NCBI GenBank assembly: GCA_002102555.1 | Contig: MCFL01000002.1 | Span: 1,116,001 to 1,180,000 of the forward strand | Direction of reading: 5' to 3' | From: Catenaria anguillulae PL171 | Lineage: Eukaryota > Blastocladiomycota > Blastocladiomycetes > Blastocladiales > Catenariaceae | DNA: 64,000 nucleotides | Shown here: piece by piece, positions 1 to 64,000 of the stretch | Numbering within the stretch: the stretch's first letter is position 1 | How the letters are laid out: every line of letters begins with the position of its first letter | Program-made: the position numbers and the translations under genes | The notes under the pieces: model-generated | The model's database searches: none | What the model saw: only the letters and a program-made list of their open reading frames with translations | Told to the model about the DNA's origin: nothing

Positions 1-178
1 ATCTGAGCAGGTTCCCGTCAAAACGCCACACTTTATTCGCAATGCGATCGACTCCTTGCGGGCAGTAAGAGACGGAGCAGTCGCTGGCGTCGTCATTGGT
101 ATAGCTCCACGAACGGTTGCTATTTCTTTGTTGAAGCACTCCTTGTGCGCTAACGCGGATCGACTACCTTGTTTGTAG

Positions 179-1312
179 AACGTGATAGGCTGGCGCAGGA
201 AAACACCCAATTGCACCAAGGTACGCTACCAATAGTCACGCTTGTCGTGATTGTATCTCATCCACTCTGTATGCATCTCTCTTGATTCAGATCGCGAGCA
301 GCTTTCGTCGGAAATCAGCCATCTTCGCGACCAGCTTGACCTCGCCACCGACCAACTCGCGCAACTTCCAACCTTGAAATCGACCCTCTCCAAATCCACA
401 TCGGACCTCGCCTCGGCCACGTCGGACCTGACCCAACTCCGGTCGCATCTGGCCGCAACCGAATCGCGCCTGACAACCGCGACCGGTGACCTGCACCAGG
501 CTACCAAGCGCATCAAGGACCTTGAATCACAACTTGCCACGGCACGCACCTTGTGTGATGCTGCACGCGACTCGCAAGCACGCGCACAAGACGAATGCGC
601 CCATTGGCAGCGCGAGGCCGAGCGCATGGCCGAGGAGGCTGCCATGGTGCAAGTCGCGCTCGAGGATGCACAAGCCGCGGCACGTGCCGACGCTGACATG
701 CGCAATGGCCAGTGGCAGCGGCGCGTCGACGCCATGCGCGAGGTGAGCGAGGCGGCGCACCGCGAGTTGGAAAAGAAGCGCGAGCGGGTCGTCGAGCTGG
801 AGGAGATTGTGGCCGACAAGGCAAAGATGGTCAGGGAGTTGCAGGCTGAAGTGCATTCGCTGACGCATCATATCCAGCACAAGTTGAATGACATTGCGTC
901 GGAAAAGGACGTGGATCGTGCGCTTGTGGCCAACTTGGTCATTCAGTTTGTCACGCAACCGCCCGTGCGCAGGTGGGAAATTTTGACGCCGTTGGCGGCC
1001 ATGCTCAACTTTACGCCTGAGCAGCGCGTTGCCGTGGGGCTCGACAAACCGGGGCAGCATCCGCAATTGGCAAGTGCAGGTGCCAGTGTCGAGGCGCCGC
1101 CGGATCCGTTGGCGGCAAACCGTCGTGCATCGCTGGTCAGTGCCACGTCTCCAGTGACGGCGGATCCGCGGTCGCCAGCGTCGCCGAGCGCCGCCGGCTC
1201 GCAAAAGTTTGAGCAGTCGTTGAGCGAAAAGTTCATTTCGTTCCTGTTGCGCGAGGCAACCGTGACAGATGTTGGCGCAGCGTCGGCGTCAGGGGACAAG
1301 GGTAGGCAGTAG
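179..1312 (+). CDS. Rud3-like golgin with GRAB domain (3' part of gene)
   Basis: C-terminal part of a coiled-coil Golgi tether. A short exon (about 179-220) ends in codon phase 1 and is joined over an intron at 221-290 (donor GTACGC, acceptor TTCAG) to the long exon 291-1312. The acceptor of an earlier intron (TTTGTAG) ends at 178, and the upstream exon could not be placed in frame, so the gene starts outside or at the edge of the window. About 200 residues of charged heptad-rich coiled coil precede a compact segment, NLVIQFVTQPPVRRWEILTP followed by LAAMLNFTPEQRVAVGL, which fits the GRIP-related Arf1-binding (GRAB) domain of Rud3/GMAP-210. The family tethers vesicles at the cis-Golgi and binds Arf1-GTP there. 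The tail after the GRAB domain is Ser/Ala/Pro-rich. The gene converges with the CFAP418-like gene. The golgin class is fairly sure; the choice of Rud3 over another GRAB golgin is less so. Confidence 0.75.
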
Positions 1313-1491
1313 GCATTTCAACATCTCTCAATTCATTTATTAGACCATTTCCTTGAATTGCGCATGATCGGAGACTGCTAAAACATTCGATGGTGTTGAG
1401 GTTTGCAACCTGCGATTATATGGATTAAACGTGTGTACATGTGCGAATCCCAGCGACGAACAATTATTGACAGTATTTCGTGCCACTCTCG

Positions 1492-2483
1492 CTAGCAGCT
1501 CGGCATGTGTCCGCCGCATCCCCAGGAAATCGGTGTGGGAGGAGGCTCCTTGGAAGACAGCACAGTAATCCATACGCACTGACAGCACATGGCAATGGCA
1601 GTCGAGTCTGCGGAGCAATTGAGTGAGCAAAGTCCCCACCTCCCAGGCAATCGTTGAACTTCAACGCGATCATCCAGTACCTTTTGCGGCCACTAGTCCC
1701 TCCGCCAATGCTTGCCGATTCGGCATGTGATTCCGGAAAAACAGATACGCATTGGCCGTGTCGTCGCCGACCACGTCCCCTCCAGCACTAGCCTTGTCAC
1801 CATTCGTGTACTTCCATTGCTTTCCGGGAAACTGCTCAACCACAAAGTCGCATCCCGTGCATCGGAGTCGCGTGCATGTCGCCAAGCGGGCGGCACCTGG
1901 CGGGCACTTGACCAATAGCTGCTGCGAGCTGGAGGGAGGGGTGAAAGTACTTGAAGACGTGGTCGGAGTCAAGAGCGTTGGGCGAGAGAGCGGTCTGCTG
2001 TTTGCAAGATGGGCAGTCGAGAGTGTGATCGAAGGGAACGGACTTTGGCGGGTGGTAGCATTCAAGTCGGCAAGAAGGTTATCCAAGTCGTTTGGGTCGC
2101 CGTTGGAGCGTGTGGACTGAGTAGGTTGGAGTGAGCTTGCGCTGGCATGCGTGGCGTGTGAAGCAGAAAGCTGCTGAGCCCTCGCTGAATCGAGCCGACG
2201 CGCTTGCAAATCCGGCGGCACGAGGCTGTCGCAGTGAGCAATTGTACGTCAGCAACTTCCCGGCTTATGAAGGCTGTCGAAGAGGCAACCTTGGTACAAA
2301 CTGGGTTTGAGGCGTTGAATGAGACAAGCGGCACTCTGCAGCGAGCGCTGATCCAGCCTTTGTTCCGCTCGTGCCGCTGCCATTCAAGCGTTGCTTATCA
2401 GACGAGAGGACGGTTGCCGAGGGGGCAATCGGGGCACGGAGCAACGCCTCGACGCTGTCTAAAAGGTCGTCGACATCGTTCAT
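1492..2483 (-). CDS. CFAP418: CFAP418 (C8orf37)-like cilium-associated protein
   Basis: Three-exon model: 2483-2290, 2225-1681 and 1607-1492, predicting 284 residues. The second intron (1608-1680, GTACTG to CGCAG) is clear. The first (2226-2289) uses a weak GTTGCC donor but keeps the frame. The N-terminus MNDVDDLLDSVEALL matches the acidic MAEDLDELLDEVE-type start of C8orf37, and a second DDLD-like motif (NDLDNLLADL) follows. The C-terminal RMP domain is recognisable: LRCTGCDFVVEQF, YLFFRNHMPN, then CQCVWITV and WGCGGH across the last intron, giving the family's paired cysteines. In animals the protein acts at the base of cilia and photoreceptor connecting cilia. Its presence in a fungus implies a flagellated species. 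The middle is Ser/Thr-rich and poorly conserved. The start is the first ATG in frame with the conserved N-terminus. Confidence 0.82.
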
Positions 2484-2754
2484 GGTTGCGTGACTTGCTA
2501 TCCATGTGAGCTCCGGTGTTTCCCTTGTATTTCGGCGAACGATTTGAATCAATTACATGGGCAATACGGCCATAACGCCCAGTACTAGGAGAGGTGACGC
2601 GTCCAAGGCAAGCAAAGCCTGAGGCGAGATTACTTATTCACAAATGAACCTGGAACTCGGGGTAAATTATACAACTTGAATGACTAAACGACAAAACAAA
2701 AACAAAATGACTCGACTCATGAGCAGCGTTCCAAAATCCCCGCCATTTCCACTC

Positions 2755-3372
2755 TCAATCCGTCTCACTGCTGGCGACTGCGGCAACTTGCAAGTGCAAA
2801 CCGTGCATGCCCCAGATCACAATCGCAAGCACAATAGCCGATCCGTGTACAAGCGCTTCATAGCGGATGTTCTCGACATACAGTCTGTTCCAGTGGTTGC
2901 CTGGCGCGCCGCGGGGAAAGGGAGCATACAGGCCGACGTAACCCCTGATGTAGAGCAAGTTTGACACGGCGACTGTGAACGCGAGAAGGTGAGACATTGC
3001 CTGCTCGTCATGACGAATCACTGCAAGAGTTGTGGCGTACAGCAGAAGTTGTAGGCAAGGCCACTGGTTCGGGAAGACGAGTTAGCAATGATGCCGGGGA
3101 TTTGATACGACGGTAGAGACATACAAATGAAAAGCTTGTATATTGAGATACAAGCTTGAATCACCCAGTTCGAAACACATTTGAGAGCCATGTCACGGGC
3201 CGTGGCAGCTTTCCCTGTCAACGGTGCCTGCTCGCACGTGCGTGAGCACCTCTGGAGTGAGGCTAGAGAGTACAGCGTATTCGGGACTTGTGGGACGAAC
3301 CGACAGGAAGAGGGCGATAACCACTTGGATCGTGAGAACAACAGGAGCATGGGCAGACACGATGGAGATCAT
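2755..3372 (-). CDS. Small four-helix membrane protein, unrecognised family
   Basis: Two-exon model: 3372-3238 and 3063-2755, predicting 147 residues. The intron (3064-3237, 174 nt) joins phase 0 to phase 0, runs from GTGCGA to ACCAG, and has a good branch-point-like GCTAAC near its 3' end. It is longer than most introns here. Hydropathy by eye gives four membrane helices: ISIVSAHAPVVLTIQVVIAL near the N-terminus, LQLLLYATTLAVI, SHLLAFTVAVSNLLYI and ALVHGSAIVLAIVIWGM. A polar loop with RGAPGNHWNRLYVENIRYEA lies between helices 3 and 4. I do not recognise the family. Size and topology are reminiscent of small ciliary transition-zone TMEM proteins, but I could not match one. It is divergent from the SCP2-like gene. 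The upstream ATG at 3372 was chosen as the first one ahead of helix 1. Confidence 0.45.
3132..3157. repeat. Perfect 10-bp inverted repeat (hairpin) inside a predicted intron
   Basis: AAGCTTGTAT at 3132-3141 and its exact reverse complement ATACAAGCTT at 3148-3157 are separated by six bases (ATTGAG). It lies inside the predicted 174-nt intron of the four-helix membrane protein gene, between the donor and the branch-point-like site. Confidence 0.8.
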
Positions 3373-4154
3373 GGTTGACGCTGGCTTGCTGAAGGGTGAG
3401 ATTGCTGGTCCAATGTCGCAATCACGAGTCACGGGCCCGGTCCCATTTAAACGGTTCTGGCATCAAGCACAGGCGCCAACTAGTAGTACTCATCCTATCG
3501 ACCGGACCATTTGCTTGACGATTCAACGCAACAAGCTGACAGGTTGGCGTTTTCCTGAGGCTCGTCCCTCCAATCCTCCAAATGCGTCGTCAGGCACGTA
3601 CGGATCCTCGACTCGTGTCATTTTGTTATTTTTCTCCTTGCACAGTACACCGGGCAAAAGCGCATGAGTACTTAGTTGCATTAGAGCACTTTTGCACACT
3701 TGAGTAATTGACACGTCCGTTTCGTGTCATCTCAGATGCGACGCTTTCGGACTCACTTGGACGGTGTACCTCCCCGCAACTAGTGGGGACGGCGATCAAC
3801 TGCGTGCTGCTGCCCCTGATGCCAAGTTGACGAGGTCGCACAGCCTCCGCGGCAGCCTGGAAGTGCGAACCCTGGTGGCCGGTTTTCACGCGTTGGGGCT
3901 GCGGACAAATGGCCAAGTCCGACCTCGTTTTTGAATCCGCCAGGTTGGACCCATGTCGGAGTGCATCACCGACGCGTGACCTCAGCTTCATTTTCACGCA
4001 TTGTGTGATCAGAACATCTGGCGCGCAGAGGCCGCACTACTCAAAAGCAAATCCAGTCCCCTTGGCGCCTGCCATCATCCGTCCTCCTTGGCACCAAACG
4101 CAACAGCAAGCCGACCTCGCAACGTAAACATCCCACGCAATCCCCGCCAACGCC
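3373..4154. other. Divergent intergenic region
   Basis: About 780 nt between the minus-strand membrane protein gene and the plus-strand SCP2-like gene. It should hold both promoters. I saw no coding segment with recognisable similarity and no clear TATA box. Confidence 0.5.
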
Positions 4155-5355
4155 ATGACCTTCAAGTCCAACGCCGTCCTCGAGGGCATCAAGTCGTCGA
4201 TCGAAAACGCCCCCGCCGCCGAGAAGCAGGCCCAGATTAAGAAGGTCAACGCCGTCTTCCAGTTCAACATCAAGTCCGCTGGTGGCGACGAGACAACCTG
4301 GGTGCTCGACCTCAAGAACAAGGGCTCCATGACCCACGGCGGCCCCGCTGCTGGCGTCAAGCCCGACATTGTCATCAACGTTGGTGACGATACCTTTGTA
4401 GACCTCGCTTCTGGCAAGACGTACGGCCTGCTTTGCGATCCGCTCGTGGTGATTTCCGTCGCCGGCGCGAGGGACGCCATCCCAAAACGAAACTGACTTT
4501 TCGTATTGACAGGACGGGTCAAAAGGCGTTCATGGGTGGCAAGATCAAGGTCAAGGGTAAGTGCCCGCCAATATCTTGACATCGACGTTGCTTTCGATCA
4601 TATCACTCATTGTCTGCGCCCAATCTATGTTGGTTCAACAGGCAACATGATGCTCGCCACCAAGCTTGACGGCATCCTCAAGACGGCGCCCAAGCCCGCA
4701 GCCGCCCCCGCAAAGGCCGCTTCCTCTGCCCCGGCCGCTGCCTCTGGCTCGTCCCTCAAGATCGCCGGTGTTGCCTCGTCCGATGTCTTTACCCAAATCC
4801 ACGCCGGCATCACGTCCATGTCTGCCACTGAGCGCCAGGGCGTTGTGAGCAAGGCCAAGGCTGTGTACCAGTTCAACATCAAGGCCGCCGACAAGATTCA
4901 CACCTTCACGCTCGACCTCAAGGTTTGTCATACCTGTTGCAATTCAAGAGACGTTGAGATCCTTTTTGCGCTGACGACCTTTGTAATCGCAGAACGGTAA
5001 CGGCGACGTCTACCAAGGCGCATACAAGAATGGCAAGCCCGAGATTGCTATCACGATTGCCGACAAGGACTTTGTTGACCTTGCTGGTGGCAAGCTGTAC
5101 GCCCAACCCTCTTTTTCGTTCGTGGCGTTTTCGCTCCACTGACCACGGTTCTCGCTCCGTATCGCAGCAATGGCCAAAAGGCTTTCATGTCAGGCAAGCT
5201 CAAGGTTCGTCAATTTCCCATCGCGAGTGTATATCTTTTCATCCTCAGTACTCCTGATCACCCACTTTCCTATTCAACAGATCCAAGGCAACATGATGCT
5301 GGCGACCAAGCTCGACACGATTCTCAAGTCGATCCAAAAGAAGCCCAAGCTGTAA
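4155..5355 (+). CDS. Tandem SCP2 (sterol carrier protein 2) domain protein
   Basis: Six-exon model: 4155-4420, 4513-4556, 4642-4922, 4993-5096, 5168-5204 and 5281-5355. The exons sum to 269 codons (268 residues), with frame kept at all five junctions. The first SCP2 domain covers about residues 1-115 (VFQFNIKSAG, WVLDLKN, TGQKAFMGGKIKVKGNMMLA). After an Ala/Pro linker of about 30 residues a second copy follows (VYQFNIKAAD, FTLDLKN, NGQKAFMSGKLKIQGNMMLA). Both retain the hydrophobic lipid-tunnel strands and the final helix. SCP2 domains bind sterols, fatty acids and acyl-CoAs, usually in peroxisomes. The protein ends in PKL, a variant of the type 1 peroxisomal signal, so peroxisomal location is plausible but unproven. 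The introns fall at matching places in the two copies (after GGK and after the K(V/L)K strand), which suggests internal duplication of a two-intron domain. Confidence 0.9.
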
Positions 5356-6361
5356 AACGTCTCTTCTTTCGTTGTTCATGCCCAACATCCCTATCCCGAG
5401 TGTTATCCTGTGCTTCATTGCATGTTTGTCAAATGAGGAACCAATGAAGCCAAATGCACGCGTATTGCGTGAGAAAGTTCTCCCTCGCTGTGCACCCTGA
5501 TTACGAACCAATTCTTTCCTGTCCAAGTAGTTCCTCATGAGTGAGTCCGCTTTTGTATTGTGCAATACTTGGTTATCCAGCCGCGTTTGCCGCGCTTCGG
5601 CTGGTCCGTCCGTCCGAGTACAGAAGGTGTCGGTTTGAAATCGAGGCTCCTGTTCAATCACCTCAGAGTAAATCCCCGTCTAGACGACGCGGGCCTATTC
5701 TTCCGACGAGTTGCCTCATTGGTGGCGCCTGACGACCGCTGCAAATTACGTTTTGCTGCCCCAAATGCAATGTCGGGACCGTCGCCTGGACGTACACAGG
5801 CGCTGTGCACATCTTCAATAGTTTGTGACGGTGCGGTGAATCCTTATAACAGAACTTGACCTGCGAAGGTCCACGGCGTGGTCATTCTGGCCTCTCATCC
5901 AAGTCATTTTCCAGCGCCCAGCTGAACCGGACGGCCAAGCGAGGCACATAGTCGTGCCTGGAGAAGGAAAACATTTGATATGGATATCGATAGGCCAATC
6001 GAAGCACGTGCTTGCTTGTCTGCAGCCGCATGTGGTGTCTCACCTTGCTGAGCCGAATCGCGAATCGTTTTGCGTCTGGAGATCCGCCATTCGTTGATTC
6101 CCAGAGTCGACGTCCCTAGTCTGATTACTGCGTGAAATCCAACTTGAAGCGGGGACCAGGTAGATGACCGTGAATACCAGAAGTCAAGGCCAGCTGGTGT
6201 CATCAACTAAATGCATGGCCATGGAGCACACTCACATCTCGCAATGTTTAAGTATTAGTATCGGTCGGCGTCCCCATGCATAGCAACCGCGAACGTCGCA
6301 TTGGCCGTCTCAACGTTGTCTCGCTTGAAGTGCCATATCGACAAGACTTTCAGTGTCCATC
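5356..6361. other. Intergenic region without recognised genes
   Basis: About 1 kb between the SCP2-like gene and the glycosyltransferase gene, both on the plus strand. Open frames are short, in several phases, and resemble no family I know. The last part must hold the promoter of the downstream gene. Confidence 0.5.
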
Positions 6362-9222
6362 ATGTTGTATCATCCTCCAACCCTGTCCCACACGCTGTCC
6401 ACCTTGGTGTACGCCGGTGCAACCGCTGCGGCCCTGGTCGTTTCCCTCCGGCTCCTCCGGCCGCTCCCATCACCCGCAGCTCCACGACCAACTTTTATCA
6501 AGACGCTCGTCGCATTTGATTTCAACGCACCTTCACCCAATGACGCTTCTTTGCCCAGCACAAGCAATGACCACGCTTCGCCATTCCTTCTCGCGGCACT
6601 GGAGCAATGCGGCTCCACCATTGCATGGCTGACCATCGGACTCTTGGCGTGGTTCTTCTCTGGCCCTTCGCCCGTTGCCATTGCCAGAGCTTCTCGCCGG
6701 CGTCAAACTCCGGCATTTTCCAACAATGTACCCCTCGCCTTGCTGGGGGCTCCTTTGCTTGCGTTTGCCTCCTCGAGTCTATTCACGGTTTGGGCTTCCG
6801 TCCATCGCACAAGCACAGACTCCCCATCTTTGACTCATGCCATCACATTCCGCGCGGCCGCCTTCACCGTGCTTTACTTCCTCTCAAAGCCCCTGTCGGG
6901 TTTTGTCCGGCAGAGTCCACTCCCGGTTGCGTTGATTGCTGCGCTGCTTAGCATGGTTTCCCTGCAGTGGCTGGCGGCGGCGGTTCCAAGTGTGTCGACC
7001 ATGCTTGGTGCAGTGGTGCTTCTGTTGGCTGCGAACTGCAGCCATTTCGTCGCAGGCGGTATCACAAGCACCGCCGTCGAGCAGTCTCCTTGGCTCATGG
7101 CTGGCCAATCTCTGGTACGGGTTTCTCGAGTCTCCTCACAGCGCTCATTGTGCATTCTTTGTCTCACACGGATTTCCGACAGTTTTCGTCACTTCTCGCA
7201 TTCAATGCATCGTATCTGGCCCGAGAACCAACTCCGTCATCGCTCTCCGCGGAATCCATTCTGGGATTTGTCACTCTGTCAGTTGTCGTCGCCATCGCCC
7301 GATTTCTCTCGTTCCCAGGATCCACCGTCCCATTGCCGGCAGGCGAGATTTTCAGCTGTGCCGTTTCCCTGACCGCCGCTTGGCTCGCTGCTTTCAAAGA
7401 CCATTCCTCCGTGCAAGTCAAGGCCGGCTGCCTTTTTGCGCTCCTTGTTGCCTCTCTCATCCGTTGGTCCTCCCAGTCATCGGAGCCCGCTTTCACAGAC
7501 TCTGGCGAATACTGTGGCCTACCGACATCGTCGCCTCGCTCGCCGCGGTCGCGACACGTCAAGCTCAAGGTGGATGATGACGATGTTGATGATGATGCCG
7601 AAATGGGCAACGGCGAATCATCCGCGCACCTTGATGGGCTCCCGAGGCTGGCCTCACAGGGACCCTCGTTTCCCACATTCATTTACCGTCTCGCCGTGCT
7701 CGTCGTTGGCGTCACTGCTCTCGTATCCCTCGTTCGCCCTCGAACGCACCATCGTTCACCATCTCTGCCCACGCTCACCGACCCCTTGTCCTCCACCTCG
7801 TCCGACTTGCCTATCATTGTCGCCACACTCCAAGTCGATCCGTCGCTTCCCACTCCGACGGTTGCCCAGCACAAGTCTGCACGTCCATTTGCCATCAATG
7901 CAACCATCATGGACTCGGATGCGGATGGCCGCGAGCAATGGTCTGCGCCTATAGCCCCACTGTCCACTTGGCCGCGCCGCAAGTGGGACCCGGCATCCAA
8001 TGCAACTGCATCTTCATCACCGCTTGACCTTTCCCACCTGCAATTTGGAGTGTCGGGCAACGCAAAAGCATTCGATCGCATTGCCCTCGCCTCGCAAACT
8101 TGGGGCCGCAACCCCAACGTACAATGGACCGTTTTCTGGACCGAGGCCGACGACCCAAACGGCATGCACGGCGACCACAGTTACCTACTGGACGGGTTCA
8201 AGGCGCTCACAGGCAGGTACCCCGTGGTGATGCGCGGCGACCCAGCGCATCCGGACCGCACAATGAACCGCAAGTGGTTCAAGATGCTCAGCTTTCTGTA
8301 CGAGCGGTCGCCCAAGGAAACAAAGTGGTTTGTGATGGGCGACGATGACACGGTGTGGTTCCCACGTGTCCTGCTTGCATCGCTCCAAGCGCTCCCCGTG
8401 GATCCGCTCAAGGAGAGCTTGTATCTGGGCGACTTGTCCGAGGCACACAAGGCCGTCAAGACGTTTGGCAAGACCATGGCGTTTGGCGGAGGTGGGGCCG
8501 TGATTTCGCGTGCGCTCGCTCAACGTATCCATTTGCGGCACCGGTGGTGCCTGGACGAGCTGCCCGACCACCACGGAGACGGCCTGCTGCGCACATGCAT
8601 TGAGAAGGTGACGGCCATGGACGGCCAGGGCAACGTGACGCTCACACGCATGCCCATCTTTAACCAAATTGACCTGAAACCGTGGCTCAACGACGGCAGG
8701 CTCTACTTGACTTCACGGCTCTCGCGTGCCGCGCCCGCGAGCTTGCACCATCCCGACTCGTTGCCGTCGCTCATGGCCGACAGTCCCAACAAGTTGCTGG
8801 CGCTTTACAACTTGTGGCACATCCTGGCCAATGTGCCCGTGGAGCTCATGTTTCGGCGCTTCTTTATTCACATTGAGAGCCGTGGAACGGCCGTGGTCAC
8901 CTTTGGGTTGCATGTCCGGATTTACATGCGCCGGCTGGCGAGCTTGGATCATGCCGTCGATTACGATTCGAATATCACGAGGGACAAGGAGTTTTTGGGT
9001 GTCGAGTACTTGCTTGAAGAAAAGCTAGAAAAGCCAGATGACAAGGCATCGTGGCCAAAGAAGCGTGAAGAGTACCAGGACTTTTGGATTTCCGAGTTTG
9101 ACCCCCAGTCGAATCGGATGGTTTTCATGGACAAGAAGAACAAGATGAGTATGGCGTTGACATGCAAAGGGCCAGGAAGCTCTCTGCTCACCATGTGCAC
9201 AGAGGAGGAAGGCGAGGAGTGA
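6362..9222 (+). CDS. Polytopic membrane protein fused to a fringe-like (GT31/DUF604-type) glycosyltransferase
   Basis: Two exons: 6362-7058 and 7142-9222. The intron (7059-7141, GTATCA to CACAG) joins phase 1 to phase 1 and restores the frame, predicting 925 residues. The first roughly 500 residues hold about ten hydrophobic segments, for example ALVVSLRLL, LALLGAPLLAFASSSLFTVW, LIAALLSMVSLQWLAAAV, ILGFVTLSVVVAIARFL and YRLAVLVVGVTALVSLV. An acidic loop KVDDDDVDDDAEM comes before the last helix. From about residue 530 a fringe-like catalytic domain follows: GVSGNAKAFDRIALASQTWG, KWFVMGDDDTVWF with the metal-binding DDD near residue 633, YLGDLSEAH, and FGGGGAVIS. The family transfers sugars in the Golgi lumen and is normally anchored by one helix, so the multi-span N-terminus is unusual. 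The start is the first ATG of the open frame. Donor sugar and acceptor are unknown. Confidence 0.8.
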
Positions 9223-10094
9223 TGCAAGTTGTAATTCGTATCATTTTCGTGTAGTTGACGCTTGGCCCTGGTGGCTTTCATATCCTTGTTATTATACATA
9301 AAAGGTTACTGTATCATGTTTCATGATGAGGCTGCAAGCAAGCACGGGCATCGTCGGCACAAAAGACAAGGATGGCGGCCGGGTATTAGTTGGCCGGCGG
9401 TCATGAGCTTGAAGCAATCCAGTACCCTGTGGGCATAATGTGCAAGTGTGGGTGCATTTTGTCGGCAATCGTTCGGCAGTCGGTAGCCTGGTTGGTAGCC
9501 CAGGGCGGACAAGATCGTGGCCATGACTGGATTAGGACGTGTCGGCCCATTCATGCCGTTGACCTAGCCGCAGCGACCTTTTTAAAGTCTATCGGGTTGT
9601 CGACCGCCCACATGCGAAACTTTGCCAAGGTCTGCTGCTGATCAATGCTGGGTGGTCGAGTCCAGCTCTTGCCGCGATGTCTCACGTCTCCACACTAATG
9701 TTCATTACGACTGGCACAGAGGAAGCAAGGATAGGTGCAGACAAGGACTGGACTCGACCATACGTCATCACAAGGCTGGCCACCAAATGGCAGCTTTCAC
9801 ACACGTTGCCGAGGAGCGGATTCTGTTTTGGCGCTGGACACAAAGTGAGTCCAGTGAATGTCCATCCAAAGCTGAGAGCAACAAAAAAAAGAGAGAAACT
9901 ATGCCTTGACGGCAGCGACTTCAGTGCGCATGTCATTCTTGATGATCATGGCAACTCGCGGATTGCCGAGAAGAGGGGAAGCCACCAAACCTTCTCGACG
10001 CGGTGCAGAGCGTGGTCTGATTGCAAAGCTGGACATGCCGATTGCACTTTGGATGTTGTCACTGATCAGGCCAGCACGCCCAACTACACGCGTT
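9223..10094. other. Gene-free stretch downstream of the glycosyltransferase gene
   Basis: About 870 nt. Open frames on both strands are short and low in recognisable features. It contains the 3' flank of the glycosyltransferase gene. I see no domain or RNA gene. Confidence 0.45.
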
Positions 10095-10312
10095 GGTGCT
10101 CACACCGTTCATGGATGGTGGGCCCACCGTTCAGATGTTAGCCGGACCGGGGAGGACACGCGGGAATCACAGTGGGTGGGATGGTGTCCACACCGTTCTT
10201 GCTCGGTTCTGGCACTGTGGTTGAAATTGTGCTCACACCGTGGTTGGATGGAGCACACACCGTGCATCGACGGTTCAGACAAGGTGGATGTATTGTGCTT
10301 ACACCGTGGTTT
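10095..10312 (+). repeat. Cluster of imperfect GTGCTYACACCGT repeats
   Basis: At least five related units are spaced 40-90 nt apart: 10095-10110 (GGTGCTCACACCGTTC), 10183-10198 (GGTGTCCACACCGTTC), 10229-10245 (GTGCTCACACCGTGGTT), around 10252-10265 (GCACACACCGTGC) and 10295-10312 (GTGCTTACACCGTGGTTT). Most units are partly self-complementary (GGTGT..ACACC). A related cluster lies at 15674-15806, beyond the helicase relic. They could be terminal or subterminal repeats of a mobile element. Confidence 0.6.
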
Positions 10313-11955
10313 ACAGTAGGGAAGGTCAAAAAAATATACCGTCGCTCTTCATGATTTGCTTATGAAAAAGTCGAATAAAAGTCCGGACAAATGTGCTGCC
10401 CAAAATGCCATACATTGCGAAGAAATCGAAGTCACAACTCGAGAAAAACATGAGTGGTACATCGAACGACGAAAATGTGGCAAACATGGCCTTTTGCGGC
10501 AAAAGTGCACAATTCATGGAACCCGACACTTGCAATCAACGCTGGCTGATACCGACAAGTCTGTTGAAAACAGGAAAAGTCATCGGGAATAGTGAGTGTT
10601 GCGCAAAATGATACACTGAGAATGCGTCCTGCACGTACATCGAAACAGCCCGTTCAAAGTCAGTAACGTCAAGGTTGAAACCAAGGCAGCGTCACACAAT
10701 CTGTGACTCAAGAGCAGCGGGAAGCGTGAGCAGCTGGCGATGCCAATGTCATGGAAAGAGGTGCGCACGTACCAACTCCACATATATTGCGATCACGAGT
10801 GCGTGTGGGCTCGAAAGCTGGTACGGAAGCTGAGGGCGTGGAAAACAATCATCCTATGTGAGAAAACAGAACGCCGTCAGACGCGATGACGGATCATACG
10901 GTCGGCGCAGTCCGGTCTGCGTACCTCGAGAACGGCAAGGACGGCAATCGTCACCGGCTCTTACGGTCGTGGGCTGTGTGGTGAATGGCGAAACTGGCTG
11001 GCGCGTTGACTTCGTACCCTGCAGTCGTCTGTCGGAAGGTCGGGTGAGGAAATCGACTTCAGAGCGTGGTGCCGTGTACGATCAGTCAGCTTGGCGGCGA
11101 CTTGTTGTCTGTGCGTTGGAAGACATCAGAGAAGTGAATGAGCGGCACGCGAGTGGACAGAAGCTAATGGACGGGAAGCGTGTGGATGGGCAAGGGCTGG
11201 CCATGATGGTGGTATCCCAAAGGAGAAGGGGTTGGGGTCAAATTCCGTCTCGCTTTATGCCTCTGTCTCGCACTGCCCAGGACAAAGTTTATCGGCGAGA
11301 CAACCTGGCAACTGTCCACGTGAATGACAAAGCGCCGCTTATTCCCACACATGAGCCAACGAGGATCGAATTGAAGCTGGATCCGAAGCACTCGTCGCGT
11401 TCATTGGGCTGCCGCCCCCGTGGGACTCAGACGACATGAACATATGCATGACGCCTTGAAAAGTTTGAAGTACAAAGTTCATTCCATTTTGAACTAAATA
11501 TACAAGCAACCGCCGAGGGAAACGGCGGAATCGAGCCAGGGCGTATTGACGAACTGGTCGGTACGAAAGGGCAAACATGACGCAACAGCTTCAGTACAAG
11601 TACAAGAACCGGGAGCAAGAATGATAAGGGCAGGCAGCACAGCGACAAAAGGGCGGAAGCAGGCGGTCGAAACATTACTGGTAAATGGGACGGGTACACA
11701 AGAACGGAAAATGTTCCTTTCAAGAATCCGTCGTGTCACACAGCAACCCAACATGCTGCTTGTCGTCGTCAACGACCACGGGGAGAATGTCTACAACCAC
11801 TTGGCAATGATCTCGCTTGTTTGCAATAAGGCAAACCAGGCACTGGCGGCGATACACACCCGTGACAAGAGCAGGTAAAAGGAATCCGAGGTACTGAGCC
11901 TGGATGCTTTGGTGGGATCCAATATGCAGATGGAATCCATAGTTTGCCTTGGACA
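10313..11955. other. Gene-poor stretch, probably transposon-derived
   Basis: About 1.6 kb with open frames below 200 codons, in mixed phases and on both strands. The longest (10858-11439, plus) starts with GTG and has no recognisable domain, so I do not call it a gene. The stretch lies between the CACCGTG repeat cluster and the 3' end of the degenerate helicase, so it may be the 3' non-coding part of the same element. Confidence 0.4.
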
Positions 11956-14900
11956 CTATGGATCGTCATCGCATATGCAGGCTAAAGCGGGAACTGGCCC
12001 CGTGTTGATGGTGCGATTCCGCCACTTGAAGTTGGTGCGGTGCCGCGGAATGGGCGCGACGCTGTTGGGCCAAGACGAGGGCAGCGACTTGTACAGGACC
12101 GGGCCGTCGTCGTCCAAACCGTCGAGCTTGACCAAATTGTTGAGCGGCGCGGTCAACGTTCATGATTCCACTCGCGCCGGCAGGCATGGTGTTGCGGTCG
12201 TCGGGGAACTCGATATGTCAGACGGTGCCTTGGACGCTGTTGATGGCAGACAAGTCTACGCAGGCGTTGGTGGTGACCTTGACCCGCATTACCGACAAAG
12301 AGGGGCAGGGTCGGATCTCGCAATCTGGCGGATGATGCGGTTGTTGCATGCGTGGCGGACAGAGTTGTCGGGAGCGACGATCAGCGGCAGCGTCTTGTAG
12401 CCGAGGGTCGCCTTGAAACGGGCCGACTTTTCGTATCCCTCCTCGGAACTCGTCGAGTTACTTGCCGATGCGTGCCTCGCGCACAATACGTTCCCAAAGG
12501 CAGTCGTTGATGAACCGGTGGTTCTCAGTCAGCCGGATCACGGTCGTCAAGAGCCGGAAGAGCTCAAGATCTTGCCTTGCCATTGGCGCCGTGTGCTTGC
12601 CGCCGAGAATGGTGTCGATGAGCGCAGTGTCTTGGACGGGCGGCAAGTGGCCAAAGTTGCCACAGATGAGCATGACGATACCACCAAATGGGCGGTCGGC
12701 CACCTGCTTGAACTGGTGCAATTCCTTGTCGGCCCGAGCGAGGATGGTGGCGCCTGGGACGAAAATGCAAATGCAAGAACGGAAACCAAAGGAAACAGGA
12801 GGCAAAATAAAGAAAAACGAACCCATCATTGACACCTCGTTGATGATAATGCCCAATACGTTTGCCCATTGGTTTGCCAGAGCAGGGACCACGAAACCTT
12901 GGACGCTTGGCAGTGCTCGTCGTTCTTGCGACTGATGCTCATGTTGAGAGCCAAGTGAAGCGTCAATCCACCCAGTCTTGAAGCAGCCAGCCCAGACAGG
13001 GCGGTGACGAGCACGGTGCCAGGAATGTCCCAGGCCAATATGCAATTGATGACAGCCTTGACCGCTTGGGACTTGCCCGTACCACATTCACAACCAGAAT
13101 GGGTTTGTCGTTCATGCCGTCCTTGAGCGCTTGTATAGGTCGTCGTTGGAAAAGCTGGAGTTGGCGTCAAAGCACGCGCTGACAGCACCTGCGAACGAGG
13201 CAAACCCGGCGTAGGCGGCGAGCACGGGAGCCATGAACCACACGAATATCTTGTGCTGCATCTCGTTGAGCATGTACAGGGCAGATACAAGATACAGCAG
13301 CAAGAGTCGGGAAGGCGGCGTCGCGCTGGTCGACAGGTGGGCGGGCGTTGGCGTCGGCAATAAAACCACAGTTCCACAATGCCTTGAGGGCATACTCGAC
13401 CCTGGCGGACATTGTGGCAACGACCACATTGGGCTGCTCGGTTGCATGCTTGTGCTGGGCACGCCTGATGGAAAACTTGGTTTCCATCTCGCCCTGTATC
13501 TTTTGCGTCACGCCCAGGCGGGTGAAACGGGCGGCATGGCCAATGGATGCAGCGTACTTGCGCAAGCTGGCAACACCAATGGTACGATTCCCACCGACCC
13601 AATCATCCACGGGGCCGCCCGACTCGAGTGCTTCAAGCATGGCAAACAAGCGCTTGAGCTCTTGGCACAGCCTCCCATGGCGCCAGTATGCGGACTCATC
13701 CGACCCAGCCTTCGCCCACAGAGGCAACACAACGTCCTCCTCAATCTCGACATCGTTGTCGACGCCGGACACAACCTACCCAAGCCTCCATTACTGGCCA
13801 ACCGTCAACGCAAGCCGCGACACTTCTAGTCCGACCCAATGCGGCGCCGTGGAACGAAGAGCAGCAACCGCATGTTGGTCGCGAACTGGAGCCGCTTCTC
13901 GCGCGCGTCAGCGTCGTCCTCGTTTCCTTCATCTACAACGGGCGCGGCGGTGCTGGACAAGTCGTCGGGGATGTCGGGAGCTTGTCGGAGCGCGGGTGCG
14001 TTTGGGCGAAGCGGTAACTCTTGGCGGCCGAGTCTCGCCAACCGGACAAGTCGTCACGCGAGCCAAGGAACGGTTGCCGAGCTAATTTCATAGTGAACCG
14101 GCTCAAATCAGCACAATAATGAAAATAGGAAACAAAAAGTTCGAAGCGTACAAGCAGAGGCAGGAGCAGGAGACGCATCAGCGGCGTCATCGTCACTGGG
14201 GTCGGACGACGAGCTGGAATATGTTGCACACAATGGAACCGATGGGTGAGTGAAGGTGCCAAAGTGGAGACGATTCAGAAACTGAGCGGCACACCTCCAT
14301 CATCATCCGCGAACAAGGCAATCGGCAGCGGCGCGTTGTGGCGCTTGCATTTGGGCGGCTTTGGTGGCGATCTTGAGAGATCTGCCGCAGAAGCGGACGC
14401 TTGCTGGAGCTGACTGCGAGAGATTGGGAGGCGAGAGCTGGTGCCGAGGACGAGGAGCTTACAGCCGAGGCATGGCGCTTGCAGGGCGGAATGATGAGCT
14501 CGTCCTCGCTGCCGTCGCCGTCGCCGCCGTCATCGCTTGGCGTGCCATCCATCTCTTCTGCCTGGCGCTTGTTGGGCGTGAAGCGGCCGACGCAAAAGAA
14601 GCAGATGAAGTCGAACAGCGAGTCAGCGACACGTCGCGCAATTCGGGCGGGTGGTGGCGGGAGTCATCCATATGGAACCCAATGGAGACCTGGGACGAGT
14701 TGTCCTTGCGCACCGACAGTAGCGCCGTCTAGCCCTTGTTGTTGAGCACGTCGAGACATGGCCTTGTACTGGTCGACAGGGTGCGATCAAACGTCAACGA
14801 GCGGCGGCGGCGTATTGGAGCACAAGAGACGGCGGTTGATTCGCTGGGCAATGGACCGAGATGCCCGTCGCAACCATCAGCCAAGCACTTCAACCCGTAA

Positions 14901-15590
14901 GCATCGCCCGGCAGCAACGAAATCGCGCACGGGCAACGTGGCGGCAAAGAGCCCGTCCATGTACTGGTCGAACTTGGCGTGCCAAACCGGGTCGTCCACG
15001 CACCTCTTCCACGCTTCGACCGTCTTGGGCAAGCCAAGGAACCAAACGAGACCATGCGAGGCGTCGGCCTCGTGGCGTTCAGGTGGCCAAAGAAACCAGG
15101 GTCGGCATGCGGCCCTTGCGCGGAAATGTCTTCGCCAAGAACCGACTCGATGAACCAAGTCTTGACGAGGTTGAAGCAAGGCGCTTGTGCGAGCGAGAGC
15201 GGGACAGCCAGGAATCCTTTGGCCGTTGATTTCGTGTCCCGAAAGTTCCGCGGCCGTCGCTGGCCGTATTGCGACCGACAAGACCGACGGATGTGTTGAC
15301 AACCGGACATTTGGTCGGCTCAGCGGGCGAACCGGGGCATTCAAAGATGCCTCTGCATCTGATCAATGGCGTCGGAGAATGGCTGGACCATTGTTGAGCG
15401 GTTCGTCGTAAGGCGGATGCGGCGGCGGCGGCGGCGCACGCCAGCAGCGGCGGTTTTGACCCGGGGCGGCATGGCTGCTGCGCTGGAGAGGCAGAACTTG
15501 AAGCATGGCATTCGGCGGACAGCGGGAGACTGTGCCCTCCGTTGGAATCGAATTGCATGAGAATGGCCTGCGTTATTCAATAGCATCAAG
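11956..15590 (-). pseudogene. Degenerate Helitron-like Rep/PIF1-type helicase
   Basis: Pieces of one ancient protein appear on the minus strand in the right order but in changing frames with stops between. At 15.2-14.9 kb there is a Helitron-like N/Rep segment (FIESVLGEDISAQ, GFFGHLNA, then in another frame SHGLVWFLGLPKTVEAWKRC). Near 13.1 kb lies a Walker A remnant (GTGKSQAVKAVINCIL) followed by LSGLAASRLGGLTLHLALN, as in PIF1 helicases. Near 12.85 kb is IIINEVSM, with the Walker B Asp replaced by Asn. Near 12.66 kb is ICGNFGHLPPV for the usual GDFxQLPPV. At 12.3-12.2 kb is a DLSAINSVQGTVSDIEFPDD segment like the N-G-x-G-T-V part of PIF1 domain 2. Several frameshifts and lost catalytic residues show it is not functional. 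A Helitron relic is the best reading; a PIF1-like host helicase relic is the alternative. Confidence 0.72.
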
Positions 15591-15673
15591 ATTTCATTGA
15601 CATTGAGCTCTTACTAATCGGCCGACGACTCGACTGTATTGTGTTGCCTTCATCAATATTAATGGACATTAAT

Positions 15674-15806
15674 GCACGGTTGTCCCACCGTGGAAAGGAC
15701 TAATCCACGGTGCGAACACGGTGAGCTAGGACAGGTCGTGTTCGGTGTGAACACCGTGTATTGACACCTTCATCACATTACCACCGTGTTTTCATCGTGG
15801 GGCCTA
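15674..15806. repeat. CACCGTG-rich cluster with a perfect inverted repeat
   Basis: CACCGTGGA (15686-15694) and its reverse complement TCCACGGTG (15704-15712) flank a nine-base spacer. Further CACGGTG/CACCGTG copies and a CGGTGT-GA-ACACCG palindrome follow up to about 15800. The motif matches the cluster at 10.1-10.3 kb on the other side of the helicase relic and lies just upstream of the relic's 5' end. It could be a terminal structure of the element. Confidence 0.65.
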
Positions 15807-16264
15807 GTTGGGCGTGCAGGCGAAGGCGGCGAGTGACGAGCACCGAGCCCAGTTAATTGCATCGACAAAGGTACGTACCGTCGCAATTCCAGACAGCTGT
15901 TGCGGTCACCCGACCTTCCTTGTCGCTTGGACTTGCTCTTGTCCGGCAGAGCGGGTGTGAAATCTCTTTTCATCGTCGGCGTCGCAGCAGCCCTGACTGC
16001 AGCAGTCCCTGTCTGTCAGGGCTGGCGGCTGATTGAGCGATGACGCTGAAATCGTACCGATCCGCTCCCGAATGACAGTCTCACAATGGTCGAAAGCCAT
16101 CAAGTTACTTACTACCATTGGGCGCACAATGATCCACAAGGTCAGATACATGTCTACTAAATTGAGGTAATGGAGCATAAAAAATGGACAAAAGAAACAA
16201 GAAACTACGATATGACACACACAACCACGTTGATGCACAAAATATTAATCTGATTGACAATCAT
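15807..16264. other. Intergenic, 3' flank of the ABC transporter gene
   Basis: About 460 nt between the repeat cluster and the stop codon of the minus-strand ABC transporter gene. No supported gene. The part nearest 16264 is AT-richer and probably carries the transporter's 3' UTR. Confidence 0.45.
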
Positions 16265-19200
16265 CTACGCATCTGAAATGGACGACGACGGCGACGTTGA
16301 CGCCGACCCAAGCGATGCCATGGTCGATGACGTGCGCAAGCCCGTCGACGCCTCCAGCAGCGCCGCCGTGGACGACGACGACTGGCCCGCAGCCCGCCGC
16401 GACATGGCCCACAAGTAATCCCACTCGCCCGACTCCTTGCACATGTGGTGGAACGTGCCGCCTTCGTGGTTCATGAGCTCGAACGGAGATCCAAACTCGA
16501 CCACTTGGCCGTGATCCAGAACCAAAATCTTGTCAAAGTCGCACACGGTACGCAACCGATGGGCAATCACAAGAATGGTGCTTTCGCTAAACTCTTCGCG
16601 AATCGTCTTTTGAATCCGGGCATCCAAGTCGTGCGACACGTTGGCCGTCGACTCGTCCATGATGATGACCTTGCTGCGGCGCAAGAGGGCACGTGCGAGA
16701 CTGATGAGCTGGCGTTGACCAACAGACAAGTTCTTACCACCGGGCGCAACGTGCGAGTCAAGGGTCCAGACCGAGTTGGCAGCCGCGCCCGACGAGCTGA
16801 CGCGCTCCTCGCCGCCCTCGATTTGAATGGCGGTTTCGCTGTCCGAGGGGCCGGCAAGTGACGACACGGACGTGCGGCGCGATTGCACGGCACTGTCGGC
16901 GGGGAACACGGACGAGTTGTTGGTGGACTGGGTCGATTCAAAGAAGTGCACACGCTCGAGGGCGTTCAAGATGCTCGCATCGTCATGCTCGTTGAGCACG
17001 TCCAAGTTGGACCGAAGCGAGCCTTCAAACAGGACGGGATCTTGTTGCACCATGGTCACGCGCGAGCGCAGCACCGACAAGTTCAAGTCGCGAGTCCGAA
17101 CACCGTCAATCTCAACGTAACCATCCTCGGCCTCGAGCATGCGCAACAGGGCAAGGGCAAGCGACGATTTACCGGCGCCGGTACGACCAACCACACCAAT
17201 TTTCGTTTTTCCAGGCACCGAGAAGGAGATGCCGCGCAACACGGGCGACGTGGACGACGGGTAGCGCATGGTCAAGTTGTGCACCGTCAGATCGCCGCGC
17301 GTGGGCCAGTGGGACGGGGTTGACCCCTCAGTGGGCTCTTGCTCGATTTGCATGTACTCTTGGAACCGCTCGACCGAGTTGAGGTTCATCTCCATCTGCG
17401 CGTGCATGCGCACAAGCCACAAGCACGAGTCCGAGATACCCATGACCCACGACAGGGCAATGCCGGCAGTACCGGCGTACAAGTTGCCCGAAATCAGAAT
17501 GGCCAGGCCACACGCCATGATGACAATGTTGCTGAGGAAATCGAGGCGAATCGACAACCACCGGTTGGCAACCCACAGGGCAAAGAAGGGGCGGTGGTGA
17601 ATATCCATGCGGTCATGGGCGCGCTTGACAAAGTCCATTTCGCGACGGAAGGCGCGGACGACCGAAGTGCCCGTCGAGGTTTCTTGGAATTGTGACAAAA
17701 TGGGACTGCGGGTCACCGACTCGAGACGCTTGAGTTCGCGACTCGAAGACAAGTAGTAGCCCGAGATGAACTTGTAGGCAAAGCCAAGGGGGGCAACAAA
17801 GAGCAGGAACAAGGGCGAGATGACCGACACCATGGTAATTACCTGTAAGTGAGACATTGACAGAGTGAGCAAGACTGATGTGTGCATTGTGGAAACACGT
17901 GAGTGCGAGGCAACATACCAAAATGACTGAACTCAAGCACCAAATCACAGCTACCATAGAACCCATGACCTCACGGTCAATGGTTTGCTGGTCCTTGGAA
18001 AAGCGGTTGATTTGACGGCCAATGGGTTGCGACTGGAAGAAGGTGATGGGAGCCGAGAGCACCCGGAAGAGCAGATCGTTGTGCATCTTGATACCGCCAC
18101 GAAGCGTGACAAACACCTCAAGCACATTGAAGGCGTACTGGATAATGACGTTGAAGGCACAGAGACCGGCGTAAACCGACATGTAATAGGCGAGGTTGAC
18201 CTCCTTGCGACCAGACAAGACCGACATGAGCTGTGTCAAGGCAGATTCGCGCGAGTCGACGGGGGCGTCGAGGCCAACGGCCGACGGCGCAACCGAGGGC
18301 GAAGCGAGCAACGACATGGACAAGTACGACGAGGCCGTGGTCGACAAGATGTTGGCCGCCTCCGTGTACTGCTGGGCCCACTCCTTGAGCCACCAATCCT
18401 GGCCAACGTTGAGGCATTGCGGAATGGCAATCGACAAGAGCAAAATAACCCACCAAATGGCACCGCCCGTGGCCGAAATGTAGGCCGCGTACACGGACCA
18501 AGACACGGAGCCTGAAGCCTTTTCCTCGTCCTTGATGAGCTGGTTGGCTGCCGGTGTTTCCGCAGTCGAGTCGTCGGACGATTTGGTCTTTTCGCCCTTG
18601 GACTTTGCCTTGGATTTGCTCTTCTTGTTGTCCACCTGCGTGGTGTCCTCATCCATAGACCCGCGACGAGAGACGCTGGGCGTGGCCACCTCGAGCAGCG
18701 ACGCAGCCTCCTCGTCAAAACCTTGTGCAAGCAACATCTTTGCCACCTCCTGAATCGAATCACCCTCGGCAACCGCGCGACCATCCTTCAAGTAAATCAA
18801 ATGATCGGCATGCGGTGCAACCAACCCGACCGCGTGCGACACGAGCACACGCGTCTTGCCCTTGAGCTCGCCCAAAATACACTCGTGGAACAAGTGCGCA
18901 GCCGTAGGCGCATCCACAGCCGACAGCACATCGTCCAAAATGGTCACGTCGCAGTTGGCATACACAGCACGCGCAAGACTGCACCGTTGCTTTTGGCCAC
19001 CGGAAAGGGCAACGCCACGCTCACCGATTTGCGTCGAGTCGCCACCATCGAGGATCTCGAGGTCGCGCGTCAGCGCACAAGCGTGAATGACCGACTGGTA
19101 CCGGGCCTCGTCGTAGGGCGACGAGAAAAGAATGTTTTCGCGAATGGTTGCATTGAGCAGCCAAGATTGTTGAGGCACGTAGGCAATCGGAACGCGCGGC

Positions 19201-21753
19201 ATGTACACTTGGCCGTTGACGAGGTCGAGCTCGCCAAGCAGACCGTGAAGAAGCGTACTCTTTCCTTGTCCGGTTCCACCCAGAATGACAGTGAGTTTGC
19301 CCCGAGGGAACTGGACGTTGAGGTCACGAAGCGCGAACGCAGCCGAGCCGTTGGCATCTTCGGCCGTGTTGTCTTGCTGCTGAGCAATGAGCGGGTCTGT
19401 GGACGACGAAGTCGACGAGCGAGGTGCCTCAGCGTCCGAAGTCGATGCGGCCGTTGCCGACTTGGCACGGGGCCAGCGCATGGTGGCGTTGCGGCAGCCA
19501 ATGTAGACTGGGTGGTTGTCGGCAAATGAGCCGTACGTGGTGGGTTGCGAGGCAAGCGCCATGGCCGAGGTGTCGATGGTGTAGTCGACCAAGTCGGGGG
19601 CATCGAGGTAACTTTGGACACGGTACACGGAGACGCGGACTTCATAAAAGCGAATGATTTGGTCGGGAAGATCCCTGCGAAAGAGTACAAGTATTTGAGT
19701 CAGTGACAGCGTCAATGTGTAAAGGGGTTGAGGAAAAAACGAACCAAAGAGGCATGCGAAGCACTTGGAAAAGTGACAAACTGGTGAAAACTTTGGTCGC
19801 GCTCAGCTCCTCGCCGGCAATACCAGCATAACAGAAGAAGGTAACCAGCGTAACAAGGGTCGGCACCATGTGGTACAATTGGTTTACTCCCGCCATCGTT
19901 AACCAGTAACGGCGCAGTTTTCCGATTTCCTTGGACCGGAGGGACTGAATAATCTCGAGGAACTTTGATTCCCAAGCAAAAAACTTGATGATTTGAATCC
20001 CCTGAAGCACCTCGGTCATCTTCTTGACACGGGCGTCGGTGGCGGTCATGACCTTGTCCTGCTGCGACTCCATGATCTTGCCCAACCAAGTTTGCATCGG
20101 AATCATGAAAGCGAGAATGGCCACGCCAGTGAGGGCAGACCAACCGAGGATCATGTAGAGCGAACCAATGCAGAGGACCAATTGAATCGGGGTCGAGAAG
20201 AGGTATTGAATATAGCAGACTGTGCAAACGAACACAAAAAAGGGTGTTAGTCAAGCCATGAGTCAAGAAATGTGAACAAACATGGGAAAACACATACCAT
20301 AATCGAGAATGCGACCAATATCCGTCGCCACAAGCACGTTCACATCCGATTCGGTGGTGCGGTTCTCGGGGCTCTCCTCCTCCTCCTCCTCCTCCTTGGA
20401 CTCGTCCTGGGCTTCCTCGGACTTGTTGCTTTCTTTGGTATGATCAGCCCCGGCCGCGGCCGACGCATCTGCGGCCTTCTTTGCCGCTTGCGTATCCATC
20501 ATGTGCGGGTTGCGCGACAAGGTCTTGCGGAACAAGAGCGAGTTGAGAATGGCACGCACGCGGGTACCGACACGACGACCGGTAAAGTAGGTCTGGCCGG
20601 CAAACAAGGACGACAGGGACGAGCACAAGAACATGCCAAAGACGTAAAAGTAGGGCGTCCAGGGCGACGTGGTGACGGGATCAAAGTTGCCTTCAAGGTA
20701 AGAGAGCAGGCGGTTGAGGAAGAAGGGGCCAGCGAGGGCAAGCATCGAGACCGAGACGCCCGCAAACACTTGGTACGCCATGAGCCACTTGACGGTGAGG
20801 GCAATCGACACCCAGGCGGCACGGCCAGGGCGCACATGCTGAGCGTGCTCGCGCACGGCAGCAACCGACTTGTCGGCCACGGCCAGGTCCCACACATCGT
20901 TGATTTCGAGCGGCTTGGTGTATCCTTGATGAACAAGGGGAGTGAACCAGGAGAAGGTGGCGATCTGGAGCAGGGACGCAAACGGTTCAAGCGACATGGG
21001 CGCCGGCGTCGACGCAACGCCGTCGGCAGCCGTGGTCGACGTGGACCCGTTCGAGGTGGCCAGAATGACCCGTTGCTTTGCATGCGTGACGCGGTTGTAC
21101 TCGAGGGCGGCAAAGACCAGAGCCAGCAGCACAGACGCCGAGGAAGCAATGGGGATTGCGTGCTCGAGGGTGATTTGCGAGACGTTCAAGAGAATCGAGC
21201 GCAAGTTAATCAGCGACGAAACCATGTCGACAATCAAGACCACGACCACGGGGAAGATGCGCGAGGGCAAAATGCGCTCGGCGCCGATAAACAAGAGCGC
21301 AGCAAATCCGAAATGAAGCCCAAAAACGGCCTGGTCCATGGTGGAGCCCGCCAAGACTGCGGCGACAGCCTGCAGGACGGCATAGAGGCCAATTGACGCC
21401 AACATGAGCGCCCTGGCCGCCGATTTCTTGGAGTTGACTTCCTTGAGCGCTTGTGCGCCGGCCGCCGGAATCAGCGTGCCGCCCTCGAGCACGGCCGTCT
21501 CGAGTTCCTCATCGAGGTACGAGTCGGGCGTGTCGGCGGACAGTTGCGAGTAGCCGAGGTACCCGGCGGCACGGCGGCGGTACTTTGCCCAGTACAGGGC
21601 CAAACTGGCAAGGCCGACGCCAAGGGGCAAGGCCGTTGTGAGGATCCAGGCTCGGAAGCACGGCGAAAAGTCGTTGGGGCGGGTGACGCCGGGTGGGTAC
21701 GGAGACCAAACACCGTCGGGGCAGAGCGAGTTGGCAAGTGACGAGGACGACAT
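16265..21753 (-). CDS. ABCC-family (MRP/Ycf1-like) full-length ABC transporter
   Basis: Four exons: 21753-20298, 20219-19745, 19674-17919 and 17842-16265. The three introns are 70-78 nt and all frames fit, predicting 1754 residues. The order is a TMD0-like N-terminal membrane domain (first ~230 residues), TMD1, NBD1, TMD2 and NBD2. NBD1 has Walker A GGTGQGKSTLL near residue 777, signature LSGGQKQR and Walker B VTILDDVLSAVD, with Asp instead of the catalytic Glu, as is usual in ABCC NBD1. NBD2 has Walker A GRTGAGKSSLAL near 1445, signature LSVGQRQL and Walker B VIIMDESTANVS. The family exports glutathione conjugates, drugs or metal complexes across vacuolar or plasma membranes. The linker after NBD1 is Lys/Ser-rich. 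A Glu-rich tract near the end of exon 1 is encoded by a (TCC)n run around 20378-20395 on the plus strand. The D-loop Asp of NBD2 appears replaced by Ser. Confidence 0.93.
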
Positions 21754-23327
21754 GATGGTACGATAAATATGTTTTGGATGATTTTAGGAACAAACTGGTC
21801 TGGAACAATGGCAGGATAAGACGGCTCAGCAACAGTCGGTTCAAGAACGACACAGTCAAGACGTACATACGCTCACAACCGAAACGACGGGTGGGCAAGA
21901 CGAACGGGAGCGACAAACGGCAGGGCAGTCGGGCCAAGACGGCTGACAGCAAAGTAGCAGGAGCGCCGGGCCGAGCGGAAGACGGACGGGCTTTGGCAAT
22001 AAACCAAACAGGGGGCAAAAGTCGGTGGGTCAGCAAAGTGGAACGATGTCGACACAAGAGAAAATTGTCCAAGGAGACAAATGCGAGACGGTCTGGGTGG
22101 GGGAGTGTTCACCATTTGAGGCCTCCGCCTGTCACTCCTCAGCCGCAATGCAAGCAAAGAAGAATGAAGTGCCAAGCAAGCAAGCGGGGCAACGGCAGCC
22201 TCGTGCGGCCAAACGCGGGATAACGGCCGCAGCACAGGTGCGTCCGGCGTCCGAGGGGCAATAATGCCAGAAAACAAGGGCAGTGATTGTGCAATTAAAT
22301 TCAGAAATGCAATGTCTCACCAGGTGTGTTTGCAAGACACCACCACCACCACCACCACACCTGGCGTCAACGCACGCACGGAATTGCACACGTTGCATCC
22401 GCTCACAATGATTGAACAGGAGAGGCATGCGAAAGAGAGAAACAAATGCAAATATGACATACAATATGACACAATACCGCTGCAATTGCTGGATGAGAGA
22501 GCGGCAAGGTGCACGTGCTGGGACACTTCTTGGTGTTGCGACTGGATTAGTTGACTGTGCAGAAGCGTAGCAAGGCAGCAAAGGCTGAATCGATGCTGTA
22601 TCTGGTCTGGCGGAGCGAGCTTGGGGCTGTTTGACACCCTTTTGCAATCCTGGGAATGGGAGAGGACAAGAAGTCAAGTACCAAACAGTTGAGGTGGATC
22701 GTGGATCGTGGACGAGGACTGACTCACTCCATGGCTGACTCAATGACACAGCATTCGGCTCATCCTTCGGCTAAGCTGGACAGAATGCGGCACATGTGAG
22801 AAACATGCTGAAACATATTGCGTGACCATGTCTCAGCCAATCAGGTTTGAGGATCATCGCAAAATGCTGGACTGTGGATTTTCGGCGCGCGGTTGGCGCC
22901 ACACCAGAATCACTCGATCTCAACCCAAAAATGTCTGTGTGTAACTGACTGGCACAGTTCAAATCGAATGCTCTCTGCAATTTCAGGTCGCCACATACTT
23001 TGCCAACAGATCCGCCACTCCTCATGCATAGGCACGTGATCGACCACACGGGCACACTACTTTGCCTCCAATCAGGGGAACTGCTCCAATATTCGACGGC
23101 CGGGGGCGCCCGTGCGGCAGATCTTGGCGGATCGGTCATGACCGAAACCACCATCGGTCCCATATGCAGTCATTAGGTGCACAGCACCGCTTTGAGCAGT
23201 TGGGACATAGTTAAGGAAAGAGACATGTTTTTGCATGGGGAGAATGAAGAAGACTATGAAAGAAATACCAGAGAGAAGTGATAACAACAACAAAAAAAAG
23301 ACAGCAACCAACCAAGCAACAACCCTC
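21754..23327. other. Intergenic region between ABC transporter start and bZIP stop
   Basis: About 1.57 kb. The part next to 21754 holds the promoter and 5' leader of the minus-strand ABC transporter, and the part next to 23327 the 3' flank of the bZIP gene. A (CAC)n microsatellite lies at about 22339-22358. Short open frames on both strands have no recognisable domain. Confidence 0.5.
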
Positions 23328-25155
23328 CTAAGACATGATCGCCGACGAACTGCCAGCGCCTTGCACGGGCTCGAGGTTGGCGGCACGCAATTGCGCTTGC
23401 AAGTGCGCGACCTGAGCAGCCAACTGGGCATTGGCCGCCTCCAGCTCGTGCACGCGCGTCTCGAAAAACTCGAGCTTGGCTTGCTTGCGTGCCCGCGAAC
23501 GGCGGGCAGACAGAGCATTGGTGATGCGCTTGGCGGCGGCAGGGTCCGACACGAGCGACGGGTCGGACGGCAAGATCTCGTTGTCATCGTCGTTGGCCGC
23601 CGCAGCGGGGTCGTCGAGCTCGGCAGTGGCGGCCGACCGCTTGTTGGTGCGCTTGCGCTTGTTGGAGAGAATGGGCGCGTCGTGGGCAATCATGTCCTTT
23701 GGGTACTCGAGCAGTGTGGGCAAACTGGCAACCTTGGCCTTGGACTTGCGCGTCGACGTGGGAATGGCCAGCGTGGTTGCCGCGGTCGATGCATCGGCCG
23801 ACAGTGTGGGCACGTGCACGATCGGCGGCAGCTCGTTGGCCGGTGGGCGACGGCGTTGACGCTTGGCGGCGGGGGCCGCACTCGCAACCACATTGGGGGC
23901 CGGGGCCGAGGGAGTGGTTGGTTCAAGGTCAGGCAAGTCGGCCAGGATCGCGTCCAAGTCATCGACAACCGCGGTGGTGGGTTGGACGACGGCGGCGGGG
24001 GAGCCACCGGCCGAGGTCGAGACGGGGACATTTGCCGTTGCGTCGAGGAACAATTGATCGAGCGTGAGTTGTTGATGGTGGTGTTGCGGTTGTTGTTGAG
24101 AAAGGAAAGAAAAGGGAGAAGCAGGAAGAGAAGAAGACGACAAGTGTGGTGCACCAGTAGCAGCACCAGCAGCAGCAGACAAGGCCATGGACGGCACCGG
24201 CGAGTAAATGACCGTGGCATCCGAGGCAGCCAGTGGCGACGCGAGCGGCGGCGGTGTGCCAGTGTGAGCGGGCAACGGCTCGAGCGACGGGACTGGTGAG
24301 GAGGGAGCGGACGTCGAGACAAACGTGAAGTGAGTGGGGTCCAGGGCCTTTGTGGCCTCCACGTTGTCCATGGTGGTCACACCAAATACGGAAAGGTCAA
24401 ACAAGTCGTCCGAGAGCCACTTGGATGGGTCTTGGTTGGCAACGGGGACCGTCGAGGAGGCGGGTGCTTGAATGTCGTATTGCTGCTGAAGCTGAGTGTT
24501 GTTGTCGAGGAAGGCACCAAAATCCATGGCCAAGGTATTGAGTGGCAAGCTGTCCCATGAGAGCAATGACTGGGCGGCGGGCGGTGACGGGTTGAGGGCA
24601 CCAAAGTCAAAGGTCATGTCCAGAGTCGAGTCAAGACCAAGCGCGTCCACAACAGGGACGGACGAGGCCGAGGTCGACAATGGAAGGGTAGCTTGTTGCT
24701 GAGGCGAGGACAGTGGGGTTGAAAGCAGGGTTTCGGGGAAGAGTGCAGAGCCGGTAGGTACGCTAATCAGATCTGTTGGTTCGCAAGCAATCAATTGGCG
24801 AGTAAGTAACGTGTCGAGAAAGCGAGATGAAAAACAGTGGTGAGGAAAGCACACGAACCGGAGACGCGGAGACGGAAATCGGGAATAATAGTGTTCGTGT
24901 GTTGATTCATGGGTGGGGTTGGGGGTGGGGTTCCGGGGGCACATCGCTGTCGACAACCTTACTTGGCGGCAAATTGGAGCGATTTGGCGAAATCACACGC
25001 AATCGAGGACACCGACCGAGCAAAGAGAGACTTGGGGAAGCGACTAATTGGGGGCGACGGGAAACCTTCCACACACGCAAAGTACGCACACCACGACATC
25101 CATGACAAAAGAAGGGGAACGAATTGGTGCATGGGAAATGACGAACGTCGAGCAT
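23328..25155 (-). CDS. Gcn4/Cpc1-like bZIP transcription factor
   Basis: The main exon 24772-23328 encodes a Ser/Pro/Ala-rich activator ending in a bZIP. The basic region is AKRITNALSARRSRARKQ, and the zipper has leucine-spaced heptads (FFETRVHELEAANAQLAAQV, then AHLQAQL). The N-x(2)-SARRSRARK basic core is that of the Gcn4 group, which binds TGACTCA-type sites and controls amino-acid starvation genes. KWLSDDLFDLSVF in the middle resembles Gcn4-type acidic/aromatic activation motifs. A good intron (24773-24962, GTAAGG to CAACAG) links this exon to a short first exon 25155-24963 in frame, giving 545 residues. If it is not used, translation could start at the ATG at 24944 or further downstream, so the N-terminus is uncertain. 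The C-terminal zipper is certain. Confidence 0.85.
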
Positions 25156-26687
25156 GAAGAAAAATGAAAAAGAATGACAATGACACGTTTTTTTTTGAAT
25201 TTTCAATTGGAAGAATGGGTGGAAGGCAAAAAGAAAATAAAACAGACAAGGATGCACGACGCCCGAGCAAGAGGAATGGCAGCACCAACGCGATCAAAGG
25301 GATGCTTTGAAAATAAATGGACGAGTCGCAGAGATTGGGTGGGAGCGAGCAGAGAGTTTTGAGCGCGAGTGAGAAGCAAACCGCCGTCGGTAGCAGGTTC
25401 AGGACTGGGGGGAATAGACAAAAGTCCATCCACCAAGTAAGGTGAGAACGGAGAGGAGGGAAACCAGCAGAAAACCGTTGAGATAAAAGATGTAGACCAA
25501 AGAGCGCGGAGACAGGAGCAAGGAAAGCAGGGAAAGTCAAGGCAGGCATTCACAAAACAAAACGCTCACGACATCAATGCAGTGCCGCGCTCGCCTGCTT
25601 GGAAGCACTCCACTCGAGGCCCTCTAGGAAAGTGATGGAACCACATTACTGGGGGGCGGGGGGGCAGGGGGACGGAGTGAAGAGCGAAAAGGCGAGTGAG
25701 GGACACAGGACGGCAGGTTGGGGGGATGATGCCGAGTCGCAGGGCTAGGTGAAGCGACGTGTGCTTGAAATCCGAGTCGGGTCCTTACAAAAAGTAACGC
25801 GTAGTTTGGCACATCTTGGCTAGACTTTGTCAGGAAGATGGGAACAAAAGCCGAGCAAAGATCAACGGATGCTGCTGAGATTCACTTCGCTGCGGGTGGG
25901 AGCAGAGCAGAACTGAACTTGGCGGCCGACGGGTTGAGGGGCGTGCGGAGTGGGTTGGTCGAGTGGGTTTGTTGTGCGGGACGGACGGAATTCTATGGCG
26001 AGATGGGCATTGAATTCATGTAACAAACTGACAACAGGGATCTCGACGGCGGGGGGTGAGGCGGCGGGGGCGGTACTGCATCTTTATACTTACTGCAGCA
26101 GCACACAGATGTGTGTCGCCGTGGGCGTGTTTTTGCCGTTTGCACACCAGACCAGACCGCAATGTTGGTCAAGCCCGATCCACGTGTTTGCGTTGCCACG
26201 ACTAATTTGCCGATCGGGGAATCGACCCGAAACTGGGAACTGGAGACACAAGCTGGCCTTATCAGGCACGCCCTTGGCTGCCACGGCCCTGTCCTTGGCG
26301 GCTGCCAGCCGTTGCAATTGCTGTTGCACCGAGGAATGTGTGCGGACGCCCCGGCCTCATCGCTGGGCACGGTCGGGCCGCTGGCAAACTGCACGGAGGC
26401 CGGTTGCCCATCAAGCTCAAAGGCATTCAGGCTTCACAACAATCAGTTGAGTCACATCAGAAGCTTGTGCACTACCGGCTCTGATGAGCTCAGACCCAAG
26501 GAAATATAGTCTAAATGTGAGACTCTGTATCTGAATAAGTAATGCGGTGCGCTGTACAAAAGAAGCAAAATATCGTAGGTGATAACAGCCGGTAACCAAC
26601 AGAAAAAGGTCAAAGGACAACGAATCCACGACAAAACCTGGGATCAAGCATTTATCGGAAACCACACACATGCTCAACTCACTGTCC
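25156..26687. other. Long pyrimidine-rich leader/promoter of the bZIP gene
   Basis: About 1.5 kb upstream of the bZIP gene and downstream of the giant repeat gene, both on the minus strand. Read on the minus strand it is C/T-rich near the gene. It contains an upstream ATG frame (25549-24959, 196 codons) that overlaps the predicted first coding exon in another frame. Long leaders with upstream ORFs are typical of Gcn4-type genes. No other gene is supported. Confidence 0.4.
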
Positions 26688-29600
26688 TCATTGCTGTTGC
26701 ACGGCCGTCTCGCTCCGCGTCGCCTCGCCTTTTCCCCCGGCGGCTACCGACTTGTCGCTTGCCTTTGCCTCGCGTTTCGGTGTCGCCTCTGCCTTATTCC
26801 CACCCGCCTTGCCACCATCTTTTGCCGCCCTGACCACATATGCTCCAGAGTTCTTGCTTGTCCCACTCACACTCGACTGGCTCGCCGACTTGTTGCGATT
26901 CGCAAGCACGCTTTTGCTTGCGTCCCCTTCACCTGGTTCCCCTGCGTGATTTTGATTCAGCGCTGGCTGGGATGCCGTAAATTGAGGTTTGCGCGGAGAC
27001 TTGATGCTTTGAGCCGCCACCGGCATCTTGGGTTTTACTGGCGAAACAACTTGCTCGTCTTCGGCTGTAGACAGCACATCAACGGAATCAGGCAGTCGTG
27101 TGTTTGCCGCTTGAGACAGACTCGAGGTGGATACCGAGGTTGATGCTCGCGTGGCAACGTGTCGCGCGGATCCGGAGGATGACGCTGTGGAGAGGTTGTG
27201 CATCGAGGCTGGCGCCGACGGCGGAAGCGCAATCGCAGATGGGTCCAATTCCGCCTTTTTGGCCAAATGCCCTTGCGACCTCCTACCCTCTGAATGGTTG
27301 GATCCAGCCGTCAACCTGGTACTTGATCCGGATAGCCTCGTGTCCGACTTTGACAGATTGCGGCTCGCAGCAAGGCTGTTCCGAGATGCCGGAAGTGGAA
27401 CTTGGGATGGGTCAGTCGACTGGTCATACTTTGAAGCTAGACTTTTCACGGAGCCAGAGCGCTGAGAAAGTTGTCTTTCGCTTGCGGCTCGATGCGGACT
27501 GCTCGTGTTTGCATTCAGCGAGGAATGGGAAGACTGGTGCTGAGCCTGCGTTTGATTCGAAGGTGCGAGGTTTTGAAGCGAGGACGCAACCGAAGCGGGC
27601 AAAGCAATGGACGCTGGGTCCACTGGCTCTTGTGATTCCGTTGCGTCCTGCTGTGCCGGCTCGTTGTCGGTGGAATATGATTCAGATTCGGCGTGCTCAT
27701 GTTTAGACTCACCTGGAAGGGACACGTCTGTTGATGGCTGTACTTGAACGATTTCAGCATCCACAGGGAGAGTGTCTGCGGGCATCGTCGTTTGCGCGAG
27801 CAACTGCAGCGACGCGATCGAATCCTCTTGCTTCTGTTCTTGAGCAGTCACAGCGGAAGACAGCTGCTGAAGTGATGACGCAACCGAAGGAGGCAACGGC
27901 ACGGTCGCAGGATCCACAAACGTCACTCGAGGTTTGCTTGACTTGGGTGTTGAGGTCAAGGACTGAACCGACGTTGCACGACTCGAAGCAAGCTTTTGCT
28001 GACTTCCTGAATCCTTCTTCTTCGCCAAAACGTCTGATTCATATGATGTAGCAGAGGTCAGCCTTGGCCTCGAGTCTTGAAAGCGGGCATCATACACGCG
28101 AGCATACCTTTTGATCCCTTTCCAGAAAGCGACTGCATCGATGAAGCTCGTGACCCAGCAAGAATTGACCTGCTCGGCGCCTTTGCAAGCCGTGGAGGCT
28201 GAGACGCTGCCAAGTTTTGCAACGACGTGGCCGCTGAGGGCGGAAGCGCAATCTCATGAGGATCCGCCTTTGTTGCACTTGAGAGCTGTTCATTGGACGC
28301 AAGTACCTGCTTTCGTGGAGTGATCGATAGTGGAGATGCAGACACTGGGCGGACCGACTTGTTGGCAGGCTGCGTTTCCGCGAGCGTGTGGTTCTCTCCG
28401 CCAAGAGACAGGACTTGCGAAGCGGCCACGGATTCAGGTAATGGAATGTTCGATGCATCAAAATCAACGTTGGGCTGTGTTTTGCCGTAATCCAATTCGG
28501 ATGAGCTTGTTGATACAAGAACCTGAGAAGCGGCGACCGAGGCGGGCAACGGAATAGCGGCCGGATCGTATAACCATGAACCGACCTGTGGTTGGAGCGG
28601 CGGCCAGTTTGAATTGAGCTGGTTGACCGATCCATGGAGAGACGTTGATGAAAGCATCGTGCGAATGGCGTGCTGTTGCACACTTGCTGGAGGTTGAAAT
28701 GGGGTTGCATCCGATTGGCCCAAGATATCGAGCGACCCGGCAACCGAATCTGGGAGCGTATACTGATGTGCTTCAGGTTGGCGCTCGCTTGCTATGTTTT
28801 CTTGGGCAAAGGACGCAGATTGGGCGGGAGCTTGGTCGCTTGCCAACGGCCCTGGCGGTTGTGCGAGAATCATGGAAGCGGCCACAGACTCTGGGAGAGC
28901 GATTGCTGTCGGATCAACTTGCAGCTGACCATGGGAATGCGCAAGGATGGTTGAGGCTGCAACGGAATCTGGTAATGCAACCAACGTAGGATCCAAGGCC
29001 GCATCCTGTTGTCGCCTACCTTCGCCAGACTCGGGCGGAACTTGCCCTGCCGGACTTGCGTGAATCAAGTTTGAGGACCCTAGAACTTGTGCAAGCTCAT
29101 GCTGAGCTCCCGATGACAGCAGTACATTGGACGACGCAACCGATGGCGGCAACATAACCATGACAGGGTCAACCAACCCGTGGCTCGTCTGCAACATACT
29201 CACGGACATGGTCGCTCGACTTGACGAAGGACGTGAGACGCTGTCATTTGCAATCACAGCCGGAATCGCAACGGAAATGGCATCCGACTCGATATGTGAT
29301 TGGGAATGGAGTGCATTGAGAGAGTTCGCGACTGATTCGGGAAGAGGCACATTTTGAGACATGCTCTCAATGTCGTCATTGGTTGGCTCGGAAAGTGTGT
29401 CTGCATTCTTGTCCAAGATCATGGCTGAAGCAGCTACAGATTGTGGCAAGGGAATCGCGGTGGGGTCAAAGGCTTCTCGCACGCCTGGATCGTTGTCGTC
29501 GTCCACAACAATAGCCCTTGTCGCGTGAGCTGTGATGGTTGCGGCCGGAGGCTGGTTGAGCACGTTGAGCGAGTTTGCGACTGACGCGGGCAATGGAACG

Positions 29601-32600
29601 TTGCACGACATGGACTCGATATCTGCCGAGGTTGGCTCTGCCAGCTGGCCCGTGCTGCCGTGGAGGACTATGGCCGACGCGGCTACAGACTGTGGCAACG
29701 GGAGAAATGTGGGATCATGCACGTCAAGTGTCCCTGATTTGGTTTCGACCACTTGAGGCGTTCCAGCGACATTTGATGTTGATGCCGAAGGAATGGGTGC
29801 CTGCGAGTTCAAGACGTTAAGCGATGTTGCGACCGATGAAGCAAGAGGAACATTGTGAGACATGGACTCGACTTGAGCATCGGTTGGCTCGCCGATTGTA
29901 TTTCTCGCGTCGCTGAGCATCAATGTCGAAGGTGCAACCGAATGCGGCAGCGGAATCGAGCTCGGATCAAGCACTTCGCGCACACCTGGGTCATTGTCCT
30001 CATCAAGGGTCGCCGTGACAGAATTCGGTTGTGGTTGGGCTTGGAAGTCGATGAGCACTTGGCGAGATGCGACTGTCGACGCTGGGAGCGGAACACCGAG
30101 AGCAAGCGTGCTTGCCTTTGCAGCGGACAGGTGTGGATCGTTAAGGACCAGAGCAGATGCAGCAACTGAATGTGGCAATGGGACGGCTGCAGGATCCAAC
30201 ATCTGCGGCGTTGCTTCGGACAGGTGCACATTGGATTGTGAAGCACCCGAAAGCGCCTGGGACGCGGCCACCGAGGCTGGCAATGGAACCATGGCTGGCT
30301 CAACAATCCGTGAGTCGCTGAATTCTGGCTGTAGGCTCGGCTGGGTTGCCTGTGAGAGGTGCATGTCCGACGCAGCTAACGGTTGCGATGCGACAACAGT
30401 TTGTGGGAGCACAACAAGAGCGGGATCAACGGCCTGCTGGGCTGACGATTGTGGTCCTGAACCTTGACCCGAAGATGACAGATTCCCAGCGGATCCAAGC
30501 AAAATCATTGAGACGGCTACGGATGCAGGAAGTGGAATCGATGTTGGATCAGCTTCGGAAGATGCTCTCTGCAACGGCGCTGTCTGTGCAACTTGGGGCT
30601 CGGAATGGAGAACCTGGGAAGCGGCAACAGATTCTGGCAGAGGAACACTCGCGGGATTATGGTCGTCTGACATAGACTCGAGCTCGGCAACGTGATGCGG
30701 CGAGCTCGCTGGCATGGGCGATTCAAGCACCTCAATCGAACGCGCAGATGACGGATACAAGGTCATGGATGCCGCAACCGACGCAGGAAGCGGAATTGTC
30801 AATGGGCTGACTGCATGCGAAAGCGAATGCGGTTGTGCATCGGGTGAGGGCTGTGCAGATGGAGATGCAGCAGCGAGGAGCACGGTGGAGGCACTCACAG
30901 AAGCTGGTAGTGGGACTTGTTGCGCATCGAGCAGGTTTGCTGCGGACATGTGCACTGTTCGTTCATTTGACGTGTGAGAATGCTGCTCATTCAAAACCAA
31001 CGCTGATGCGGCTACGGATACTGGAAGCGGCATTTGAGTTGGATCGGTGACCGCATTTAGCTGCGTCGCAGTAATGGGTTGCTTGGCGACATTGGTTTGC
31101 GAAGCAAGAAGATTTCGTGATGGAGCAACGGAGGCAGGGAGCGGAATCAAAGCTGGATCATTTGGATCCACACGAATCGGCTCGTCGTCAGCGGTGCGTG
31201 TATTGGGTAACGTGACTTGCTCCTGTGAGACATTGTGTTCAAGCGGCTCGAGAAGCCATGCAGACGCGGCTATCGAGGGTGGAAGCGGGACGCGACTTGG
31301 ATCCAAGTGCTGATGCGACGAGGTAGGTTGGCTGCTGCTGAGCGGCTGTAAGTTGAGAATAAGGGCAGATGCAGCAGCCGAGGCGGGCAGCGGAACCGCG
31401 TGTGGGTCTTTCCCATCCACAGAGTTGTGCGCGAGTTCGCGGGAGCGATGCAAATCATGTTGCGAGGAGGCGAGAACTTGCGAGGGAGCGACAGATTGGG
31501 GCCGTGGAATCAGGACCGCTTCCTCGTTTGGCGACTGTCTCAACTCCAGGCCGGAGACCTTATCGGTGGGCTCTTGAGCAGACGTGGCAAGCTGTTCTTG
31601 GCCCTCTGCATTATGCACTTGTGCTCGCGTTTGGTTCTCGGCCGGAGTCTCAGGCGAAAGCATTGCAATTGATACCGCTTTCGACTCAGGCAATGGAACT
31701 GCGGATGGATCCAAAACGACCTGCTCCTGCTGAGGTGCAAGCCCCCGACGGCTTTGGGCAACAGAGGCGGCGGACAGGAGGACAGCGGAGGCTGCAATCG
31801 ATGCAGGCAGTGCCACATTTTCTGGGTCGATCGAGAGTAGCTGATGTGATCTTGCCTTTGGCGTTGGATCTACCGGCGCCAAGTTTGGTTCGGATTGGGC
31901 TTTGGCTGGCGCTGCTTGGCTGGGAACGGAAAGATTGGCGTTCGACACCGCCCTTGCGTTTTGACTTTGATTGATGATCGTTGGCTGGCCATGCGTGTTC
32001 GGGCCGAGCACTTGTGACGCCGCGACCGATGCGGGCAACGGGATGTGCGCTGGGTCGAGGTTACTTCTGGTGTTGCTGCTTTCTGGCACATCTGTGATCT
32101 CAGCGGGTGTACCGAGTACGATGGCAGATGCAGCTACGGAAACGGGGAGCGCGATTGCGGCAGGGTCCACATTGGCTTTGAGATTTGCATTCTCGGACAG
32201 AGTTTCTGGCACTGGAGGCTGCCCGCTTGACGCAAGATTTTGAGAAGCTGCCACTGAAGCTGGGAGCGGGACGTCAGTTGGCTCGACCTCACTTGTGCGC
32301 GCTGATAGCTCGACTGCGGGCTCAACGACAGTGACTGATGCTGGTGATTCAGGTCCGTTTGAGGGCAAATCAGGACTCGATTCAAGCGGGTCGTCGGACT
32401 GCTGGTTTTGACCAGTGGGCATGGCTTGTGAGACTGGCTGAGGCTCTGTGGACAACAGCGCAGTTGACGCAGCCGTTGACGCAGGCAGGGGCACGCGAGC
32501 CGGATCCAACTGATGTTGAGACCGACTCTCAAGTGGCAAAGGTGCTGAAGCGTTAGAATCGGTCGACAATGCTCCTTGGGAAGCAGCTCGAGCTGGAACT

Positions 32601-35600
32601 GATTCAGGAACCAGAGTTCGCGACTGGATCCGTTGTTGATCCACTTTCTCGTTTGACTTTGACTTGAACATGACCCCCACTGCTGCCGCTGCTGCCACTG
32701 CTCCAGCGGCAATCGCAACACCGAAACCACCAATGGACTTCGCGACGGAAGAAGACGTTTCTTTGCTGAGTTCTCGGGACTGGTTGCGCGACTTTGATCT
32801 GTCAATGTTATCAAGCGATTCACTTTTTTTCTGGGCCGACGGCGGCGGGTGGGCAGCTGGTGGCGTAGGATCTTGCCCGCCGCCATGATCCGCTGGAATG
32901 TTTGTGTTTGGCCCTAGCACGTCGCGGGAACCGGCAGTTGGGGGAGGCAGTGCAATGGAGGACGAATCCACTACCGCCGAGTCGTCTTGCCGAGCGAGGT
33001 TTTGGTCGACAATCGTGGCCGGTTGCCCAGAATGCTCCTGCGCAGGTGGATCTTGCATCTGTGTGACAAATGTCGAGTCGGCCAATGGACCAGAGTGCGA
33101 AGCATGGGCACCCTGAGCTTCCTGCTGCACCGCTTCCTGAATGGCCTCGGTTGCTTCTGCTGCTACATCGTTTTGAGCTGGCGCGTTTGGTTGAGGCTGA
33201 GGTGCGAACAAGACTTGAGACACGGCAGCTGAAATCGTCGGCGGTGTCCGCGCCTCGTCAGCAAACACTCTTGCGACGGCGGGTTCAGGCTGCGCAGCAT
33301 CCGGAGATGATTGTAGTGCGCCCACATCTTGGATCATTTGGGGCAATTGCTTTACCACCAAATCTTCCTGTGACGCTCGCTGCAAAAGCTCCACATTGTC
33401 GAATGCCGATTCTGGAGGCTGCTGCACTGCCGTCACTTCCTTGAGTGAAGCTTGCGACCCATGCCTGCTACCCGAACGTGGCGCCGACTTGGCTGGTGTC
33501 GCTGTACCGCTTGTTCTCCCCCCAGCGACCAACTTGCTAGTACTAGAGGCATTCGGCAGCTGCGAGCGCGAGCCGTGGCGAGAGGATGCGGCAGATTTCG
33601 ATGGAGATGGCCCAACAACGGCTTGTTGCGCATAAGGAGACGAAGTGCCTGGAGGTTGAACGTAGCGAATGGTGTCACTTGCCGGCCGGCGCAAGGCATG
33701 CGATTCCGGTGATGTACTTGGCTCTTGTGTGACAGACGGCTCGGCCAACCCAGTTTGCGATCCAGCAAGAGAACGCGGACGCGAAGCAGGGAGTTGGGCA
33801 TTGGACTTGCGGTGAACGTTAGATGACGAGGGTGACTGAGCGAGGGGCGCCGGTTGTTGCGCTTGGGGTTGCTCCTGTGTCGCCTGGCTGTCCACTGTGC
33901 TCAGAGGGCTATCTAATTCTTCAACTGCTCGCTGGATCCGTTGGACGAGGGTGCCGTGACTTGGGCCGTCGTAGCCTTGCTCCTCCTCACCTCCGCCAGT
34001 ACCCCGTCAACATCACCTCCAAGCGAGGCAATGTACCCAATCAACATGCGCTCGGCATGACTCAGCTCAGGCACTGCCGACTGTGGCACTGCTTTATCTG
34101 CCGCCGCAAGCACGTCGGCGCTGCTGGGCCGCTTCTTGGCTGGCAAGTCCTGGGCAGGTGCAACCGGACGCACCTGTTGTTGCTGTTGCTGCTCTTTCCA
34201 GTGAGCAATGACCTGCTGCTGAAACTCAACAATGTCCCTCAACAAGCCGCCGGATCCAGCGGCGTCGACCGCATAGTGCATGGCCGAAAGCGTGGCGGAT
34301 TCCGTCGCAACGCGATTGGTATCAATCAAAAATGCAATGCGAGCAGTGACAAGGTACGTTTCCGACAAGATGGCGCGGGAAATTGGGTCCCGAGAGTGGC
34401 CTGGGATGGCCTGCATGGACTTGATAATGTGAAGCGATTCTTCGCGAAGAGCGGCGATTGATTCCTTATCGCTGGCTGCCGTTGAAGCAAGGCGACGGGA
34501 AACGGATTGAAGCTGGGATTCAAATGTCTTGGTTCTGTTCCATGGCCCAGAAAGAGTAAGCGTATGCATTCCAATGAGCATATCCTAGCAGAGGACGACG
34601 TGCCGTTTCTCATCCATGGTTCCAACCGGCAACCCTTGCTCACTGTCTGCGGGTGGGTCTGAACTTGTTGTTGTCGCCGGCGCATCAGTTAGCCTTGTCT
34701 GACTCGTCTGGACCATTTCCTCCACGTGAGGCTTGGCTTGCGTCTGCACCATCCCGTCCCTCAAATTCACCTCGCTGGTCTGTGCGCCCGTCTCAAACAT
34801 GACTCGAGCGCTTGCTTGCACGCCCTCCTCACGTTGTAGCACACCCAAATGGCTCGTTGAAGGCATTGTCCCCATCTCCGCAGTCGTTAGTTGTTGTTGC
34901 TGCACAGCAGATGCCGCATCCCTGGTCTGCGCACCCGCACTTGCGTCAATCACCCCGAAAACCCCACCGACAATTGGCTGCTCAACCACAAACGATCCCA
35001 TCGATGACGGATTCGCACTTGCACTGGCACTGTCAAACCCGGCATCTGCATAGTCATCATGAAACTCGGCCACCGGGTCTCTCAACGCCAACTGCACTGT
35101 CGGCAACGTCCCGGCTTCGTGTCCGGCATGCGCGTACGGATGGCGCACAGGTCTTGCCACTGCAGGCGACGCACGCGACGGTGCACGCGTCGACGGGTCC
35201 GAGCCCGGGTCGTCGTAGTCGCCCCGGAACTCGGACACAGGGTCACGCACGAGGGCAGGTTCGAGTTGCTTGTCACCGTTGGCTTGCGCGGCGAGCCGGT
35301 TGGAGCTTGAGGGAAGACCCTTGGTGAATGCGGACTTTGGGCGAATTGGACGCGGCGCAGATGGGGGCTGGTGGAGTGTCGAGGAGATGGATGCGCCAGA
35401 TCCGAGGCGCGAATTGGCGGCCGTGTTTGAACGCGTGGTCGGACGAGAGAGCACGCTCGTGGGAAGGTTGTAGCGGTTGGGTAGGCCAGAGGGATTGATG
35501 CGCGGGGCGTTGTTGACAGGCGGAAGAGGGTTGGCCGCGGACGGAGCTTGAGTCGAAGCAGGTTGAAGCTGTTGCATGGCTTGAGAGAGGACATCTTCGT

Positions 35601-36732
35601 CCACAATGGCTTGAGAGGGTTGAGGCTGCTGGCGATGCCGCGAGGCAGATCCGGGTCTGTGGTGACCTGATGTGGTTTGGGGTCGGTTGTTTGAATGTAG
35701 GCTGTTGTCTTCCTTGGAGCCACAAGGCTTATCGGGAACGACCGAGTCACGGAGCTTACGTGGAGATGAGGAACTGGCGCGTTCTTGGCCTTGCCTCAAG
35801 GTAACCTGCACGCCGCCGAGTCAGTTGAAGGAAAAAAAAGGCTGGCTTTAGTAAACATGGAAAACGTGCCTCCACTTCACGATCCATATCCCGCTGTTGA
35901 CTGGCCCTCGCAAGCATGTTGTCCCTTTCCCTCCGATCGAGAGCCAGCTGTGCATATTTGAATGTATGCTCATCAACGATATAGCCCTCCTCATCAATCT
36001 GGACGGAAACAATTTTGAAAGACGTCAGTGATGGACTGAAAGTGATTGCGTGGTCGCTGGGAAGCAACGTACAATCCCCAGTGCAAGCAAATGCGACCGA
36101 ATGGACGGCGTATTAAAGTAGTCTTGCAAATATCCATCAAGCAGCGGCTCGTACACGGGCATGTGCGTGGAGACCAAATTCACGTCATAAGTCTTTTCGC
36201 GCACCCGCAGCCGTCGAACCGTTGGGCTGCAATACACACATGAGCGCAGAGTCAACACACAAACGCTGTGGAGCTACACAGAGTCATGAAAGAAGTATGG
36301 AAGCACGGACTCGAGTAAACTATAGGTTCCCGTCAACTCCACCTCCTGCGATGTCTGCCCAGATCCATGATGTCCCACACTCTTGCCACGCATCAAGGGC
36401 GATCCACCTCGATACCCTTGACCTGGCCCGGCACTCACTGATCGGCCACCGCCGTTCCCATGCGCGCTGGCATGTTTTGATTTGCGCGCACTGTGCCCAG
36501 CCGTACGTCCGCGACCAGAATGCAGAGGTGGAAGACCTGATGAGGCTGATTCTGGACGCAACGAATCGGCGGATTCGAGCGTCAATCCGGCAGAGGTGGC
36601 CCGCGCGTGAGTGGCAGGTGCGCGAGAAATTGCCCATGGATCGGCGAATGACGAGGTTGGAGGTTGTGTATCTGATTGGTTTGCGGCTGCAGAGGCTGGC
36701 CGCCGGCTCGGTTTCGCGCTCGATGGACGCAT
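26688..36732 (-). CDS. ERICH3-like giant protein with about 37 PLPxSVAAS-type repeats
   Basis: Exons: 36732-36278, 36226-36073, 35998-35870, 35805 to about 34017 (see below), 33894-28108 and 28033-26688. All phases agree across this span. The start region (RPSSAKPSRRPASAA) is disordered. Residues about 160-245 (MPVYEPLLDGYLQDYFNTPS, then IRSHLLALGI, then DEEGYIVDEHTFKYAQLALD) fit the N-terminal domain of vertebrate ERICH3, a ciliary protein. One in-frame TAG (34585-34587) interrupts exon 4. A candidate 99-nt intron, 34535-34633, would remove it and give about 3186 residues. The downstream 1900-residue exon has no ATG near its start, which supports joining it to the upstream exons (donor near 34016, non-ideal GTGATG). 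The repeats are of the form DPxxIPLPASVAASxxL. Alternatives: two or three separate genes, especially a break near 34585. A cilium role is inferred from the N-terminus only. Confidence 0.6.
27190..32960 (-). repeat. Array of about 37 degenerate coding repeats (DPxxIPLPASVAAS type)
   Basis: By eye I count about 37 copies of a roughly 17-residue unit, DPxx(I/V)PLPxSVAASxxL, separated by 20-60 variable residues. Clear copies include DPAHIPLPASVAASQVL, DPTAIALPESVAASMIL and DPALIPLPASVAPSRNL. A sub-pattern near the middle alternates a full unit with a NVPLPxSVANSLNVL unit, which points to duplication of two-unit blocks. Spacing is irregular, so this is an old protein-level repeat, not a satellite. 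Confidence 0.85.
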
Positions 36733-37502
36733 ATTGATTGGGTCGATTGGAAGCGCAAAACAGCAGCGCGTCTATTGGGTGGTACGGCTGTCTGGGCTGG
36801 CTCGTGGGGATGGAAAACTGTGGGTTTCTGGTATGGCACTTCCGACGCCGTTTGCGCAATGGGAGATTACGATGTGCCAGTTGCAAACGGGGTGTAGCTG
36901 GGGATGGGATCAGGGGGTATGTCTGCGATCCAAGCTCGGCGATGGCGATGGGTGCGGACAGAGCGAGATCATGGGACCATTGGCAATTTGCAGCGAGAGT
37001 TGTTGTTTCCGTATTGAATGCAGACAGTCCGACGGTCGTGGCGGGTAACCTCAACGGCGGGGTGGCCCATTGGAGGACTAAGTTTCAAGTTGCATTTTCG
37101 GACGGAGGCTGGCTGTCGGTGACGCGCGTGAGCCAAATCGAAAAGGGGCCGCCGATCCGTCTTCGACAAGCCAACTTTGAAGCAGAGGATCGCTGCTGCT
37201 GTAGTTCAAAGAGGAATAAGAAAAACATGGTGGCCATGGATCGCTGAGCATCTCTTGCACGCGCACATTCAAGCTCTACGCATTTCGCACACACTGCATC
37301 GTCCGCTGCTTGACGGTTTGCCTCCAACCCGTCCGTCACTTCTGCTCCGGATCCCTTACCAGTCGGCAACGCTGATCGTCCCCGCTCTGCTTGACTTGCC
37401 CAACACATCACCCACGCATAATACTCAAGACAATCGTGTCCATCCACAATCCACGTATCGACACAGCTTCCGTATTGAGACTCACACAATTGACTGCCCA
37501 AC
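36733..37502. other. Divergent promoter region between ERICH3-like and SmB genes
   Basis: About 770 nt between the start of the minus-strand ERICH3-like gene and the plus-strand SmB gene. No supported gene, and I saw no distinct promoter element. Confidence 0.5.
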
Positions 37503-38446
37503 ATGGTAAGTATGACTTCCATTCGTTTCCCAAACCTGCATTGCTCGACCCACACTCACTTTGATGCCCAACCCAACCTGTGTCATGGACCCAGTCGAAG
37601 GTCGAAAAATCAACAAAAATGATGGCCCTGCTCAACTACCGTCTACGGGTCACCATCTCGGACGGACGCCTCATGATTGGCCAAATGCTCGCCTTTGACC
37701 GCCACATGAACCTGGTGCTTGCCGACACGGAAGAGTTTCGCAAGATCAAGATCAAGGGCGCCAAGCCCGGTGAGCGAAGGGAACGTGAGGAGAAGCGAGT
37801 GCTCGGGTTGGTCATTTTGCGTGGCGATTTGATTGTCAATTTCACGATTGAGAGCCCGCCGCCGGCTGCCAAGGACGGTCCGTTTTCGTTTGCCTGTTCT
37901 GTTGATTGTGACAGAGATGGTCGCTGGGAAGGCACAGCGTGCTGACATCCGTGTGGATTCCAATGCGGTTGTAACAGACAAGAAACCCGGCCTCTCTGCC
38001 GCGATTCCCGGCACTGGTATCGCCCGTCCCATGGGTCGCGGTATGCCGATTGCCGCAGCTGCGCCGGCCATGCCAGCTCAGGGCCTCATGGGTCCCGGTC
38101 GGATCGGTGGCCCCGGCGCCCCACCTATGCCCATGCCTGGTATGCCTGGTATGCCCGGTATGCCTGGAATGCCCGGACTCCCGCCCGGCATGCCCCCAAT
38201 GGCCGCGGGTGCACGCCCGCCCATGCCACCACCGGGCTTGCCTCCAATGCCACCTGGCTGGCGGTATGTTTTTTCCCTTTCTTCATTTTCGCTTTTTGCT
38301 GTCTCACCTTCTTGTTTGTTGTTTCATTGTGCAGTCCCGGAATGCCGCTTCCTCCCATGCCCGCTGGGTTCCGCCCGCCTCCGCCTGGATTCCCGGGCAT
38401 GCCGCCCATGCCGCCTGGTGGATTGCCGCCACGTCCCCCTCAGTAA
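37503..38446 (+). CDS. SmB: Sm protein B (spliceosomal snRNP core protein)
   Basis: Four exons: 37503-37505, 37595-37877, 37915-38263 and 38335-38446, giving 248 residues with consistent phase. The first coding exon is only the ATG, followed directly by a GTAAGT donor. The second intron (37878-37914, GTCCGT to GACAG) is just 37 nt. The Sm fold is clear: Sm1 ([20 protein letters not shown], then [10 protein letters not shown]) and Sm2 ([20 protein letters not shown]). The loop [11 protein letters not shown] and a Pro/Gly/Met-rich tail of PGMPGMPG type end in PPRPPQ, as in animal SmB. SmB is part of the heptameric ring on U1, U2, U4 and U5 snRNAs in the nucleus. The tail contains short tandem repeats of a GGTATGCCT-type unit at 38139-38180. 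Confidence 0.95.
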
Positions 38447-38857
38447 ATATCAGCGACGACGGATAGGGCAATGGACGAAGAGTTGATAGGGTGGTCGAAA
38501 AGTCTGTGAGTGTTGTGTATGTTGCTTCAAACATTAGCGGGTGCGGAAAGTTGCTCGAGTGTATGATATTTACGCAAATATTTATCCATATCCGTTCTTC
38601 ATTCAGTCGGTCGCCGCGAGAGTTTTGCGTTGTTCAACGGTCTGAGACCGTTTTTCGTTTTGCTTGCAATTGAGAGGCATCCTTGTTGCGTTATATATTT
38701 ACTGGCCAGTGCCCCGCCCTCGAGCTACATACACACTATTTATGCTAGCGAGCTCAGACTCCCTCCCTCGCTAGCTCCGCAGTCGACCCTCGACCGGGAT
38801 CGTTTTTTTGGCTTGTCTCACTCCAAATCCGAATCCACACACACACACACTTACCTC
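38447..38857. other. Intergenic, promoter of the F-box-like gene
   Basis: About 410 nt between SmB and the next plus-strand gene. A (CA)n run at 38836-38850 lies just upstream of the chosen ATG at 38858. The open frame extends further upstream but without an ATG, so that part is taken as leader. Confidence 0.5.
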
Positions 38858-41461
38858 ATGAGCGGCGGCAGCAGCACATTCGCCGACATCCTCGCCACAC
38901 CGGCCATCTGGCCACCCCTCATAGCCGCCGTCGAATCCTTGGACAGCGCAACCAACCACCGCCTCGGCCAGCTCACCCTTGCCCGCCTCGCCTGGACGTG
39001 CCGCGCGGCGTACACGGCCATCCACCTGCGCCTCTGGTCGACGCTCCGACTCGTGTTTCGCGACAGAGGCGAACGCCCGCCCTCCCCGTCCTCCTCCAAG
39101 GACTCGGCTGCGGCCGAATCGTTGCTGGCTCGCCACGCTCAAGTCATGGACGGATCGCTCTTCCCACACTACAACCCGTCGATGACAAGTGCGACCACTG
39201 CCGGCTGTCGCGACGCTCGCGCCAAGGTCTTGATCCAGCGGACCCGTGCCGTGTCCGAGTTCCGCTACTTGTATCCGTTTGTGGTGCTTGGCGGCAAGCT
39301 TTACCTGGCGATCCTGTATGACAAGAAGAAGCATACCAAGCCCAACGGTTCGGCGCCGTCGCCGGCGCCCGCCCGTGCCGGGGTCTGGGGAAAACACGTA
39401 CTACCCAAGTCTGGTCTGCCGCTTGAGACTCGCGTCATTGGTGGTCTACTCTTGGTCGAATACCCGCTGCGCCTGGTCACCCGCATCGTCGTCGACTTTT
39501 CCGACCCATCCTTTGCGAGAAGATTCGAGTGCGATCACCTCAACTGCAAGACCGACTTGACCGCCAAATTGTCATTTCTCTTGTCCCCATACTTCGTCAA
39601 TCAAGTCACCTCGTTCGACTTTTTGGCCGTCAACCCGAGACATTGCCTCGGCATGCTCCACCACAAGCTGTCGCACGCATACACCAATGTTCAATCGCAC
39701 GATTGGGCCATCAGAAGAGGCGGCCTGCGACCCACACCGACCGTGGTCGCGTCCGCTAGTCACGTCCGCCTTCTCATCGACCACTCCTTCAATGCTGCAC
39801 ATCCGCTCCGAGCCGTTGGCATGCCCGACTCGCAAATCACGCACTTTGAGCTCTATGGCGCGGGTGTGTTTCACTTTTGCTGGCCACGGTCGCAAGTCTT
39901 CAAGTCCAAGTCACTCTCGATGCTGGTGCTCGACTTTGATGTGGACTTTGCCAATGGGTGTACGCATGTGGATCAAGGCCATGTGGCGTATCGCTGGTCT
40001 ATGCCGGCTCTCTGCCGATTCAAGCTCACGACCTCGGTGGCCAATTTACTGTTCCCGAACGACTCGTCGCATTACCGTCCCGGTGAGCCCATCACCTCCG
40101 AGTGCGCTTTCCCCCAGTTGACACACTTGACCTTGATTCCTAAACATACCCGTCACGAGGCCTTGAACCAAGCGCCGGAGTTGCCCTACACCCACATGCC
40201 GAACTTGACTCACTTTGCCGTGCCATTCCCCAAGACGGCCGCGAGAAACAATATCAAAAGAAAGAAGATCAAGCAGTCCAACGGCCACTTCACATTGCCT
40301 GTGATGGATCTGTACAAGCTCTTGACTCACGCCAAGCACCTCACTTCGCTCGACCTCGCTGGCGTCGCCCAGCTCTGTCCAACTTACTCGTCGGCATTGG
40401 ATCCAACGCCCGTGCACTTGACCAAGGCAAGTCTTCGCGCCTCGCACTTGCGCTCGGTGTCTCATGCATTCTCAATTCCCGGCCTCGCTTCGCTCGTTCT
40501 CGTGTTAGACACGGCCGACTGGACCCGTGAGTTGCTCAAGATTGCTCCGAACACCATGGCGCGTCTCACGTTGAAGCTGAACCACGGTCCGATTCAGCTT
40601 GGCTCCGACGTCTGGTTGGCAATTGCCAAAGGATTTCCCACTTTGACGCATCTGGACATAAGACCATGCGACCTCGCGTTTGATTCACCATCCAAGCATG
40701 CTCGTGATTCGGTCATTGACTTGATGGATGCCAGCCACGACCTGCTCGACATTGAAGACTTGAGCATCAACGCCATTGCCACCGAAGAACAAGAACAGCA
40801 ACACGATTCCACCGCGCACCCATTTACCATGCCCCACATTACGCACCTCGCCATCACACATCTCTACGCCCACATGCCACCTCACCTGACACTTCCCAAC
40901 CTCGTGTCGCTGGAAACACACATGGATCGGCTCAATCTGCTGACCGCGGCCCTTTCTCACCTCGCCCGCCTCGTGCTATACGGCAAACTGTCTGCCGTCG
41001 CCGCACAGAACATCTTCAACCTCGTCCCGCCTTCTGCCGCCATTCACTTTGTCCCACTTGGACGCGTACACGACATGCGCTCGCCGGTTTCCGCGACCAA
41101 GCCACGTGACAAGGACGCGGGCGGGCCGCTTGTGTTCAAGTTTGCGGGCGCGCAACATGCGCGGACGTGGTCCAAGGTGTTGCGTGCGTGCAAATGGTCG
41201 GCGCCCACGGGGACGGTTGGCAGGCACACAGGCAAGCGTGCGGTGACGGTTGTGCTCGGTGCGGGGGTAGAGGAGAAGCATGCGCGGTTGATTGGCCATG
41301 TGGTTTGCAGTCTGTTGGGCGGAAACTTGGGCAGGGTGGATGTGGTTTGGGAAGGCGAGGTTGCGGATAGCAGCGCCGACATCTGTGTGCAATGGGTCCG
41401 TGAGGCGGTTGGTGGCGCACAGCGTGATGGAAAGGGCGTCAGATTGGTTTGTGAGGAGTAA
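38858..41461 (+). CDS. F-box-like / leucine-rich region protein
   Basis: Single-exon gene of 867 residues. The first ATG of the open frame is at 38858, directly before MSGGSSTFADIL. Residues about 35-60 (GQLTLARLAWTCRAAYTAIH, then LRLWSTLRL) resemble an F-box helix bundle of the LxxLxxTCRxxY type. The rest has many short Leu-rich strands separated by 40-60 residues (FPQLTHLTLIP, MPNLTHFAVPF, FPTLTHLDIRP, MPHITHLAITHL, LPNLVSLETHM), as in degenerate LRR proteins. F-box proteins usually serve as substrate adaptors of SCF ubiquitin ligases. The substrate cannot be told. No intron was seen. Confidence 0.6.
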   Translation: MSGGSSTFADILATPAIWPPLIAAVESLDSATNHRLGQLTLARLAWTCRAAYTAIHLRLWSTLRLVFRDRGERPPSPSSSKDSAAAESLLARHAQVMDGSLFPHYNPSMTSATTAGCRDARAKVLIQRTRAVSEFRYLYPFVVLGGKLYLAILYDKKKHTKPNGSAPSPAPARAGVWGKHVLPKSGLPLETRVIGGLLLVEYPLRLVTRIVVDFSDPSFARRFECDHLNCKTDLTAKLSFLLSPYFVNQVTSFDFLAVNPRHCLGMLHHKLSHAYTNVQSHDWAIRRGGLRPTPTVVASASHVRLLIDHSFNAAHPLRAVGMPDSQITHFELYGAGVFHFCWPRSQVFKSKSLSMLVLDFDVDFANGCTHVDQGHVAYRWSMPALCRFKLTTSVANLLFPNDSSHYRPGEPITSECAFPQLTHLTLIPKHTRHEALNQAPELPYTHMPNLTHFAVPFPKTAARNNIKRKKIKQSNGHFTLPVMDLYKLLTHAKHLTSLDLAGVAQLCPTYSSALDPTPVHLTKASLRASHLRSVSHAFSIPGLASLVLVLDTADWTRELLKIAPNTMARLTLKLNHGPIQLGSDVWLAIAKGFPTLTHLDIRPCDLAFDSPSKHARDSVIDLMDASHDLLDIEDLSINAIATEEQEQQHDSTAHPFTMPHITHLAITHLYAHMPPHLTLPNLVSLETHMDRLNLLTAALSHLARLVLYGKLSAVAAQNIFNLVPPSAAIHFVPLGRVHDMRSPVSATKPRDKDAGGPLVFKFAGAQHARTWSKVLRACKWSAPTGTVGRHTGKRAVTVVLGAGVEEKHARLIGHVVCSLLGGNLGRVDVVWEGEVADSSADICVQWVREAVGGAQRDGKGVRLVCEE

Positions 41462-41846
41462 GACGACGAGAGCAGAGGTGAGATTTTTTGGTAACATGTG
41501 CAGAGTTTGAGCGACCGTGACGGTGTGAGACGTCTGAAGCGCAGTTGATTCATGATTATTGTGTATCACTCCCATTGATTTGTGAGGACATGACTGTATA
41601 TCTGGCCAATGGAATTCTTCAATTTGTGATGCTGGCGTTTTTCGTAGCGACCGAAAACGACTGCCCTCGTCCTGAAAAGCCAGTTGATATTTATCTTCGG
41701 AGATCGGGAAATCGATCATGGTTGATGTCCATCCGCAAGGTCACAAGCTGGGGCTGCTTTTCAAGAGGACCGCATTGGTAAATAAATTCATGTTGTCGAA
41801 CGCAAAAGCGAACAGAGCCGTGTTGTTGCTTCTCGCTTACTATATT

Positions 41847-41870
41847 CAGGGGTACTATTTAGTACCCCTG
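41847..41870. repeat. Perfect 10-bp hairpin with 4-nt loop
   Basis: CAGGGGTACT (41847-41856), loop ATTT, then AGTACCCCTG (41861-41870), an exact reverse complement. The hairpin is flanked on both sides by the direct repeat CTATATTC (41840-41846 region and 41871-41878 region). Confidence 0.85.
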
Positions 41871-41885
41871 CTATATTCCAGAGAT

Positions 41886-41907
41886 AAGTGCCTAGGTACT
41901 TCGGCAC
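41886..41907. repeat. Second short inverted repeat
   Basis: AGTGCC (41886-41891) and GGCACT (41902-41907) are complementary across a 10-nt spacer, 15 nt after the larger hairpin. Confidence 0.6.
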
Positions 41908-42130
41908 TCTCTCTGTGACATTCCACACTCAGACGTTGACCCGCAAGCACGATGGAGTATTCGAAGCGCCAAATGTTGCGTGTTGGTGGAAGAGCTGTCG
42001 TCTCACATTCATTGATCGCGCAAGTATCTGGTAATCTATTGAGTGTACATTTACCAAGTGGCTGAAACGGTACATGTGCATTATCACGCCCTAAAGATAT
42101 AATACCCCCCGCTACACAACACTGCACTAC

Positions 42131-43315
42131 TTACTCCACTCGTTCTTTCCCAGCACTCTTCCCCACCGATTCGCTCGACACACGCCCATCAAGCTCTGGA
42201 ACTGGCACCTCAACAACCAGATACAATGGCAGCACATGACAATCGGCTTCTAATTGTGGCTGACGTACTTGACTTGCTGCCGCTACGTCACACAACTCCA
42301 CGGCCACTGGACCGATTTGGGCCTTGTCGCGCACCCGCGACCGCAAGTACATGAGCGCGGCTCCAAGTGCCGCCGTCACGAGACTGAGCGCAACGACAAG
42401 CATCGCGAGCGGCAAAACAATGTCATGCGGCCATGTTGATTCATGGGATGAATGAGCAGCTGTGCCGCTTGTGGGCACAATGGTCATGAATGTCGTCGCG
42501 CCTGGGACTTGGGTAAAGATGACGGGCGATTGACCACCACCAAGAGTCACAGTGAGCGGCTGGAGAGGAATGCCGGGAGTGATCACAGTGACAAACGTGG
42601 TCATGGATGGGCCAGAGCCAAGGGTTATTGTTGTGGTCATTGCGGTTTGCATGTCAGTGGGAATGGCGGTCGATCTGTTGTCGCCGCTGGTGTGCGGGAA
42701 GGGTATGACGGCGGTTGTCGAAGCTGATGCAAGTATTGAAGAAGTGGGAGGCGAGAGTGGTTCGCAATCAAAGTCAAGGAGCACTAAACGAAAGTATTAG
42801 CAGGCATTCATATGGACGCAACCGGAACAGTTGATCCAACTTGACGTACAGCTGAATATTGCAATCTCATTGACCCGCGCGCTTAGTCCTTTGAGCCGGC
42901 ACTCTGCGAACTCGGACTCGGCTTGCCACCAGTTTGGCGCATTTCCGAATTCCATGGCCACAGGCGACGGCACCAACAACCCTCCATACCCAAGCTGGCC
43001 AACAGTCCCAGCGCGACATGCACTCAAGTCACGTATTCCCGAAGCAACGAGCGGACCAGGCACTTTTTTCAGTCCAACGCCCCACACCGATGTAGCATTT
43101 GCGTGGTAGTTCAAGTTTTGAACGTCAGACCCATCCGAGCAGTGTACGAGCATTCCTATCGGCCATGTCGGCTCCAGGTTTGGCATTGAGACTAGCTCAA
43201 AGTCAAGGCGGTTGACAAATGATTTGCCTGGGCAGGTGGTGTTGTATTCCTTGGTGAGCTCGAGCGAAGCGTGAGGGGGATGTCCAAAGAGATCGAAGGA
43301 CTTGATGCTGGACAT
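42131..43315 (-). CDS. Single-pass membrane protein, tandem paralogue 1
   Basis: Two exons: 43315-42850 and 42783-42131. The intron (42784-42849) has a GTACGT donor, a CTGCTAATAC branch site and a TTTAG acceptor, giving 372 residues. The N-terminal ~150 residues form a compact Cys-containing domain: CPGKSFVNRLDFE, HCSDGS, GPLVASGIRDLSA, GQLGYGG. A Ser/Thr-rich stalk follows, with TTTITLGSG, VTVITPG, LTVTLGGG and PGATTF. One membrane helix (VLPLAMLVVALSLVTAALG) and a cytoplasmic tail with YLVVEVPVPEL complete it. No classical signal peptide is visible, so topology is uncertain. I do not recognise the domain; the G-Y-G-G pattern is faintly like a jacalin fold. It is a clear paralogue of the next gene, with an intron at the same place and phase. 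Confidence 0.72.
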
Positions 43316-44044
43316 TTTGATACATGTGAGGCTTCTTGCATGGCTGGTCGTACATGCTTTCAAGCGATGAAAATGCGGGGGGAAAACGGGACTTAAAGCG
43401 AACAATGTGTCAACATCCGCAGCTGCGAAATGCCCGTTCATTCAGACAGCTGCTGCAAACCCGCTACATATTGGCACGATGCTACGTATTGAATAAATTG
43501 CGGCGGTACCGCTTTGCAATTCTGTGACGAGACTGTGGCAGAAAAGTCAAAAATACTACAAACGGTTGACCGTCGCTTGGCCTGAACAAGGCCAAGGCAG
43601 CACGGCAGCGATCAACCTTGGTCTCACACGCACACGCGACACAATAATGTGTGAACGTGTCCCCCTCCGCTCTCCTGACCTCTTTTTGCCACACGTTGCT
43701 GCGAAGCCTGCGATGGACCGACCCCGATTCAAGTTCGGTTTCTAGAGCGCAACTGACGGAGTGCATGACGGCCTGAGCCGGATAATGGGATCATTTAAGT
43801 CAGCCGCCGACTTTACCCAAACCATCTGTTCGACATTGTCCTCACACCCTGTCTTCGCCCACCCTCAGCGTTTCCGTCCGCTGTTTGACATGCTTCCATC
43901 ACATGCCTCCAGGTGCTCCAACTTTGCACTTTTATCTCGCAACTTAGCGCTGGGCGCGACTAGTAGACGACCATCACCTTGTTCCTGAACGGCAACAACC
44001 AAATCAAAAAATACGCACGCACCCAACGCGTCACTCGTCATGTC
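43316..44044. other. Intergenic between tandem paralogues
   Basis: About 730 nt, holding the promoter of paralogue 1 and the 3' flank of paralogue 2. No gene is supported. Confidence 0.5.
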
Positions 44045-45315
44045 TCACCCGAGACTGGGCAGCTTGTCTTGCCCACCACCAGTTCGTTCCTCAACTAGAC
44101 CGGGCACTGCAACCTCCACAACAAGATACACCGGTGGAACACCCTCATGACTGCCGATCCCTTGCGATTGCCCCAGCTGCTCTTGACGCACAGGACCGCC
44201 CAGATCCGCCAGCTCAACCGCCACCTTTGCTGCCCCACTCCCCTCGTCCTGCTTTGATTCCCCAGGTCGCATTCGCACATAAACGAGCGCAGCTGCGGCC
44301 GCGGCTGTCGCAAGACTCATTGCAATGATCAAGATCAAGAGCAATGCAATGTCGTCGGTCCAGTCGGGCGCCGATTGGCTAAACGCTGGCATGAGTGTCG
44401 TGAAGGTTGTTGCCCCAGGTATTTGCGTCAAGATGACGGTCGAGTGTCCGCCGCCCAGGGTCACAGTGAGCGGTATGAGCGGTGCGCCGGGTGTGATGAC
44501 GGTGACGATGGTGGTGGGCACACTGTTTGAGCCGACCAGAGTGATGGTGGTTGTTATTGGGGTGGGGACAGGAGTTGAATGGACTGCGCTTTGTGTGCTC
44601 GTGAGCGAGGAGCCTGTGCTGGAAGCGAGTTGGTTGGTGGCCGAGCTTGCAAAGGATGGCGGAGACAACGGCGACGTTGATGAGGCGATGCTAAGACCAC
44701 TTGGCGCAGATTCAGTCGATATTGTGGTTGTGGAAGCAGGCGTCGTTGGGGGACAGGTAAAGTCGAAACGTACTATCGTTTTGAGCAGCAAATGGACGTA
44801 AAATCAGCAGCCGAGAACACGATGCATCAAGAACAGGCGAACGTACAGCTAAAGATCCCATATGCATTGACCCACACGCTCAGTCCCTTGAGGACACACG
44901 CTGCATACATTGACTCGCTCTGCCGCCAAACATCGTTTCCCATAAACCCGGCCCCAACCTGCAGCGGTACTTGAACCCCGCCATACCCGAACTGGCTCAG
45001 CATCCCACCATGGCGGGCGCTCACATCGCGAATTCCTGACGCAACCAGCGGCCCAAGCGACTGTTCGACATCGTAGTCGTTCACAACGGATTTACCGGCG
45101 TGGTAGTTGACTGGCAGTGCGGGCGACCCATCCGAGCAATGGAGAAGGAAGCCGTATGGCCATACGGGGACCGACGGCGCTAAATGCATGGCCTCAAAGT
45201 CGATGCGTGTGGCAAACGACTTGCCAGGGCACGAGGCCGTGTACTCGGTTGTGAATGCCGGGGACGAGCGGTTGAAAACGTGGAATGACTGGAGGGAGTT
45301 GTTTGACATGATCAT
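44045..45315 (-). CDS. Single-pass membrane protein, tandem paralogue 2
   Basis: Two exons: 45315-44847 and 44772-44045. The intron (44773-44846, GTACGT to GATAG) sits at the same position and phase as in paralogue 1, giving 398 residues. The domain order is identical: CPGKSFATRIDFE, HCSDGS, GPLVASGIRDVSAR, QFGYGG, then a longer Ser/Thr-rich stalk with TTTITLVGS, VTVITPG, LTVTLGGG and PGATTF, one membrane helix (ALLLILIIAMSLATAAAAAA) and a tail with YLVVEVAVPGL. The two most conserved parts are the N-terminal domain and the short stalk motif just outside the membrane. The stalk could be O-glycosylated. Two ATGs two codons apart compete as start. Function is unknown; a cell-surface sensor or adhesion role would be a guess. 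Confidence 0.72.
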
Positions 45316-46586
45316 GGAGATTGTCTTGATTCATGAGTACGAGTGGCAAACGGATCTGGACAGACTGGAGCGAGGGCCCTAGTTAGTCCACGGGAACTGC
45401 TATTGAATGGGCTGGTCGTTAGTTCTTGCTACAGGTCTGGCTCTGGGTAAGTCTGCAATCCTGACGTATGCATCTAAATATGTACCCACTCACTGGAGGG
45501 CGCGGTTCAGGGGCGGAACACCCTGAGCTGTATACTATCCTGGAATTACATGTGCTGCCAAACAACGGGTACCCCTGGCCAAACAGTTGTTATGGCATGA
45601 TACAAAACTGCACCGTGAGGAGGTTTGTATTTCGCCGCCGGGATTCATTTCCAGATATGTCATTCCGCTGCCGCATCTTGTTCTGCTGGCTGGCCCGGTC
45701 AACGTCGTGACTGATTCAAGTATTTCATTTTGATTTCACGCAAGCGAGAGGACAAAAAGGACGAAAAGGCAATGACAAACGTGAGGGGAACTGAGAGTGA
45801 CAACAAGAAAGAAGCAAGTACAAATTGAATGGATGTGTATAATGAAGAGAAAAGAGACCCCACATTCCGAAAACACCGATGACCCAACAGAGCACCCACA
45901 CAGACACAAATAATGGAACAAAGAAAAGGAGCCAACCAAAACAATCCAGTCGCCAATCGTGCCACATGTCCAACTCATGGAACGGGATGGGAGCAGCCGC
46001 CAATGCCGACAAGCCAATGAAAGTACGTCATGCCTGGGAAAAGGTTTGGACCCGTGGCCGACGCGACGGCGGGTCATGCGGCCAATGGCACAGAGCCAAC
46101 CCGCGGCCATGACGGCCGACGCGCGCGAACACGAGCACGAGACAAGGTTGGATAAAAATCGAGAATCGAAAGACAAATCAATCCATGTAAAGTGCAAGTG
46201 GACGGGGGTAGGAAAAGTGTTCACCCAGAAAAGGTGACAGATTGCGCAGGCAGAGGACGAAAGTGAGGAACAGGGTCGATTGGAAACGAAGAATGTGGTA
46301 TGGCTCAAAAAGGGTGTGTGGGTGTATGGGCGTAGGGTGTATGAATGAACAAGACGGGTGTCGAAATGTGGGTAATGAGGACAAGTGATCGTGCAATGAA
46401 GAATGTGCAATGAGACGAGAAATGCAGTGAGGTCAAAGTGGAGAACGGGGAGGAAAAGAACGGCGACCAGGCAAGTGTTGAGATACAATTGGCTGCAACA
46501 TCTCGGAACAAACGTGCACAGGTTGACAGTTCAAAGGATCCAAAGCTTGAACCCCCACCCGCTCCCTTCAAGTGACCGGAACCCGA
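45316..46586. other. Intergenic region without supported genes
   Basis: About 1.27 kb. A 250-codon minus-strand frame at 45736-46488 is Cys/Phe/Ser/His-rich without domains and looks like pyrimidine-rich non-coding sequence downstream of the RlpA-like gene. Confidence 0.5.
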
Positions 46587-47626
46587 TTAGGGCTTGGGTT
46601 GCGACTCTTGGTACATGGTGGCCACAATCAAGTTGAAGAGCTCCTGCATGTACTTGACACGCTCGGCGTGCTCAGAGATGTGGCGGCGCGTTGCCTCGTC
46701 CACGGCGGGTTCGTTGGCCTGCTCAATGCCCAAATCACCCTTGTTGGTCGGAGGGTGCACGGTATCGGGCTTGCGTTCCTCGGTCTTGGGCGGCTGCGGC
46801 TTGGGCTCCTCCTTCTTGGTTCCTCCTTCTTGGGCTCTTCCTTCTTGGGCTCGGAAGGCGCAGGGGTGGCCTTGGGCTCGGGCGCCTTGAAGATGGCGGG
46901 CGTGCCAAGCTTCCACTCGTTTTCTTGTGCTGGGGCCGGAGCGGCTGGGGATGGCGAGGGAGCAGCAACAGGCTGGGGCTCGGGGCGGGCCGGTGCGGGA
47001 GCGGGCTTTGGCTCCTCCTGGGGCGGCGCCGGTGCGGGCGCCGGGGCAGGCTTGGGCTCTGGCGCGGGTGCGGGAGCACCACCACCACAGGGCACCTCTT
47101 GCCAAGTCACGTCAATGACGCCAGCCCCAAGTTCGGCAAAGTGTTGGAACAAGGACGGCGACATGTCGAGGCCACGATCGGGGCATCCGGGGCACTTGTC
47201 GACGACGCGAGCAACAGCCGTGGTCTTGCCATTGGTGACAGCAATGCACTTGCCGCACCAGGGAGACGATCCGGGAACGTTGCCGAATTGCGGAGCGTTG
47301 AGGGCGACAACGAGCTCGGCATTGCTGTTGGTGGAGCCGCAGGCACCGAGACCAACCTGGAGCAGATGTAGACAGCAGAAAACGTGTGAGTGACTAATCC
47401 CGTCGCACGTGATCAAGACACTCGAAGACAATCATACGTCGTAGTGGGTGGCACGGTTACCGCGCTTGACGAGCAGCGGCGAATCCGAACCCGATCCGGC
47501 CAAGTGCGAGAACTGTGCAACCGAGGCAGCGCCCTTGAAGTTTGCACGCGGGGCAGCGTCCGCGGCGGGGGACGAGCAGGCGGCAACGAGAAGGATGGCG
47601 GCGGTGGCGGCAGTCAAGGGATACAT
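46587..47626 (-). CDS. Secreted RlpA/expansin-like double-psi beta-barrel protein with an apparent frameshift
   Basis: Exon 1 is 47626-47438 and exon 2 is 47356-46587, with an 81-nt intron (GTATGA to CTCCAG). The protein starts with a signal peptide (MYPLTAATAAILLVAACSS). The barrel domain spans the intron: ATHYDVGLGACGSTNSNAE, PWCGKCIAVTNG, VVDKCPGCPDRGLDMSPSLF, and VTWQEVPCG. This is the fungal barwin/RlpA-like fold that acts at or on cell walls. The family Asp (VDKCPGC) and cysteines are kept. A Pro/Ala/Glu linker follows. At about 46819 one base is missing from a (CCCAAGAAGGARGAR) repeat. Restoring the frame gives a helical, acidic C-terminus (EHAERVKYMQELFNLIVATM) and 319 residues in total. 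Without it the protein ends after an Arg/Ser-rich tail near 46628. Confidence 0.8.
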
Positions 47627-48629
47627 GTTGGGGAGGAGATCACGGCAGCAGATGCATGTGAATGATGATGAGCAAGAGTAAGTGGTGGTGATCCGGGTCG
47701 TCAACAACACTTGGACATGGAGGGCGATGAGGATTCGTAAACAGTGCAACTGGATTCTTGCGGATGAGGATGAGGGGTGTTGGCTTCTTTTCAAGTGCCG
47801 TGCGCTCTGGTCGAGTGCCGACACTGGCGCTATGTAGCTCTGAGATCATGGCAGAAGATGATGAATGTGGTTCCGTTTTCTGTTTTTGAGCACGGTATCA
47901 ATGCACCAATCAGCGACCTCCATTTCAGCCCTGCCGAGTGGTGCCGCGTTTGCGTTTGCGATCTGACGCGCGGTGGCGAGCCAATCTCGCAACGGTTGGT
48001 AGGCGCACGTGACTCTGGCACCACTCACCAACTTCTGTCCATGTCCGCACCACGTCCTCGCCAGCCCGCAGGCAAAGAAATGTATTAAATGCCAGCCTGA
48101 ATGGCTGCTTGACTGGTGGGGTTTGCCACCATTTCGCAAAATGATCCAGGCCTGTTTCCTCGGACGGATCACACTGGGCGATCTCAAAAAAACGAGGCGG
48201 AAGCAAGCCAGCTTAGCCAGCTCCCTCCTTCCGGCATCACAAGCCTTTGAGCAAGCAGGAGCCATGCAATTGTTCATGGTTATGTCCGACCATTGTCCGG
48301 ATCCGACCATCACTGAGTCGACATTGAGCAGGACGACAACGGAACAAAATCTATCATGATGTATATTGGTCCATGTCTCGGAACGATGTCTCTCCAACGA
48401 GGGTGCCGTCGAATCAGCCGGGACACCAGAAGAACGCAAGGCCCGCCCAAACGGATGAGCAGTTCGTGTCGCATGGTTGATGGCATGGATGATGAAGCGC
48501 GTACACCCACGAGCTGCGGAACGCGGCAGAGGAAAGGTGGATTTGTGAGCAAAGTATTGGAGGGGAGGTGAATATGGCGCGTCAATGGTAGAACCTAGGC
48601 CAAGTCATCAAGCAAACATACTGGCAACA
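47627..48629. other. Intergenic region without supported genes
   Basis: About 1 kb between two minus-strand genes. A 197-codon minus-strand frame at 47846-48439 has no recognisable domain and is not called. The part next to 47627 should hold the promoter of the RlpA-like gene. Confidence 0.5.
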
Positions 48630-51600
48630 TCACCATCTGCGATGCGCCTGTGCGGGTGGGCTCAGCGGTGCTTGCGAAACGCCCTCGTTTGTCGGCTGTG
48701 ACGGCACGGAATCTGGTCCCTCGTTTTCATTCGCCCACGGGTTGGGCCCAACGTCAATCACAGGGCTTGCAACCGCGCTCGCTGACAGGTCATTGGACAC
48801 AGTCACAGACCGCGGCGACTCGACCACTGGCGTCAATGCCGATCCACCGGCCACGCCCGTTTGTGCATCACTTGTTGTTCCCACCGCTGATGTAGCTGTC
48901 GAAACGGGGCGCTCTGTGCTGATGACTGACCCTGCAACCGACGACGCCCGGCCACTCTCACCACTAATGACCGATGCCGACGCCGACTCGCGTCTCGAGC
49001 TGCTGCCCAGTGTGCCTTCCTCAACACTCTTGCCCGCCAACAACTCTGGCGCTTCAACATTGACCCTTGACATGACGCTAAGCGAGTCGGCCTTGTGATC
49101 TTGCTCCTTGAGATGCTCAAGCACACTGGCCTTGCCCGTGCGGCGCTTTGCATCACGCTCGAGCTCGGCCATTTCTTTTGCAATGCGCGCCTGCTCGTCA
49201 ATGCGGTGCTCGGCCTCGATATCGCGGTTGAGCAGAAACTCGGGATCGTCGCGCGTCACGCGCAGGCCGACGTGCTTGAGGATGCGCGGCATATTGACTC
49301 GGTACGACAAGTGGCCGTTGACGAGATCGGTCAGGTCAATGTCTTCGATAAAGGGAGACTTCGCGGGTGCCAGACCGGCAACGGTCCAGGCGACCGAAGA
49401 GGCGCGGAACAAGAAGCCGAGAATCTGCAGGTAGGGGAACAATACACCTGCTAAATCAGAATGCTGTCAAAGCAACGCATGCGCAAAAAAAAGAGAGCAT
49501 ACCCAATCGTTGCACACATAACCATTCACAAATCTGCCCGCCACAACACTCCTGGCCAATCGCCACTGCTCAGCACTCGGTGTTGCCGGGCACCCAAACA
49601 AGTACACATCGTCCACAATCCCATACGCCTTGTTCTGCGCCAGCTCCAGCAAGCAATAAAAGATGACGCGAGCACCGAGCGAGTACCCAACAAGCGTCAC
49701 AGGCCTTCCCTCCTGCACCTGTTGCACAAGCAAATCGGCCAACAACTGGCCCGCCTTCTTTGCCCTGGCCAGTGCATTCTGCCATGGGTTATCAATAGCG
49801 TACCCGAGCTTGAGCAGCGCAAGCGGCCACGCAAGCGCAGCAAGCAACGTGTGCAACATGGTGACCATGAGCGCCTGTTGGACGGCGGTCGTGATGACTT
49901 CACCCGCAATCATTTTCAAAGCATTGCCGAGCTCGCGCAGCATTTCGGTTTCCCAAATGATGGAAAAGTGGTCGCCCTCGTTTGGGTCGAGGACAGAGTA
50001 AGGCAGCGACAGGTCGGTTGGTTGCTCGTCCGTCTTGGCCAGCCAGCCACCAATCGAGATGATGACGTTCATGCGGTTCGAAACTGACACGGGGTGGAAG
50101 GCAAAGTCGGTGATGCCGCCCATGCGGCGCGCCATTTTGGATTGCGCGACATCTGTTTGAATTCCAAAAACGAGCAGCCTAGTGAGTTCAACTTGAACAG
50201 TTGCGAGAGGTAGCAACGATTTTCGCGACGCGTACTCGATCCAGTCAACGTTGCCCCCGTGGTAATCAACGCCACGCCACCCGTCCCACTCAAAAACGCC
50301 GTTGTTCCCGTCAACCCGACACTTGTGAAAACAGCACCGAGACCCGCGCCAATCAAGGGTGCGGCCAACCCGGCACTCAGACCCAACACGAGCCCACCTC
50401 CCACGGCCGCGGCCGCCATGGCGCCCAACCGTTTCCCCCGATCGCGCTTTGCCCTGGCATTCTTATCCTGCTCCAAACACCGATCCGTCGCATTGCCAAT
50501 GATGATACCAGCATGCGTCGCCATATGATACTCGATGCGCGTCACGTCCGATGGCGGCAGCAGCAAGTACTCGGCGAGTTTTGTGAGGGCGGCGCGCGCG
50601 CGTGCGTCGTATCGGCCGTCTTCGGTGGCGGCAAGCAGAATGTGAGCAATGGCGGCGTGGCGGACGTCGTCGCGGGTGAGAACGAGCGGGGCTGGAGGCG
50701 GCGGCGGCGCAAGTGGGCCCGACGTGGTCGAGTCGCCAGAGGGAGAGGCAGAGCGGGCGCGAGTGGTGGGGGTAGATAAGGCAGAGCCTGGGTTGTCGGT
50801 TGGGTGGACCATGGGCGATTGCGAGCGGGAATTGGGCCGGACAGCAGGTGAGGCTGGCGGTCGCAAGGCCCCTTTTGGATGCGCTGCAGCATGTTCGCCG
50901 TCTTCGTCGTCATCATCATCGTCGTCGTCGTCATTGCTAGGCGCCGCCAGCTGGACAGTTGGTAGCCGGTCGGGCTCGTCAGGAAAATAATTGTCGCCAG
51001 GGAGTGCGGCGTATTCTGGCAGTGGCACATCGTCATCCTCCGACTCGTCTCCAGCAGCAGTAGCATCTTTTCCCTTGGTCTTTCCCTTGCCCTTTGCATC
51101 TCCACCAGTGCGCTTCTTTGCCTTGGACTCGTCCCCATCCTCCTTTTTGCCGGCATCTGTTGCCGCGACCGCGGCAGCCTTCTTTTTCCCCGCAGAGGCC
51201 ACCTTTTCCCTCTCTTCACGTTCCCTCCTCTCCTTTTCCCGCTCCTCTTCAGCCTTTCTCCTCAGCTCCTCTTCCATCTCGCGCTTCCGATCCAACTTCC
51301 ACCGCTCCAGGACCATGGGCGGAATCAATGCGGCAGCCACATCCAGCGGCAACACGCCATGAGTGGCTGCCCGCTCAATCATGTGGCGTTCCTGCATGTC
51401 CAATCCCAAGCGCGCGTGGACACGCGACTGCAGCTTGTGTGCCCAGGTTCCATAGGCTTGCAAAGCCACAATGCCGATTTGGTATTTGCAATGTCGAAGG
51501 CATCGTAAAAGTGGCGGATGGACATGTTGAGGAGTGCAGCGAGTGGAAAGGTTTGGTGCGACTGGAGAATGTCGACGAGAGGGTTGTCGTCAAGCGAAGG

Positions 51601-51978
51601 CGGCAGGTCCGAGAGGTCGTCCGAGGCGGCGGCGGTGGACCGCAGCGAGTCGGATCGATCGCGCACCGATGACGAGGCAGAGGAAGATGACGAGTGGAAT
51701 GACGCATCGAGGAGGTCGTGTGGCGTGGCGGGTGTTGCGGGCACTTGGGACGATGAGGTCATGGACAGGGACGAGTCGGAGGTGATGTGCAGTGGAGCAG
51801 GTTGGTGCTGGGCCAATTGGCCGCCCAGGTCACTCTCATGAGCAGTCCCGCCGGCAGCGTGCGCTTGGCCTTGAGCTTGGCCATGGGCGCGGTGAGCCTG
51901 CGCCAGAGCGGCGGCGGGATGGACCGGGGTTGTTGGTGTTGGCGTTGGCGTTGGCGTTGGCGTTGGTGGCGATGCCAT
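48630..51978 (-). CDS. DUF726/TMCO4-like alpha/beta-hydrolase membrane protein with an apparent frameshift
   Basis: Exons: 51978-50236 (with a one-base defect near 51490), 50191-49503 and 49424-48630. The introns are 44 nt (50192-50235) and 78 nt (49425-49502). With one base restored all phases fit and 1075 residues result. The N-terminus is low-complexity, with a TPTPTPTP run coded by a (GGCGTT)n repeat at 51930-51968. Lys/Glu-rich and Asp-rich tracts follow. The conserved part contains a Gly/Ala-rich hydrophobic hairpin (VGGGLVLGLSAGLAAPLIGA), RMGGITDFAFHPVS, ISIGGWLAKTD, WETEMLRELGNALKMI, PVTLVGYSLGARVIFYCL with the nucleophile elbow GYSLG near residue 748, VYLFGCPA, and GRFVNGYVCNDWILGFLFRA. 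Human TMCO4 and yeast Mil1 belong to this family, thought to be membrane-associated lipases or AP-1-linked factors. Substrate unknown. Confidence 0.88.
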
Positions 51979-53188
51979 GTGGGGGGCGCGAATCGGTCAC
52001 ACAGTTACAAAGCGGGTGGGATGGGAGTAGAGCCTTGTGGGAATGCGATGCGGTGGGTCACTGGGTGTTTCGTTGTCAATAGGTGCATAGGTTCATTGCC
52101 GTTAACTTTTTCTCATGAAGTGATTTTCCAACATGTTCCACGTCGGCCTTGTGGCGGCGGCGCTGCCGCGGTGACTTCGACTGCAGAAAGTGGGGCTGCC
52201 GATGGCCCTTCTCCTCGGCCTTCACTGCAGTTGCTCATCATCACGCAACTGCACGACAACCTGCCACGGGGCTTCTTGCGCCCCTGCAGCTGGCCGATAC
52301 TCACATTGGCAGAAACCTGACGCCCTTCAACTGAACTGAATGGCAGACTCGGGATGTGTCGTGGTAATGTGGCAAGAGAAGCTACATACCTATTCCATCC
52401 CATTGACATGAATCATGAATAGCGACCACCATCGTTGATGCATCCTGAGCCTGCAGTGTGCGATATATACACCCGTAGCTAGGTATAAACATGAATGCTT
52501 GGCACCTGCCATCCAAGCCTGAGCCGGCGTGCATCATTCCTGTTTGCATTCTTGACGCGTCCTCGTCCATCGACTGAGAGCAAGCCATGACTCGAAGTCA
52601 TGACTCTCCCCAACTGTCTGTTGGCATGCATGAACGGCCAGCCCCGTCGAGCCCGCATGCCAATCACCCACAAACGAGGCAACCGTGCAATCTCCCCCAT
52701 TAGCCTCACCATGACCATGTTAGTAAACCATGACCCCTCGCTTTGGTTCCGTCATTCCCTCGTGACGGGTTGCTGGTGAGTTCATGACATGGATATGAAT
52801 GAGCCCACAGTCATAGCACACCGCGCTGTGACCCGCTTGAACGCCGATTCAATATGTCCGGCTGCGGCATTTGTTGACAGAAGGTCAAGTTCAGTCGCAC
52901 TTCCATCATGGACGCAGGCGCAAGCGTTTGGCATCCATGAGCCGACGAGTTGAGTGGCGCGAATCGTCCAATCTTCGGGTGCTTCAACGAGTCCCATCCA
53001 GAATACAAAACGTCGCCAGCTCCCCCTCCCATTTCTTTTTCTTGTGTTGATCCTCATACACCCGCAACTGCTTTCCAACATTGTATCGTGACTCCTGGCG
53101 AGCACTCCACCCATCACCATCATCCACCCACTCATTCCCACGCGCTAGCCGCCCCTACGTTCATCACCATTCCTACACTCTCTTCAAC
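51979..53188. other. Divergent intergenic region
   Basis: About 1.2 kb between the minus-strand DUF726 gene and the plus-strand secreted repeat precursor. It holds both promoters. I saw no gene. Confidence 0.5.
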
Positions 53189-54094
53189 ATGACTCGCCCC
53201 ACACCCCGCCGCTCTTCCGTCAAGTTTGCCATTGGCGCCGCCCTGCTCCTCGTTGCCCTCGCCGCGCCTCGCCTCGCGGCTCCTGTCCCGAACCCGCAGC
53301 AGGCCTGCCAGGGACTCAACGACGACCCAGAGGCCGGCGGCTGTTCGACTGTTGGCGGATTCACTCCCCCGATTGTCGACGAGACGGCCAGCTCCGAGGC
53401 CGCCGCACTCAAGAAGTTCAAGCGCGCCCCGGAACCCGAACCCGAGGTGGCCGGCGTTAGCGAATCGCCCGCCGTGTTCTTTGAGCCTGGCCAGGACGAT
53501 AGTGACGACGATCCGGCCACTTTGGCCAAGCGTCAGGCTGAAGCCGATGATGACGACGAGGACGATGAGGCCGATGGCGATGCACAACTGGCCAAGCGCG
53601 AGCCGCACGATGACGGCGAGGAACACGATCACTTTGTCAAGCGCCAAGCTGTCGAGGCCGAGGAGGACGAAGAGGATGAGGATGATGATGCGCCGCTTGC
53701 CAAACGCGAGCCGCATGATGAAGGCGAGGACCACGACCACTTTGTCAAGCGTGAGCCTCATGATGATGGCGAGGACCACGACCATTTTGTCAAGCGCGAG
53801 CCTCATGATGATGGCGAGGACCACGACCATTTTGTCAAGCGCGAGCCTCATGATGATGGCGAGGACCACGACCACTTTGTCAAGCGTGAGCCTCATGACG
53901 AGGGCGAGGACCACGACCACTTTGTCAAGCGCGAGCCTCATGATGATGGCGAGGACCACGACCACTTTGTCAAGCGCGAGCCTCATGACGAGGGCGAGGA
54001 CCACGACCACTTTGTCAAGCGCGAGCCGCAGTCCGACTTTGACGCCCCATCTGCCGAGGAGATTGCGGCTGCTCATGCCGAGGATGACGAGTAG
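53189..54094 (+). CDS. Secreted precursor with eight Kex2-type (KR) peptide repeats
   Basis: Single exon, 301 residues; the ATG at 53189 precedes a signal peptide (SVKFAIGAALLLVALAAP). After a Cys-containing segment (QQACQGLNDDPEAGGCSTV), the rest is divided by Lys-Arg sites: KFKR, LAKR, LAKR, then eight units of EPHD(D/E)GE(D/E)HDHFVKR, one isolated and seven in tandem. Every KR is followed by an X-Ala or X-Pro dipeptide (AP, QA, EP), the substrate of Ste13-type dipeptidyl aminopeptidase. The predicted product would be HDDGEDHDHFV-like, 11 residues and rich in His and Asp. This is the logic of fungal alpha-pheromone and Kex2-processed repeat (KEP) precursors. Such His/Asp peptides might bind metals (inference). 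The last segment ends in a helical acidic tail without KR. It could instead be an acidic wall protein. Confidence 0.8.
   Translation: MTRPTPRRSSVKFAIGAALLLVALAAPRLAAPVPNPQQACQGLNDDPEAGGCSTVGGFTPPIVDETASSEAAALKKFKRAPEPEPEVAGVSESPAVFFEPGQDDSDDDPATLAKRQAEADDDDEDDEADGDAQLAKREPHDDGEEHDHFVKRQAVEAEEDEEDEDDDAPLAKREPHDEGEDHDHFVKREPHDDGEDHDHFVKREPHDDGEDHDHFVKREPHDDGEDHDHFVKREPHDEGEDHDHFVKREPHDDGEDHDHFVKREPHDEGEDHDHFVKREPQSDFDAPSAEEIAAAHAEDDE
53708..54022 (+). repeat. Seven tandem 45-bp coding repeats
   Basis: Seven head-to-tail 45-bp units, each coding 15 residues ending in FVKR. They differ mainly by synonymous changes and by GAT/GAG (D/E) at one codon. High DNA identity suggests recent expansion or ongoing homogenisation. 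Confidence 0.95.
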
Positions 54095-55057
54095 AGCGCT
54101 AGTGTTGCTATAGCATGTGTCATGCCCATTCCCACCTTCACAGTTGTACATTATCGCGCCTATTGACTCCGTCAACCGCTTTCGCACTTTCTTTTTGTTC
54201 TCATGTCCTGTTGATGCAAACCTTTACCATATACATTTATTGACCTGTCCCATGCCATATGTGCCTGTGTTGGGAGGTGAGACATGTGAGACAAGTAAGG
54301 TGCGCATCTTGATGTGAGTTACATTGGTGGCGCTTGCCTATCGCCTATCGTGCACAGTCCTTGACTGGGGTAACCGCTGAGTAGAATGGCGGGTTTCCCT
54401 CGCGTCCTGTAAAGGGTACTTTGTGAGAACTTGAACCGGAACTCCCTTCCAATCACACTGTTCCACATCGGCATGGGGCCGCCAGGGCGGAGGTCGTCGA
54501 CTACGTATCTTTCATACAGTTTTGTCTTCGACTTGACTTGAGCGAGCTGGGCTCTGACTTGCGTCTCTGCTTGTCAGGTCAGTTTTCGCCATCCCTGGTT
54601 CAACTACAATCTGCGCTTCCACACCCACAATGCCGGTTGATGTTGATGTTGGCTGGCAACTCTGCCCGGCTCTGGGAGTAGTCTCAGTAAGGCCGAGTCT
54701 CTATCCTCCTTCTGGATGGACATTGAATCGGGATGGAGTGGGGTAATAAAATGAGGGAACTTGAACCCAATGTCTCTCAAGGCCGGCAGACCACTCCGAG
54801 CCGACCCGATCACGCGTGTGACAGGCCGTCTTGGGTCAAATTTGGATCACGAATCGGTTGCTTTTGGGTTTGTCGCTTTTCGCTCATGATTCTCTTCTCT
54901 CTCATCCTTCATGTTCCTTTAATTCTTCATTCATCGGCCTCATGAATACGAATTGATACTTGCCGTCCGCCAGTTCATGCCCGTCTTCCTGCCCCGAGAT
55001 CGCCATTTGTGTCGCCAACAACAACTCTGTCACCAAACACCTCAACAACATACCAAG
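54095..55057. other. Intergenic region
   Basis: About 960 nt between two plus-strand genes. It contains the 3' flank of the secreted precursor and the promoter of the PRPP synthetase gene, with pyrimidine-rich sequence at 54885-54935. No gene is supported. Confidence 0.5.
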
Positions 55058-56715
55058 ATGCGCAATATTGTCGTTCTCGGCGGCTCATCGCACCCAGACT
55101 TGGTCTCGGCCATCTGCGACCGCCTCGGCATTAAGCCCGCCAACGTCAAGCTTTCGAAGTTCTCCAACAACGAAACCAACGTTGAAATCTTCGAATCTGT
55201 GCGCGGCATGGACGTCTTTGTGCTTCAATCCGCCTGCGGAAAAGTCAACGACAACCTCATGGAAACGCTGATTCTCGTCAACGCATGCAAAATCGCCTCT
55301 GCCCGCAAAGTCACGGTTGTTTTGCCCTTGTTCCCGTACTCGCGCCAGCCCGAGGGTCCTTACAAGCGCAACGGTATGCCGCTCAATCGGCTGTCCCCCG
55401 AAGCGTGCAACAAGTTGGCCGAAATGCAAGGCGTGCCGTTTCCGCACGCGCACCTGGTTGCTGGAAACACAAACTCCTCGAGCTTGCCGCCAAGCAGGTC
55501 GCCGTCGCCTTCAAAGGAGCTTGCTAGTCCTGCCAATGCCCCGCCGTTGCCAGCCTCTGCGGCTATGCTGCGCACTGCGTCACCCGAGCGTGACACCACG
55601 GCGGCCTTGACGTTGCAATCGCCCGGAGGATCGTACTTGCGCTCATCGTCCATTTCGTCGCGCGGTTGCACGACGGATTTGCCTGCGTACCCGTCGGCGG
55701 CGGGGCCGCGCGGGCAGCAGCCGGGCGCTGCTGGGTACAAGGTGTGGACGGCGAAACCGGGGACCTTGATTGCCGACATGCTCGTGTCTGCTGGGGCGCA
55801 GCACATTATCACCTTGGATATGCATCATCCGCAGTACCAAGGCTTCTTGTACGTCCATCGCTTATCCACGGCCAGCTCAAGAACGAACTGACATTGCTCT
55901 TTACAGTGACATTCCCGTGGATAACTTGGTTTCGTTCCCGCTGATGCACAAGTACATTATCGAAAAGGTGCGCAAGTGGTTCATTCCATTCACTTGTTGC
56001 ATTATTGCGTGGACGATCCGTTAACCTTGCTTGCCGTGCGTTTAACTAGATTCCTGAATGGCCCAACGCCGTAATTGTCTCGCCTGATGCTGGTGGTGCC
56101 AAGCGGTCCGTCACTCTTGACCCTTTACTTTGCCCCGTCCATGCCCACTGAAGCATCACCGTTTCCTCGTCCTGTACGTCCACACAGCGCCACGCAAATC
56201 GCCGACGCGCTCAACCTTCCGTTTGCCTTGATCCACAAGGACCGGCGCGCGGGTCTTTCGTCTTCCTTGACCTTGGTCGGCAACGTCCGCGATAAAGTCG
56301 TCATTCTTATCGACGACATCGCTGATACTTGTCATACAATTACACGCGCTGCGCACGTCCTGACGGCCAATGGTGCATCCAAGGTGTATGCGTTGATTAC
56401 GCATGGCATTTTCTCTGGCGAGGCCATCCATCGACTCGCGCGGTCGCCTATCGACCAGCTCATTGTGAGCAATTCGGTGCCACAGCAGGAGCATGTCAGG
56501 CTTGCAGCCGAGGTCACGGGCAACAAGGACAAGATTACCGTGTTTGATGTTGCGCCCTTGTTTGCCGAGTCGATTCGTCGGTACGAGTTCTTTGGCTCTT
56601 TCTGGCTTCATGTTGAGTCGGTTTGCTGATAAGCAGGTCATGTTGTGTCTGTAGGATTCACAATGGCGAGTCGGTGTCGTTCCTGTTTGAAGCGGGCGTG
56701 CCAATCGTGCACTAG
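55058..56715 (+). CDS. Ribose-phosphate pyrophosphokinase (PRPP synthetase), long-insert type
   Basis: Five exons: 55058-55848, 55907-55967, 56050-56105, 56188-56580 and 56655-56715, giving 453 residues with consistent phase. It makes 5-phosphoribosyl-1-pyrophosphate from ribose-5-phosphate and ATP for purine, pyrimidine, His and Trp synthesis in the cytosol. The N-terminus [27 protein letters not shown], and LFPYSRQ are family motifs. A metal-binding segment [15 protein letters not shown] and a PRPP loop [15 protein letters not shown] are present. About 130 residues, Ser/Pro/Ala-rich, are inserted after PYSRQ in the flexible catalytic-loop region. Yeast Prs1 and Prs5 carry non-homologous insertions in their chains, and this gene is best compared with them. 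Donor GTCCGT is used at intron 3. It converges with the PEN-2 gene. Confidence 0.93.
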
Positions 56716-57098
56716 GTGGATGGTGTTTTTCGCCCGAAAGAGGTCATGTTGTTCGCCCACCCGCTTTGATGTTTCTTTTCCTTTGCCTCTCCTATACGCC
56801 ACCTGCACCCCGCCCCATTCATCATCCCAGTCGATTGCATTACCCAATATCAGGTGCAAGTATGTGCTCAGCTCACAGGACAACAACGCTCCAAAGACGA
56901 CTGTGACAGACACCGCTGTGTTGCTCTCCATCCAAGAGAGGAGGCTTTGGAATCACAACGTCTTCGATTTGCCTCTCTCCTCGTGCAGTCATGTCTGCAT
57001 GTATCCGAGTCCAATGAACCAAGCGAGTAAGCCACAATGAGTAAAGTATGTACACACAGCAACAGCCGGATGAGGATAGGAGTAGGACAACGAATTAT
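56716..57098. other. Convergent intergenic region
   Basis: About 380 nt between the PRPP synthetase stop and the PEN-2 stop. It should hold the two 3' UTRs. Nothing else is seen. Confidence 0.5.
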
Positions 57099-57473
57099 TT
57101 ACAATCCCTTGACATCCACAACGACCAACGCATCGCCCAAACTGCCCAATTTGACTCGCTGTGTCGCAAACACGGCCCACCAAGTGATGAATGCGACCGT
57201 CCATACTGCTACGCCAACCCCGGCTATTTTCATGTCTACAATAGCATTGGCGATTACAGCTGTGAGATGACGGTTCAAATCATATGCATGAGAATGAGAA
57301 TCCTGCGGACGTCGTGATAGTGTCGGCTGAATCAATCCGCGTTCAGGGTCCTTTGCGTGTGGCCAGTGGTACGCAATGTGCAGGAGCCACATGAGCGGGA
57401 GCGCAGGCAGGCCCAGCAGGAGCATGCGGCGCGAGGTCAGAAGGAGGTCGTCGTTGGAGAGTTTCTTGGGCAT
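57099..57473 (-). CDS. PSENEN: PEN-2-like gamma-secretase subunit
   Basis: The frame is open for 124 codons. A likely 51-nt intron (57260-57310, GTCCGC to CACAG) would shorten it to 107 residues, near the usual ~100. The N-terminal part KLSNDDLLLTSRRMLLLGLP and PALPLMWLLHIAYHW match the PEN-2 start (VSNEEKLxLCRKYYLGGFAF, then LPFLWLVNI). The second hydrophobic segment VGVAVWTVAFITWWAVFATQ followed by KLGSLGDAL matches the family's W-xx-xF-Q-R and GALGDYL end. PEN-2 stabilises presenilin in the intramembrane protease gamma-secretase of ER, Golgi and endosomes. Yeasts lack the complex as far as I know, so the gene marks an early-diverging lineage. Presenilin, nicastrin and APH-1 are not in the window. 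Confidence 0.82.
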   Translation of the reverse strand: MPKKLSNDDLLLTSRRMLLLGLPALPLMWLLHIAYHWPHAKDPERGLIQPTLSRRPQDSHSHAYDLNRHLTAVIANAIVDMKIAGVGVAVWTVAFITWWAVFATQRVKLGSLGDALVVVDVKGL

Positions 57474-57925
57474 GATAGAAGAGTGACAGGAGGCAACGGA
57501 TAGGGGGTGCGACAGAGCCAGCTGTCGGGCTGGTGATGAGAAAGTCAGCGGGCCGAATGTGCGAGGCGTGGGAATACAGGTTGCTGTGAGTTGCTTTGTC
57601 CGCGAGGGTCAAGGTACATCGTCCATCGTACAAAAATCTTTGGATAATAAACGAATGCATGCGATGCAATGGATTTGTCGGAACAGGCGGGCCGCCGATC
57701 GTGTTGTGCGAGACAGTTTACGCAAACTATGGAGCATCGGCACGTAATGTGCCAATTACAAACTCAGAGCACAAGGGATGATGCATGGAATGACGCTCGG
57801 ATGATTACAGCACCCTTGGCAATCCTCTGCAAGCGTCCCATCTCTCTGAATACTGCCGTTTGTCATTCGGCCCAGCCCTCGTGTTCTCCATCAACACCTT
57901 AAGTCCATCAACAGTCAACACCAGC
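57474..57925. other. Divergent promoter region
   Basis: About 450 nt between the starts of PEN-2 (-) and the zinc-knuckle gene (+). No gene is supported. Confidence 0.5.
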
Positions 57926-60900
57926 ATGGCTCCTCCGTCTTCGTCCTCGTCAAAGGCCGCAAAAGCCAAAGCTTCAAAGGCTCCCAAGGCCCCCAAGGTA
58001 GCTGCTGCCGACGACGACTCGCCCCAAAAGATCCTGGCCACTTTTGCTCCGTACCTCGACCAGGGGCTCTTTGACACGCTGCGCTTCTCCCGTGATGACC
58101 TGCTCAAGGAAATCAAGTCGACCACCCCCATTTACGCAGACTGGGCTTTGCATGTCTTCAAGGCGTTGTACCCGCCCAGTGGCACTGGTAGTGGCAACAG
58201 CGTGACCGCATCCACCGCAACCAATGCTGTCGAAGGCAATGAAACCACCAAGGTACACGTTCTCCTTGAATTCTCCATCTATAGGCCGACATTATGCCAT
58301 TGCTGATCTGATCAACGACGTTTATCCCTTGGCAAACAGATTCGCAACCATCCGCTCAATACCATTCTTGACTGGGAATCCCTCTTGCAAGACTACCGTG
58401 CTGCCACTGCCGCCACCTCTACCTCCGCCAACGATTCCTCAAGCCGCGATACATCCACTCCCACTCCCGCATCGCAAAAGGGTGGCAAGAAGGGCGGCAA
58501 AAACAGCGCCAAAAGGTCGTCATCCAAGCCCTCGACCCCGTCGGGTTCCACCTCCAACTTGCCCGCCCCTGCCGCAGCCGTCGCCGCCTCAAACTCGTCG
58601 TCCATCGACTTGACTTCCTACCCGTCTGGTGCGGCGCTGCTCAAGCACCTGCTGGAGCAATGGATCGCGCAACAATCGCGTCTCGCACCCTCGACCGCCA
58701 TCGGCCCCTGCGACTTGTCGACCATGCTCGCCGATGTGTGCGCCACGCTTCAGTTCATGTCCGAGTCGGAGGTTGCGGCCGCCCTGGAAGCCGACCTGGC
58801 ATCCGCATCCAAACCTCGCAAGCCCGCCCCACCCAAATCGGATTCCGAATCGGAAACGGACAATGACGAGGACGAGGACGACGAAGACGATGGGTCATTC
58901 ACGGAAACCATCTTCCACACGCTGCACCACGACAAATCCACCTTCTTGGCGCCCTCGTCGCGCATCGTGTCCCTGCTGCAGCGTGACGAAGAGATTCAAA
59001 TCATTGACCCGGACGAACTTCTACGCCCGTCGCAAGTCGAACAAGAAAAGGACATTATCAATGCCCGCCTCAAGAACTTCAACGCCGCGTACGCCAAATC
59101 GCTCGTCAGGCTTAATACCGGGGCGTGGCAGAACCCACGCGCCATCACCGATTTGGCTGTTTCGTCCGAAACGACGCTCCAGCAAGTGCGCGCTAACGCG
59201 GCCAACTTGGCCACATCCGTGCTTGCCTGCGGCAACGGCGACGATTCGACAGGCAAGAAGCGCCGCACGTTTGACTTTGATGCTGAATGGACTCATGTCG
59301 TCAACATGTACAAGGTCAAGCGCAAGTCGACGGATCGCGCGCCGATTGACGCCATCAACGCCAAGTTTGAAGCCATGGTGATGGGACTCGTGGACAACCA
59401 CAAGCACGTGTGCGTGGAGGCGATTCCGGCGCTCATCGACCAAGTCGTGCAATCGGCTGAGGCGCTTGTCACAGCGAGCAAGCATCCGATCCCCGATATT
59501 GAGATTCCGTGCGGTGACCAGACCCAAGGCCAGGATGCGATTTCGAGCGAGGCCATGGACGTGCCGCAGACGTCCGAGGGCGTGCACGAAATGCTCGTGA
59601 CGGAAAGCCAGGCGCTGCTCGACGATGTGCACGGCGCTGTGAATGCACTCAAGAAGCGGTTGGCCGACGAGCAAGCACTTGTGGCGGCCGAGGCAAGCGC
59701 AGTGCTCGCGGCATTTGCCGTGGCCAATGAGAATCCGCTGACGGTGGGCCACCGGCTCGATCGCGCGGCAAAGGGCGACGTGCGCAAGCTTGCTGTGCGA
59801 CTCGTCAAGCAAATCTTCACGTCGGTTCAGGGGCTTGCGGCAGATGTGACCGACTCGATCCTGCCTCTGGACAAGTTGCACGCATTTGTGCTGAAATGGC
59901 TTGCCCTCAGTATGCTTTTGTGCGAGGGCCCCGAGGCACACGCGTTGCGTCACATGCGAGAAAAGACCGTGTCGACATCCGAGGTCAAATTGGGCGAGTT
60001 GATGACCGCCTTGTTGGATAAGAGGGAAGCCGTGTTGAACTTGTACCAGGACGGTTTGGAGGCAGGTATTCGCACCTTGGATTTGTCCATGAGGAACGTG
60101 GTCTTGGATGAGATGGCCACGTTGGCTGCGATGCAGAGGGCCAGGGACAAGGAGAGAGAGTTGTTTGATGATGGACCCAAGGCAGGTGGTGGGGCCGCAA
60201 AGAAGAAGAAGGGCAAGGGCAAGGCGGCTGCCGAGGTTTCTGCATTGCCCACCACCACGAGCGCCAATGACTCCCAAGGCAAGAAGTCTGTGGTTTCGGC
60301 GGCACCTCCATCGACGGCGGCTCCGGCTCTAGCCGATGAGCCCGCTGCCACGACGGCCAAGAAGGTGAAAAAGAACAAGGCAAAGTCGTCCTCTTCTGCA
60401 GCTGCTCCGGTTTCCACCACAGTCGAAACCACGTCCGCGACCGACATGCACTCGTCTACCAGCATTGATGGCGTAGAGAGAACCATCCCCAAGGAGCTGC
60501 TTGCCGTCATGAGCAGCCCCGTGGCTCGCCGCACCGGGTCGTCCATTTCCCGCTCGTCCAACAACTCTTCGCCTGTGCCTTCGCCAATGGCTAGTGTTGC
60601 TCAGCCCCTGTCCGATGTTGAAAGCAAGCCCAAGACGGCCGCTGACGCCCTGTTTGCATCGGCTGCCCTCACGGTCGACCCTGAGATCGAAATCGATACT
60701 GCTCGTGACGATGGCGCCGCGACTCCATTTGCCGACTCCAACAGCCGCGGCATGACTCCGATCCCCTACCCCGTTGACGCTGAAGTCGAAGCCGATGTTG
60801 TCGACTCGTGTGCAGACTTTCCGCAACCCCCGACATCGGTGCCTGAGGTTGACCTGCCCTCTCTGCTTCAAGAAACGCACGATTTGCGGGCCGCGCTCGC

Positions 60901-61831
60901 CGCAGCGCAATCCGCAGCACAGCGCGCCGAATCGGCCGTCGCTCAGCTCATGGCCGAGCACGCGCGCCTGTCACAACTGCGGCAACGCGACCAAGATGCT
61001 GCCAACCAGACCATCAAGGAGTTGCGGGGGCAGGTCGCCAAGCTGACGGCCGAGGTGCATTCGCTCAAGTCGCGTGGTGGATCGAGTCCAAATATGGCCA
61101 CTGTGTCAGCACCGGGCCAAACATCGGCGGATCGGTCCCCGCCAACGGCGCCGGCATATCGAATGTTCGGCCCCGCCCCAACGCCTGTTGCCGTTGCACC
61201 TGCCCAGCCTGGCATGTCTGTTCCGCCCCCTGGTCTTGCCCTGTCTGCCGCGGACCCGTGGGCCGTCCCGTTTGCCACCGGCTCGGCGTCCCCCCGCACG
61301 CCCACCGCAGGTGGTGCCTTGCCACCCGGTTTTGGTGGAGCAACCATCAAGCCGCCCACACCTGCAGCAGCCATTGGATCGCCCGTGGCTTCTTCGTTGC
61401 TTGTCAAGTCTCCTTCCGGGTCAAAGCTGGACGAACTCAACCAGGACTCTGTTCTCGCGCATCCCGTCCGGTCAGTGCATCATTCCCGTGGGCACCGCGG
61501 GCATTACACGCGCGGCGGCGACGCGGCAGAAAACGGGCATGGCCATCATGCTCATCACCAAGAGCGCCACGAGCGACACCATCACCATCTCCAGCATCAT
61601 CGCAAGGGGCAAGTGGCCGATGGCGAGAGTGCCGCGACGACGACAGGCGAGGCTGCCGCTGGCGGCGATCAGCACCAGGGTGGCGGTGCCCGCAAGCACA
61701 AGTGGTCGGCACAGACCAACCAGGTGCGGTGCGCCAAGTGTTTTGCACGCGGACATGCGTCCGACGCGTGCACGGTGACGTGTTCAAAGTGTGGCGAGAC
61801 GGGCCATTTGGCGCGCATGTGCACGGCGTGA
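57926..61831 (+). CDS. Coiled-coil protein with two CCHC zinc knuckles at the C-terminus
   Basis: Two exons: 57926-58252 and 58340-61831. The 87-nt intron (GTACAC to AACAG) joins phase 0 to phase 0, giving 1272 residues. The N-terminus is Ser/Lys/Ala-rich, followed by a conserved-looking helical segment (ILATFAPYLDQGLFDTLRFS ... IYADWALHVFKALYPP) that continues across the intron as NHPLNTILDWESLLQDY. The middle is mostly helical. A coiled coil lies near residues 970-1045 (LLQETHDLRAALAAAQSAAQ ... KELRGQVAKLTAEVHSL). A His-rich stretch precedes two CX2CX4HX4C knuckles, CAKCFARGHASDAC and CSKCGETGHLARMC, which bind RNA or single-stranded DNA in known proteins. I do not recognise the full-length family. 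RNA metabolism is the simplest guess from the knuckles alone. Confidence 0.8.
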
Positions 61832-62217
61832 AGGCAAAGTATGTTGATACAATGATCGCTGATTTCTTTCATCGTAGCTGTGATTCTGGCGTTCTGGCGG
61901 TTGTGATTCCCGTGTCTGTTGTCCGTGGTGTAGCAGTGTGGCTGTCGGGTGACCATTGTTCTTATTCATCGTGAGTAGCTATGTGTATTTCATATTGTAT
62001 TTCGTAGTTGCCGCCATGCCAGCCATTGCCGTGATGCCGTCGCGGTCGAAGCCCGCCAGGTGGTGGATCCAAGTTTGGTGCCTTATCACGAGGCAGCCGA
62101 AGACCGAGGGCTTGGCATTTTTGCCAAAACACGACGGCGAGACTGAAAAAGGTCGCAGTCCCTTCTCCCTTCATCACAACCTCAATACAGTATACACAGC
62201 ACATCATTTCAATCAAC
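61832..62217. other. Intergenic, promoter of the Ysc84-like gene
   Basis: About 390 nt between two plus-strand genes. No gene is supported. Confidence 0.5.
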
Positions 62218-63825
62218 ATGAAGAATCCACTGCCGCAATCACTCGACGCCGAAGTGCGCAAATGCTCCAAAATCCTGCGTCAATTCGTCAAGCCAGGCGT
62301 CCCAGGCAAGGGCCTCCCGACAGACCAGTACATCCCGCTCGATATCCTGTCGCGAGCTCGCGGCATTGCCGTGCTCACTGTGGTGAAGGCCGGGTTCATG
62401 TGGTCCGGCAAGACCGGCTCCGGCATTGTGGTCGCGCGCCTTCCCGACGGGTCGTGGTCCGCGCCCTCGGCCATTGCGACCGCCGGCGTCTCGTTTGGTG
62501 CGCAGATTGGCGCCGAAGTGACGGATTTCGTCATTGTTCTCAACACAGACTCGGCCGTCAAGGCGTTTTCGCAGGCGGGCAACGTCACGCTTGGTGGAAA
62601 CTTGAGCGTGGCTGCGGGTCCCTGGGGCCGCACGGCCGAGGCATCTGGTACCGTTCGCAACCTGGCTGCCGTTTACTCGTATTCAAAGTCCAAGGGCCTG
62701 TTTGCCGGCGTGTCGATTGAAGGCGCCATTATCATTGAGCGCAAGGATTGCAACGAAGCGTTTTACGGCGGCAAAGTCACGGCCAAGCAGATTCTCAGCG
62801 GCCAAGTTGTGGCACCAGCAGCCGTTGTGGGCGAGCTCTATTCTGCATTGCCCAGCACAACCGAAGTGCCTGCACCTGCGGATGCCATGGACGACCAGTT
62901 TAATCGCCTCACGCTTGCCAACGCGGCAGAACCCCCCTTGCATCATGCACACACGCACCAAGCACATACGCCGTCGTTGCTAGCACCGCAGCAACCCACT
63001 TCGGCCTCGCCTTACGCGGCCGCCGGGACCTTGCGTCACGGCGTCCCGGTCCCTCCTCCACCTACCACCACCACCACGTCACACGCGCCATCCACGTCCA
63101 CGCCCTCTCTCGACTCGAAACCCGTCCCGCCTCCCCTCTTGACCCCTCGCCCATCCAGCATCAACCCATCCCTGTTGCAGTCAAAGACTTCACCTGCGGG
63201 TGCATCCATCATGTCGAGCGACGAATTGTTTTCGTCGCCGCAGCCTTCGACGCACCCGCCATCGCCGCCCATGTCGGCCACAACCACACTTGCCAGCTCG
63301 GCCACCATCGCAACCGTTTCGTCGTCGTCGTCATCGTCAACATCGGCGGCCGCGAATGGCAGTGTCCCGCGGCCAAACTCGTACGCGGCCACGAATGCGT
63401 CTCCGGTTGCCACCACCCATGCCACGGGCGCAAGCACTGCCTCGTCCACCAAACCAGGAAAAATCGCGTCGCTTGCCGCGGCCTTTGAACATTCGGCCTC
63501 CACCACGCCTACGCCCCCCAAACCTCAAGCCCTTTCTTCATACACGCTGACTGCGTCATCTGCAACCGTGTCACCACCCACATCAGCAATTGCCCCGCCG
63601 CCCGTGCCGACGTCGCGGCCCACCGTGACTGCAGTTGCTCAATACGATTTCGACGCGCAGCAAGAGGGCGATCTCGGGTTCCGCCGCGGCGACGTCATCA
63701 CCGTGTTGAAGAAGGGCGATGGGACCAACCAGTGGTGGCTTGGCAGGTGCAATGGGCGCGAGGGCATGTTTCCGGCAAACTATGTTGAGGTGAGTGCGGG
63801 CAGTGTCACATTGGCCAGGCAGTAA
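62218..63825 (+). CDS. Ysc84/Lsb3-like SYLF-SH3 actin-patch protein
   Basis: Single exon, 535 residues. Residues 1-215 form a SYLF (Ysc84) domain: KCSKILRQFVKPG, IPLDILSRARGIAVLTVVKA, GFMWSGKTGSGIVVARL, WSAPSAIATAGVSFGAQIGA, FSQAGNVTLGGNLSVAAGP, KGLFAGVSIEGAIIIERKDC. The domain binds phosphoinositides and actin. A long Ser/Thr/Pro-rich linker of about 250 residues follows, then a C-terminal SH3 domain near residues 472-528 (AVAQYDFDAQQEGDLGFRRG, NQWWLGR, GMFPANYVEV). In yeast, Lsb3 and Ysc84 act at endocytic actin patches with Las17 and Sla1. The ATG at 62218 begins the conserved MKNPLPQSL start. All key SH3 aromatics (Y, WW, P, Y) are present. Confidence 0.95.
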   Translation: MKNPLPQSLDAEVRKCSKILRQFVKPGVPGKGLPTDQYIPLDILSRARGIAVLTVVKAGFMWSGKTGSGIVVARLPDGSWSAPSAIATAGVSFGAQIGAEVTDFVIVLNTDSAVKAFSQAGNVTLGGNLSVAAGPWGRTAEASGTVRNLAAVYSYSKSKGLFAGVSIEGAIIIERKDCNEAFYGGKVTAKQILSGQVVAPAAVVGELYSALPSTTEVPAPADAMDDQFNRLTLANAAEPPLHHAHTHQAHTPSLLAPQQPTSASPYAAAGTLRHGVPVPPPPTTTTTSHAPSTSTPSLDSKPVPPPLLTPRPSSINPSLLQSKTSPAGASIMSSDELFSSPQPSTHPPSPPMSATTTLASSATIATVSSSSSSSTSAAANGSVPRPNSYAATNASPVATTHATGASTASSTKPGKIASLAAAFEHSASTTPTPPKPQALSSYTLTASSATVSPPTSAIAPPPVPTSRPTVTAVAQYDFDAQQEGDLGFRRGDVITVLKKGDGTNQWWLGRCNGREGMFPANYVEVSAGSVTLARQ

Positions 63826-63982
63826 ATAATCACGTTGGGGCGGTGTTGTTGCGAGCTGTATGTCTGCGAGAGTGTGTGTTTATATCTCAAGTTTGTTGCT
63901 GGGTGGAAGATGTTGTTGATTTTTGGATGATTCCACAAGAGCCGATATCGGCTGATTGTTTGCCGTTCTACATACATTGAGG

Positions 63983-63999
63983 TTTTTTTTTTTTTTTTT
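63983..63999 (+). repeat. T homopolymer at window end
   Basis: Seventeen consecutive T residues, about 160 nt downstream of the Ysc84-like gene. A simple repeat. Confidence 0.9.
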
Positions 64000-64000
64000 C

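Follow-up and report, generated by a model that had tools for sequence, protein, structure and literature searches.

A putative KEX2-processed repeat protein with an acidic, His-rich peptide unit in Catenaria anguillulae

In a 64,000-nucleotide stretch of the Catenaria anguillulae PL171 genome (contig MCFL01000002.1, positions 1,116,001 to 1,180,000; hereafter the window), we found a gene that quite probably encodes a secreted KEX2-processed repeat protein (KEP). Its product would be cut at KR pairs and trimmed at the dipeptides that follow them, releasing several near-identical copies of one short peptide. The confidence expressed here refers to the processing and not to the role of the peptides; secretion, cutting, trimming and role are all inferred from sequence. 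Many fungi have precursors of this type, and the present gene adds a further member.

Precursor layout and KR sites

The frame extends on the plus strand from an ATG at 53189 to a TAG at 54094, is open without an intron and encodes 301 amino acids. Its features are as follows.

53189..54094, plus strand: whole precursor frame, 301 aa plus stop; a second copy lies at G000:C72:5351-6349 (332 aa)
53189..53281, plus strand: N-terminal leader, residues 1-31, a probable signal peptide with a hydrophobic stretch at residues 13-31; its end is inferred
53282..53419, plus strand: conserved N-terminal segment, residues 32-77, with Cys40, Cys52 and DDPEAGGCSTVGGFTPP; also present in two paralogues and in a protein of Blastocladiella emersonii
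53420..53425, plus strand: first KR site, residues 78-79, then Ala-Pro (sequence inspection)
53426..53527, plus strand: 34-aa peptide between KR sites, residues 80-113 (KR layout)
53534..53593, plus strand: acidic spacer 1, QAEADDDDEDDEADGDAQLA, KR-bounded; unlike between the two gene copies
53600..53644, plus strand: unit 1, EPHDDGEEHDHFVKR (KR layout)
53645..53701, plus strand: acidic spacer 2, QAVEAEEDEEDEDDDAPLA, KR-bounded (KR layout)
53708..54022, plus strand: units 2-8 in tandem, each EPHD[DE]GEDHDHFVKR, 45 bp period (TRF and KR layout)
54023..54091, plus strand: C-terminal tail EPQSDFDAPSAEEIAAAHAEDDE beyond the last KR (KR layout)

The single hydrophobic stretch of the precursor lies within the leader (Kyte-Doolittle 2.02), which is a probable signal peptide with a putative cleavage site. 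By hydropathy, no further hydrophobic stretch follows (highest 19-residue mean 0.37). The two-cysteine segment, CQGLNDDPEAGGC, is succeeded by strongly acidic sequence, and the net charge past the leader amounts to -69. Tyr and Trp are absent from the entire protein, and the unit is free of Cys.

Twelve KR pairs were found in the precursor, with first residues 78, 114, 136, 151, 172, 187, 202, 217, 232, 247, 262 and 277. Each is followed by X-A or X-P (1 AP, 2 QA and 9 EP). In both gene copies, Lys and Arg past residue 76 occur exclusively in KR pairs; elsewhere they are found in the leader and in a KK at residues 75-76, just ahead of the first KR. The precursor has eight 15-residue units of the form EPHD[DE]GE[DE]HDHFVKR, a solitary one and, beyond an acidic spacer, a tandem array of seven; TRF independently placed the tandem part at 53697-54027 (period 45, 7.4 copies, 94% matches). 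Outside the units lie 77 N-terminal residues, three further peptides of 34, 20 and 19 aa flanked by KR sites, and the 23-aa tail. The eight KR-ending units and the X-Ala or X-Pro after every KR that a sequence-only reading had described were recovered, the dipeptide at 12 of 12 sites; the signal peptide of that reading corresponds to a probable one, with the hydrophobic stretch at residues 13-31.

A chance origin of the KR layout is very unlikely. With the tandem part collapsed to one unit, 6 KR pairs remain; the residues of the post-leader part were shuffled 200,000 times without reaching this number, and A or P as second residue after all 6 has a probability of about 2e-4 from composition. 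The window has 274 stop-to-stop frames of 100 codons or more, and the precursor frame was the only one among them with at least three equal KR spacings of at least 9.

Alternatively, the precursor might stay whole and serve as a repetitive acidic protein, secreted or in the wall, whose KR pairs are mere counter-charges. Acidic repetitive secreted proteins are common, and both the very acidic composition and a repetitive paralogue that mostly lacks the X-A/X-P signature (L005, see below) would fit such a protein. However, the basic residues past residue 76 are KR pairs only, are spaced 15 apart in the array and always stand before X-A or X-P. This exceeds the need of charge balance alone and counts against an intact protein, as does the presence of kexin-type genes in the genome. 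We regard an uncut precursor as unlikely.

Gene copies and relatives of the N-terminal segment

We searched the genome assembly (G000, 41.07 Mb, 457 contigs) and found a second copy of the gene on contig C72 (5351-6349). It encodes 332 residues with ten units, and X-A or X-P follows 14 of its 14 KR pairs. The first 35,500 or so bases of C72 align with roughly 36 kb of C112, where the match continues to the end of the compared stretch; identity within the matching blocks is 92 to 97%. The C72 copy is probably allelic and would represent the other haplotype, but it may instead be the product of a recent segmental duplication.

Comparison of the two copies points to constraint on the peptide. Across their 18 units, 9 of the 45 base columns vary, all nine of them at third codon positions. 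Residue changes among the units consist of D/E exchanges alone, at two positions, and all 18 units retain every His; Gly, Phe and Val are likewise retained, even in the diverged unit 1. The first 115 codons of the copies show 7 silent differences and no replacement, and neither the first KR-core-KR (17 codons) nor the tail (23 codons) differs at all. Outside the tandem array, residue differences (2 replacements and 1 insertion) are confined to the two acidic spacers: spacer 1 holds the insertion and one of the replacements, and the other replacement, a D/E exchange, is in spacer 2 along with 2 silent changes. In the flanks, identity at ungapped positions is 96.8% over the 1,500 bases upstream (38 gap columns) and 97.3% over the 1,500 bases downstream (124 gap columns). 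The peptide thus appears to be conserved while the spacers drift, though these are small numbers.

Repeat number differs between the copies by whole in-frame units (8 versus 10). The C72 array consists of three copies of a 135-bp block, its units 5-7 being identical to units 8-10, and recent tandem duplication therefore accounts for much of the near-identity of the units. The sequence-only reading had taken this near-identity as a sign of selection for peptide dose. Selection on the unit sequence is upheld by variation restricted to third positions in the 18 units, but the near-identity as such is in part explained by the recent block duplication.

The coding strand can be judged from the same data. 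A minus-strand open frame of 351 codons covers the repeat (53132-54187) and the C72 copy holds another long one, as might be expected of a gene on the opposite strand; the array might also be a chance or non-coding tandem repeat. Against both, all nine variable columns are third positions of the plus frame and the first 115 codons differ by silent changes only, and chance is further opposed by the shuffle result. A minus-strand gene and a chance repeat were dismissed on these three grounds, and we give them practically no weight.

The N-terminal segment occurs at two further places in the genome, both on contig C146 and about 53 kb apart. At the first (G000:C146:144353-144535; L004, L038:4297-4536), an 80-residue frame stops after the segment, with a further exon possible. 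At the second (G000:C146:197884-198060; L005), the segment belongs to a 342-residue frame and is followed by RR/KR sites and NNTD-rich repeats; only one of the 12 dibasic sites listed there, KR-SP, precedes X-A or X-P. Unlike the window gene, neither C146 paralogue has a second copy at E<=10. A profile built from the three N-terminal segments matched one protein among 8,000 candidates, a 79-aa protein of Blastocladiella emersonii (P0001) that carries the Cys-containing segment without a repeat region. The occurrence of the segment in short frames of 79-80 aa and ahead of other repeats suggests that it also forms a small, probably secreted protein and that the repeat regions vary by gene.

A whole-protein search, in which acidic low-complexity words probably drowned the signal, returned no homologue among 7,999 candidates, and residues 22-120 found nothing at E<=10 among 687 candidates. 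Since these searches returned no Catenaria protein either, the absence of relatives there is weak evidence, and the same weakness applies to the lack of a repeat-bearing orthologue among their results. No Pfam family matched the precursor at E<=10, and none matched the B. emersonii protein. None of the titles and abstract openings returned by searches of open-licence papers names the peptide.

Processing and role of the predicted peptides

According to the proposed pathway, the signal peptide would route the precursor into the secretory path, a kexin would cut after each KR, a serine carboxypeptidase would take off K and R, and a DPP-IV/Ste13-type peptidase could trim the leading Glu-Pro. One molecule would yield eight linear peptides (ten from the C72 copy) and a few acidic side products. 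The predicted peptides are EPHD[DE]GE[DE]HDHFV (13 aa) or HD[DE]GE[DE]HDHFV (11 aa), taking the forms EPHDDGEDHDHFV / HDDGEDHDHFV plus those with DEGE.

Kexin-type, DPP-IV-type and serine carboxypeptidase families are all represented in the genome. For the kexin type, seven P-domain matches over the cut-off fall at six places, some of them probably allelic pairs, and one frame holds S8 and then the P domain in order. Of the four kexin frames examined, two (L013 and L009) carry a strong hydrophobic stretch C-terminally; none was seen in L011 and L014, frames that may end at introns. DPPIV_N matched at two places. On contig C257, DPPIV_N and S9 frames lie together, one with GWSYGG, and a frame upstream on the same strand contains a hydrophobic segment (1.96) that could be a membrane anchor. 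Peptidase S10 carboxypeptidases gave 16 matches; in the one S10 frame examined (L043), the sole strong hydrophobic stretch is N-terminal and no Kex1-like C-terminal anchor was seen. All of these are general peptidase families, and their presence is no proof that the precursor is among their substrates.

The precursor agrees with the repeat criteria of published KEP descriptions. In Umemura 2020 (PMC7329392), a KEP has three or more tandem repeats, each 8 aa or longer, between KR, KK, RK or RR sites; here, 8 units of 13 aa lie between KR pairs, 7 of them in tandem, as judged from the layout. Le Marquer 2019 (PMC6339444) gives repeats making up at least 15% of the protein and no transmembrane segment past the signal peptide. 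The repeat share is 34.6% in the window copy and 39.2% in the C72 copy, and hydropathy past the leader (top 0.37) indicates no transmembrane segment. The likeness to KEPs (PMC6339444, PMC7329392) thus covers a hydrophobic leader, near-identical repeats that number more than three and are bounded by KR pairs, and a repeat share above 15%; in contrast, the repeats of this precursor follow a Cys-containing segment common to proteins without such a repeat. Umemura 2020 (PMC7329392) counts 7878 KEPs, 12 of them in two Blastocladiomycota strains, and the present gene may be one of those 12. The statement of the sequence-only reading that the core resembles no known pheromone or RiPP held to the extent that (weak) searches returned no match, but the kind of precursor belongs to a named class, the KEPs.

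STE13 signatures are reported in passages of Le Marquer 2019 (PMC6339444) to occur also in KEPs beyond the Ascomycota pheromones, with Rhizophagus irregularis given there as the unique early-diverging fungus with such signatures in its data. The present gene, which shares with the R. irregularis KEPs an early-diverging host and KR followed by a STE13 signature, would be a further case; the R. irregularis peptides differ in being Tyr-rich, as stated in the same paper (PMC6339444). A dipeptide signature in Blastocladiomycota would push the KEX2/STE13 precursor style deeper in the fungal tree or mean multiple origins.

The unit might also be the core peptide of a modified natural product, an ustiloxin-like RiPP. 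The precursor class is the same as that of the ustiloxin precursor, and the KEP layout resembles that of ustiloxin and phomopsin precursors. However, UstYa (DUF3328) had no match over the cut-off: the sole genome match was sub-threshold (18.9 of 25 bits) and lies about 207 kb from the gene, in an exon-wise search without a matched control genome. The protein contains no Tyr, which the discussion in Umemura 2020 (PMC7329392) describes as mandatory for cyclisation in known cases. No biosynthetic cluster was evident among the 18 scanned window frames. The ustiloxin-type RiPP was therefore rejected for want of UstYa over the cut-off, of Tyr and of a visible cluster; we judge it highly improbable, and the KEP-derived peptides probably do not undergo cyclisation of the ustiloxin type.

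The alpha-factor-like processing layout noted by the sequence-only reading was found in both copies, with X-A or X-P at 12 of 12 and 14 of 14 KR pairs. The precursor is laid out like the alpha-factor precursor of yeast and other Ascomycota, with the dipeptide after every KR and a repeated short peptide; a pheromone role is a candidate only. The core differs in being acidic and His-rich and in having neither Trp nor Cys: judged by eye against the W and PCW features of alpha pheromones, not by alignment, the protein lacks Trp and the unit lacks Cys. Ste2 had no match at E<=1 in the genome, a weak result obtained exon-wise, with introns breaking matches and without a matched control genome. Passages of two papers confine Ste2-class receptors to Ascomycota, and a passage of Le Marquer 2019 (PMC6339444) gives the Blastocladiomycota pheromones as sesquiterpenes, a further difference from alpha-factor. 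A strict alpha-type mating pheromone thus found no backing, given the missing Ste2 match (a weak test) and the Ascomycota-only range stated for that class. With the STE3 profile, one sub-threshold genome match was obtained (E 0.24; no matched control genome). A more specific proposal, that this zoosporic fungus uses an alpha-factor-style KEX2/STE13 peptide signal with a non-Ste2 receptor and that the heterozygous repeat number (8 versus 10) sets its dose, seems doubtful to us.

Two broader roles were weighed. We tentatively place an extracellular signal read by a non-Ste2 receptor slightly ahead of metal binding. As mainly metal or cation ligands, a reading that rivals the role only and leaves the processing as it is, the peptides would scavenge, buffer or detoxify extracellular Zn or Cu. 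HDDGEDHDHFV holds three His and five acidic residues, removal of Glu-Pro would bare an N-terminal His, and D/E exchange is tolerated while every His is kept; Pra1 of Candida albicans is described as a secreted zinc scavenger. On the other side, Gly, Phe and Val are kept too, even in unit 1, and none of the 18 scanned window frames is named a metal transporter, though there is an ABC transporter at 16265-19715. Conservation of Gly, Phe and Val besides His and the acidic residues tilts slightly towards a recognised peptide over a bare metal ligand, although Phe and Val also occupy positions P4 and P3 relative to the kexin cut and may owe their conservation to cleavage. We consider a chiefly metal-binding role possible but rather unlikely. 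If released, the peptides could readily be synthesised and used to test for peptide signalling or metal binding in flagellated fungi.

Other features of the window and genome

A Pfam scan of 18 window frames gave, for the first ten, an expansin-like frame, DUF726 (three frames), PRPP synthetase (two), a zinc knuckle, Ysc84/SH3 and two frames without a family; the other eight comprised PIF1-like helicase (two), ABC transporter (two) and four without a family. Rfam and tRNA scans of the window found none. The PIF1-like helicase frames overlap at 12458-13602 on the minus strand, each covering part of the helicase; one match narrowly passes the cut-off and the other falls below it, and the frames perhaps represent a decayed mobile-element gene or exons. 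Also on the minus strand, a 1,945-codon frame at 28058-33895 contains many copies of a DPxxIPLPxSVAAS-like motif and has no Pfam family, and the expansin/Barwin-like frame at 46628-47431 ends in a Pro/Glu/Lys-rich C-terminal repeat.

Matches of other families were also paired, with the two members on different contigs and scoring the same or almost the same. The assembly seems to carry both haplotypes of several regions (C72/C112, C46/C452, C415/C416, C137/C446 and C221/C405); the identity figure refers to C72/C112 only, and the other four pairs were matched by equal scores. One guanylate cyclase domain of the assembly aligns over 187 residues to PDB 6SIR with a single mismatch, at residue 2 of the chain. 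PMC7384201 gives 6SIR as the rhodopsin-guanylyl cyclase of C. anguillulae, a species that NCBI assigns to Blastocladiomycota; by this one gene, the assembly belongs to C. anguillulae or a very near relative. Guanylate/adenylate cyclases gave 46 genome matches, with places on C54, C223 and C444 (L024-L030) and several lying close together on one contig.
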